Origin: Acetobacteraceae bacterium
GTDB taxonomy: Bacteria; Pseudomonadota; Alphaproteobacteria; Acetobacterales; Acetobacteraceae
Direction of reading: 5' to 3'
Length of the DNA stretch: 43,743 nt
NCBI GenBank assembly: GCA_031291795.1
Contig: JARLIJ010000173.1
Location: 1 to 43,743 of the forward strand
Shown here: positions 1 through 43,743 of the stretch, piece by piece
Layout: the number at the start of each line of letters is the position of its first letter
Numbering within the stretch: position 1 is the first letter of the stretch
Made by a program: the position numbers and the translations under genes
Notes under the pieces: generated by a model
The model's input: the letters and a program-made list of their open reading frames with translations, nothing else
What the model was told of the DNA's origin: nothing
Databases searched by the model: none

Positions 1-993
1 CGCCTCTCGGACAAGGATACGCTTGGTATCGCGCTGGAGCGCATGCTCGAAAAACTGCGAATCGTCGTGACGGAAGCCTCGGCGGCGGCGGAAAACGTGT
101 CGTCCGGCAGCCAGGAGTTGTCATCCAGTTCGGAGGAGCTGTCGCAGGGGGCCACCGAACAGGCCTCGGCCGCCGAGGAAGCGTCCTCCTCGATGGAGCA
201 GATGGCTGCCAATATCAAGCAGAATGCCGACAATGCCACACAGACCGAGAAGATCGCCCGCCAGTCTTCGCTGGATGCGCAAAAGAGCGGCGAGGCAGTG
301 GGTCGGGCCGTGCAGGCAATGCAGGTCATCGCCGAAAAGATCACCATCGTGCAGGAGATCGCGCGGCAGACGGATCTGCTGGCGCTGAACGCGGCCGTCG
401 AGGCTGCCCGTGCCGGCGAGCACGGCAAGGGCTTCGCGGTCGTGGCCTCCGAGGTCCGCAAGCTGGCCGAGCGCAGCCAGACGGCAGCGGCGGAGATCGG
501 CACGGTGTCGACACAGACGGTGAAGGCGGCGCAGGAAGCGGGCGAGATGCTCGGCCGACTGGTGCCGGACATCAAGAAGACAGCGGAACTGGTGACTGAG
601 ATCAGTGCCGCTTGTCGGGAACAGGATATCGGTGCGGAGCAGATCAACCAGGCGATCCAGCAGCTCGACAAGGTGACGCAGCAGAACGCGAGTGCGTCGG
701 AGCAGATGTCGGCGACTTCGGAGGAACTGGCGGCGCAGGCTGAACAGCTGCAGTCCAGCATTGCCTATTTCCAGATCGAGACCAACGCACCGCCGGCAGC
801 TACGCCACGACCGGTGGCGGCTGCTGCACATCGCCCCACCCAGCCGACCGTCGCCGTCAAGCCGGCGAAGATGGCGGCAGCCAAACCAATGGTGCTGCGC
901 AATGGTGCCAACAAGAGCAAGGTAAACGGCTTTGCCCTCAACCTGACTCAGGGCGGCGCCGATCACCGCGATGCTGAGTTCGAGCGGATGTAG
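1..993 (+). CDS. methyl-accepting chemotaxis protein, C-terminal part (5' end outside window)
   Basis: Chemoreceptor signalling domain, open at the left edge: the frame is already reading at base 1 ([20 protein letters not shown], the end of a HAMP domain and start of the MA domain). The visible part holds the whole MA hairpin. It includes the CheA/CheW-binding tip with the [20 protein letters not shown] motif and Glu/Gln-rich methylation helices on both sides, followed by an Ala/Pro/Lys-rich linker and the C-terminal tail DAEFERM. The sensor and membrane part lies upstream of the window. It is followed by a second full receptor whose MA domain is about 95% identical at the DNA level, so the two are tandem duplicates or have exchanged sequence by gene conversion. 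It should act at the inner membrane with CheA and CheW, neither of which is in this window. Confidence 0.95.
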
Positions 994-1047
994 ACGGATG
1001 GATCAGCAACAAACGACGGCATGCAGTCAGTCTGTTACGCTTGGCAT

Positions 1048-1061
1048 AGGCTGGGAAGCCT
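1048..1061 (+). terminator. weak hairpin downstream of the first receptor gene
   Basis: AGGCT (1048-1052) and AGCCT (1057-1061) form a 5-bp stem with a GGGA loop, 55 bases after the stop codon. There is no clear T-run, so this is only a candidate attenuator or terminator. Confidence 0.2.
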
Positions 1062-1158
1062 TTGCGGTACGCGTCGAGATGGTGCTTGAAACCTCTGACA
1101 TGATTAAGATCTCCCGGGCGCCTGGTCTCCCGTTAGATTCTTATTGGAGCAGTTGGCG

Positions 1159-2862
1159 ATGCGTATCACAGTCAAACTGAAGCTAGGACTGGCTTTTGCC
1201 ACGATCATAGTTCTCTCCGGAATCACGGCCTGGCTTGGCGTCAGCAACCTCTCCTCGCTCAACGAGACGATGGAAAGCACCCTGGCGGGTCCAGTCGAGC
1301 GCCTCCAGTTGGCACAAACTCTGAATATCGACCTGCTGATGGCTATCCGAGCAGAGGAAAATCTTCTGCTTGCCGGAAGCAACACGGACGACAGGGCGCG
1401 CTATGACTCGGAAATTCTGAGACAGCGCGAGGTGTTCGCCACTCATCTCGACAAGCTTGAAACGCTGGCATCGGAAGAAGGCAAGAAGCTACTTGCGACA
1501 CTTCGCGTAAGCCGACAGCAATGGATCGAGACCCAGGACAAGATACGCAACCTTGCGCGGGACAATCAGATTGCCGACGCGATCGCATTGTCGAACGGTC
1601 GCGGCCGAGAACTGGTCGGGATTCAGGAGAAGCAGCTCGGCACGTATCTGGATCTAGGGAACCAATTCCTGACGCAGGTGAAGGATAGTGCTTCCCGCCA
1701 GTACCAAAGCACCCGCCTGCTGCTGATCGCGGTCACGCTGGTTGCGCTTGGTGTCGGCGCGGGTACCGCGTTCTGGATGGCCTTCAGCATTGGCCGCAGT
1801 CTCAGCCGCGCCGGTGCACTTGCCGAGGCAGTTGCCGGCGGCGATCTGACGCAAACAGCCAATATTACATCAAAGGATGAGATTGGCGATCTCATCGGCC
1901 ACGTCAACGCGATGGTTGAGAGGCTTCGTACCGTTGTCGGGGAAGCCTCGGTGGCGGCGGAGAACGTGTCGTCCGGCAGCCAGGAGTTGTCATCCAGTTC
2001 GGAGGAACTGTCGCAGGGTGCCACCGAACAGGCCTCGGCTGCCGAGGAAGCGTCTTCCTCGATGGAGCAGATGGCCGCCAATATCAAGCAGAACGCCGAC
2101 AACGCCACGCAGACCGAGAAGATCGCCCGCCAGTCTTCGCTGGATGCGCAAAAGAGCGGCGAGGCGGTGGGGCGTGCCGTACAGGCGATGCAGGTCATCG
2201 CCGAGAAGATCACCATCGTGCAGGAGATCGCGCGGCAGACGGATCTGTTGGCGCTGAACGCGGCCGTCGAGGCTGCCCGTGCCGGCGAGCACGGCAAGGG
2301 CTTCGCGGTCGTGGCCTCCGAGGTCCGCAAGCTGGCCGAGCGCAGCCAGACGGCAGCGGCGGAGATCGGCACGGTGTCGACGCAGACGGTGAAAACGGCG
2401 CAGGAAGCGGGCGAAATGCTCGGCCGACTGGTGCCGGAAATCAAAAGGACAGCGGAACTGGTGACCGAGATCAGCACTGCCTGCCGGGAGCAGGACATCG
2501 GTGCGGAGCAGATCAACCAGGCGATCCAGCAGCTCGACACGGTGACGCAGCAGAACGCGAGTGCGTCGGAGCAGATGTCGGCGACTTCGGAGGAACTGGC
2601 GGCGCAGGCTGAACAGCTGCAGTCCAGCATTGCCTATTTCCAGATCGAGACCAACGCTCCCGTGGCTGTCGTGCCGCAGCGGGCCGGCGCCACTCCACGC
2701 CGTTCGGCGCCTTCGGCCAGCATCGCCAAGCCGACCAAGGTCATGGCAAGCAAGCCGGCTCCGCTGCGGAACGGCCACGACAAGAGCGGGGCGAACGGGT
2801 TTGCCCTCAACCTCGCCCATGGCGGGGCCGATCAGCACGACGCCGAGTTCGAGCGGATGTGA
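1159..2862 (+). CDS. methyl-accepting chemotaxis protein, full length (567 aa)
   Basis: Membrane chemoreceptor. Residues 7-27 are a first transmembrane helix. Residues about 30-185 form a helical periplasmic sensor of the four-helix-bundle type, and 186-208 a second transmembrane helix. A HAMP domain runs to about 262, then a MA signalling hairpin with the tip around 353-397 ([20 protein letters not shown]) and a tail ending DAEFERM. The ATG at 1159 is chosen because GGAG lies 9 bases upstream; a TTG at 1144 would add five residues but lacks such a site. It is followed 27 bases later by cheR. The MA domain DNA matches the preceding receptor with only 31 differences over about 668 bases, while the sensor cannot be compared. 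The ligand is unknown. Confidence 0.96.
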
Positions 2863-2889
2863 GAGAGGAAAGGAAATGTCAGAAAACCG

Positions 2890-3744
2890 ATGACGTTCCA
2901 GAACGATAATCCTGATAGCCTGAGTCAACGCAACTTTCTGCAGCTGGCATCCTTCATCGAGAACTACAGCGGAATCAAGGTGCCGCTGAGCAAGGTCACG
3001 ATGATCGAAGGGCGTCTTCGCCGGCGGGTGCGGGCGACAGGACTACCGAACCTGAAGCAATACTGCAACTATCTGTTTGAGAAAGACGGCCTCGCGGTCG
3101 AGGCCGTCCAGCTGATCGATGCCGTGACGACAAACAAGACCGAGTTCTTCCGGGAGCCAGAGCATTTCCGGTTCCTGGCCGAGCACGCTGTACCGCAGCT
3201 TCTGTCCGGATCGCGGGGTCGGGCTGGAGCCTCGCTGAAGATCTGGAGTGCAGCCTGCTCGATCGGCGCCGAACCATATACCGCAGCCATGGTCCTCGCT
3301 GATCTTTCGCACCAGATTTCGGGTCTGCGCTATACCATCACCGCTACCGATATCTGCACCGAGGTGCTCGATACTGCTATTTCCGGGATCTATCCGGAGG
3401 CGATGATCCAACCCGTACCACCCGATGTTCGCCAACGTTACGTGTTGCGCTCCAAGGACCGCACCCGCCATCAGGTGCGCATCGTGCCTGAACTACGCGC
3501 GGCGACCCAGTTCGCGCGAATCAACCTCATGGAAGTGCCCTATTCCGTCGATCGGGACATGGACGTCATCTTTTGCCGCAACATTCTTATCTACTTCGAC
3601 AAACCAACCCAGGAAACCGTGCTGCAGCGCTTGTGTGAGCATCTACGGCCCGGTGGGTTCCTGTTTCTTGGCCACTCCGAGGCTCTTACCGGCTTCGTTC
3701 TACCTCTCCGGCCGGCTGCGCCCACCGTTTTTCGTCGACTGTAG
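2890..3744 (+). CDS. cheR: CheR, chemoreceptor glutamate methyltransferase
   Basis: S-adenosylmethionine-dependent methyltransferase that adds methyl groups to receptor glutamates during adaptation. The 284 residues match the family length. An N-terminal helical CheR_N domain (about 10-70) is followed by the SAM-binding domain, with the hallmark stretch [17 protein letters not shown] and later [13 protein letters not shown] and [12 protein letters not shown]. The ATG at 2890 sits in the overlap ATGA with a five-codon mini-ORF (ATG at 2876, Met-Ser-Glu-Asn-Arg, stop TGA 2891-2893) that has the better ribosome site (GGAAAGG), so cheR may be translated by coupling to it. It lies between the receptor gene and cheB, as expected for an adaptation operon. 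Confidence 0.97.
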
Positions 3745-3752
3745 GCGCAGTT

Positions 3753-4844
3753 GTGAAACAGAAAGTCCGCGTGTTGATTGTCGACGACTCGGCAACTGTC
3801 CGTCAGACGATGACCAGGATCCTCAACGCGGACCCGGAGATCGACGTCATCGGCACCGCCTCCGATCCGTTCATCGCGGCGCGTCGCATCCTGGAAGAAG
3901 TGCCCGACGTCATCACTTTGGACGTCGAGATGCCGCGGATGGACGGGATCACCTTCCTGCGCAAACTCATGGCACAGCATCCGGTGCCCGTCGTGATGTG
4001 CTCATCGCTGGCCGAGGAGGGGTCGGCGACGCTGATGCAGGCGCTGGAGGCGGGCGCGGTGGACATCATCCTCAAGCCACGGGTTGATGTGCCGCAATTC
4101 CTGGAAGAGGCGAGTATCCAAATCTGCGACACTGTAAAGGGGGCTGCGCGGGCACGGCTGAAGGGCGTCGCGACCAGGAGACCAGACGACACAAAGACAC
4201 GAGAGCCGCAGCAGAAGCTGACCGCTGATGTCATCATGCCGCCGCCGATCGCCGGCCAGGCCATGGTGCGTACAACAGAAACAATCGTGTGCATTGGTGC
4301 ATCGACTGGCGGGACCGAGTCGCTGAAGGTGATACTGGAGGCACTGCCGGCGGATTGTCCGGGAATCGCGATTGTGCAGCACATGCCGGAGAAATTTACC
4401 GAAGCTTTCGCTCGCCGGCTCAATGGTCTTTGCGCGATGGAGGTCAAGGAAGCCGCAGATGGAGACTCTGTGTTGCGTGGCCGCGTTCTCATCGCGCCGG
4501 GAAACCGGCATATGCTGCTGCAGCGCAGCGGCGCGCGCTATTATGTAACGATCAAGGACGGACAGCTGGTTTCGCGCCATCGGCCTTCGGTGGACGTGCT
4601 GTTTCGGTCGGCGGCCCGATTCGCAGGCGCCAATGCCCTCGGTATCATCATGACCGGAATGGGGGATGACGGAGCGCGCGGTCTTCTCGAAATGAAGCAG
4701 GCCGGCGCTGTCACCATTGCCCAGGATGAAGCCACTTCTGTCGTCTTCGGCATGCCGAAGGAAGCCATTATCCGCGGCGCGGCCGACAAAGTTCTCCCAA
4801 TCGGTCATCTGCCCATGGAGATTATCAGGGCTGGCCGCCGATGA
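3753..4844 (+). CDS. cheB: CheB, receptor methylesterase/deamidase response regulator
   Basis: Removes receptor methyl groups when phosphorylated by CheA. A receiver domain (about 4-120) contains the acidic pair DD11-12, the phospho-acceptor Asp57 in [10 protein letters not shown] and Lys108. A linker (about 130-175) leads to the CheB methylesterase domain with the catalytic set Ser184 (IGASTGG), His210 (IVQHMP) and Asp306 (TGMGDDG). The start is GTG at 3753, eight bases after cheR. The 3' end overlaps cheD by four bases (ATGA), indicating translational coupling. The 363-residue length is normal. Confidence 0.97.
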
Positions 4845-5407
4845 ACGTTCCGATAGATCTCTCGCTTGGGGTCAACGGGCGACTGCCCCAGGTCTATCTG
4901 ACACCCGGCACTCTCTATTGCAGTTCCGGACCGGCCGTGGTCAGCACAGTGCTTGGCTCGTGTGTCTCGGTCTGTCTGGTGGATCGTTATAATCGGGCAG
5001 CCGGCATCAACCATTTTGTCCTACCCTACAATCCAGATGAAAAAGACAGTCTGCGATATGGTGACGTCGCTCTCGACCGGCTGCTGGAACGGATGAGCCA
5101 TCTGGGCTGCGCCAGCGGGACTCTTCGCGCCAAGGTATTCGGCGGAGCAGCCGTATTGCCCTTCGGCGAGGCACAGGAGACAGTCGGAACCAAGAACGTC
5201 AGGGTCGCTATCGAATGGCTGCGTAACCATTCGATCCCCATCGTCGCCCGGTGGATCGGTGGCACAAGTGGGTTGTCGATCCGGTTTTACACCGGATCAG
5301 GCAGCGTCCTGGTCCGCAGGATCGCCTCCGGCATCGATGTCGATATCAGCCGAGCGATCCCGAACAATACGTTCTGTAACGACATCGGATTCGACGAAAA
5401 GGCGTAG
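4841..5407 (+). CDS. cheD: CheD, chemoreceptor glutamine deamidase
   Basis: Deamidates receptor glutamines and, in systems with CheC, modulates CheY-P levels. The 188 residues contain the CheD catalytic motif: Thr36 and Cys41 in [14 protein letters not shown], and His58 in GINHFVLP, matching the Thr-Cys-His arrangement of characterised CheD. The ATG overlaps the cheB stop, and the next gene starts four bases after the cheD stop. No cheC is seen in the window. Confidence 0.96.
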
Positions 5408-5411
5408 GTCG

Positions 5412-7232
5412 ATGTCAAGCTCGCTCGATTACCTGTCGGCGTCCGGGGACTGGTCGGACACGACGACTGGGATAGGAAATGAACTCGGCACGATAGCTGG
5501 CGCGATCAGAACCGCTTCGACTTCGACCGAAGCACGGTTTGTCGATATCGCAGGACGGCTTGAAACATCGATCGAGATGGTCACGGCCCTGACGAACACC
5601 TTCGACACGCTGTCGAATGAGTTGAAGGGCGAGAACCTACGACAGGCCACAGACGATCTTTCGCAGGTCGCACTTCGTGTGTCGGCTCTGGCCCAATCAC
5701 AGGGCAGCAAGATCAGTGAGTTCAACAGGCTGGCCAGTTTGACAGCGGCGATCCAGAACCGCATCGCGCAAATGGGCGAATCGGTTGGCGGCGTTGCCGT
5801 GCTGGCAACGAATGCCAAGATCGCCGCTGCCTATATCGACCATCCCGATGGCGATTTCATGAGTTTCGCGCGCGAGATCGACCGAACGCTGCGCGTGGCA
5901 AAGGTCAGTCTGAACCAGTTCGCAGCCGAACTCGCCGGGGTAGGCCGTCTTTTGCACACGGCGATCACGAGCCAATCGGCCAGCGAGGAACACCAGAAAG
6001 CGGCAATTCAGGCTATTCCTGTCCGGGTCAGACGTAACATAGACGCCATCGCGGAGCGGCGAAAACGCGCGGCAGAGACTGCCGTTGCCGTTGCACGGGG
6101 ATCGCAACGAATCGGCAGGCGGATCGGCGATGCCGTTGCGGCGTTGCAGATTGGTGATGTCACGCGCCAGCGCATCGAGCATGTGGATTATGCGATTGGG
6201 CTTCTTGCCGGGATCGTTGCACCACCAAGCGTCGTACATCACGCCGAGCGTGACCAATGGACCGCGTTGACCGAGGCGCAGCGTGAGTCGCTGACCGTCT
6301 TTTGCTGCCAACTACAATCGACCCAACTGATCGACATGGCCGATAAATTCGACCATGAGGTCCAGCAGATCCTGCAGTCACTGCATGATCTGTCGAGCGA
6401 TGCGAGCGAGATCTTGCAACTCGGCACCGAGGCATTCGGCGCCGCGGGCAAGCGTGGCGGCACATTCCTCGGCGACCTGGAGGAGGAGGTCGGTGCGGTT
6501 GACAGGCTCCTTACGAGCTTTCGCGAGGCATTGTGCGAGGCTGATCAAGTTGCAACTTCCGTTTCCGAAGCGACGACCCGCCTCGCCGTTCACATCAGCA
6601 CTGTACGGTCACTGGAGGCGGATATTCACATCATGGGCCTCAACATGACTCTCAAATGTGGAAGATTTGGCAGCGCCGGCCGTCCGCTCAGCATCATTGC
6701 GCAGGAGCTGCGAAGCTATGCCACAAAGATTGCCACGGAGGTGAACGACGTGAGCAGTGATCTCAACCAGATCATCGCGATCGCATGCGATCTGTCCGGC
6801 CACTCCGGGAATGGCGATGGGACGGACATCGCATCAATTGCCGAAATCATGGCCAGTTCCCTCTCGCGGCTGGGAGTTGCCGAGCAGAACCTCGACAACG
6901 CCTGGCGTACGCTCGAGCAAGATGGTGATGTCCTGGCCGGGCTGCTCCGGGAGACTGTCAGCCGGACCCACGTGCATGAGGAGATAGGCCGCGTGCTGCG
7001 GCGGGCGGCTGCAGACCTCACAGCCGTCGCGCCAAATCTTGGCGACAACTTCGAGAAGGCCTCGCAGGTCGACCATCTGTGTGAGCTGATGATGAACAGC
7101 TATACGATGGAGGCGGAACGAAATGTTCTTGCCGCGCAAGCTCCGGGATGGTCACGGAAGAATAACGTCCGGGCAGGACAGGCGCATGACACGGGTACGG
7201 CGGTTGCGCAGCTTGACGACATCTTCTTCTAA
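5412..7232 (+). CDS. soluble, coiled-coil chemoreceptor-like protein of unknown role (606 aa)
   Basis: No transmembrane segment or signal peptide; mostly long helices. Two stretches resemble the MCP signalling tip but are degenerate. One is at about residues 116-156 (GGVAVLATNAKIAAAYIDHP, then DFMSFAREI). The other is at about 402-440 (IHIMGLNMTLKCGRFGSAGR, then PLSIIAQELRSYA), which aligns with the receptor pattern [20 protein letters not shown] but has lost the Glu/Arg core. Between them, ALQIGDVTRQRIEHV (about 242-256) is a motif seen in chemotaxis-associated proteins. The ATG at 5412 follows the cheD stop directly; a longer reading from 5259 overlaps cheD in another frame and is rejected. 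Operon position implies a chemotaxis role, perhaps a receptor-array component or kinase modulator; the exact function is unknown. Confidence 0.85.
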   Translation: MSSSLDYLSASGDWSDTTTGIGNELGTIAGAIRTASTSTEARFVDIAGRLETSIEMVTALTNTFDTLSNELKGENLRQATDDLSQVALRVSALAQSQGSKISEFNRLASLTAAIQNRIAQMGESVGGVAVLATNAKIAAAYIDHPDGDFMSFAREIDRTLRVAKVSLNQFAAELAGVGRLLHTAITSQSASEEHQKAAIQAIPVRVRRNIDAIAERRKRAAETAVAVARGSQRIGRRIGDAVAALQIGDVTRQRIEHVDYAIGLLAGIVAPPSVVHHAERDQWTALTEAQRESLTVFCCQLQSTQLIDMADKFDHEVQQILQSLHDLSSDASEILQLGTEAFGAAGKRGGTFLGDLEEEVGAVDRLLTSFREALCEADQVATSVSEATTRLAVHISTVRSLEADIHIMGLNMTLKCGRFGSAGRPLSIIAQELRSYATKIATEVNDVSSDLNQIIAIACDLSGHSGNGDGTDIASIAEIMASSLSRLGVAEQNLDNAWRTLEQDGDVLAGLLRETVSRTHVHEEIGRVLRRAAADLTAVAPNLGDNFEKASQVDHLCELMMNSYTMEAERNVLAAQAPGWSRKNNVRAGQAHDTGTAVAQLDDIFF

Positions 7233-7295
7233 CTTACAGCTGCGTTGGCGCACAAATAGACCGACGGTCGTGTTCCCCCCTTCTCGGCTTGCGTG

Positions 7296-7843
7296 TCATC
7301 GGATCCGGGCGGAGAGCGGCATGCCCAGATCTGCAATCCGGTTGAGCACGTTGCACGCAACTCTTGCCTCGGTCCGTTGATTGGACAGAGTCCGGGCATG
7401 AAGTCTTCGGCCGATGACGGTCTTGTAGCGAGACATTACGTTTTCCACCAAACTCCGGCGATTGTAGCCCGAACTTCGCTACCAGCTCATGCGTCCATGC
7501 GCTGCAATGGCCGTGAGATGTTTGTCGCGTTGCGTGGCTGTCGTTTCACCCGCAACGGCTGTCACCCGTGGTGGAACAACGACCAACGCTTTTGGGTGAC
7601 ACCCGGCGACAGCGTCATAGACAACCTGGCGCCACCGCGGCGGCTCAGTGTGGTGTGATCGGGGATGGGGATGTCGATCGCCGAATAGATCGGTTGCCCG
7701 CCCCGCTTACCGGTGCCTGCCATGCCGCGATGGCCTCCTCGGTCATCTACACCGTCAGGCTTCCGCGCCTCACCAGCGTCGGACGGTCAGCGACCGTACC
7801 GCCGGAGCTGTCAATCTTGCCATCCGCTCCGGTCACAACTTGA
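7296..7843 (-). pseudogene. remnant of an IS5-family transposase with internal deletion
   Basis: Reading leftwards on the minus strand, pieces of one transposase appear in shifting frames. First LVRRGSLTV, then a stop where Trp is usual, then MTEEAIAAWQAPV. After a frameshift come KRGGQPIYSAIDI and PIPDHTTLSRR. A jump follows to VYDAVAGCHPKALVVVPPRV and TQRDKHLTAIAAHGRMSW, then a stop, then SGYNRRSLVENVMSRYK, which carries the perfect Y(2)R(3)E(6)K signature. It ends RTLSNQRTEARVACNVLNRI. The middle, including the first two catalytic aspartates, is missing. It is therefore an inactive fragment. I could not find terminal inverted repeats, so the element's true ends are unknown. Confidence 0.85.
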
Positions 7844-7924
7844 CGTAGCAGCGGCGCAACCAAGGGTCTATTCGTGCACCAACGCGGGCCATTGGGGGTA
7901 GGTTTGGGGGTTCACTTGGGCGCG

Positions 7925-7965
7925 GGAAGAAAATACATGCAAAATCAACATATAAAGGCGCATGT
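7925..7965 (-). terminator. possible terminator of tRNA-Ser
   Basis: On the minus strand ACATGC (7965-7960) and GCATGT (7940-7935) can form a 6-bp stem with a 19-base AT-rich loop. ATTTTCTTCC follows at once, starting two bases past the tRNA 3' end. The stem is short, so this is a moderate call. Confidence 0.35.
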
Positions 7966-7966
7966 T

Positions 7967-8054
7967 TGGCGGATGGGGTGGGATTCGAACCCACGAACCC
8001 TTGCGGGTTGGCGGTTTTCAAGACCGCTGCCTTAAACCGCTCGGCCACCCATCC
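7967..8054 (-). tRNA. tRNA-Ser (anticodon UGA)
   Basis: An 88-base tRNA including an encoded GCCA 3' end (7970-7967). The acceptor stem pairs GGATGGG with CCCATCC. The anticodon stem is GCGGT/ACCGC around the loop CTTGAAA, giving anticodon TGA at 8020-8018. A long variable arm built on CCCGCAAGGG is typical of serine tRNA, and the T-loop is GGTTCGAATCC. It reads UCA/UCG-type serine codons. The transposase remnant lies directly downstream. Confidence 0.97.
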
Positions 8055-8195
8055 ATCCCGGCTGATGCCGCGCCGTTTCTATCCGTCCCCCAAATGCGCG
8101 TCCACCTCAACTGCGCCACCACGCCGGGGTTCTCTGGCGGCACGGCTTCAGCCGACCTAGGCTCGCCCTCCGTTCCCCATGAGAGGCACCCGCGC

Positions 8196-8957
8196 ATGCC
8201 CCGTCCGCGCAGCATCCTGATCACCGGTGCCGCCAGTGGCATCGGCGCCGCCATCGCCCGCGCGCTCGCCGCACCGGGGATGGCCTGCCTGCTGCACACC
8301 CGCCGCAACCAGACGGGCGCCGAGGCGGTGGCGGCCGAACTCCGTGCCGCCGGTGCCGACGCCGCGGTGGCGCTGGGCGATCTCGCCGAACCGGCAACCG
8401 CCGCCGCGCTGGTGGCCCAGGCGGTCGCACAACACGGTGGGCTCGACGTGCTGGTCAGCAACGCCGGGTTCGCCGACCGCACACCGTTGGCCGACCTGAC
8501 AGACGACGCCATGGCGGCCTCGACCGAGGCGATCCAGGGCGCCTTCTTCCGCCTCGCCCGCGCCGCGATCCCCCATCTGGCGGGTGGTCCGGACAAACGC
8601 ATTGTGGCGGTGTCCAGCTTCGTCGCCTACAGCTTCCGCACCGACATTGCGCCATTCCCGGCCTCGGCCGCCGCCAAGGCGGCCCTCGAGGCCCTGGTCC
8701 GCGCGCTTGCCATCGAACTCGGACCGGTCGGGGTGACCGTCAACGCGGTGGTGCCGGGGTTCATCCGCAAGGATGCCGGTGCCCACCGCGCCATCGAGCC
8801 GGCAGCTTTGCAGCGCCAGACCGAGAAGATCCCGCTTGGACGCATCGGCCTGCCGGACGACGTCGCCGCGGCGGTGGCATTCCTGGTCTCGCCCGCCGCC
8901 GGCTACATCACCGGCCAGGCGCTGCACGTCGACGGCGGGCTGGTGATCCGTGCCTGA
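8196..8957 (+). CDS. SDR-family oxidoreductase lacking the usual catalytic tyrosine
   Basis: A 253-residue short-chain dehydrogenase/reductase with an NAD(P)-binding Rossmann fold: TGAASGIG at 10-17, SNAG at 88-91, Ser140/Ser141 and Lys161. The normal YxxxK active site reads SAAAK here (Ser157 to Lys161, in PFPASAAAKAAL), so the catalytic Tyr is absent at its usual place. I recall a divergent SDR branch with FPA(S/T)AAAK, so this may be a family trait rather than damage. The C-terminal pattern VNAVVPGFIRKDAG and the end YITGQALHVDGG are intact. ATG at 8196 has GAGAGG ten bases upstream. It is convergent with the next gene, six bases apart. Substrate unknown. Confidence 0.9.
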   Translation: MPRPRSILITGAASGIGAAIARALAAPGMACLLHTRRNQTGAEAVAAELRAAGADAAVALGDLAEPATAAALVAQAVAQHGGLDVLVSNAGFADRTPLADLTDDAMAASTEAIQGAFFRLARAAIPHLAGGPDKRIVAVSSFVAYSFRTDIAPFPASAAAKAALEALVRALAIELGPVGVTVNAVVPGFIRKDAGAHRAIEPAALQRQTEKIPLGRIGLPDDVAAAVAFLVSPAAGYITGQALHVDGGLVIRA

Positions 8958-8963
8958 CCGCGA

Positions 8964-9974
8964 TCAGTAGCTGTCGGGCGGGATGACGTTCTGCGGGCGC
9001 GGTCCCAGCAGGGCGGCGCGCATGGTCTCCGCGGACTTGGAGCGGATATCGTCCCATGCCTCGGGCGTGAAGTACGCCGAGTGCGGCGTGATGATCAGGC
9101 GCCCTATGGTCCAGGGCGCGCGGTCGCGATACGCCCGGAGCAGGGCCGGCACCGGCTCGACCGGCGGCTCCACCGGCACGACGTCGATGCCGACGCCCGA
9201 GAGATGCCCGGACCGCAGCGCGTCCCCCAAAGCGTCGATGTCGATGATCGGCCCGCGTGCCGTGTTCACCACCACGGCGCCCTTGGGCAGCAGCGCCAGC
9301 TCCCGCGCGCCCAGCATGCCGCGCGTCTCCGGGGTCAGGGGGGCGTGCACCGACAGGGTGTCGGTCTGGCTCAGCAGTTCGTCCAGCGTGCGGGTGCGGC
9401 CGATTCCCAGGCCCAGTTCCACCCCGTTCGGCAGATGCGGGTCGTAGAACACCACGCGGAAGCCGAACGCCTTGGCCCGCAGCGCGACTGCGGTGCCGAT
9501 CCGCCCCATGCCGATGATCCCGAACGTCTGCACGCCGGAACGCCGGACCAGCGGGTCGATGATGTAGCGCCACGGGGCAGGGGGGCTGGCGCGCTGCGCC
9601 TCCAGGTGGAGCAGCAGGCCGCGCCGAAGTCCGAGCGCCAGGGCCATGGCGTGGTCGGCGACCTCGGTGGTGCCGTAATCGGGCACGTTGAGGATCATGA
9701 TCTGGCGTTCGGCGGCAGCGACCCGGTCGAGGTTGTCGTAGCCCACGCCCATGCGGCAGATCGCGCGCAGCCGGGGAAACCGCACCAGGTCTTCGCGCCG
9801 CACCTTGAAGCGCAGGATCATCAGCCCTTCGGCCGCGGCGCAGGCTTCGTCCGGCAGGTCGGCCAGGCATGTGGAGGATTGCGGGAAAATCACCCGCACG
9901 TCCGGCCCGTAGATGCGCCGCTCGACGCTGTCGTCCGGATAGGCATTCTCCGAATAGAGCACCGTGACAGTCAT
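8964..9974 (-). CDS. D-2-hydroxyacid dehydrogenase family protein (CtBP/PGDH-like)
   Basis: NAD-dependent D-isomer 2-hydroxyacid dehydrogenase, 336 residues. The catalytic/substrate domain frames a nucleotide-binding domain with FGIIGMGRIG (about 150-159). The catalytic Arg is in VVNTARGPIID and the catalytic His in IITPHSAYFTPEA. The sequence recalls phosphoglycerate-dehydrogenase-like and C-terminal-binding-protein-like members, so the substrate cannot be named. ATG at 9974. It is divergent from the GntR regulator gene with 170 bases between them, which suggests the regulator may control it. Confidence 0.9.
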   Translation of the reverse strand: MTVTVLYSENAYPDDSVERRIYGPDVRVIFPQSSTCLADLPDEACAAAEGLMILRFKVRREDLVRFPRLRAICRMGVGYDNLDRVAAAERQIMILNVPDYGTTEVADHAMALALGLRRGLLLHLEAQRASPPAPWRYIIDPLVRRSGVQTFGIIGMGRIGTAVALRAKAFGFRVVFYDPHLPNGVELGLGIGRTRTLDELLSQTDTLSVHAPLTPETRGMLGARELALLPKGAVVVNTARGPIIDIDALGDALRSGHLSGVGIDVVPVEPPVEPVPALLRAYRDRAPWTIGRLIITPHSAYFTPEAWDDIRSKSAETMRAALLGPRPQNVIPPDSY

Positions 9975-10116
9975 GGCGTGTGCGCCTCCCTGCTGCTTGC
10001 TGTTTACGAAGGGCTAATGGGTTTGGCCGAGATTGGCCAGGGCGGCCCAGCCACCGGCGCGCCGGCCGTTCAGTCGGCTCACCGCACAGGGACTCGTTGC
10101 AATTGGCTGTGGCATA

Positions 10117-10127
10117 ATGTATACCAG
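10117..10127. promoter_or_regulatory. possible GntR-family operator in the divergent promoter region
   Basis: ATGTATACCAG contains the palindromic core GTATAC (10119-10124), the kind of core that FCD-type GntR proteins bind. It lies 20 bases before the regulator start and within the intergenic region shared with the dehydrogenase. Only six bases are symmetrical, so this is a suggestion. Confidence 0.3.
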
Positions 10128-10144
10128 CGTCAGGAGGGCGTACC

Positions 10145-10873
10145 GTGCAGGATTTCGCCAATCCGAGGCTGAAGGTCGAACCGCTCGATCTTGGTATCGG
10201 TCTGCGTCGTCAGGCGTGCGAGGCTATCAAGCGCGCTATTACCGAGATGGACATTTATGGCCGTCCCGAAGAGATCCGGCTGGATGAGCGTCAGCTCTCC
10301 CACGATCTTGGCGTAAGCCGCACGCCGATCCGCGAGGCGGTTTCCATCCTGGAGCAGGAAGGCTTCGTCCGCTCTATACCACGTCGCGGTCTGGTCGTGG
10401 TGCGCAAGACCAAGCGCGAGATCGTCGAGATGATCACCGTGTGGGCGGCGATCGAGAGCATGGCAGCGCGGCTTGCCGCCCTGCGCGTCACGCCCAATGA
10501 CATCAACGAGTTGCACGACCTGGGTGAAGCATTCCAGGACGATCCCGATCGACATATCCACGACTATTCCCACGCCAACATGGCCTTCCACAAGGCAATC
10601 ATCCGCCTTGGCGGGGTGGAGTTGATGGTCAGCCTGACCGACACGCTGTTCATCCACATGCGCGCGGTCCGCGCCGTGACGATGACGCAGGACAACCGCG
10701 CCCGCCGTTCCGTTGTCGATCATCGGGCCATCATCGCCGCACTGGCGGCACACGACGCCGGGCTGGCTGAGCGATTGGTGCGCGAACACACCATGGGCCT
10801 CGCGGCGCATGTGGAAGAACATGGCGACTTCCTCGACGTCGCGGCCGGTGACCATCGCCGGCGTCCCGGCTGA
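10145..10873 (+). CDS. GntR-family transcriptional regulator, FCD subfamily
   Basis: A 242-residue DNA-binding regulator. The N-terminal winged helix-turn-helix (about 22-88) contains RQLSHDLGVSRTPIREAVSI and EQEGFVRSIPRRGLVVV. The C-terminal FCD ligand-binding domain (about 95-225) has His/Asp residues of the metal-binding type (HDYSHANMAFHKAI; VVDHRAIIAAL). The GTG at 10145 has AGGAGGG seven bases upstream. It is divergent from the D-2-hydroxyacid dehydrogenase and 400 bases before the CoA-transferase gene on the same strand. FCD regulators usually sense small organic acids, so control of either neighbour is plausible but unproven. Confidence 0.93.
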   Translation: MQDFANPRLKVEPLDLGIGLRRQACEAIKRAITEMDIYGRPEEIRLDERQLSHDLGVSRTPIREAVSILEQEGFVRSIPRRGLVVVRKTKREIVEMITVWAAIESMAARLAALRVTPNDINELHDLGEAFQDDPDRHIHDYSHANMAFHKAIIRLGGVELMVSLTDTLFIHMRAVRAVTMTQDNRARRSVVDHRAIIAALAAHDAGLAERLVREHTMGLAAHVEEHGDFLDVAAGDHRRRPG

Positions 10874-11280
10874 GGCAGGAAGGGCGATATGGCCGCCATG
10901 ATAATGCCGCCCGTCGGTGAAGCGCCTCTCGAGAAGTGGGGCGACAGCGGTGCGACCGGTGGGGAAGGGCGCGAGCCGCCACGAACCGGCGGCGCGCTCC
11001 GCCATGTCCGCGCAACGCGCGACAGCGCACCGTGGTGGCCAGGATTTGGGTGAGTCTAAGCGAATACGCGCCAGGAACAAGGGCGCAGCCGATGTACCAG
11101 TGACAAACGCTCTTGGCGGGATTTCATCGTCTCCACCTTCCCCTTGAGGAAGGGAATGAAGGGAGCGGCCAGCCGGCACCGACGCTTGCCTGCTGACCCG
11201 TAGCCCTGACCTCCTCAGGCGGGAGCGGAGTACCCACCAAGGCACCCACGCAACCAAGCCTGTGAACAGGGAGCTCTCAA
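10874..11280. other. 407-base gap between the GntR gene and frc
   Basis: No convincing coding region. It holds a short palindrome at 11136-11153 and presumably the frc promoter. I could not identify a clear -35/-10 pair. Confidence 0.5.
11136..11153. repeat. short CCCCTTGAGG palindrome
   Basis: CCTTCC (11136-11141) pairs with GGAAGG (11148-11153) around CCTTGA. It shares the CCCCTTGAGG core with the larger hairpin at 18985-19011, suggesting copies of one dispersed intergenic palindrome. It could also end the GntR transcript. Confidence 0.45.
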
Positions 11281-12555
11281 ATGTCTAAAGCACTCGACGG
11301 CGTCCGCATCCTCGACTTCACCCATGTGCAGTCCGGCCCGACCTGCACGCAGCTGCTCGCCTGGTTCGGTGCTGATGTCATCAAGGTGGAACGGCCTGGC
11401 ACGGGCGACATCACGCGCCAGCAGCTGCAGGACATCCCGAAAGTCGACAGCCTGTATTTCACCATGCTGAACCACAACAAGCGCTCCATCACCATCGACG
11501 GCCGCAACAAGCAGGGCAAGGAGGTTCTGGACGCCCTGGTGAAGACCTGCGACGTGATGGTCGAGAATTTCGCGCCCGGCGCGCTCGACCGCATGGGCTT
11601 CACCTGGGAGCACATCCAGGAACTCAACCCGCGCATGATCCTGGCCTCGGTCAAGGGGTTCGGTCCCGGTCCGTATGTGGACTGCAAGGTCTACGAGAAC
11701 GTGGCGCAATGCGCCGGCGGGGCCGCCTCGACCACCGGCTTCGATGATGGCCCGCCGACGGTCACCGGCGCGCAGATCGGCGATTCCGGCACCGGCGTGC
11801 ATCTCGCGCTGGGCATCGTCACCGCGCTGTTCCAACGCAACACCTCGGGCCGCGGGCAGAAGATCACGGTGGCGATGCAGGACAGCGTGCTCAACCTCTG
11901 CCGCGTCAAGCTGCGCGACCAGCAGCGCCTCGCGCACGGACCGCTGATGGAATATCCGCAATATCCCGACGGCGAATTCGGCGATGCGGTGCCGCGGGCC
12001 GGCAATGCCTCCGGCGGTGGCCAGCCGGGTTCGATCCTGAAATGCAAGGGCTGGGAGACCGATCCGAACTCGTACCTCTACTTCATCGCCCAGGCGCCGG
12101 TGTGGGAGTCGATCTGCGACGTGATCGGCAAGCCGGAGTGGAAGTCCGATCCCGACTACGCCAAGCCGCCGGCACGCCTGCCCCGGCTGAAGCACATCTT
12201 CGACACGATCGAGCAATGGACCATGACCAAGACGAAGTTCGAGGCCATGGAGATCCTGGACAAATACGACATCCCGTGCGGTCCGATCCTGTCGATGAAG
12301 GAACTGGCCGAGGATCAATCGCTCCGTGCCACCGGCACAGTGGTCGAGGTGGAGCATCCGACCCGCGGCAAGTACCTGTCCGTCGGCAACCCGATCAAGA
12401 TGTCGGACAGCGCGTCGGACGTGCGGCGTTCGCCGCTGTTGGGCGAACACACGGAGGAGATCCTGCGTGACGTCCTGAAGTTCGACGACCGGAAGGTGGC
12501 GGAACTGCTGGCATCGCCGGGCCTGGGCGCGGTGACGCGGATGGCCGCCGAATAG
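11281..12555 (+). CDS. frc: formyl-CoA:oxalate CoA-transferase (CoA-transferase family III)
   Basis: Transfers CoA from formyl-CoA to oxalate, the first step of oxalate breakdown via oxalyl-CoA decarboxylase. The 424 residues follow the Frc pattern from end to end: [20 protein letters not shown] near the N-terminus, catalytic Asp168 in [21 protein letters not shown], the Gly-rich stretch [19 protein letters not shown] and [12 protein letters not shown] at 11281 with a GGGAGC-type site upstream. No oxc gene is in the window, so partner decarboxylation must be encoded elsewhere or the substrate differs. Strong overall family resemblance makes frc more likely than other CaiB/BaiF enzymes. Confidence 0.9.
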
Positions 12556-12597
12556 CAGCGGCCTTCGCGGGCGCCGGACGGTCAACCGGCTATGTGT

Positions 12598-12626
12598 TCC
12601 TGTGCCATGCCGGCCATGGCACAGGA
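12598..12626. terminator. bidirectional hairpin between convergent genes
   Basis: A perfect 12-bp stem, TCCTGTGCCATG (12598-12609) with CATGGCACAGGA (12615-12626), around the loop CCGGC. It lies 43 bases after the frc stop and 21 bases beyond the 3' end of the converging anti-sigma kinase gene. There is no T-run, but the strength and position fit a shared terminator. Confidence 0.6.
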
Positions 12627-12646
12627 GGCACGCAGGCGAGCCAGCC

Positions 12647-13057
12647 TCAGGTGCGCGCAATGACCAGGATCAGCTGATTGGTGCCGTCCATCCGGCGGTA
12701 GCTGACATCGCTCGCGTATTGCCGCATCAGCCGAATGCCATGCCCGCCGGGCCGGTCCTGTGCCGGCTGCGGTGTCCGTCCCGATGCGGGGTCGAAGGCC
12801 GGGCAGGTATCCTCGATCGTCACCTGCAGCGTGGTGCTGTCGGCACTGAGCCCGACCGCCACCCAGGCGGCGCCATCCGCCGGGCCGCCATGCATGACGA
12901 TATTGGCGACCGCCTCCTCCAGGCACAGCCGCAGGGCGTAGTCCGCCACCGGGGCCAGCACGAGCGCCGTTGAAACCTGGTCGACCCAGGTCCCGAGGCG
13001 GCTCAACCCGACCTCCGAACGCTCCAGGCAGCAGTCGAAGCGGCGGCCTCCCTGCAT
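12647..13057 (-). CDS. anti-sigma-type serine kinase (HATPase_c, RsbW-like)
   Basis: A 136-residue GHKL ATPase domain: the N-box ALRLCLEEAVANIVMHG (about 41-57), then a short G1-like segment VTIEDTCPAFDP and a G2-like GGHGIRLMRQYASDVSYRR. Such small kinases bind or phosphorylate STAS antagonists and inhibit a sigma factor or other target. ATG at 13057, 23 bases after the stop of the upstream STAS-kinase fusion gene, so probably the last gene of a three-gene operon. Its direct target is not visible in the window. Confidence 0.88.
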   Translation of the reverse strand: MQGGRRFDCCLERSEVGLSRLGTWVDQVSTALVLAPVADYALRLCLEEAVANIVMHGGPADGAAWVAVGLSADSTTLQVTIEDTCPAFDPASGRTPQPAQDRPGGHGIRLMRQYASDVSYRRMDGTNQLILVIART

Positions 13058-13080
13058 CGGCGTGTCTATCCGGCGCAGTG

Positions 13081-13863
13081 CTAGCGGGGAACGATCAGCG
13101 TCAGGCGATTGGTCTCGCCCAGGCGCGACCAGGTAACCTCCCGCGCGTATTGCCGCATCAGGCCGACGCCGAAGCTGCTGCCGCCCAGCGGCTCATGCTC
13201 GCCGGCCGTCCGGTCGCGGGGGAACGGGTCGATTGCCGCACCGTGATCCTGGATCGTGACGCAGAGCCGTGTCGGCTCAGCCACCAGCCGCAGCAGGACG
13301 GTGCCGTCGTCGGTTTCCGGCGGAGGGGTGGTGTTGCTGACGATCAGGCCGACCGCCTCCTCCAGGCAAAGTCGCAGCGCGTATTCGGCGCGGTTTGCCA
13401 AGGTGAGCGTGTTGGCCAGTTCATCGACCCAGCGACCGACCCGGGTGACGCCCTGGTCAGTGCGGTTTACCTGCAAGGCGAAGGTTCGGGTGGCACCACC
13501 GCCGTCCTCATCCTCGATGCTGGTGCCGCAGACGCCGCGAATCGCCTCGCTCAGGTCGCCGAATACCGGGATCAGCGTGTCGGTGCCGCTGCTGATCAGC
13601 ACCGCCTCCACCGCCGTGTCGGGATGCAGGATGCCCATCCGCCCGCCATGTTGCGCCAGCGCGCGGCAGCCGGCGATCAGCAGGCGCAGTCCGAGCGAGG
13701 CGATGAAGGGGACGCGGGAGAGGTCGATGAGCATGTCGTACTGGGTGCGGGCGAGCGTGTTGAACGGGCCCTCGATCGCTCGGGCGCCGGCCGCGTCCAG
13801 TCGGCCGCGCAGGTTCACTTTTGTCACGCCGGGCGCGACTTCCTCGGTGTCCAGCAGCATCAC
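13081..13863 (-). CDS. STAS antagonist domain fused to RsbW-like kinase domain
   Basis: Two regulators in one 260-residue chain. Residues 1-112 are a STAS domain (VTKVNLRGRLDAAGARAIEG; LIDLSRVPFIASLGLRLLIA, where the usual phospho-acceptor Ser is Ser56). Residues about 128-260 are a GHKL ATPase (YALRLCLEEAVGLIVSNT; LCVTIQDHGAAIDPFP; GVGLMRQYAREVTW). The ATPase half resembles the separate kinase encoded next, pointing to duplication. A substrate and its kinase in one polypeptide could self-phosphorylate; the upstream phosphatase would reverse that. The gap to the upstream gene is 74 bases. Confidence 0.9.
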   Translation of the reverse strand: MMLLDTEEVAPGVTKVNLRGRLDAAGARAIEGPFNTLARTQYDMLIDLSRVPFIASLGLRLLIAGCRALAQHGGRMGILHPDTAVEAVLISSGTDTLIPVFGDLSEAIRGVCGTSIEDEDGGGATRTFALQVNRTDQGVTRVGRWVDELANTLTLANRAEYALRLCLEEAVGLIVSNTTPPPETDDGTVLLRLVAEPTRLCVTIQDHGAAIDPFPRDRTAGEHEPLGGSSFGVGLMRQYAREVTWSRLGETNRLTLIVPR

Positions 13864-13937
13864 AGGCGTCCTCGGGCCAGAGCAGCTCGGCCGGCCCAGT
13901 GGTATAACGCTTCCGCCACCCTGTTAAGGGACGGAAA

Positions 13938-15050
13938 TCACGGGAAACGCAGCAAGAGCGAGGAGAAATCGTCGTCCAGCGGCCCTGGCCGGGCCAGGGC
14001 GCGGATCGCCTCGTGCAACCGGCGGGGGCCGCCGGAGCCGCTGGCCTGCGGCAGCAGGGTGACGATAGTCGGCAGATCGGCCTGGTGGCCATCGGTATCG
14101 ACCACCTCGAACACACCGTCGCTGAACAGGTGCAACGCGCTGCCGGGCGGCACGTCCACCGTCGCGGATGCCACCGGGCGGTCGGGCGCCATGCCGACCG
14201 CCGGGTTGCGAGTCGCGAGCGGCTGCGGCAACGCGTCCGGCACCAGCAGGTAGCCGGGGTGATGGCCGCCGCTGGCGAAGCGCAGCGCGCGCGTGGCGCT
14301 GTCATAGACGCCGTACCAGATCGTGAAGAACCGGTCGTTGTGGCTCTCCATCGGGAACATGCGGTTCAGGCTGCGCAGCACCGAGGCCGGATCGCAGAAA
14401 TCGACGTCCGGCAGCATCCGCTGGCGCAGCACGTTGGCGACCGATACGGCGTGCAGGGCAGCCGCCGCGCCGTGGCCCGCCACATCCAGCAGGAAGACCG
14501 CGAACCAGCGCTCGTCCAGCCAGCGATAGCCGAACGCGTCGCCGCTCAGCCGCGTGCTGGGCTGAAAGAACCACTCCGCCTGGACGGCCCCGCTGCGGAT
14601 CGGCGGCGGCAGGATGGCGGCAACGTAATCGCTCGCGTCCTGAAGTTCCCGATCGAGTGCGGCCGCTTCCTCGGTTTCGTCGCGGGAGCGGCGGTGGTAG
14701 CGCAGTGTGTGCGCCCCCACCCGGATCACGGCGCCGTCGTCCAGCGGCACCGGCGTTTCCACCGGCGTGCCGTTGACATAGGTGCCGTTGGTCGAGCTAA
14801 GGTCGGTCAGCATGATCCGGTCCGCTGCCCGGTCGAGCCGGCAGTGATGGCGTGACACCGCCACGTCGTTCAGGACCAGACCGGCGGGTTCGGTGCGGCC
14901 GATCGTCAGCGGCAGGTCGTCGAGCGGCAGGCGGGTGGGCGCAGCCGAGTCGTGCAGGACAACAAGCATGTGTACCGGCGGCGCCAAGGGTGCCGCCAGC
15001 GCCCACGCTGATAGGTTGATCGTTCGGTCACTGACCTGGTCCACACGCAC
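13938..15050 (-). CDS. FHA-domain PP2C (SpoIIE/RsbU-type) serine phosphatase
   Basis: An N-terminal FHA domain (about 28-118) is recognised by LTIGRTEPAGLVLNDVAVSR, then HH and SSTNGTYVNG. A short helix leads to the SpoIIE phosphatase domain (about 140-370) with metal-binding acids in STRLSGDAFGY, FLLDVAGHGAAAAL, LFSDGVFEVVD and DDDFSSLLL. The FHA domain would tether it to phosphothreonine proteins. The start is uncertain: GTG at 15050, or GTG at 15044, which has GGAG nine bases upstream, or ATG at 14969, where the FHA domain begins. It is the first gene of the partner-switching operon and should dephosphorylate the STAS domain downstream. Confidence 0.92.
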   Translation of the reverse strand: MRVDQVSDRTINLSAWALAAPLAPPVHMLVVLHDSAAPTRLPLDDLPLTIGRTEPAGLVLNDVAVSRHHCRLDRAADRIMLTDLSSTNGTYVNGTPVETPVPLDDGAVIRVGAHTLRYHRRSRDETEEAAALDRELQDASDYVAAILPPPIRSGAVQAEWFFQPSTRLSGDAFGYRWLDERWFAVFLLDVAGHGAAAALHAVSVANVLRQRMLPDVDFCDPASVLRSLNRMFPMESHNDRFFTIWYGVYDSATRALRFASGGHHPGYLLVPDALPQPLATRNPAVGMAPDRPVASATVDVPPGSALHLFSDGVFEVVDTDGHQADLPTIVTLLPQASGSGGPRRLHEAIRALARPGPLDDDFSSLLLRFP

Positions 15051-15151
15051 GCTCCGCCGAACGGCTGAGCAATCTTGCCGCTTGGCGGGACGATTTCAAC
15101 TCTATTATGTGACAGTTCCGTCCATGAGGGGTAATTTCTGCCGATTGCCGC

Positions 15152-15679
15152 TCAACGGGCCAGCGGAATTGCTGCCTGGATCAACGCCATGCACTGTGCG
15201 CGGTCGCCGGCTGCCAGCGCTCGCAGCGCCTGGGAAATCTGTCCCACAGCCGGATTGTCGCTGGGATTGTTGGTCTGGCCATAGGGCACCGAGCGGTCGA
15301 GCATCCGGGTCTGCGCCATTTCCAGTGCCTGCTGTGCCTCCCCGGTGCGCCCGGCGGCAAGCGAACCCTGGGCCGCCCGCAGGTAATCCGTGGGTCCCGC
15401 GCTGTCGCCCAGGGCGGGATCGGACAGGTTCGGCGCGATCGAGGAATGCGTGTTCTGGCTGTCGATGTTGCTGGCACGGTTGCCCATCGGCATCGACATG
15501 CCGGTGCCTACGTCATTGCCCGGCCGCGCGCCGGTTTCCGCGCTGGTGCCGGACGGGACGCCCTGCGGCGTCAGCGTGCCAACCGGTGGAGCGGCACTGG
15601 TCTGGGCCATTGCAGGCACCGGCACGGGGAGGATGAGGGCGCCGGCCAGGATGCCGACCGAGAGGGGAATCGCACGCAT
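15152..15679 (-). CDS. secreted small protein of unknown function
   Basis: 175 residues with a clear signal peptide (basic MR start, hydrophobic 6-20, Ala-X-Ala-type site near AMAQTSA). The middle is Gly/Thr/Ser/Pro-rich and low complexity. The last 85 residues are helical and TPR-like (PTDYLRAAQGSLAAGRTGEA, then QQALEMAQTRML; ISQALRALAAGDRAQCMALI). ATG at 15679 has GGAG nine bases upstream. I do not recognise a named family; a periplasmic or secreted protein-binding role is only a guess. Confidence 0.8.
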   Translation of the reverse strand: MRAIPLSVGILAGALILPVPVPAMAQTSAAPPVGTLTPQGVPSGTSAETGARPGNDVGTGMSMPMGNRASNIDSQNTHSSIAPNLSDPALGDSAGPTDYLRAAQGSLAAGRTGEAQQALEMAQTRMLDRSVPYGQTNNPSDNPAVGQISQALRALAAGDRAQCMALIQAAIPLAR

Positions 15680-15819
15680 GGGCCCGTTCTCCTTGCAGAG
15701 TTTGGTTGCAGGCAACGTTCGGTACGCCGTCCCGACGCCGCAATTATGGCGGGATGCGGCCGCGCCGATGACATCGGCTTGAGCCGTCCGACCAGCCGCT
15801 CGGGCGGCCGGTGCACCGC

Positions 15820-16737
15820 TCACCGCCAACGGCGGTGGAACCACAGATACTGGCCGGGGTTCTCGCGCACCCAGCCTTCGATCACGCCGGTCATCATCTG
15901 CGTGGCCGCCGCGACATCGACCAGCCCCTCGGCGTCGCGCGGCAGGTCGAACGGGCCTTCCCCGGTGATCCGGAACCGCCGATCGGGCAGCCGGATCACC
16001 CGCGTCCCCACCACCGGACAGTCGAAGCGCCGCGCCAGGCGGGCCACGGTCGGGTTCGCCTTGCAGCGCCGGCCGAAAAACGTGACCTCCACGCCGCGGG
16101 AGAAATGCTGGTCGACCAGCATCCCGAGATGCTTGCCGCGGTCCAGCGCCGCCGCCATCTCCAGCGCCGCCTGCGCGCGGGTGCGGATGAGCTGGCCCAT
16201 CAGCGGCGCGCGGATGCGGGCGATCTCCTTTGCCACCGCCTTGTTGTTCGGCATGCGGTAGACCACCGCCGAGGGCAGCCCATGCGCCGCCGCCGCGATC
16301 GCCGGCAGCTCCCAGTTGCCCAGATGGGCCGCGAAACACAGCGCCGGCTTGCCGTCGTCGCGCAGCATCTCAAACATCGGGATCGAGTCGGTGAGGATGC
16401 GGCCCGTGTTGGGATGCTCCGGGTCGAAATCCCAGATCCTTGCCATATGCACGTATTCACCGGCGACGCGCCCGAGATTGTCCCAGGCGTCGCGCAAAGT
16501 GGCCTCGATCCAGGCTGCGTCCTTTTCGGGGAAGGCGGCGCGCAGGTTCGCCTGGCCGATGCGGTGCGCGGGCAGCCAGGGGCCGAAGCGGCGGGCCAGC
16601 GCCCCGCACAAGTCGGAAGCGCGGTCCGGATTGGTCCGCCGCAGCGTGTTCAGCAGCAGCTTGACCAGCCGGCCGAGGATGCGGTCGCCGTAGCGGGCAA
16701 GCTGCCGCCGCAGCCGCAGAAGTGCCAGTTTCGACAC
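15820..16737 (-). CDS. lipid A acyltransferase, LpxL/HtrB family, probably LpxXL-type
   Basis: Late lipid A acyltransferase of the inner membrane, 305 residues. The catalytic HX4E motif is His138 to Glu143 in AAHLGNWELPA. RDAWDNLGRVAGEY near residue 82-95 and the end QYLWFHRRWR are typical. It begins 18 bases after an alcohol-dehydrogenase-like gene. In rhizobia, adh2XL followed by lpxXL adds the very-long-chain secondary fatty acid to lipid A, so this pair is probably the same. The other genes of that cluster (acpXL, fabZXL, fabF1XL, fabF2XL) are not in the window. A plain lauroyl/myristoyl transferase is the alternative. Confidence 0.9.
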   Translation of the reverse strand: MSKLALLRLRRQLARYGDRILGRLVKLLLNTLRRTNPDRASDLCGALARRFGPWLPAHRIGQANLRAAFPEKDAAWIEATLRDAWDNLGRVAGEYVHMARIWDFDPEHPNTGRILTDSIPMFEMLRDDGKPALCFAAHLGNWELPAIAAAAHGLPSAVVYRMPNNKAVAKEIARIRAPLMGQLIRTRAQAALEMAAALDRGKHLGMLVDQHFSRGVEVTFFGRRCKANPTVARLARRFDCPVVGTRVIRLPDRRFRITGEGPFDLPRDAEGLVDVAAATQMMTGVIEGWVRENPGQYLWFHRRWR

Positions 16738-16755
16738 CGGCGATCGCCCGTCGCG

Positions 16756-17787
16756 CTACAGATCCACCAGGATTTTGCCGAACACGTCCCGCTTCTCCAG
16801 CCGGTCCACGCCGGCGCGGAAATCGTCCAGCCCGTAGACGGTGTCGATCACCGGCTGCACGCCCGTGGCGATGCGGTCCAGCGCACGGCCCAGCGCGGAC
16901 AGCGGCGCGCCGAACGAGCCGATGATGCGGTATTGCTGCTGGAACAACTGCATCAGGTTGAGGCTGGCGGACGGGCCGGAGGTGGCGCCGCAGGTCACCA
17001 GCCGCCCGCCGCGCTTCATCGACAACAGCGAGCCGTTCCAGGTGTCGGCGCCGGTATGCTCGAACACGACGTCGACGCCCTTCTTGCCGGTCAGCTTGCG
17101 CACCACGCCCTCGAACCGGTCCTCGCGGTAGTTGATCACGTGGTCGGCACCCAGCGCCCGGGCCTTGGCGGCTTTGGCCTCGGAGCCGACGGTGGTGATG
17201 ACGGTGCAGCCGATCGACTTGGCGATGCGGATGGCGATCGAGCCGATGCCGGACCCGCCGGCATGCACCAGCACCCACTCGCCGGGTTCGAGCCGCGCGT
17301 TGTCGAACAGCATGTGCTCGACCGTGGCGTAGGCGACCGGGACGCAGGCCGCATCGTGGGTCGAGACGGCGTCGGGGATCTTCACCAGCAGCCGGGCCGG
17401 GTGGTTGGTCAGGTCCTGGGCGAAGCCGTCGACATGGAAGCCGCGCACGCCGGCGACGTTCTCGCACAGATTGTCCCGGCCCTGGCGGCATGGCTTGCAG
17501 GTGCCGCAGGTCAGGGCGGAGAACGGCACGACGCGGTCGCCGGGGGCCACATTGGTGACGCCGTCGCCGATCGCCACGATTTCGCCCGCGGCTTCGGCGC
17601 CGACACTCAGCGGATAGATCCGCTTGGCGAAGGCCATCCCGCGGAAGCCCCAGACGTCGATGTGGTTGAGTCCGACGCTGCGGATGCGGATCTGCGCCTC
17701 TCCGGGGCCGGGCGGCGGCGGGGGATCGATGTCGCGCAACGCGACTTCCCGGTCGGCGAGCAGTTGCAGGGCGCGGATCATGGCCAT
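16756..17787 (-). CDS. zinc-type MDR dehydrogenase, probably Adh2XL of lipid A VLCFA synthesis
   Basis: Medium-chain dehydrogenase/reductase, 343 residues, with NAD(P)-binding VLVHAGGSGIGSIAIRIAKS. Four cysteines (94, 97, 100, 108 in CGTCKPCRQGRDNLC) form the structural-zinc lobe. The usual catalytic-zinc Cys near residue 41 is replaced (LNHIDVWGFRGMAFAK), so it may work without catalytic zinc, as quinone/enoyl reductases do. The whole sequence resembles rhizobial Adh2XL as I remember it. ATG at 17787 or 17781. It is followed immediately by the acyltransferase gene in one operon. Confidence 0.9.
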   Translation of the reverse strand: MAMIRALQLLADREVALRDIDPPPPPGPGEAQIRIRSVGLNHIDVWGFRGMAFAKRIYPLSVGAEAAGEIVAIGDGVTNVAPGDRVVPFSALTCGTCKPCRQGRDNLCENVAGVRGFHVDGFAQDLTNHPARLLVKIPDAVSTHDAACVPVAYATVEHMLFDNARLEPGEWVLVHAGGSGIGSIAIRIAKSIGCTVITTVGSEAKAAKARALGADHVINYREDRFEGVVRKLTGKKGVDVVFEHTGADTWNGSLLSMKRGGRLVTCGATSGPSASLNLMQLFQQQYRIIGSFGAPLSALGRALDRIATGVQPVIDTVYGLDDFRAGVDRLEKRDVFGKILVDL

Positions 17788-17871
17788 CGGTGTCGGTCCT
17801 GAGTCTTCCAGGAGGTGCCAGTAGGCGGCAAGCGGGGAGGCGGCAATCCCCTTTTGTTGCCGCCCTGCCGG

Positions 17872-18495
17872 TCAGAGGCGGTCCAGCCCGAGGATCCGCG
17901 GCGCAATCACATAGTTCAACTGGCAGGCGATGATGAAGCCGATGCTCCAATACGGGCTGAACACGCAGAGCAGCGCCCCGAAGCCGTACAACATCTGGGC
18001 GAGCACAATCCGCCGCTCCATCGCCGCCACGAGCGCGGCGGTCAGTTCCGGGCGCAGCAATCCATGGCGCACCGAACACCGCCAGGCGGCGTACATGATG
18101 ATCCCCAGGACCAGGACATTCAGCCAATACGCCACCAGGGCGACGCGGAAGACGATGAACTCGGCCATCAGTGAGGTGGAGAACGGCGTCAGCGTGATCG
18201 CACAGAGGAAGGCCAAGTGGATCCAGCTCAGGTCGCGGTCGCTGCGCGCGAGGTGGTTGAGCTGGGTCTGCTGCCCGATCCAGAAGATCCCCAGCGTCAT
18301 GAAGCTCATGAAGTAGATCAGCAGCCGGGGGGCCAGCACCACCAGGGCCTGCCAGAGGTCGTGCTCGCCCTGGACTGCATCGGCGGCCGGCACCTTCAGG
18401 TCCAGCACCAGCAGGGTCATCGCGACCGCGAACACGCCGTCGCTGAGGGCTGCCAGGCGCTCGACGCTGCGGCCGGCGAATTGGTTGTAGGTCCC
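17872..18495 (-). CDS. TMEM175-family (DUF1211) integral membrane protein
   Basis: Six predicted transmembrane helices. The family hallmark SDGVFAVAMTLLVLDLKVP lies in the first helix, preceded by ERLAAL. Bacterial members are potassium-permeable channels. The GTG at 18495 is favoured: AAGGAC lies about ten bases upstream and it leaves a short N-terminus as is usual in the family. ATG at 18543 or GTG at 18591 would add 16 or 32 residues without recognisable function. A single-domain protein of 207 residues fits the bacterial tetrameric form. No obvious functional link to neighbours. Confidence 0.88.
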   Translation of the reverse strand, partial: GTYNQFAGRSVERLAALSDGVFAVAMTLLVLDLKVPAADAVQGEHDLWQALVVLAPRLLIYFMSFMTLGIFWIGQQTQLNHLARSDRDLSWIHLAFLCAITLTPFSTSLMAEFIVFRVALVAYWLNVLVLGIIMYAAWRCSVRHGLLRPELTAALVAAMERRIVLAQMLYGFGALLCVFSPYWSIGFIIACQLNYVIAPRILGLDRL

Positions 18496-18593
18496 CACGC
18501 GGTTTCGGTCCTTCACGCCGGTGTTGCAGCCGGCCAATTGCATAGCCGACACCGGCAGCCTGCAACCAGCCGGGACCGGAGAGGAGACCACAG

Positions 18594-18969
18594 ATGCCCG
18601 CCAGCCAGGCCGAGAAGGTCCAACAGTTCCGTGCGCTGCACGCCGCCCCCGGCAGCTGCAGGCGTTCGAGGCGGCCGGTGCCGACGTGCCTGATGGCGCC
18701 GGGGCTGCCGACCCTCGACGCAGTGCGCGCAGTCTGTGCTGCGGTCAGCCGGCCGGTGAACTTCATGGCCGGACCGCGCGGGCGGTCGTTCACCGTGGCG
18801 GCGCTGGCGGAGGCCGGCGTGAAGCGGATCAGCCTCGCGACCTCGTTGTATCGCGCGGCGATGAGCGGCCTGCTGGCAGCCGCGCGCGAGGTGTAAGGAC
18901 CAGGGGACGTTCGGCTACGTCGAGACGACGCTGGCCACACCCGCGTTGCATGCGTTCATGCGGGTGTAG
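18594..18969 (+). pseudogene. decayed isocitrate lyase / PEP mutase family gene
   Basis: ATG at 18594 opens with MPASQAEKVQQFRALHAAPG, the typical N-terminus of this family. The catalytic middle is gone and the frame shifts: LQAFEAAGADV appears in another frame, followed by MAPGLPTLDAVRAVCAAVSR, PVNFMAG and AALAEAGVKRISLATSLYRA. After a stop and another shift comes GTFGYVETTLATPALHAFM to a stop at 18967-18969. About 125 codons remain of roughly 270-280. The gene is a relic with an internal deletion and at least two frameshifts; related enzymes act as carboxy-PEP/oxaloacetate lyases. Confidence 0.85.
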
Positions 18970-18984
18970 TTGGCGCACATTATG

Positions 18985-19011
18985 CTCCCCCTCCCCTTGA
19001 GGGAGGGGGAG
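18985..19011. repeat. G/C-rich 11-bp palindrome (dispersed repeat or terminator)
   Basis: CTCCCCCTCCC (18985-18995) pairs perfectly with GGGAGGGGGAG (19001-19011) around CTTGA. It lies 13 bases downstream of a converging gene end (19025) and 15 bases past the pseudogene. It shares its core with 11136-11153. It could act as a bidirectional terminator or belong to a REP-like family. Confidence 0.6.
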
Positions 19012-19024
19012 AATCCGACTGATC

Positions 19025-19708
19025 TTACCAGGCCAGGATGGGCGTCTCGGGGAACGCCAGCTCGTGCCGTGCACGCCATTCCGGCTTCACATAGTTGATG
19101 ATCAGCGACCGTCGCACGCCGCGGATCGGCCGCCTGGCAAAGCCGTGCCAGGTATCGGCGCCGGGGACGAAGACCAGGCCGGCGTTGAACGCGCCCGAGG
19201 CACGCCCGAGCACGTGGCCGGCGCGGTCCATGATGTCGGTGCCCCAGTCCTCGGCATCCGGATGATCCGACAGGTAGACCAGCATCGTGAACAGCTTGGC
19301 GGCGATGTCGGTGTGCGGCTCCAGCCAGAAGCCGTCGGTGTCCAGGCTGCACTCGATGCGCAGGAAGCTCCCGCCGAGGTCCACGCCGCAACGATCCTGG
19401 ATCAGCCCGGTGGTGGCCTCGTCCTGGAACGCCTCGGCCAGTGCGTCGCAGGCCGGATGGGCCCGCCGGCTTGACGGATTGACGAAAAAGCGCTGCGCAT
19501 TGTGCGTCTCGCGTCTGCCGAGCGTGTTGCCATCCGCGGCCGGCTCGAACGGCAGTGCCACGATGGATCGGCACAAGTCGAGCGGCAGCACGTCGCGCAG
19601 CAGCCAGTGGCGGTACGGCCGCTCCTGCTGGTCGGCAAGACGGATCGCCCGCCTGGCATGGCTGCCGGCTGGGTCGAGGGCAACGAGGTCGGCGGCTTGC
19701 ATGTCCAT
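19025..19708 (-). CDS. 2OG-Fe(II) oxygenase-like protein
   Basis: 227 residues with the dioxygenase facial triad: HTD in WLEPHTDIAAKLFTMLVYLS, the distal His in ADTWHGFARRP and a 2-oxoglutarate-binding Arg in GVRRSLIINYV. This is the prolyl-hydroxylase-like superfamily; the substrate is unknown. ATG at 19708 has GGAG six bases upstream. It is ten bases after a second oxygenase-like gene, and both follow hemN in one operon. A longer frame reading to 20041 overlaps that gene and is not used. Confidence 0.85.
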   Translation of the reverse strand: MDMQAADLVALDPAGSHARRAIRLADQQERPYRHWLLRDVLPLDLCRSIVALPFEPAADGNTLGRRETHNAQRFFVNPSSRRAHPACDALAEAFQDEATTGLIQDRCGVDLGGSFLRIECSLDTDGFWLEPHTDIAAKLFTMLVYLSDHPDAEDWGTDIMDRAGHVLGRASGAFNAGLVFVPGADTWHGFARRPIRGVRRSLIINYVKPEWRARHELAFPETPILAW

Positions 19709-19718
19709 CAGGGTCTCC

Positions 19719-20399
19719 TCACGCACGGCCAAACAGCGATTTGAACCCGGCCGACAGCGCATGGCGGCGCAGTTCGCGGCGGGCGGTGGCGGCATCGACC
19801 ATCCAGTTGAACATGATGGCGCGGCGCTCGCCGTCGAACGGCTTGTGGCCATGCCAGGAATGCGCGGTGCGGCGGAAGGCCAGCAGCGTGCCGGCCAGCG
19901 GGGGGACCTCGCCGACCATGTCCTCGATATCGTCGGGCCCGCGCAGCAGGCGCAGCCGTCCGCCGGCATCCGCCCATCCGCCGTTGAGGTAGAGCAGGGC
20001 GGTGACGACCTTGGTCTCGCTGTCGGTGTGGATGCGCCCATCGATCGGGCGGGTGCGGGCGCGCAGCGTCACCATCAGCGAGTCGGCTTCCAGCGCCAGG
20101 CCGAATTTCTCGCCGAACGCCTCGGTGGTAAACGGATCGCGCAGGGCGCGCAGGATATCGCCGAACGCGTTGTTCGGGGCGTCGTCCGGGGCGGGCAGCA
20201 CGCCGGGCATCGTGCGATTGGGGAATGCGTCGCCCGCTGCCACCGCCAGCGCCTCCGGCACGAAGCCAGGCACGATCAGATGGTCGAACGGCTCGCGCAC
20301 CAGCGGCGTGCGCGCGAAGGCCTGCCAATCGAGGACGTCGTCGGCCTGCGCGGGACCGGTGGGCAGGTGGGTGCGCGGGTAGGTGGCAAGATCCGTCAT
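19719..20399 (-). CDS. 2OG-Fe(II) oxygenase-like protein (prolyl 4-hydroxylase type)
   Basis: 226 residues. The triad is His and Asp in GRIHTDSETKVVTALLYLNG and the distal His in TAHSWHGHKPF, with the Arg in GERRAIMFNWMV. GWADAGGRLRLL matches the beta-strand region of the family. It starts at ATG 20399, seven bases after the hemN stop, and is paralogous to the next gene. Both oxygenases would need oxygen, though the operon carries an FNR-type box. Alternatives include peptidyl or small-molecule hydroxylase. Confidence 0.88.
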   Translation of the reverse strand: MTDLATYPRTHLPTGPAQADDVLDWQAFARTPLVREPFDHLIVPGFVPEALAVAAGDAFPNRTMPGVLPAPDDAPNNAFGDILRALRDPFTTEAFGEKFGLALEADSLMVTLRARTRPIDGRIHTDSETKVVTALLYLNGGWADAGGRLRLLRGPDDIEDMVGEVPPLAGTLLAFRRTAHSWHGHKPFDGERRAIMFNWMVDAATARRELRRHALSAGFKSLFGRA

Positions 20400-20406
20400 T
20401 GCGTCC

Positions 20407-21759
20407 TCATATCGCCGCGGAATGCCGCGCTGCGCCGGCTTGCAGGTAGCTGTCGAAAGCGGCAGCGGCGGCCCGCACAAATGGCCGGCCCTTGGGGGTC
20501 ATGTGCAGGGCATAGCCGTTCCAGGTCAGCAGCCCGTCACGCTGCATCGTCTGCAGCGCCGGGGCCGCATCCATCAGGCTGGCGGGATCGGCGCCGAACC
20601 GCGCGGCGGCCACCCGCAGGTCGACCGCCATGTGGCACATGACCTGCTCGATCACGTGCCGCCGCAGCCGGTCGGCATCCGACAGCGCAAAGCCCCGGGC
20701 GGTCGGCAGCGAGCCGGCGCGCACCGCATTGCGCCAGGCCGGCACGCCGGCGTGGTTCTGCACGTAGCCGCCCGGCAGCGCACCGATCGACGAGGCGCCG
20801 AGGCCCAGCAGCGTGGGCGCATCGTCCGTGGTGTAGCCCTGGAAGTTCCGCCGCAGCCGTCCTTCGGCCGCGGCGATGGCCAGGCTGTCTCCGGGGCGGG
20901 CGAAATGGTCCAGGCCGATCGCCTGGTAGCCGTCGCCGGTCAGCGTGTCCTCGACCGCCTGGCGCTGGGCGAACCGCTCCTGCGGGCCCGGCAGGGATGC
21001 CTCGGGGATCAGCGCCTGGTGCTTTTTCATCCAGGGCACGTGGGCGTAGCCGAACACCGCCGCGCGGTCGGGCGCCAGGCTCAACGCCTGGGTCACGGTG
21101 TCGATCACGCCGGGGGTGGTCTGGCGCGGCAGGCCGTAGATCAGATCGAGGTTGATGGAGCCGATCCCGGCCGCGCGCAGCTTCGCGGTGCATGATGCGG
21201 TCAGTTCGAGGCTTTGGTCGCGGTTGATCGCCTGCTGCACGCTGGGTTCAAAGTCCTGCACGCCCAGGCTGGCCCGGGTCGTGCCCATGCGGGCGAGCCC
21301 GTCGATGCCCTCGTCCGACAGGGTGCGCGGGTCGATCTCAACCGCGATCTCGGCATCCGGCTGCACCGCGAAGCGAGTACGCAGGCGTTGCATGATGGCG
21401 TGCATCACCGCGGGCGGCAGGATCGTGGGTGTGCCGCCGCCCCAATGGATGTGGCGCACCGGTAGGGTGCGCCCGATCGCATCCGCCACCAGCGCGATTT
21501 CCGCCTCCAATGTCTTGCCATAAGCCACCAGCGGCTCGAGCCGATGCACCACGGTGGTGTGGCAGGCACAGAACAGACAGAGGGAAGCGCAGAACGGGAC
21601 GTGCAGGTAAAGTGACAGCGCGCCATCATCCGGCAGGCTGCCCAGCCATGCGGCATGGACGTCCGGCGTCACCCCAGCGGAGAAATGCGGCGCAGTGGGA
21701 TAGCTGGTGTAGCGCGGCACACGCTGGTCGTATTTTGCGATGAGGGAAGCAACCGTCAT
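20407..21759 (-). CDS. hemN: oxygen-independent coproporphyrinogen III oxidase
   Basis: Radical-SAM enzyme of haem (and bacteriochlorophyll precursor) synthesis that decarboxylates coproporphyrinogen III without oxygen. About 450 residues. The N-terminal RVPRYTSYPTAPHF is the HemN hallmark and the iron-sulphur motif is Cys57-X3-Cys61-X2-Cys64 in VPFCASLCLFCACH. HIHWGGGTPTILPP and LDLIYGLPRQT follow, then a C-terminal HemN domain. ATG at 21759; a TTG reading from 21807 starts inside the FNR box and is rejected. The FNR box 35 bases upstream predicts induction at low oxygen. It leads an operon with two oxygenase-like genes. Confidence 0.95.
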   Translation of the reverse strand: MTVASLIAKYDQRVPRYTSYPTAPHFSAGVTPDVHAAWLGSLPDDGALSLYLHVPFCASLCLFCACHTTVVHRLEPLVAYGKTLEAEIALVADAIGRTLPVRHIHWGGGTPTILPPAVMHAIMQRLRTRFAVQPDAEIAVEIDPRTLSDEGIDGLARMGTTRASLGVQDFEPSVQQAINRDQSLELTASCTAKLRAAGIGSINLDLIYGLPRQTTPGVIDTVTQALSLAPDRAAVFGYAHVPWMKKHQALIPEASLPGPQERFAQRQAVEDTLTGDGYQAIGLDHFARPGDSLAIAAAEGRLRRNFQGYTTDDAPTLLGLGASSIGALPGGYVQNHAGVPAWRNAVRAGSLPTARGFALSDADRLRRHVIEQVMCHMAVDLRVAAARFGADPASLMDAAPALQTMQRDGLLTWNGYALHMTPKGRPFVRAAAAAFDSYLQAGAARHSAAI

Positions 21760-21793
21760 GTTCCCAGTCTTCGTGGCTGCATTGAAATACGCC

Positions 21794-21807
21794 TTGATCT
21801 GGATCAA
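21794..21807 (-). promoter_or_regulatory. FNR/Anr binding site upstream of hemN
   Basis: TTGATCTGGATCAA is a perfect match to the FNR consensus TTGAT-N4-ATCAA, 35 bases upstream of the hemN ATG. Its centre is 41.5 bases from the A of that ATG. If it is a class II activation site the transcript would start at or next to the ATG; if the site works otherwise the start differs. I could not find a convincing -10. Confidence 0.85.
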
Positions 21808-21950
21808 GAATCACGACGGTTTCAGTGGACGTCCGGTCCGGCCCCCTCAACCCGGCGTGGGCGGCGACACAAAGGCAGGCAGCGGTCGGGACGTCTGCGC
21901 ACCGTGATCGGCGCCTGCACGGATTGATCAGCAGCGGCGTGGACGCCGGC

Positions 21951-22673
21951 TCATGTGGGGTGGCGTGTCCGGCGGGCTGCGACCAGGTTCAGGCTTTCGA
22001 CCAGCGCAGAGAAGCCCATCGCGGCGTAGACGTAGCCCTTCGGCACATGCGCGCCGAAGCCGTCTGCCACCAGCGTCATGCCGATCAGCAGCAGGAAGCT
22101 CAGCGCGAGCATCTTCACTGTCGGATGCTGGCCGATGAATTTCGACAATGGCCCGGATGCAATCAGCATCAGGCCGACGGCAATGACGACCGCGGCCATC
22201 ATGATGGACAGGTCGTTCGCCATGCCGACTGCGGTGATCACGCTGTCGAGCGAAAAGATCAGGTCCAGTGCCACGATCTGCGCCACCGTGGCGGCCAGGC
22301 CGGCATGCGGTCCCTCGACCGCCGGATCGGCGGCCTCGCCCTCCATCCGGTGATGGATCTCGGCGGTGCCTTTCCAGACCAGGAAGAGCCCGCCGCCGAT
22401 CAGGATCAGGTCGCGCCAGGAGAACGCAAAGCCCGCCACGCCAAACAAGGGTTGCGTCAGGCGCATGATCCAGGTGATGGCAGTGAGCAGTGCCAGGCGG
22501 GTGAACAGCGCCAGGAACAGGCCCAGCCGGCGGGCCGATGCCTGCCGGGCCGACGGCAGGCGGCCGGCCAGGATGGCGACGAACACGAGGTTGTCGATCC
22601 CGAGGACGATTTCCATCGTGGTCAGGGTGAGCAGGCTGATCCATGCCTGCGGATCGTCAATCAGGTGGAGCAT
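21951..22673 (-). CDS. TerC-family integral membrane protein
   Basis: Integral membrane protein of about 240 residues with multiple helices and the family's acidic membrane motifs: [20 protein letters not shown] near the start and [20 protein letters not shown] in the middle. TerC proteins are linked to tellurite resistance and to metal (Mn) handling. The start is ATG at 22673; a TTG nine bases earlier is the alternative. The start lies inside the 3' end of a small upstream ORF, and terB is further upstream on the same strand, so the three may form an operon. Confidence 0.92.
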
Positions 22674-22899
22674 GGCGGCCAATCGGGCATGGTTTCAGGT
22701 GGGCATGGTGCCTGCCGGTCGTGCCATGGCCCAACCGGTCCGCCAGCGCGCCCAGGCTGATCGACGCGGGCGCGCGGGGGCCAAGGCTGACGGAACCAGG
22801 CCTGAAGGGACCTGAGCCGAGGGGGACGAAGCGGACGGGGCCGGTGATCGCCTCGTCGCGTAGCGCCATAAGGCGGGCGGATGGCAGTTGCAGCGTCAT
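22657..22899 (-). CDS. hypothetical 80-aa protein between terB and terC
   Basis: An ATG at 22899 overlaps the terB stop in ATGA, and its stop overlaps the terC start by 17 bases. The first 60 codons have strongly GC-rich third positions, as in real genes here; the last 15 do not. The sequence ([20 protein letters not shown]) matches no family I recognise. It could be a real small gene, or merely a coupling segment. Confidence 0.35.
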
Positions 22900-23402
22900 T
22901 GGCCTGTCCCGAGGTCTGGTCCGGCCAAGCCGACACGGTCGCGGATGACTTCCAGCAGCGCGATCTCCTGCGGCCAGGTGACGCCGTCGGCCAGGGCGAC
23001 TTGGGTCGCAACCAGTGCGACCAGCGATGCGCCGGGGCGACCGGCGACCGATCGCAGACCATCGGCGGCGGTGCAGGCCTTCTCCAGGTTCAACGGGGCC
23101 GCCTCGCGCACTGCCAGCTCAAACGCTGCCAACAACTCCGCTCGGCCATAGCGGGCCAGTACGCCGTGGCAGCTCAGGAATCGTATCAGGCTGCGGCGCT
23201 CGCTGCGGGCGACATGACCGTCGGCGCAGGCGACCATGGCAGCGGCCGTGACGACGGCCTGAGCGGTGGCCCGGCTGGGCTGCAGCGTCACCGGCGGATC
23301 GGACGACGCGGCCCTGGGGAAGGCGGCACCGGGGAAGGTGTGCCTGGAGAAGACCTGTCCGGACTGGGAGGCCGGCTTGGACCGAGAGGTGGGATTCGAC
23401 AT
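22896..23402 (-). CDS. TerB-family tellurite resistance protein
   Basis: 168 residues. After a Ser/Pro/Arg-rich first 45 residues lies the TerB domain, with two acidic metal-binding-type motifs, MVACADGHVARSE and VALADGVTWPQE, each leading into a helix. ATG at 23402 has GGAG eight bases upstream. Its 3' end overlaps the next small ORF by four bases, with terC beyond. TerB and TerC can associate at the membrane in metal or stress responses. Confidence 0.85.
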   Translation of the reverse strand: MSNPTSRSKPASQSGQVFSRHTFPGAAFPRAASSDPPVTLQPSRATAQAVVTAAAMVACADGHVARSERRSLIRFLSCHGVLARYGRAELLAAFELAVREAAPLNLEKACTAADGLRSVAGRPGASLVALVATQVALADGVTWPQEIALLEVIRDRVGLAGPDLGTGQ

Positions 23403-23792
23403 CCTGTTGGCTCCGTTCGGGTGGCAAAGCCGCCCACGCAAGCGATGTCGAACGGGAATGTAGGCCCCTGGATCGATCGCCGCGCACGTGTGCGGTGATC
23501 CGACATCGCGGGTTGCGCCGAATGGTTCGGCGGTCCGCCAGAGGGGCCCGGATCGGGTTAACGTTCCTTAGGTGCGGACGGGCCTCCATCGTGTCAAGGG
23601 TCGTGCCAGGGGTGACGAACCGATTGTCCCAATGGCGTATTGGAGCTGGTGGAAGGGGCAGTGCGGGCCGTGTACCGCCACCATGGACGAGGCGGGGCAC
23701 CGAACGGCTCCACGCACATTGCTACCCTGGTTCCGATTGCGGCATCGGGCGCGTCCCGCAGCAGCGGTCGATGGTGCCGACGCCGGCTCGTG
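23403..23792. other. 390-base gap between dap and terB
   Basis: No supported gene on either strand; open frames here are short or antisense extensions. It presumably contains the terB promoter. No clear hairpin or known site was seen. Confidence 0.5.
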
Positions 23793-25361
23793 TCAGCGGA
23801 GGCGCATGTAACACAGTCGGCGGGCCAACCAGCAGCCGAGTTCGACGCTGGTGGCCGTACCGGCGTCGCCGCGCTGGAAGGCCAGGGTCCAGTCGCCGGG
23901 CGGCGTGTGGTCGAGCGCGCGCGGACATGGCAGGGCCCAGACATCGGGCCCGATCGGCTCCAGCAACTCCATGCGCCCCTGGCCCAGGAAGCCCGAAAAA
24001 CCACCATAGAGCACGTCGCCGGCGTCGGTGACGGTCAGCTCCGCATCCAGTTCCGTGCAACGGTAACGGCCGGCGACGTCCTGGGCGGGTACGCCGGCGT
24101 TGGGGCGCAGGCGGGAACTGTGGTTTTCGAGCGGGCGGTCCATCCATAGGCCGTCGTCGGCTGGCCGCAGGCGCACGCTGCCGCTGGCGCTGCCCGCCGA
24201 TCCGTCCGGCTGCAGCGCGATCCATTCGGCCGAATGGCCAAAGCGCAGCCGTGCCCGGCCGTCCGGCACGGTGTCGATGCGCGCGGCCAGGCCGGTTTCC
24301 GGTTCGACATAGGCGCCGAACCACGCCGGTGCCGGAGTGCGGGGAGGGGGCGGCAGCCGATCCTCATCCAGTGCCGCCGCGAGCAGGTCGACCGCCGCCT
24401 CATGCGCGTCCGACAGATGGTTGAACATGACGACAACGGAGACACGCTCCGACGGCACATACATCCGATGGGCGCGCCAGCCGCGCAGCGCGCCGCCATG
24501 ACCGGTGACCCGGCGGCCAAGTTCGGTCGCCCGCTGCAGGCCGAAGCCATACGCGGCCGGCGCGCCATCGGCGAACTGCACCGGGGCGGAGAGGCGGCTG
24601 TACAGCGCGTCCGCGTCGTCGCGCGTCGCGTCGATATGGCGCTCCCATGCGATCATGTCGTCGAGGCTGGCGCCGAGGCCGGCGTCGCCGGTCCACAGGA
24701 CGCGGTTCTCGGCGGCGCGGAAGCCGCGTTCGGGCGTGCCTTCGTAGCCCTCGGTGCCGTCCGGCATGGCGCGGGTGTCGGCGGCCAGCACGGCGCTTGC
24801 CATCCCGGCGCGCTCGAAGATGCCGGTGCGCAGATGTTCTGCGAAGCTGCGGCCGGTGCGGTCTTGCACGATCTCGGACAGCAGTCGGAAATTCTGGTTG
24901 ACGTAGGAGTAGCGGGTACCCGGCGTGAACTGCAGCGTCCGCGTGCTGGCGATGACACGGGTTGCTTCGGTGTCACCGAACGGAGCCTCGACCGGCGAGC
25001 CCTGCAGCATCGCCACTGCCCAGTAGTCGCGCAGGCCGGACTGGTTGTGGCACAGCTGCAGCGCGCCCGGCGCCGGCTGTTCCAGCAACGGCAGGCGCGC
25101 GCGCACGTCGCCATCCAGCACCGACGGGTCGGGGAAGGCGTCCAGCAGCACGCCGCAGGTGAACTGCTTGGTGATCGAGCACATACGGAACAGCGTGCGC
25201 GGCGTAAAAGCGATGCGGCGTTCCGCGTTGGCCCAGCCCCAGGCGTGACGGACCAGCACTTCGCCGTCGCGCAGCACGGCGACGGCGCCGCCCGGTCCGG
25301 GATAGGCACGCGGCAGGGTTGTGAGAACGCGGTCGAGGCGGGTGGTGAGGGAGCTCGTCAT
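23793..25361 (-). CDS. dap: D-stereospecific aminopeptidase (DAP), penicillin-recognising family
   Basis: Releases N-terminal D-amino acids from peptides and amides. 522 residues against 520 in the Ochrobactrum anthropi enzyme, which it resembles throughout. The beta-lactamase-like catalytic domain has Ser62 and Lys65 (CSITKQFTC), Tyr153 (YSYVN) and His288 in GHGGALRGW. Two C-terminal beta-barrel domains follow (about 340-522), ending GCWLARRLCYMRLR. ATG at 25361. It is divergent from an extradiol dioxygenase gene with 151 bases between. A D-amino-acid aminotransferase gene (37701) lies 12 kb away and could use its products; that link is inference. Confidence 0.9.
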   Translation of the reverse strand: MTSSLTTRLDRVLTTLPRAYPGPGGAVAVLRDGEVLVRHAWGWANAERRIAFTPRTLFRMCSITKQFTCGVLLDAFPDPSVLDGDVRARLPLLEQPAPGALQLCHNQSGLRDYWAVAMLQGSPVEAPFGDTEATRVIASTRTLQFTPGTRYSYVNQNFRLLSEIVQDRTGRSFAEHLRTGIFERAGMASAVLAADTRAMPDGTEGYEGTPERGFRAAENRVLWTGDAGLGASLDDMIAWERHIDATRDDADALYSRLSAPVQFADGAPAAYGFGLQRATELGRRVTGHGGALRGWRAHRMYVPSERVSVVVMFNHLSDAHEAAVDLLAAALDEDRLPPPPRTPAPAWFGAYVEPETGLAARIDTVPDGRARLRFGHSAEWIALQPDGSAGSASGSVRLRPADDGLWMDRPLENHSSRLRPNAGVPAQDVAGRYRCTELDAELTVTDAGDVLYGGFSGFLGQGRMELLEPIGPDVWALPCPRALDHTPPGDWTLAFQRGDAGTATSVELGCWLARRLCYMRLR

Positions 25362-25512
25362 GACCGCCAGTCTCGCGCCCCCACCGGTCATGCGTAAAGG
25401 TGTTGGATCGGCAAAAAGGAGGTTTGCGTTGAGTTCCACTGTCGCCCGCGCAACACTCGCCGTCGCGGCGCAGGCCCCGGGAAAGCGGCCGCCCGCCTGG
25501 GAGGGATAAGGC

Positions 25513-26511
25513 ATGCACGTCCAGGCACTTGGCTATGTCGGCATCGGCGCCTCCGACCTGAGCGACTGGGCGGACTTCGCCACGAACTGGGTCGGGATGC
25601 AGATGGTCGAGCGCGGCAATGCCTGCCGCGCCTTCCGCATGGACGACCGCAAGCAACGGCTGGTCATCGACCGCTCGCTGCCCGACGGCGCGCGCTATTT
25701 CGGCTGGGAGGTGGCCGATGCCGCCGCATTGGACGCGCTCGCCGCGCGGCTGGAGGCCGCCCGTGTGGCGGTGCAGGCGGAACCGGCGACGCTCGCCGAC
25801 CAGCGCTGCGTGCGGGCGCTCATCAGCTTCTCCGACCCCGCCGGCAACCGGCTGGAGGCGTTCCACGGGCCGTTGCTGGCCGACGAGGCATTCCGCCCCG
25901 GCCGCACGCTCTCCGGCTTCCGCACCGGCCCGCTCGGCATGGGCCACGCGGTGTTCCACGTGAAGGCGATCGACGACCTGCTGGCGTTTTATTGCGACGT
26001 GTTGGGCTTTGGGGTCAGCGACTACATCCTGACGCCGTTCCGCGCGTACTTCCTGCATGTCAACCCGCGCCACCACAGCCTGGCGCTGATCGAGACCGGC
26101 CGGCACGACCTGCACCACCTGATGGTCGAGCTGTTCTCGCTCGACGATGTCGGCCAGGGCTACGACATCGCCCTCGGCGACGCCGAGCGGATCGCCACGA
26201 CGCTCGGGCGCCATCCGAACGATGCGGTGACGTCGTACTACCTGCGCTCGCCGTCCGGCTTCATGCTGGAATGCGGCTGGGGTGGACGCGACGTGACGCC
26301 AGGCGCCTGGACGCCGTCGGAGGTGACGCTGGGACCGAGCCTGTGGGGGCATGAGCGGGCGTGGCTGCCGGAGGCGCAGCGGGAGACGGCGCGGGCCATG
26401 CGGTTGAAGGCGGCTCGGGACGGGGAGCGCCGGCCGGTCTACGTCACAGAGGGCAGTTACCGGCAGGTCGAGGGCGTCTGCCCCTGGTGGGACGCCCAGC
26501 GGGCGGGCTGA
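25513..26511 (+). CDS. extradiol ring-cleavage dioxygenase (VOC superfamily, BphC-like)
   Basis: 332 residues with two vicinal-oxygen-chelate modules (about 5-120 and 140-265). The iron ligands expected in the C-terminal module are present: His145 (GMGHAVFHV), a His at 201-202 (DLHHLMVELFSLDDVG) and Glu253 (FMLECGWGG). It should open a catechol-type ring between or next to the hydroxyls. The last 60 residues extend past the typical 290-300. The next gene encodes a dehydrogenase on the same strand. No ring hydroxylase or hydrolase is nearby, so the substrate is unknown. Confidence 0.87.
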   Translation: MHVQALGYVGIGASDLSDWADFATNWVGMQMVERGNACRAFRMDDRKQRLVIDRSLPDGARYFGWEVADAAALDALAARLEAARVAVQAEPATLADQRCVRALISFSDPAGNRLEAFHGPLLADEAFRPGRTLSGFRTGPLGMGHAVFHVKAIDDLLAFYCDVLGFGVSDYILTPFRAYFLHVNPRHHSLALIETGRHDLHHLMVELFSLDDVGQGYDIALGDAERIATTLGRHPNDAVTSYYLRSPSGFMLECGWGGRDVTPGAWTPSEVTLGPSLWGHERAWLPEAQRETARAMRLKAARDGERRPVYVTEGSYRQVEGVCPWWDAQRAG

Positions 26512-26556
26512 ACGGCCGGGTTCAGCGGGCTTCGATAACGGTGGGATGAGCGGGTT

Positions 26557-26589
26557 CCAGGGCGCGGGCTGCCGGCGCCGGTGCCCTGG
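26557..26589 (+). terminator. hairpin after the extradiol dioxygenase gene
   Basis: CCAGGGC (26557-26563) pairs with GCCCTGG (26583-26589), with a GC-rich, partly self-complementary loop. It lies 45 bases past the stop. No T-run, so a modest call. Confidence 0.35.
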
Positions 26590-26667
26590 ACCGGACTCGC
26601 GGCGCGGTCCATTGTCCGCCGCGTCGGTCGGCCGCCCAAATCGAAAGCATGGGAGAAATCACGGACC

Positions 26668-27564
26668 ATGAGCGCAAAAGCACATGTTGGCCTCGTCGGC
26701 GTCGGGCTGATGGGGCATGGCATTGCGTCGAACATCCTGAAGCACGGCTACGCGTTGCGCTTCCTCGATCACCCCGGCAACCAGCCGGTGGCGGACCTGG
26801 TTGCCAAGGGCGCAGCCGCCCACGCATCGGGCGCGGACCTCGCGGCGCACTGCGATATCGTCGTGCTGTGCGTCACCGGCACGCCGCAGGTGGAGGACGC
26901 GCTGTTCCGCCCCGACGGCGTTGTGGCCGGCATGAAGCCCGGTACGATCGTGATCGATTGCTCCACCGCCATCCCCGCGTCGACCCGAACGGTCGCGGCG
27001 CGTATCGCCGCGGCCGGGGGGCGGTTCCTGGATGCCGCCATGACGCGCACGCCCAAGGAAGCCGCCGAGGGACGGCTCAACCTGATCGTGGGCGCCCCGG
27101 ACGCGCTGCTGCAGGAGGTGCTGCCCCTGTTGCGGAGCTTTGCCGAGAACATCGCCCATGCCGGTCCGGTCGGCGCCGGCCACCAGCTCAAGCTGCTCCA
27201 TAATTTCGTTTCGCTCGGATTCTCCGCCGTGCTGGCCGAAGCGGCCGCGGCGGCGCGGCGCGCCGATGTGCCGGCCGAGGTCTTCGTCGAGGTGCTGGCC
27301 AAGGGCGGCGGGGCGGGCGTGATCCTGGATCGCATGAAGCCGTTCATGCTCGCCGGGGACGCTTCAGGCTTCACATTCACCCTGGCCAACGCGCTCAAGG
27401 ACCTGACGTACTACAACGCGATGACGAGCGCCCTGGGTGCGGCCAACGGCGTGGCACAGGCGGCGCAGGCGCTGTACGCCGGTGCCGTGGAGCACGGCCA
27501 CCAGGCGCGGCCGGTCCCGGAGCTCGTCACCATCCTGTCGGACGGGCCGGGGAGTGCTTCGTAG
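26668..27564 (+). CDS. NAD(P)-dependent oxidoreductase, 3-hydroxyisobutyrate dehydrogenase family
   Basis: 298 residues of the beta-hydroxyacid dehydrogenase type. The N-terminal Rossmann fold starts HVGLVGVGLMGHGIASNIL (6-24). The substrate-binding stretch is FLDAAMTRTPKEAAEGRLNL and the catalytic Lys175 is in GAGHQLKLLHNF, followed by the helical C-terminal domain. ATG at 26668 has GGGAG about 12 bases upstream. The usual DAPVSGG motif reads DAAMTRTP, a sign of a divergent substrate range. It follows the extradiol dioxygenase on the same strand. Confidence 0.9.
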   Translation: MSAKAHVGLVGVGLMGHGIASNILKHGYALRFLDHPGNQPVADLVAKGAAAHASGADLAAHCDIVVLCVTGTPQVEDALFRPDGVVAGMKPGTIVIDCSTAIPASTRTVAARIAAAGGRFLDAAMTRTPKEAAEGRLNLIVGAPDALLQEVLPLLRSFAENIAHAGPVGAGHQLKLLHNFVSLGFSAVLAEAAAAARRADVPAEVFVEVLAKGGGAGVILDRMKPFMLAGDASGFTFTLANALKDLTYYNAMTSALGAANGVAQAAQALYAGAVEHGHQARPVPELVTILSDGPGSAS

Positions 27565-27649
27565 GCGCTGATACCTCTGCACGGAGGTCTTGCGCCTGGC
27601 TTGTTCCGAGGGTGGATGCGTTCTGCGCCTTTGCATGCGTCGTAGAACC

Positions 27650-27830
27650 GTTTGATACCGACCGGCGGACGCACCAACCCGTTCCGATTTCGTCATAGAT
27701 GGGCTTGACCCGGCCACCCCCATCGGCACCGAAATCGCGTGTTCGACGGCCGCCTGCGGCACTTTCCTGGCAGGGATCGCCGGGTCAAGCCCGGCCATGA
27801 CGGTGGGTGCGTCCGTCGATTGGTATCAGT
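27650..27830. repeat. composite palindromic (MITE-like) intergenic element
   Basis: Two nested pairs of inverted arms. Outer arms: about 27650-27675 and 27806-27830, sharing GATACC and CGGACGCACC in inverse orientation. Inner arms: 27692-27714 and 27779-27801, sharing GGGCTTGACCCGGC and GTCAT. The inner arm is the same palindrome as in the element at 38611-38795. It lies between convergent genes. Confidence 0.75.
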
Positions 27831-27845
27831 CGGAACGATGTCGCT

Positions 27846-28895
27846 CTAACGACCCCGAACCATCGTTGTCGCGCGCCGGAAGAACCGTTCCTCGACCCCG
27901 TAATCGAACAGGTCCCGCTTGTATGCCGCGAGCACCGGGAAGCGTTCCTTCCAGTCCCCGTCGCCGGCCGTCGCGACCAGCCAGTCGCACACCGGCCTGA
28001 CGGCATCGGCATAGGTCGTCGCCGGCACATACCCAAGGTCCGATGCGGCCCGGCAATCCAGCACGAAGGGGCGTGGCAGGGACCACGGCGTCCTGCCGAC
28101 CGACGGCGGATATCCGGGTTCGTCCACCTCAACGATCCGGCCATCGTAGCCAAGGTGCTGCGCGATCAGCGCCGCGATCTCCGCCACGCTGGGCGCCACG
28201 GGATCGCCGATGTTCAGCACGCGACGCCCCGGCGTCTCGATCGCGATGCGGGTCAGCGCGGCAATATTGGCGGCAGCCGAGGTGTGGAACCGGCTGGTCC
28301 CGCGATACGCCAGCGGAATGGCACGGCGATGGTCGAGGATGCGCTTGACGAACCACCATTCCCGCGGATGGCGGGAGCCCACGCCATGGACCGCGCAGGG
28401 CCGCAGGATCGTGACGGGGGCGGTGATCTCGTCGAGCAAGTAACGTTCCAGCGCGATCTTCCGCGTCGAGTACGTCGCCGGGCCAGGATCCACCGTCGGA
28501 TGCGTTTCCGGGATCGGGTCGGGCAGTTCGGGAAAGCCGGTCTCCGGGGCCTCGTCCAGCGTGCGGCCGAGCCTGTCCCGGTAGACGCTGGCCGACGAGA
28601 TGACGACGAAGCTGCCCACGCTGCCCTGGACGGACTGCAACTGGCGGCCATGCTCCTGGTCGTAGGCCGTCGTGTCGATCAGCGCGTCGGCGCCGGGGCC
28701 GAGCCCCCAGCGAAGGTCGCGCGGACTGTCGCGATCGACTTCGACGACCCTGGCGCCCCGCGCGACCAGCGCGTCCGGCGGCGGATGGGCGCCGCGGTGG
28801 GAGAGCGTGACCGTCCAGCCCGCGGCCAGCAGCGCATCCGCGACCGCAAGGCCGATCTGGCCGGTTCCGCCCAGGATGAAGGCACGGCGTGACAT
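27846..28895 (-). CDS. NAD-dependent epimerase/dehydratase (extended SDR)
   Basis: 349 residues. The Rossmann start is AFILGGTGQIGLAVADALLA (5-24). Ser/Tyr/Lys follow in VVISSASVYRDRLGR and ATYSTRKIALERYLL (YxxxK present). ILRPCAVHGVGSRH and a variable C-terminal domain complete the pattern. ATG at 28895 with GGGGA seven bases upstream; an upstream TTG-type reading is rejected. It acts on nucleotide sugars or small molecules; the exact substrate is unknown. Confidence 0.88.
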   Translation of the reverse strand: MSRRAFILGGTGQIGLAVADALLAAGWTVTLSHRGAHPPPDALVARGARVVEVDRDSPRDLRWGLGPGADALIDTTAYDQEHGRQLQSVQGSVGSFVVISSASVYRDRLGRTLDEAPETGFPELPDPIPETHPTVDPGPATYSTRKIALERYLLDEITAPVTILRPCAVHGVGSRHPREWWFVKRILDHRRAIPLAYRGTSRFHTSAAANIAALTRIAIETPGRRVLNIGDPVAPSVAEIAALIAQHLGYDGRIVEVDEPGYPPSVGRTPWSLPRPFVLDCRAASDLGYVPATTYADAVRPVCDWLVATAGDGDWKERFPVLAAYKRDLFDYGVEERFFRRATTMVRGR

Positions 28896-29014
28896 GATGG
28901 TCCCCTGGGATGCTGCCTCTGTCCGAGGCCACCTCAAGGGATGCTACCAGCCCGTCCGCCGCCTGTAATGACGCATCGTGTCTGCCGCTTCAGGCCCGCC
29001 GCTTGCGGCAAACC

Positions 29015-29815
29015 TCAGGCCAGCCGCTCGCGGCAGATCGCCGACAGCCGTTCGGCCGCGAACACGATCACGAAGACGATGATCAGCAGCAGCGACACGT
29101 CCTGGTACTGGAACAGGTTCATCGCCGTCAGCAGTTGGAACCCGATCCCGCCGGCGCCTACGAACCCCAGCACCAGCGAGGAACGGATGTTCTCGTCCAG
29201 CCGGTAGAGCCCGATCCCCGCCAGCGCCGGCAGCACCGACGGCACCACCCCGTGGGTGAACACCTGCATCCGGTTCGCCCCGGTCAGGGCGAGCGCATCG
29301 ACCGGCGCCATGTCCATGTTCTCGATCGTCTCGGCGAACAGGCGGCCCAGCATGCCGACCGAATGCACCGCCAGTGCCAGCCCGCCGGGGAACGGCCCCA
29401 GCCCCACGGCGGTCACGAACAGCAACGCCCAGACCAGGTCGGGCACCGCGCGGGTGAACCCGATCAGCGCGCGTGACAGGTAGTACAGCACGCGCGATGG
29501 CGTGACGTTGGACGCGGCCAGCACCGCGAGCGGCAGCGCCAGGCAGATGCCGGCAATGGTGCCGAACAGCCCGATATCGATCGTCTCCAGCGCCGGCCAT
29601 GCAGCCTCGGGCAGATACGCGAAATCCGGCGGCATGGAGCGGGACACGATGTCCACCATGCCGTGGAACCCGCTGACCAGGTCCTGCGGACGTGCCTGGA
29701 CCACGATCAGCGACTGGATCAGCACCAGCAGCCCGAACAGGAAGCCGACGGTGCGCAGCGCGATCGCCAGGCCGCCGCCCCAGGGACGCACGGCGGTCAA
29801 TTGTGTGGTGCTCAT
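29015..29815 (-). CDS. phnE: phosphonate-type ABC transporter permease
   Basis: 266 residues with a long N-terminal helix and about five further helices. The inner-membrane-component pattern includes TIDIGLFGTIAGICLALPLA and the ABC-contact loop DENIRSSLVLGFVGAGGIGF (EAA-type). It overlaps the phnC stop by four bases (ATGA). It forms the import channel with the ATPase and binding protein encoded upstream. Confidence 0.93.
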   Translation of the reverse strand: MSTTQLTAVRPWGGGLAIALRTVGFLFGLLVLIQSLIVVQARPQDLVSGFHGMVDIVSRSMPPDFAYLPEAAWPALETIDIGLFGTIAGICLALPLAVLAASNVTPSRVLYYLSRALIGFTRAVPDLVWALLFVTAVGLGPFPGGLALAVHSVGMLGRLFAETIENMDMAPVDALALTGANRMQVFTHGVVPSVLPALAGIGLYRLDENIRSSLVLGFVGAGGIGFQLLTAMNLFQYQDVSLLLIIVFVIVFAAERLSAICRERLA

Positions 29816-30564
29816 GCGGCCTCCGCCAGATAGAGTTGCCGCACGGCGTCCTGGGACAGCCCGGATGTTGGCTGGTCGAATGCCACGCGCCCGCTGCGCA
29901 GGCCGACCACCCGATCGGCGTAGGCAAACGCCAGGTCGACCTGGTGCAGCACGCACAGCACGCCCAGGCCCTCCTGATGCGCCAGCCGGCGCAGCAGCCG
30001 CATGATCTCCTGCGCCGCCTCCGGGTCCAGGCTCGCCACCGGCTCGTCCGCCAGCACCACGCTTGGCCGCTGCGCCAAAGCGCGCGCGATCGCCACGCGC
30101 TGGGCCTGGCCACCGGACAACGTGCCGGCGCGCTGCTTCGCGAGGTGCGACAGCCCGACCTGATGGAGGTAATCCGCCGCCGCCTGCATCTCGATGGACG
30201 GCAGCAGGCCGAGCGCGGTCAACAGGGTCTGGTGGCGACCGAGCGCGCCGCACGCGACGTTGGCCAGCACGCTGCGCCGGCGTACCAAAGCCGCATGCTG
30301 CCAGATCAACGCCACGTCCAGCCGCGCCTGCCGCAGCCGCTCGCCCGTCAGGTGGGCGATGTCCCCGCCGTTGAGCCAGACCTCACCGGCGGTCGGGGTC
30401 AGCGTGCGGGTGATGCAGCGCAGCAGCGTGGTCTTGCCGCAGCCGTTGCCGCCCAGCACGACGAGGAGTTCGCCGGCCGGGACAGCAATCGAGACGTCAA
30501 TCAGGGCCTGCGTGCCGCTGGGGTAGCGCAACGCCAGCCCGCGTACCTCCAGCAGCGGTTGCAT
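29812..30564 (-). CDS. phnC: phosphonate-type ABC transporter ATP-binding protein
   Basis: 250 residues. Walker A is GGNGCGKTTLL (about 38-48), the signature is LSGGQAQRVAIARAL, Walker B is VVLADEPVASLD and the switch His is in VLHQVDLAF. Family membership follows from its place between phnD and phnE. ATG at 30564, eight bases after the phnD stop. It powers uptake of a phosphonate, phosphite or phosphate ester. Confidence 0.93.
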   Translation of the reverse strand: MQPLLEVRGLALRYPSGTQALIDVSIAVPAGELLVVLGGNGCGKTTLLRCITRTLTPTAGEVWLNGGDIAHLTGERLRQARLDVALIWQHAALVRRRSVLANVACGALGRHQTLLTALGLLPSIEMQAAADYLHQVGLSHLAKQRAGTLSGGQAQRVAIARALAQRPSVVLADEPVASLDPEAAQEIMRLLRRLAHQEGLGVLCVLHQVDLAFAYADRVVGLRSGRVAFDQPTSGLSQDAVRQLYLAEAA

Positions 30565-30572
30565 CGCGGTGA

Positions 30573-31484
30573 TCAGCTCACCTTCTTGAGGTCGATGTGC
30601 AGGGTCGTGACCAGGTCGCGGATGCCATTGTAGGCGGCATCGGTCTGCGGCACGAAGCGCTGGCCGCCGAGGCCCATGATCTTGCGGTCGGCTTCCGGCA
30701 GGGTCGACAGGTCGAGGGTCTGCAGCGCCTCCGTCAGCCGCGCCTTGAAGGCTGGTGCCAGGTTGCCGCGAACCGAGATCGGGTCGGTCGGGATCGGATC
30801 GGACTTCCACAGGAAGACGAGGTCGCCGTCCTTGTAGTGGCCGCGCTGGGTGGCCGATTCCAGCTGCTCGCTGTTCAGCTCGCCGGCATCGACCTTCTTG
30901 TTGTAGAGCGCCTCGAAGGAAGCCGTGTGGCTGCCGGCATAGAGCGCCTTGATGTCCTTCTCCGGGTCGAGGCCGGCCTTGCGCAGGCCATAGGCCGGGA
31001 AGAGGTGGCCGGAGGTGGAGGCCGGGTCGGAGAAGGCGAAGGAGTGGCCGCGGATGTCGGCCACGGTCTTGATGCCGGAGGTCGGATAGGTGACCAGGCT
31101 GGCCCAGTAGGTGTCGGGCTTGCCATCCTTGCCGGCGAACGCAGCGACGGCCTCGGCATGGGCGACCTGATGGGCCAGGACGTAGCCAAGCGGACCGAAC
31201 TCGCCGATTTCGAGCTTGCCGGCGCGCATGGCTTCGATTTCGGCGTTGTAGTTGGTGGCGACGAAGACCTTGATCTCGCAGCCGATCTTCTCGCCGATCA
31301 GCGCCGCGATATGGTCGTAGATCGGCACCAGCTTGGCGGAGGTGTCGAACGGCTCGACGCCGAAGCGGACGACGCCGCCATTCGGGCAATCTTTGGCGTT
31401 GGCGGCCTGGGCACCAGGTGCCAGGGCAAGGGCTGCGAGAATGGCGCCGGCAAGGATGCCGGTTCGGCGATGCGTGCGTGACAT
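30573..31484 (-). CDS. phnD: phosphonate/phosphite-type periplasmic binding protein
   Basis: 303 residues. A signal peptide ends near PGAQAANA (about 28). The mature protein matches PhnD/SsuA/TauA-type type II binding proteins: VVRFGVEPFDTSAKLVPIYD, FVATNYNAEIEAMRAGKLEI, GPLGYVLA, SFAFSDPASTSGHLFPAYGL and AGSHTASFEALYNKKVDAGE. It is the first gene of the transport operon and has a Pho box 65 bases upstream. Phosphite, alkylphosphonate and other ligands are all possible. Confidence 0.93.
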   Translation of the reverse strand: MSRTHRRTGILAGAILAALALAPGAQAANAKDCPNGGVVRFGVEPFDTSAKLVPIYDHIAALIGEKIGCEIKVFVATNYNAEIEAMRAGKLEIGEFGPLGYVLAHQVAHAEAVAAFAGKDGKPDTYWASLVTYPTSGIKTVADIRGHSFAFSDPASTSGHLFPAYGLRKAGLDPEKDIKALYAGSHTASFEALYNKKVDAGELNSEQLESATQRGHYKDGDLVFLWKSDPIPTDPISVRGNLAPAFKARLTEALQTLDLSTLPEADRKIMGLGGQRFVPQTDAAYNGIRDLVTTLHIDLKKVS

Positions 31485-31876
31485 AGAGTTCTCCCCGCGC
31501 TGTGTTCAGCGGCCGGGGCGGGTTTTAGGCGGTCTGCAGCCGCGCAGGATGACAGGCCGATGAAACTTGCTGGCGGAATGGGGATGAAGCGGGGCTGAAG
31601 CGCGCTTGTCCGGTTGGTGCCTGGCAGAAATGCGGACAAGTCGGGAAGTGAGTGAGACCGTGGCGGCTTTCGTGCTGTGCCGCCCTCGCGGCAGGCGGGC
31701 ATCCGGGGCCGGGAGGGGATCATTCGCGAGCTTGCGATGGCGTTTGGTCGGAGTCCCGCGCTCCTGGAGCGGGGAGCGGATCGAAGGCCGGGGGCGGCGC
31801 GGACAGGGGCGGCGAAAAGCGCCTGCCGGCAGGTTCAGGGATCTCCGGCTTCGTCGAGGGCGCTTCCGGGCGGTAG
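31485..31876. other. 392-base gap between phnD and the cupin gene
   Basis: Holds a Pho box near the phnD side and otherwise no supported gene. The right part lies downstream of the cupin gene; no clear terminator was seen there. Confidence 0.5.
31549..31566 (-). promoter_or_regulatory. Pho box upstream of phnDCE
   Basis: Minus strand GTTTCATCGGCCTGTCAT: two 7-base half-sites (GTTTCAT, CTGTCAT) separated by CGGC. This is the 7-4-7 layout of the PhoB box (CTGTCAT-N4-CTGTCAT): the second half-site is perfect and the first matches 5 of 7. It ends 65 bases before the phnD start. Predicts induction under phosphate limitation. Confidence 0.65.
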
Positions 31877-32335
31877 CTATCCCTCCAGGAACGCCCGAAC
31901 GGCCGCGTTTTCCTTCAGCGTCGCCAAGTCCGTCGCGGTCGGCAATTGCGGCTTGTCGCGCAGCTGGTTGACCATGCAGAGGAACCCGAACTTCTCGCCC
32001 TGTGTGGCGCGGAACTGGTGCCAGGTCCAGGCCGGGATGGTCACCAGGTCGTGCGGCCCTACCGTCCGGACCTCGTCACCGACCAGGCAATGGCCGTGGC
32101 CGCACAGGATCATCACGCCATGCGCGTGCTCGTGGCGCTCCAGCGTGGAGTAGCCGCCGGCAGCCATCTCGAAATACCGCAACTGGCAGTGCAGTTCCGG
32201 CTCGTCGAACAGCACCTGGCGCGAGATATCCTTGAACGGCGCGCTGCCGTCCTGCTTGTACGGCATATGCGCCACGCCGTCCCAGCGGTAGTCGTCCCGT
32301 GCCGGGCGGAAGGCCGGGACCTGTTCGGTATCCAT
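31877..32335 (-). CDS. cupin-domain protein in the RuBisCO-like operon
   Basis: 152 residues, single cupin. The metal-binding positions are His68, His70, His72 (RHEHAH) and His106 (PAWTWHQF). The Glu of the classical first cupin motif is not at its usual place. Cys50, Cys78, Cys83 and Cys120 are present. ATG at 32335, eight bases after the RuBisCO-like stop, so it is the last gene of a three-gene operon. In Rhodospirillum rubrum a cupin works after a RuBisCO-like protein to remove methanethiol from 1-methylthioxylulose 5-phosphate; the same partnership is possible here but not shown. Confidence 0.85.
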   Translation of the reverse strand: MDTEQVPAFRPARDDYRWDGVAHMPYKQDGSAPFKDISRQVLFDEPELHCQLRYFEMAAGGYSTLERHEHAHGVMILCGHGHCLVGDEVRTVGPHDLVTIPAWTWHQFRATQGEKFGFLCMVNQLRDKPQLPTATDLATLKENAAVRAFLEG

Positions 32336-32343
32336 GCGAAATC

Positions 32344-33447
32344 CTAACGATACGGGTGCTGCGCCACGCTGCGTGCGAAGGCGGCGGCTTCCTCGGCGAT
32401 GCGCGCGCGCGCCATGAGCAGGTTGCCGCCGATCAGCAACATCGTATCCGGCCCGTAGAAGTCAAGAATCTCCCCGGTCCGCGCCAGGGTCATGCCGCCG
32501 GCCGGCACCGGCAGGGCAGGGCGCAGGCCGTCATCCGTGCGGCGGGCGTTGCGGACGAGATGCCGGCACGTCTGCGGCGCATAGCCGAAGCGGCCGCCGT
32601 GGTTGGGAAAGATCACCGCATCCGCGCCCAGCAGGCGAAACAGCGACCCGATCAGCAGCGCCGGGGCAATCCGGGCGGCGCCGCCCAGGCTGGGATGGGC
32701 GAACAGCGCCATCGTGGGAAAGTCACGCCGTATTGCCTGGATGCTGGCGAAGCCGGCGATCATCGGCACCACCATGGCGCAATCCAGCCCGGCCTCCTGC
32801 GTCAGGCGGAGCTGGGCGCGCATCTGGTCGAGGTCGCCGGTGATGCTGGGGATGTAGCGCGTCGGGTGCCCGGTATCCCGCACGGCACGCGCCACCGCGG
32901 CGGCACAGGCGCTCACCCGGACGGCGAAGCGGCCGTAGTCCTGGTCCGCCAGGCCGTGGTCGTCCTTGATGAAGTCCAGCCCGCCGCGGGCAAACCATTC
33001 TGCCAGTTCGGCCAGCCGCTCCGGCGCCAGGCCCTGCGGCTTCAGCGCCGATCCGGTGAAGGCGCGGCCTCGCACGCCCAGCCGGGCACGCAGGCCGGGG
33101 ATGCCGTGGCGCGGCCCGCCGAACAGCGCGGCCAGCGAGGCGGGGACTGCAATGTCCTCCAGCACCACGTCGTCATGCAGCGAGGTATTGCCGAACACCA
33201 TGTTCAGGAACTGGCCGGCATCCTGTCCGACCGTTGCGGTCGCCATATCGATTCGAACGACGAACGTGCCGTCGCCGCGATCGGCGATGTCCTCGACGCG
33301 GCCGACGATGTCCGTCAGCACGGCCGGCTCGTCGATCGCGGCGAGTGGCATCTCCACGCTCTGCTCCACCGCGATCGCCTCCGCGCGCGCAGCGATCGAG
33401 GCCGCATCGCTGCGCACCCGGTAGGTCACGGCGAAACGGTCGGTCAT
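32344..33447 (-). CDS. RuBisCO-like protein (form IV)
   Basis: 367 residues, much shorter than true RuBisCO. It keeps Lys136 (SALKPQGL, like Lys175 of RuBisCO) and the carbamylated-Lys motif as GGLDFIKDDH (Lys161, Asp163), with His164 replacing the metal-binding Glu. The loop-6 Lys region reads FPNHGGRFGY, without the catalytic Lys. It is therefore not a CO2-fixing enzyme. Form IV proteins isomerise methylthioribulose 1-phosphate, enolise related substrates or act on oxo-isoapionate phosphates. The ATG overlaps the synthetase stop (ATGA) and the cupin follows. Confidence 0.92.
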   Translation of the reverse strand: MTDRFAVTYRVRSDAASIAARAEAIAVEQSVEMPLAAIDEPAVLTDIVGRVEDIADRGDGTFVVRIDMATATVGQDAGQFLNMVFGNTSLHDDVVLEDIAVPASLAALFGGPRHGIPGLRARLGVRGRAFTGSALKPQGLAPERLAELAEWFARGGLDFIKDDHGLADQDYGRFAVRVSACAAAVARAVRDTGHPTRYIPSITGDLDQMRAQLRLTQEAGLDCAMVVPMIAGFASIQAIRRDFPTMALFAHPSLGGAARIAPALLIGSLFRLLGADAVIFPNHGGRFGYAPQTCRHLVRNARRTDDGLRPALPVPAGGMTLARTGEILDFYGPDTMLLIGGNLLMARARIAEEAAAFARSVAQHPYR

Positions 33448-35489
33448 GGGCGCGGCACCACCAGGGCGTCGACGGCCACCGCGCCGGAGGCGCCGAGGAT
33501 CACGGGGTTGACGTCGATCGCCTGCAGCCGCTCACCCAGCGCGAGGGCGGCGTCCTGCAGCGCCACCAGCAGGTCGACGAACGTCGCCGCCGCGTCGGGG
33601 TGCTTCCACCGCGGGCTGGCCAGCACGCGTCCCAGGCTGCTGCGTGACAGCTTCGCCGCGATGGCAGCGCGATCGATCGGCAGCTTCCAGGTGGCGACGT
33701 CGTGCAGGGCTTCGGCATAAATCCCGCCAAGGCCGGCGAGCAGCACCAGCCCGACGCCCTCCGCGCGGTTGACGCCGGCGATCGCTTCCAGCTCGCCCGC
33801 CACCATCGCCTGCACCACCACCCGGGCACAGCCGAGGTCGGCGAAGGCCTGGCGCAACGCAGGTTCGTCGCGCAAGCCGACCTTCACCAGGCCGAGGTCG
33901 CTCTTGTGCGCCACCCCCTCGGCGACGCCCTTCAGCACCACCGGATAGCCCACCCGCGTGGCAGCGCCGGCGGCTTCGTCCGAGGTGGCGCATTCAATGG
34001 TCGGGACGACCGGCACGCCGAACCCGGCCAGCAGGCGCAGGCTCTCGGGTTCGGTGAGAGCGCGGGCCGGCAAGAGTGGCGCAGCGGCTTGGGCGCGCTC
34101 GGGCATCGGTGCGGGGAGGGCGGTCATCAGCGCGCCGATGCCCTCCAGCAGGATGTCGGTCTCGGTGAACACCGGCATGCCGCGCGTCTCGTAGGTCGCG
34201 CGTTCTTCCGCCGGCATACCGCCGGGGGCGACGATCAGCAGTGGCTTGCCGCTGGCCTCCCGCGCACGGGCCAGCGCGGCGCGTATCGGATCGCCCTGCC
34301 ACGGGTTCATCGAATGCACCAGCGCCAGCCCCACGCTCACGCCGGGATCGGCCAGCAGCAGCGCCGGCACGTCGCCCGAACGGCGCATGCCGCCGAAGAT
34401 GCCCAGGTCGAGCGGATTGCCGATGCGGGAGAACACCTTATGCGCATCGATCGCGGCATGGGTCTCCGGCGCGAAGTCGGCCAGCTTGATCCCCAGCGCG
34501 GCGCAGCGGTCGGCGATCAAGGAGGCGCCGGCGCCGGAGGTGGAGAGCGCGCCGAGCGCACCGGGGCAGGGGCCGAAGCGGTCCAGCAGGGCGCTGGCGG
34601 TCATCAGGCCTTCCAACGTCGCGACCTGCGCCACGCCGCTGGCCTGGAACAGCGCCGCATAGGACGCGGCATCGCCGGCCAGCCGCGAGGAATGCGCCAC
34701 CGCCGCCGCGGCGCCCGCATCCGAGGTGCCGATCTTCAGCGCCACCACATGCTTGCCCGCCGCCTGTGCCCGCAGCGCCAGTGCTCGGAAACGTGCACCG
34801 TCGTCGAGGCTGTCCACCAGCAGCGCGATCACCTGCGTGGGGGCGTGGCCGATGGCGTATTCCATGTAGTCCAGGACGGAGAGGTCGGCCTCGTTGCCGG
34901 CGGAGGCGAACAACGACAGCCCGGCGCCCAGCATCGCCAGCCGCCCGGCCATCGCATCGAACAGCGCGCCGCTGTGGGAGAAGATCGCGATGCCGCCGGG
35001 CTTCTGCCGCTTCGCGTGCGCGGTGTTGAAGCCGATCGAGACGGGGCCGTGCGCGTTGTAGATGCCGTTGCAGTTGGGGCCGACGATGCGGATGCCTTCC
35101 TCGGCGGCGACGCGCTGCAGCTCGCATTGCCGTTCGGCGCCACCCGCGTCCAGGCTCTCGGCATAGCCGGCGGAGCCCACGATCACCGCGCGCAGTCCGG
35201 CGCGGGCGCAGTCGCGCACGGCCTGCACCGTAGCCTCGGCCGGGATCGACAGGAACGCCACGTCCACGGTCTTCGGCAGGGCGGCGATGTCGGGCACGCA
35301 GGGGATGCCCTCTACCTGCTGCAGGCGCCGGCTGACGCCGTACACCCCGCCGGTGAACCCCGCCGCACGCACGTTGGTCAGCACGATGTAGCCGAACTTC
35401 GTAGTGTCGTCGGAGGCGCCCACCACTGCCACCGCGCGCGGATGGAACAGCGCATGCAGCGCGTCCTGCGTGGCGATGCGTGGGGGCAT
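33444..35489 (-). CDS. acetate/acyl-CoA ligase, ADP-forming (Acs/Acd type)
   Basis: 681 residues with fused domains. A CoA-binding domain (about 10-140) contains HPRAVAVVGASDDTTKFGYI. Succinyl-CoA-synthetase-like domains (about 150-460) contain AIFSHSGALFDAMAGRLAML and SRIGNPLDLG. The ATP-grasp domain (about 480-681) contains GYPVVLKGVAEGVAHKSDLG. It makes or uses acyl-CoA with ADP formation. ATG at 35489 has GGAG nine bases upstream. It is the first gene of the operon with the RuBisCO-like protein and cupin, and divergent from the enoyl-CoA hydratase gene (109 bases between). Confidence 0.9.
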   Translation of the reverse strand: MPPRIATQDALHALFHPRAVAVVGASDDTTKFGYIVLTNVRAAGFTGGVYGVSRRLQQVEGIPCVPDIAALPKTVDVAFLSIPAEATVQAVRDCARAGLRAVIVGSAGYAESLDAGGAERQCELQRVAAEEGIRIVGPNCNGIYNAHGPVSIGFNTAHAKRQKPGGIAIFSHSGALFDAMAGRLAMLGAGLSLFASAGNEADLSVLDYMEYAIGHAPTQVIALLVDSLDDGARFRALALRAQAAGKHVVALKIGTSDAGAAAAVAHSSRLAGDAASYAALFQASGVAQVATLEGLMTASALLDRFGPCPGALGALSTSGAGASLIADRCAALGIKLADFAPETHAAIDAHKVFSRIGNPLDLGIFGGMRRSGDVPALLLADPGVSVGLALVHSMNPWQGDPIRAALARAREASGKPLLIVAPGGMPAEERATYETRGMPVFTETDILLEGIGALMTALPAPMPERAQAAAPLLPARALTEPESLRLLAGFGVPVVPTIECATSDEAAGAATRVGYPVVLKGVAEGVAHKSDLGLVKVGLRDEPALRQAFADLGCARVVVQAMVAGELEAIAGVNRAEGVGLVLLAGLGGIYAEALHDVATWKLPIDRAAIAAKLSRSSLGRVLASPRWKHPDAAATFVDLLVALQDAALALGERLQAIDVNPVILGASGAVAVDALVVPRP

Positions 35490-35598
35490 GGTTCGTCGCT
35501 CCATCCGGTTTGGGGGCGGCATGGTGCCGACCCAAGTCGGGGATGTCCATGCACGCGGGCGCATCCTAACGTCGCCGCAGGCAACACGGAGAAACCCG

Positions 35599-36387
35599 GT
35601 GAGCGAAACGTCCCCCATCCTGCTGAGCGAGCTGCGCAACCACATCCGCATCCTCACGATCAACCGACCGGAGCGCTCGAACGCCATCTCCCCGGAACTG
35701 GCCGAGGCGCTGATCACGGCGTTCGTGGAGGCCAATGCCGACCCGGACATCCGGGTGGTGATCCTCACCGGGGTGGGCGACCGCGCCTTCTGCGGCGGCG
35801 CCGACCTGAAGGCGCGGGCGGCCGAGGACGCCGCCGGCAAGCCGTTCCAGCCGCTGCTCTCCCGCGTGCAGCGCTACCTGTACGAAGTCGTCATGGAGAC
35901 CTTCAAGCCGACCATCGCCGCCCTGAACGGATCGGCCGTGGCGGGCGGCTGCGAGCTCGCCTTGGCCTGCGACCTGCGCGTGGCGGCGGAGCAGGCGCTG
36001 CTGGGCCTGCCGGAGGCCAAGCGCGGCAAGGGCGCGCATTTCGCCAACGTCATGCTGCCCCGCCTGGTGCCGCCGGCGATCGCGTTCGAGATGCTCTACC
36101 TCGGCGAATACATCGGCATGGAGGACGCGCGCCGCTGGGGCCTGGTCAACCGCGTGGTGCCCAAGGGCCAGGCGCTGGCGGAGGCGCTCCGGCTGGCCGA
36201 GGCGATCTGCGAGAACGCCCCGGTGACGCTGCGCCGCATGAAGGAGACCGCGGTCCGCGCCAACGGCCTGCCGATCTCCACCGCGCTGCGGCTGAACGAA
36301 GGCATCAGTCCGTATCAGAGCGAGGACCGGGTGGAGGGCGTGCGGGCCTATGTGGAGAAGCGCAAGCCGGTGTGGCAGGGGCGTTGA
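35599..36387 (+). CDS. enoyl-CoA hydratase/isomerase family (crotonase)
   Basis: 262 residues. The oxyanion-hole segments are AFCGGADLKA and ALNGSAVAGGCELALACDLR. The two acidic residues of crotonases are in GGCELAL and LLGLPEAKRG. The region after the second Glu reads KRGKGAHFANVMLPRLV instead of the common PGxGGTQRLPR, so specificity may differ. The GTG at 35599 has GGAG seven bases upstream; a longer frame from 35404 is antisense to the synthetase gene. Sharing the intergenic region with the synthetase suggests a common CoA-ester pathway. Confidence 0.92.
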   Translation: MSETSPILLSELRNHIRILTINRPERSNAISPELAEALITAFVEANADPDIRVVILTGVGDRAFCGGADLKARAAEDAAGKPFQPLLSRVQRYLYEVVMETFKPTIAALNGSAVAGGCELALACDLRVAAEQALLGLPEAKRGKGAHFANVMLPRLVPPAIAFEMLYLGEYIGMEDARRWGLVNRVVPKGQALAEALRLAEAICENAPVTLRRMKETAVRANGLPISTALRLNEGISPYQSEDRVEGVRAYVEKRKPVWQGR

Positions 36388-36419
36388 CGCGGCCTCGGTC
36401 AGCACGGCAGCTCCCCCAT

Positions 36420-36436
36420 CGACCCACGTTGGGTCG
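36420..36436. terminator. hairpin between convergent genes
   Basis: CGACCCA (36420-36426) and TGGGTCG (36430-36436) form a perfect 7-bp stem with a CGT loop, between the hydratase stop and the converging protease gene. Confidence 0.45.
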
Positions 36437-36488
36437 GCACAGGCACTGCAGAGGCCGGGTCAGTGGCCCCAGTTTCCTGGACGCAGGG

Positions 36489-37553
36489 TCAGTGCATGCA
36501 GATGACGTGCACCGTGGCCAGCCGCGCGGCGGCGATCGGCTCCTCGCCGCCGCTCAGGGTTCTGCCCAGGTCGATCCAGGGCGCTTCCCGGTGCACGAAC
36601 CCGGCCAGGCGCTCGCCGTCCGGGCCGGTCGCCATGTGCGCGCCGGCGTGGCCGACGATCGCCCGCACCGCCGGGCCGGTGATCTCGGCCCGCACGATCG
36701 CGACGACCGTCCCGGTCCGCGGGTCGACCACCGGGCCGCCGCTGTAGCCATGGGTGATGCGCATGGTCTCCAGCCACACGCCGTCGCGCAGCCCCGCGAG
36801 GCCACCGGCCCGCGTGAGCATGTCGGAACGCAGGTCCGGCCAGTCCTCCTCCGGCACCAGCATCCCGGCCGTCGCGGGATAGCCCAGCACGAGCATCCGT
36901 CCGTGGGCGGGCGGATCGCCCACCGGCAGCACCGCCGGCGGCTGGGCCTGGGCCGCCCGCAACAGCGCGATGTCGCGCAGCGTGTCGGTTGCCAGCACGT
37001 TCGCCACGGTCAGCGCGACATGGCTGGAGACGATCTGCGCGCGGCTGCACCCGGCCACGACATGCGCCGCGGTCAGCAGGCTGCCATCCATGGCGATGAA
37101 GAAACCGGTGCCGGCATAGGCACTGCCGGGCGCCCAATGCGGCGTGCCTGCCGCCGGCGATGAGCCGGGATGCACCACGGTCGGCAGCGGCGCAGGCTGG
37201 ACCATCGGCAGGGAGGGCGGCGGTGCGACAGGCGGTGCCATCGCAACCACGCCCTCCTGCTGCGCCGGCCCCGGATGCTGGACGACCGGCAGGCCTCCTT
37301 GGGCGGGCGCGGGGGACTGGCTGGAGGGTGTGGGGTACTGGGTGGCCGGCAGCGGCGCCCGGAACGGTGCGAGGGCCTGCCCCCCCGGCGGCGCGCTACG
37401 CGAGGGCGCCGGGGGAACGGCCTGCCCCGGCGTGTAGATGGTGACCGGCGGATGGACCCATGCCTCCAGCTTCGGCCAGTACTGCGTCAACAGCGCCGCA
37501 CCGATCGCCGAACCGATCAGCAGCCCGGTCAGATCCGCCATCCAGTGCCGCAT
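36489..37553 (-). CDS. membrane-anchored trypsin-like serine protease
   Basis: 354 residues. A short cytoplasmic start and one transmembrane helix (about 7-25) are followed by a long Pro/Ala/Gln-rich linker (about 40-140). A trypsin-fold domain (about 145-350) has the catalytic triad His164 (LTAAHVVAGC), Asp194 (TLRDIALLR) and Ser271 (HGYSGGPV). There is no PDZ domain. It should act in the periplasm, tethered to the inner membrane. ATG at 37553 (a TTG precedes it). It is divergent from the aminotransferase gene. Its target is unknown. Confidence 0.88.
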   Translation of the reverse strand: MRHWMADLTGLLIGSAIGAALLTQYWPKLEAWVHPPVTIYTPGQAVPPAPSRSAPPGGQALAPFRAPLPATQYPTPSSQSPAPAQGGLPVVQHPGPAQQEGVVAMAPPVAPPPSLPMVQPAPLPTVVHPGSSPAAGTPHWAPGSAYAGTGFFIAMDGSLLTAAHVVAGCSRAQIVSSHVALTVANVLATDTLRDIALLRAAQAQPPAVLPVGDPPAHGRMLVLGYPATAGMLVPEEDWPDLRSDMLTRAGGLAGLRDGVWLETMRITHGYSGGPVVDPRTGTVVAIVRAEITGPAVRAIVGHAGAHMATGPDGERLAGFVHREAPWIDLGRTLSGGEEPIAAARLATVHVICMH

Positions 37554-37700
37554 CAACCAGCCGACCCGCCTGTGGGGCAGTCATCATGCCTGCCAACCGG
37601 TTACAGCCCGGTATGCCAACGGCCCGCGTCCCGAACGCCGGCCCTTACCGCAGCGCGGCAGTTTCGATAGAGTGCCGCTTTCTTGCCGAGGCCATCACCG

Positions 37701-38570
37701 ATGAGTCGTATCGCCTACGTTAACGGAGAGTACCTCCCGCACCCTGAAGCCGTGGTGAATATCGAGGACCGCGGCTACCAGTTCGCCGATGGCGTCTATG
37801 AGGTCGTCTACCTCAACAACGGCCGCTTCATCGACGAGGACCGCCATCTCGACCGGCTCGACCGCTCGCTGCGTGAACTGCGCATCGCCCAGCCGATGGG
37901 CCGCCCCGCGCTGCGGGTGGTGCTGCGCGAAGTGATGCGCCGCAACCGCATCCGCGAGGGCATCGTCTACATGCAGATCACCCGTGGCGTCGCCCGCCGC
38001 GAGCATGCCTTCCCGGCCAAGCCGATCCCGCCCTCGATGGTGGTGACCGCGCGTCGTGTCGCGCCGTATCCTGTCGACGTGACGAAATGGACCGCGACCG
38101 CGATCACCCACCCCGATCAGCGCTGGGAGCGCTGCGACATCAAGTCGACCGCACTGCTGCCCAACGTGCTCGCCAAGGAGGCCGCCCACGCGCAGGGCGC
38201 GCAGGAGGCGATCCTGGTCGACGCCGAGGGCATGGTGACCGAGGGCTCCTCCACCAACATCTGGATCGTCGACAAGAACGGCGTCCTGCGCACCCGCCCG
38301 CTGGGGAACGAAATCCTGCCGGGCTGCACCCGTGCGGCGCTGGCGGCGGAGCTGACCGCGCATGGCATCGCGTTCGAGGAGTCGCGGTTCAGCGCCGAGG
38401 ATCTGCGGGACGCGCGGGAAGTGTTCCAGACCAGCGCCTCCAGCTTCGTCAAGCCGATCGTAAAGCTGAACGGTGCCCCGGTGGGCGACGGTGGCGTCGG
38501 GCCGGTGGCGAAGCAGTTGTTCGCGCTGTTTGCCCGCCACGTGCAGGGCGGTCCGCGCAACGCGGCCTGA
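37701..38570 (+). CDS. D-amino-acid aminotransferase (class IV PLP enzyme)
   Basis: 289 residues of the D-alanine transaminase type. PLP-binding Lys148 is in RCDIKSTALLPNVLA; YQFADGVYEVVYLNNGRF lies near the start and AEGMVTEGSSTNIWIV in the cofactor phosphate region. It moves the amino group between D-amino acids and 2-oxo acids. ATG at 37701; an upstream reading from 37683 adds six doubtful residues. A D-aminopeptidase gene in the same window could feed it, but they are 12 kb apart. A branched-chain aminotransferase is the alternative within the fold. Confidence 0.9.
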   Translation: MSRIAYVNGEYLPHPEAVVNIEDRGYQFADGVYEVVYLNNGRFIDEDRHLDRLDRSLRELRIAQPMGRPALRVVLREVMRRNRIREGIVYMQITRGVARREHAFPAKPIPPSMVVTARRVAPYPVDVTKWTATAITHPDQRWERCDIKSTALLPNVLAKEAAHAQGAQEAILVDAEGMVTEGSSTNIWIVDKNGVLRTRPLGNEILPGCTRAALAAELTAHGIAFEESRFSAEDLRDAREVFQTSASSFVKPIVKLNGAPVGDGGVGPVAKQLFALFARHVQGGPRNAA

Positions 38571-38610
38571 CCGCAACGGAGAGGATTGAATGCAGATCGG
38601 GTTCGGTCTG

Positions 38611-38795
38611 CCGCTTAGAGCGGTTTCACGGTGACTGGAAACGTCCCATCGTCATGGCCGGGCTTGTCCCGGCCATCTGTACCAGCACCGTGCTGCGATT
38701 GATGGCCGGGACAAGCCCGGCCATGACGACCTCTGACAGGGACGGGTTTCTCTGACAGTGGCGGGTTTCCAGTCAGCCGGAACGTGCTCTAGCGG
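38611..38795. repeat. composite palindromic (MITE-like) intergenic element
   Basis: Outer arms: 38611-38643 and 38764-38795 share CCGCT, AGAGC and TGACTGGAAAC in inverse orientation. Inner arms: 38651-38677 and 38701-38727 are perfect 27-base inverse copies around a 23-base spacer. The inner arm matches that of the element at 27650-27830. The element ends ten bases before the next gene start, so it may influence that gene's 5' region. Confidence 0.85.
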
Positions 38796-38805
38796 ACCGA
38801 GACCA

Positions 38806-40344
38806 ATGCCCGCCCCGCCGCGCCACGATGGGAACCGCGCCGCGCCGGACGATCCCGAGGCGCATAACCGGCTAGGCTGCGAGCTGCACGGGCAGGGGCA
38901 GTTCGAGGCCGCCGAACGGACCTATCGCGACGCCCTGCGCCGCCATCCCGGCCACACCGAGGTATGGTCGAACCTTGGCCTCGCCGTACAGGCCCAGCGC
39001 CGTTTCGCCGAGGCGGAGCACTGCCAGCAGCAGGCGCTGCGCCTCGCCCCCGCCTATCCGGAGGCACACAACAATCTCGGCCTGGCACAATACGAGCAGG
39101 GCCGCGTCGCGGAGGCCGAGAACAGCTTCCGCGGTGCGCTCCGGCTGCGGCCGGACTACGCCAATGCGCTGATGAACCTCGGCACCGCGTTGCAGAGCCT
39201 GAACCGGCTGGTGGAGGCCGAGGCCAGCTACCGCCAGGCGCTGACCTGTGGCGGCGATCCGGCGCGGGTGCTGAACAACCTCGGCCTGCTGCTGCAGGAG
39301 CTGGGGCGCCCGGCCGAGGCCGAGGCGGCCTGCCGCGCCGCGCTCGCCCATCGCCCCGGCCAGGCCGATGCCCGCACCAACCTCGCGCTCGTCTTGCTGC
39401 TGCGCGGGGCCTATGCGGAAGGCTGGCGGGAGTACGAGGCGCGCTGGCAGGTTGCGTCCATGACCACAGCGACACGGCCGTTCGCCCAGCCGCGATGGAC
39501 GGCCGGGGTGCCACTCGCCGGCCGCACGATCCTGCTGCATGCCGAACAGGGGTTCGGCGACACGCTGCAATTCTGCCGCTACGCGTCGCTGCTGGCCGCT
39601 GCCGGCGCGCGCGTGCTGCTGGAAGCGCCACCCGCCCTGTGCCGCCTGCTCGCCAGCCTGGACGGCGTCGCGCAGGTGATCCCGGCCGGCGAGACCCTGC
39701 CGCCCTTCGACCTGCATTGCCCGCTGATGAGCCTGCCGTTCGGCTTCGGTACCACGCTCGAGACGATCCCGAACGCCTCGCCCTATCTGCACGCCGATCC
39801 CGCCCAGGCGGCTTCCTGGCGGCAGGCGCTGGCCGCGCTGCCGGGCCGGCGTATCGGCCTGGTGTGGGGCGGGAGTTCGCGCTCTGGCCAACCGCATGCC
39901 GTCGCGGTCGACCGGCGCCGCTCGATGCCGCTTGCCGCTCTGGCGCCGCTCGCCGGGATTGCCGGGTGCAGCTTCGTCTCGCTGCAGCTTGGGCCGCCGG
40001 CCGCCCAGCCGCCGCCGGCTGGCCTGGTGCTGCACGACCCCACCACCGGCCTGGGGGACTTCGCCGACACCGCGGCCTTGATCGAAGCGCTGGACCTCGT
40101 GATCAGCGTCGACACCGCGGTGGCGCATCTCGCCGCGGCCCTGGGCAGGCCAGTGTGGCTGCTCAACCGCTTCGACACGTGCTGGCGCTGGCTGCTGGGG
40201 CGCGACGACAGCCGCTGGTATCCGACGCTGCGCCAGTTCCGCCAGCCAACGGCTGGCGACTGGACGACGCCGGTGGCACGCATCGCCCAGGACCTCGCCC
40301 GCTTTGCCGCCGGCAACGAAACTGTGGCGTGCCCGTCTGCGTGA
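38806..40344 (+). CDS. TPR protein with glycosyltransferase-like C-terminal domain
   Basis: 512 residues. Five to six tetratricopeptide repeats (about 15-220) show the AHNNLGLAQYEQGRVAEAEN pattern. A glycosyltransferase family 9-like domain follows (about 245-505), with LLHAEQGFGDTLQFCRYASL, RIGLVWGGSS and DLVISVDTAVAHLAAALGRP. The ATG at 38806 is chosen; a GTG at 38758 lies inside the repeat element. Such proteins are often protein- or polysaccharide-modifying transferases. No glycan cluster is nearby, so the substrate is unknown. Confidence 0.88.
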   Translation: MPAPPRHDGNRAAPDDPEAHNRLGCELHGQGQFEAAERTYRDALRRHPGHTEVWSNLGLAVQAQRRFAEAEHCQQQALRLAPAYPEAHNNLGLAQYEQGRVAEAENSFRGALRLRPDYANALMNLGTALQSLNRLVEAEASYRQALTCGGDPARVLNNLGLLLQELGRPAEAEAACRAALAHRPGQADARTNLALVLLLRGAYAEGWREYEARWQVASMTTATRPFAQPRWTAGVPLAGRTILLHAEQGFGDTLQFCRYASLLAAAGARVLLEAPPALCRLLASLDGVAQVIPAGETLPPFDLHCPLMSLPFGFGTTLETIPNASPYLHADPAQAASWRQALAALPGRRIGLVWGGSSRSGQPHAVAVDRRRSMPLAALAPLAGIAGCSFVSLQLGPPAAQPPPAGLVLHDPTTGLGDFADTAALIEALDLVISVDTAVAHLAAALGRPVWLLNRFDTCWRWLLGRDDSRWYPTLRQFRQPTAGDWTTPVARIAQDLARFAAGNETVACPSA

Positions 40345-40382
40345 TTGCACATCCGCGTCTTGCCGGCAGCGCCGGCGCTGAC

Positions 40383-40401
40383 CTGCCGGCTATGCCGGCA
40401 G
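40383..40401. terminator. hairpin between convergent genes
   Basis: CTGCCGGC (40383-40390) and GCCGGCAG (40394-40401) form a perfect 8-bp stem with a TAT loop, 38 bases after the TPR stop. More GCCGGC copies nearby allow alternative folds. Confidence 0.5.
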
Positions 40402-40549
40402 CCGGCACGCGAACATTCCGGAACAATCGCGCGGCCTGGCATTACGCGCTGAACGACCGCCACGGTGAGCGGCGCCTGATTGACCGCATCACGCCCGACT
40501 GATTCACATGCATCATGATCGACCGGCTCGCGCCGGTTGCGCGTGCGGC

Positions 40550-41089
40550 TCAGGCTCCGAGCTTCTCGGCCATGTTGGCCTGGTACTGGGTGATCGGCAT
40601 GAAGCCGGGGTCCTTGCGGCAGGCCTCCTCGGTTTCCTGCAGGATCTCCTCGTCCGATTTGTTGAGGTCGAGCGGTTCGCCGCGCGGCTGCGGGACGTGG
40701 AACGGGCTGTCGAGGTAGGTCTCGATCACGTTCCCCTCGGGATCCTTGAAGTAGCAGGACCAAGCGTTGCCGTGACTGAGCACGCGCATCTCGGTGGCGC
40801 CCTTGTCGAGCGCGCGGCGATGCGCCTCCCGCAATTCCGTCAGCGAACCGACCATGAAGGACAGCTGGTTGATCGGATTGAATCCGGCGATGTCGGGCCG
40901 GCCGCTGACCAGCACCACCTGGTGGTGGTTGGTGGGATTGGCGCTCAGGAAGGTCAGTTCCATGCCGCTGCGCGCCACGCCGTGGTCGGTGACCACCAGG
41001 CCGAGGACCGCGGTGTAGAAGTCGATCATCTTCGGCTTGTCCTGCACGTAGATGCCCACATGCGCGAGCTGTGCGCGGATGGTTGCCAT
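40550..41089 (-). CDS. VOC-family protein (glyoxalase/dioxygenase fold)
   Basis: 179 residues, one VOC module. It opens ATIRAQLAHVGIYVQDKPKM, with a likely metal His in the HVGIYV strand. A middle strand has NPTNHHQVVLVSGRP and the Glu-bearing strand is FKDPEGNVIETYLDS. A C-terminal helical tail of about 40 residues is extra. ATG at 41089. It lies downstream of the MFS gene on the same strand. Ring-cleaving, lyase or resistance roles all occur in the fold, so no function is assigned. Confidence 0.87.
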   Translation of the reverse strand: MATIRAQLAHVGIYVQDKPKMIDFYTAVLGLVVTDHGVARSGMELTFLSANPTNHHQVVLVSGRPDIAGFNPINQLSFMVGSLTELREAHRRALDKGATEMRVLSHGNAWSCYFKDPEGNVIETYLDSPFHVPQPRGEPLDLNKSDEEILQETEEACRKDPGFMPITQYQANMAEKLGA

Positions 41090-41217
41090 GGACGTCCTCC
41101 GTTTTGCCGGCTTGTTGCCGGTATTGAAGGCCGCCGGGCCGATGCGGGCAAGGGCTGGCCTGCCGCTTGTGGCCAGCTCTTGATCTGTCCGGGCTTTGTA
41201 GCTCGACCAGCACCATC

Positions 41218-41235
41218 TTCGCCGTTTTAGGCGAA
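41218..41235 (-). terminator. small hairpin downstream of the MFS gene
   Basis: TTCGCC (41218-41223) pairs with GGCGAA (41230-41235) around GTTTTA, 26 bases beyond the MFS stop on the minus strand. Short stem and no T-run; weak. Confidence 0.3.
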
Positions 41236-41260
41236 CGGAAAAGCGCCGCCGATCTTGCGC

Positions 41261-42568
41261 TTATGCCTGGTGTGTCGCCGGCTCCGGATCGGCGATCGGC
41301 ACGAGCCGACCCAGCACGAACACGTAAGCGGCGATCCCTGCCACCAGCACGACGCCCGCGACCAGGAACGCGTCGGCGAACGAGTGCGTTGCGCCCACGA
41401 TGTAGCCGGTCGCCACCGGTGCCACGACCCCCATCAGGTTGTTCAGGAAATTCATGATCCCGCCGATCGTCGCAGTTCCGCCGCGCGGGGCGATCAGCGA
41501 CGGGATCGACCAGCCCACCGGCGCTGCCGCCGACAGTCCGCTCAAGGCAATCGAGATCCAGACGATTGCCCACACCGGATCGGTCGTCATCGTCGCACCG
41601 AACACCGCCAGCCCGAGCAGCATGCCGGCCACCAGCACGGTCTTGCGCACCCGTGTGTCGTCGTAGCCGCGCGCGATCAGGTGGTCGATCAACCAGCCGC
41701 CAACGATCAGGTCTGCAATCGTCGCGAAGATCCATGGGATCGCCGAGAAGCCGGCGGATTTCAGGATGCTCATGTGCATCGATTGCACCAGGTAGTTCGG
41801 CAGCCAGGTCAGGAACAAATAGAACGAGTAGCCGTACGCCCCGAAGCCGAGCGTCAGGCCCCAGACTTTTCGGTTACGGAGCAAATAACCGAGCATTGCG
41901 GCCTCGCCGCCGGGGGCGGTGCCTTCGGGCGTGCCGCCGCCCTCGCTGATATAGCGCCGCTCCGCCTGGCTCAGGCCCTTATGCCGGCTCGGGTCGCGGT
42001 AGATGATCAGGAACGCCAGGAAATACAGCAGGCTGAGCGCGCCGGTGATGCCGAAGCCCCAGCGCCAGCCGAAATGCACCACGGCCAGTGCGACCAGCGG
42101 CACGCCGACGACATTGGAGAATTTCGCCGCCGCATCGAAGATCGCGGTTGCCATTGCGCGTTCCTGGCGCGGGAACCAGTAGCCCGTTGCCTTCGAGCTG
42201 GCCGGGAAGCCCGGCGCCTCCGCCGCGCCCAGCACCATGCGCGCTCCCAGGATGCCGCCGAACCCGGTGGCGAACGCGGTCGCGGCCGAGGCGACGGACC
42301 ACAGGAATGTGGTCACGCGGCTGACGGTGGTGACGCCGAAGCGATCCAGGATCAGCCCGGTCGGCACCTGCAGCAGCGCATAGGACCAGAAGAAACCACT
42401 GAACAGCCAGCCCAGTTCGCCGTCGGTCAGACCGAATTCATGCTGGAGCTGGGGAGCGGCGACCGAGAGATTGATCCGGTCGAAGTAGTTGATCAGCACG
42501 CCGACCCCGAGCAGCAGGCCGATCCGCCAGCGCAGTTTCGGGATGGCGGCGGTCTGGGTCGTGCTCAT
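41261..42568 (-). CDS. MFS transporter, anion:cation symporter (ACS) type
   Basis: 435 residues, about twelve transmembrane helices. The loop 2-3 motif is present as GLILDRFGVTTVSRV and the start WRIGLLLGVGVLINYFDRIN is typical of ACS organic-acid transporters (glucarate, galactonate, phthalate and similar). ATG at 42568; upstream codons in the same frame run through the adapter-like sequence and are rejected. The transported acid is unknown. A VOC gene follows. Confidence 0.92.
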   Translation of the reverse strand: MSTTQTAAIPKLRWRIGLLLGVGVLINYFDRINLSVAAPQLQHEFGLTDGELGWLFSGFFWSYALLQVPTGLILDRFGVTTVSRVTTFLWSVASAATAFATGFGGILGARMVLGAAEAPGFPASSKATGYWFPRQERAMATAIFDAAAKFSNVVGVPLVALAVVHFGWRWGFGITGALSLLYFLAFLIIYRDPSRHKGLSQAERRYISEGGGTPEGTAPGGEAAMLGYLLRNRKVWGLTLGFGAYGYSFYLFLTWLPNYLVQSMHMSILKSAGFSAIPWIFATIADLIVGGWLIDHLIARGYDDTRVRKTVLVAGMLLGLAVFGATMTTDPVWAIVWISIALSGLSAAAPVGWSIPSLIAPRGGTATIGGIMNFLNNLMGVVAPVATGYIVGATHSFADAFLVAGVVLVAGIAAYVFVLGRLVPIADPEPATHQA

Positions 42569-42877
42569 GCGGTCCTGGTCTCCTGCGTCCGGCGGCCTCC
42601 GGTTGGATCGGCAGCCTGCCCGCGTTACATCGTGTGCTCTTCCCATCTGGTTGGCCGGATGTGAACCGCAAGCGTCACGACATAGGCGCTGGGTAGGCCG
42701 TTTCGGTCAGCAAGTCTCGGAGGCCGCGATCAACTCCGTCCGATCGTATCGGCAGCGAGGGGTTCCCGCTGGCTGGGCTCGCATTCTTCCAGGAACAGGC
42801 GAACCGTGGCGCGGACCCATCGCGTGCGGCGTGGCGCGTGGCTTGCGCGGTCGCGCAGGTCGCGTCACCCTGCCGCA
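42569..42877. other. 309-base gap between the MFS and hydantoinase genes
   Basis: Contains the adapter-like string at 42631-42648. Small open frames here lack support. A divergent promoter region would be expected if the join is genuine. Confidence 0.5.
42631..42648 (+). other. Illumina adapter-like sequence, possible false assembly join
   Basis: CGTGTGCTCTTCCCATCT differs at one position from the 3' end of the common Illumina index adapter (CGTGTGCTCTTCCGATCT). Its translations give the known artefact peptides, here CALPI and, with one change, MGRAHDV. It sits in the gap between two divergent genes. Confidence 0.6.
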
Positions 42878-43743
42878 ATGACGTATACGATCGGTATCGA
42901 TGTCGGCGGCACCTTCACCGACATCGTGGTTTCCACCCAGGACGGCCGGACCATCATTGCGAAGGCCCCTACCACCCCACGAGACCAGTCCGATGGCGTG
43001 CTGGAGGGCCTGACCCTTGCGGCAGAGCACCTCGGCCTGACGCGCAGCGACCTGTTGGCCGCTACCGCGCGCATCGTGCACGGCACCACGGCCGCGACCA
43101 ACGCGCTGCTGGAGGGCAAGACCGCGCGCGTCGGCCTGCTCACCACCGAAGGCCACCGCGACGTCATCGAGATGCGTGAAGGGCTGAAGCCGGAACGCTA
43201 CAATTTGCGCATGGCGCCGCCGGAGCCCCTGGTGCCGCGCCACCTGCGGTTGGGCGTGCGGGAGCGGATGAAGCCCGACGGGTCGGTGGAGACCGCCCTC
43301 GATCGCGCCTCGCTGGACGCGGCTGTCGAAGCTTTGGCCAAGGCAGACGTGCAGGCCGTTGCAGTGTGCTTCCTGCATTCCTGGCGCAACCCGGCCCATG
43401 AGCAGGCAGCGGCGGATGCGGTGCGCGCGCGATTGCAGCAGGCCTATGTCACCGCGTCATCGGACGTGCTGCCGCAGATCAAGGAATTCGAGCGCTTCTC
43501 TAGCACGGTGGCCAATGCCGCGGTCGGTCCAGTCATCCGCAACTACCTCGGCACGTTGCAGGAACGCCTCGCCGAGGCCGGCTATCGCAGCGAGTTGCTG
43601 GTCATTCTGTCGCATGGCGGCGTGGCCTCGGTGGCCGAGGCCGTGCGGCTCGCGGCCGGGACCGCGCTGTCCGGCCCGGCCGGCGGCGTGGCGGCGGCGG
43701 TGGCGCTGTCCGGCGGCAAGACTGTTGACTATGCGCGGATCTC
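42878..43743 (+). CDS. hyuA: hydantoinase/oxoprolinase family protein, N-terminal part (3' end outside window)
   Basis: Open to the right edge after 288 codons; full proteins are about 650-700 residues. The N-terminus has the phosphate-binding pattern TIGIDVGGTFTDIVV, then VHGTTAATNALLEGKTARVG, LLTTEGHRDVIEMREGLKPE and, near the edge, LSHGGVASV and GTALSGPAGGVAAAVALSGG. It should act with a HyuB-type subunit in ATP-dependent opening of hydantoins, or a similar reaction such as acetone or acetophenone carboxylation. ATG at 42878. The symbol is by family only. Confidence 0.88.
   Translation, partial: MTYTIGIDVGGTFTDIVVSTQDGRTIIAKAPTTPRDQSDGVLEGLTLAAEHLGLTRSDLLAATARIVHGTTAATNALLEGKTARVGLLTTEGHRDVIEMREGLKPERYNLRMAPPEPLVPRHLRLGVRERMKPDGSVETALDRASLDAAVEALAKADVQAVAVCFLHSWRNPAHEQAAADAVRARLQQAYVTASSDVLPQIKEFERFSSTVANAAVGPVIRNYLGTLQERLAEAGYRSELLVILSHGGVASVAEAVRLAAGTALSGPAGGVAAAVALSGGKTVDYARI

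Follow-up and report, generated by a model that had tools for sequence, protein, structure and literature searches.

The window analyzed here, a 43,743-nucleotide stretch of an Acetobacteraceae genome (GenBank assembly GCA_031291795.1, contig JARLIJ010000173.1), carries on its reverse strand three closely spaced genes coding for a single-chain ADP(NDP)-forming acyl-CoA ligase (ACL; 33444..35489, 681 aa), a RuBisCO-like protein (RLP; 32344..33447) predicted to be a DeepYkr-type 5-methylthioribulose-1-phosphate 1,3-isomerase, and a cupin (31877..32335) predicted to be a 1-methylthioxylulose-5-phosphate (MTXu-5P) methylsulfurylase. On the forward strand, a divergently transcribed gene with a presumptive GTG start (35596..36387) codes for a divergent crotonase/enoyl-CoA hydratase (ECH), identified as such by its Pfam domain, conserved glutamates and co-occurrence. 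The Pfam domains are ATP-grasp_5, Succ_CoA_lig and CoA_binding_2 in the ACL, RuBisCO_large in the RLP, Cupin_2 in the cupin and ECH_1 in the ECH. An alignment of orthologs places the ACL start at the ATG at 35489 (MPPRIATQ, with GGAG upstream), in agreement with the initial annotation, whose gene content and coordinates are correct. The ACL and RLP genes overlap by 4 nt (ATGA; ACL end 33444, RLP start 33447) and 8 nt separate the RLP stop (32344) from the cupin start (32335), as had been stated. Of 28 distinct ACL loci, 27 have this same 4-nt overlap and one has an overlap of 10 nt. A cupin was found in 79 distinct loci, and in 76 of these it lies less than 150 nt from the RLP, the other three gaps measuring 173, 324 and 1364 nt; the gene spacing is thus conserved beyond chance. 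Counts throughout rest on tblastn, since a rough gene caller caught the RLP in just 65 of 81 loci.

The divergent intergenic region between ACL and ECH (35490..35595, not assigned to a strand) holds a TGGACA-like block that is conserved in part: it is seen in some of 20 aligned gaps (26 loci with both genes, minus duplicates and one 954-nt gap) and absent from other loci. This block alone is no evidence of a promoter. Scans of 31000-36600 with generic promoter and terminator consensus sequences returned no match, and neither did a search of 31400-35800 for RNA elements up to E 1. A PhnDCE transporter was considered as a further part of the system and set aside, with PhnD found near the RLP in 0 of 80 other loci, several of which are cut short.

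The RLP retrieves 3QFW as its best PDB match (E 1.1e-105; next chain E 5.9e-34), and with 48.6% identity this is also its nearest solved relative. We take 3QFW to be an R. palustris protein, presumably its RLP1. In a quick tree it lies among alphaproteobacterial RLPs, on a long branch, and it shares the KPQG and KDDHG motifs with the window RLP. As the initial annotation had noted with correct numbering, the protein has Lys136, Lys161 and His164 and no loop-6 lysine; we find these three residues in 83 of 83 RLPs (distinct matches with query coverage of 85% or more). The same 83 RLPs have no lysine in the loop-6 region, residues 281-290 of the window protein, and 3QFW shares both His164 and the Lys-free stretch. 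Hence, both His164 and the missing lysine are traits of the whole group. The protein scores far too low for an MtnW (100 bits against the 513.6-bit cut-off of the equivalog TIGR03332) and for an OiaX of the oxo-isoapionate pathway, a member of the same superfamily (66.3 bits against a cut-off of 700).

The cupin is most similar among solved structures to 3JZV (Rru_A2000; E 5e-58, 61.0% identity over 146 residues), and is 59.6% identical to 3KGZ, which we take to be an R. palustris cupin structure. His68, His70, His72 and His106 are kept in 79 of 79 cupins counted under the same coverage threshold, and a cupin is found in 17 of 17 RLP-positive genomes and in 0 of 3 that lack the RLP. Rru_A2000 is the MTXu-5P sulfurylase of the methylthioadenosine (MTA)-isoprenoid shunt of R. 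rubrum, according to the available text of PMC4958253, and the window thus resembles that system in having an orthologous cupin with an adjoining RLP of the Rru_A1998 type. The available portion of PMC5893883 reports that the DeepYkr RLP1 of R. palustris (RPA2169) made MTXu-5P with a kcat of 1.3 per s, and that deletion of RLP1 or of the cupin (RPA2170) lowered methanethiol release. On the strength of the 3QFW match, the cupin partner and these published data, we predict that the window RLP is of the DeepYkr type.

The remaining genes of this route lie elsewhere in the genome. MtnP and MtnA score above their cut-offs in 20 of 20 genomes picked by us for a survey (17 with the RLP, among them the window's own, and 3 without), and O-acetylhomoserine sulfhydrylase is present in 19 of the 20, scoring 601.7 bits in the window's genome against a cut-off of 495.1. 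MtnC, on the other hand, exceeds its cut-off in 3 of 3 RLP-lacking genomes versus 1 of 17 RLP-bearing ones, four of the latter having matches of just 21-25 bits against a cut-off of 128. The window's genome returned no MtnC match, a weak observation by itself given its 69% completeness; with the low MtnW score of the RLP, neither marker of canonical methionine salvage was found. The relatives of the cupin and RLP, the presence of MtnP, MtnA and the sulfhydrylase, and the MtnC pattern together point to the MTA-isoprenoid shunt, the pathway that the initial annotation had been reminded of. In this pathway, MtnP and MtnA would convert 5'-methylthioadenosine to 5-methylthioribulose-1-phosphate, the RLP would isomerize the latter to 1-methylthioxylulose-5-phosphate, and the cupin would split this into methanethiol and DXP; methanethiol would then feed methionine synthesis via O-acetylhomoserine sulfhydrylase, and DXP the isoprenoids. 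The RLP-cupin pair therefore represents known rather than new chemistry. With the predicted RLP-cupin route in 64 of 397 Acetobacteraceae genomes searched, these observations suggest that it is common in this family, where it would replace the usual oxygen-dependent salvage pathway; if it does stand in for the latter, these Acetobacteraceae would be methanethiol producers.

The co-translation of a CoA ligase with the RLP, along with His164 and the missing loop-6 lysine, had led to the proposal of an undescribed RLP variant that processes a sugar phosphate into an acyl-CoA or its precursor. We consider this very improbable: Lys136, Lys161, His164 and the Lys-free loop are the same in RLPs with and without an ACL, the ACL-associated RLPs are nested within those lacking it, a cupin accompanies the RLP in every RLP-positive genome checked, and the RLP groups with characterized shunt proteins whose settled function is unrelated to CoA esters, an outcome named beforehand as refuting the idea.

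The ACL itself belongs to the ADP-forming acyl-CoA ligase superfamily, with CoA-binding, Succ_CoA_lig and ATP-grasp domains and a phosphohistidine, H271, that is invariant in 25 of 25 orthologs (the 25 of 28 rows above 60% identity; numbering from 35504, five residues upstream of the ATG). It shares these features with its PDB matches, the 3HP-CoA ligase 9Y43, the 4HB-CoA ligase 8WZU and, in third place, DddX (7CM9), but it falls below every curated NCBIfam cut-off, the best match being acetate--CoA ligase (300 bits against an equivalog cut-off of 1200). The ECH retains Glu120 and Glu140, which we take to be the two catalytic glutamates of active hydratases, in 24 of 24 orthologs (of 26 rows, those above 60% identity). 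Thus, the ACL would activate a small carboxylic acid, with ATP phosphorylating His271 and the reaction passing through an acyl phosphate to the acyl-CoA, and the ECH would hydrate or dehydrate the enoyl-CoA that matches this product.

Orthologs of the ACL occur in 11 of 397 genomes of the family, each with the RLP and with the ACL beside it; none was detected elsewhere in 18 further genomes whose RLP lacks an adjacent ACL, and among 385 genomes of the class only the window's own has one. The ECH, at 78% identity or more, is found in exactly the same 11 genomes, on another contig in four of them. The four-gene association, whose co-occurrence across genomes the initial annotation had proposed as a test, is thus conserved within one clade. 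All 11 genomes are closely related, 10 of them belonging to a single genus, and their shared gene content therefore reflects few events. The ACL presence label needs three changes on the RLP tree, of which its starred branches force just two; seven rows with less than 700 nt upstream were left without a label. Five ACL-free rows lie inside the ACL clade, and two of these retain traces of the gene: G199 has ACL remnants of aa 4-24 and 608-686 only, along with ECH remnants of aa 2-57 and, weakly, 238-259, and R. globiformis keeps just aa 17-65 of the ACL. No ECH ortholog was found in the three same-genus genomes without the ACL. One gain followed by two losses of the ACL fits both the tree and the remnants. 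The ACL and ECH tend to come and go as a pair, and in the genomes examined the ACL is never away from the shunt.

We therefore estimate at roughly 85% the probability that the RLP and cupin run the MTA-isoprenoid shunt with the ACL and ECH as an accessory module beside it. In this reading, Rhodopila and related Acetobacteraceae, which form one clade, gained an ACL gene upstream of the RLP and translationally coupled with it, the crotonase arriving at the same time, and the pair would be expressed with the shunt. Homology, linkage, co-occurrence and gene remnants are observed here, whereas the activities and the co-expression are inferred. That two lineages lost the ACL and kept the RLP and cupin argues that the module is not a required step.

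What the module acts on is a more tentative matter. That it handles an unrelated small acid, merely sharing transcription with the shunt, is an appreciable possibility, though we stop short of favoring it. Along with the persistence of RLP and cupin after ACL loss, the surroundings of relatives agree with this: the nearest ACLs outside the clade (37-38% identity) lie in catabolic-looking clusters, one (L128) with a Rieske oxygenase, a reductase and an amino-acid transporter and another (L145) with an acyl-CoA dehydrogenase, an ECH, a BKACE and a hydroxyacid dehydrogenase, and ECH homologs of 70% identity sit with Amidohydro_2 and SDR genes. Two g78 genomes carry a 70% ECH but lack the ACL, and an ECH of this kind can therefore function in the absence of the ligase. 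The strict adjacency of ACL and RLP in 11 of 11 family genomes, and the failure to find the ACL away from the RLP in the 18 further genomes and the 385 of the class, speak against an unrelated substrate.

If the substrate is instead linked to the shunt, a speculative first guess would be a methylthio-acid such as 3-methylthiopropionate, which would also be a source of methanethiol. The module might then form a CoA-dependent sulfur branch, in which the ACL acts on 3-methylthiopropionate derived from methionine or its keto acid, a dehydrogenation takes place elsewhere, and a DmdD-like ECH frees methanethiol for the same sulfhydrylase. An acid-CoA ligase paired with a crotonase is the DmdB/DmdD layout, and the strict linkage to a methanethiol-releasing operon and the two retained glutamates are consistent with it. 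Nevertheless, we regard this as unlikely: known DmdB enzymes are AMP-forming, the 60 ECH structure matches listed, out of 218, include none named as DmdD, an acyl-CoA dehydrogenase was seen beside the ACL at L127 alone among the minority of neighbors scanned, and a rough gene map reveals no further gene recurring beside most ACL loci. A DddX-type ATP-dependent DMSP lyase with an acryloyl-CoA hydratase would also suit the two-enzyme layout and the 7CM9 match. In the available text of PMC8163506, Trp391 and Phe435 of DddX bind the sulfonium in a docked model; with the alignment extended past its end at DddX residue 390, Trp391 should correspond to ACL Gly368, a glycine in 25 of 25 orthologs. The ACL would thus lack this cation-pi residue, and a DddX identity is extremely improbable.

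The acetate--CoA ligase match and the O-acetylhomoserine sulfhydrylase in the genome raise a further alternative, that the ACL recycles the acetate released by the latter to acetyl-CoA for MetX. In its available portion, PMC4958253 does not settle how the cell balances its use of MTA against the acyl-CoA pools for acetylhomoserine, and it also records a 2.3-fold lower R. rubrum acetate-CoA ligase on MTA, which, with the score far below the cut-off and the unexplained loss of the ECH along with the ACL, makes this improbable.

Across these readings, it is conceivable, if rather doubtful, that the shunt gained a CoA-thioester arm in Rhodopila-type Acetobacteraceae, with ACL and ECH processing a compound, for example a methylthio-acid, that originates from MTA, methanethiol or methionine; if so, methionine salvage in these bacteria would proceed partly via acyl-CoA chemistry. 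In either case, the co-translated ACL offers a testable lead to an undescribed add-on of the shunt. Neither an RLP-coupled ADP-forming CoA ligase nor a divergent crotonase is described for the R. rubrum shunt in the available literature, and none of the open-access PMC papers listed connects a CoA ligase with the shunt in its title or the beginning of its abstract, consistent with the earlier remark that such a ligase is not part of the pathway. In the available portions of PMC5893883, on the R. palustris RLP1 and cupin, PMC6302742 and PMC10663253, the term acyl-CoA occurs 0 times, and in that of PMC4958253 it occurs 7 times, in connection with lipid, PHB and acylhomoserine metabolism.

Judged by homology, the RuBisCO-like protein (RLP) of the window and the small cupin beside it belong to an already known pathway, the 5'-methylthioadenosine (MTA)-isoprenoid shunt, which leads via MtnP, MtnA, RLP and cupin to methanethiol and DXP. 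On the minus strand, the gene for an ADP-forming acyl-CoA ligase (ACL; 35489-33444) is transcribed first, followed by those for the RLP (33447-32344) and the cupin (32335-31877), with a 4-nt overlap between the first two and a gap of 8 nt between the last two; a crotonase gene (ECH; 35596-36387, plus strand) diverges from them. The names and coordinates that the initial annotation gave to the three genes were confirmed in the window, as was its numbering of K136, K161 and H164 in the RLP alignment. In the PDB, the cupin best matches 3JZV (E 5e-58, 61.0% identity), an entry under the name Rru_A2000, followed by 3KGZ (59.6% identity), which we take to be the R. palustris cupin. The RLP recovers 3QFW, presumably an R. 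palustris protein, as its top match (E 1.1e-105, 48.6% identity), with the next chain at only 5.9e-34. Since 2QYG, labelled RLP 2, matches the window RLP only at 2.4e-24, we infer 3QFW to be R. palustris RLP1. The passages at hand from a study of R. rubrum describe Rru_A2000 as the 1-methylthioxylulose-5-phosphate sulfurylase and Rru_A1998 as the Deep-Ykr RLP of its shunt (PMC4958253), and those from a study of R. palustris report, from deletion, labelled MTA and enzyme assay, that RLP1 (RPA2169) and a cupin (RPA2170) run the same shunt (PMC5893883).

The RLP had earlier been proposed as a possibly undescribed variant on account of His164 and the missing loop-6 lysine; both features are real but neither is peculiar to it, as they are shared by 83/83 distinct RLPs and by 3QFW. 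K136, K161 and H164 are invariant throughout this alignment, the KPQG and KDDHG motifs are common to the window RLP and 3QFW, and the position of the His is occupied by Glu in 6HUN (a RuBisCO), MtnW (2OEK) and 4NAS. In the window, the stretch aligned with loop 6 reads PNHGGRFGYA (RLP residues 281-290); the corresponding stretch contains a Lys in 6HUN but in neither 3QFW nor any of the 83 RLPs. By this alignment, His164 and the lysine-free loop 6 are typical of this group of RLPs. Four cupin histidines, by analogy presumably metal ligands, are likewise invariant (79/79).

We picked 20 of 397 genomes of the family by hand rather than at random: 11 with ACL, six with RLP and no ACL, and three without RLP. 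MtnA and MtnP score over cut-off in all 20, including the RLP-negative ones and the window's own genome (a bin, 69% complete), and O-acetylhomoserine sulfhydrylase in 19. The cupin is found in 17/17 RLP-positive versus 0/3 RLP-negative genomes. MtnC, the enolase-phosphatase of the usual salvage pathway, exceeds its cut-off of 128 bits in all three RLP-negative genomes versus one of the 17 RLP-positive ones (G033, holding both), while four RLP-positive genomes yield MtnC matches of 21-25 bits. In this non-random set, then, RLP and cupin seem to take the place of the usual salvage pathway.

The true oddity of the operon is the ligase: what is new relative to the known shunt is a co-translated ACL with a divergent ECH, an arrangement of which we found no description among the matches listed from the open-access PMC literature. 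Among 80 related loci, the cupin lies on the RLP strand in 78, the exceptions being L019 (cupin on another contig of the genome) and L022 (contig ending ~700 nt past the RLP), and ACL (69-77% identity) stands directly upstream of the RLP in 27; all but one of 28 distinct ACL loci have the 4-nt overlap. ECH diverges from ACL in 20 of the 27; of the other seven, four end at contig boundaries, L009 and L023 have ~420-460 nt upstream without ECH, and L011 (genome G156) carries ECH on another contig. Across the 397 family genomes, RLP occurs in 64 at E 1e-60 (four at merely 37-39% identity) and an ACL ortholog (70-78%) in 11; each of these has the RLP, and ACL is adjacent to it. The same 11, and no others, carry ECH at 78-90%, which shares the contig in seven and lies on a different one in four; it is clearly unlinked from ACL in G156, and in G235 ACL itself is cut by a contig end. 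ECH without ACL was seen in two further genomes at ~70% and two at 52-56%. No ACL ortholog was found elsewhere in 18 further genomes lacking ACL beside the RLP (best 37%), and 385 genomes of the class yielded only the window's own (next best 37-38%).

A quick tree was built from 86 RLP rows, and all 28 rows with ACL fall within one set of 33 that also contains five without it. The ACL label requires three changes, of which starred branches alone force two, and the tree by itself does not tell gain from loss. Two of the five ACL-free rows retain remnants: in G199 (locus L019) just ACL residues 4-24 and 608-686, along with ECH residues 2-57 and, weakly, 238-259; in R. globiformis just ACL residues 17-65 (39% over 49 residues, E 2e-6). 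No ACL trace is seen in the remaining three (G395, L006 and L010, grouping with R. globiformis), and a search of 73 upstream regions (300-2500 nt each) of RLPs lacking ACL, with some places represented twice, gave no further trace at E 1; L081 has an unrelated crotonase (29%) upstream of its RLP. Tree and remnants together favor one gain and two losses as the best reading. Both losers have an open RLP frame and a cupin, G199's being the one on another contig, and the three same-genus ACL-free genomes (G199, G383 and G395) lack an ECH match at E 1e-75. The two genes ACL and ECH thus tend to be present or absent jointly, and the shunt is predicted to do without them.

ACL has ADP-forming acyl-CoA ligase domains (Pfam), and its phosphohistidine H271 (counted from 35504, five residues upstream of the ATG) is present in 25/25 orthologs; its NCBIfam scores lie under every cut-off. 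Both glutamates of active hydratases are kept by ECH (24/24). One distant ACL relative adjoins a Rieske oxygenase (L128), and another (37%) belongs to an operon-like gene series that also encodes BKACE, 2-hydroxyacid dehydrogenase, acyl-CoA dehydrogenase and ECH (L145:2122-8092), apparently a small-acid catabolic cluster. By analogy, these neighbors point to ACL activating a small acid for beta-oxidation-like steps. We would guess at a methylthio-acid, which would make sense of the linkage to the shunt; an acid unrelated to the shunt is at least as likely. Identity as the DMSP lyase DddX was rejected upon the Trp391 test, the alignment stopping one residue before Trp391.

Two genomes from a different genus hold a 70% ECH homolog without ACL, in an apparent ECH-Amidohydro_2-SDR operon (L122:7748-10407 and L123:6117-8638; Pfam names from L122). 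Downstream of ECH, several loci encode a protein of 135-157 aa that looks similar on visual inspection (L003:5511-5930, L126:8184-8657, L019:8516-8923). It is present even in L126, where ECH and ACL are not linked, and in L019, where only an ECH remnant is left; Pfam matched neither of the copies searched, those of L003 and L126. In the window, the cupin is followed after 392 nt, on its own strand, by a PhnD-PhnC-PhnE-like phosphonate/phosphite ABC transporter (29015-31484, minus strand); among the 80 other loci, several of them incomplete, none showed PhnD near the RLP. A D-amino-acid transaminase is encoded at 37683-38570 (plus strand; PRK06680, 368 bits against an NCBIfam cut-off of 320). 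A terC RNA (Rfam RF03067; 23491-23559, minus strand; 47.4 bits, cut-off 39.9) stands upstream of an ORF whose product resembles a TerC-family membrane protein (21951-22682, minus strand), with a further, possibly TerB-like ORF (22896-23441) between them.
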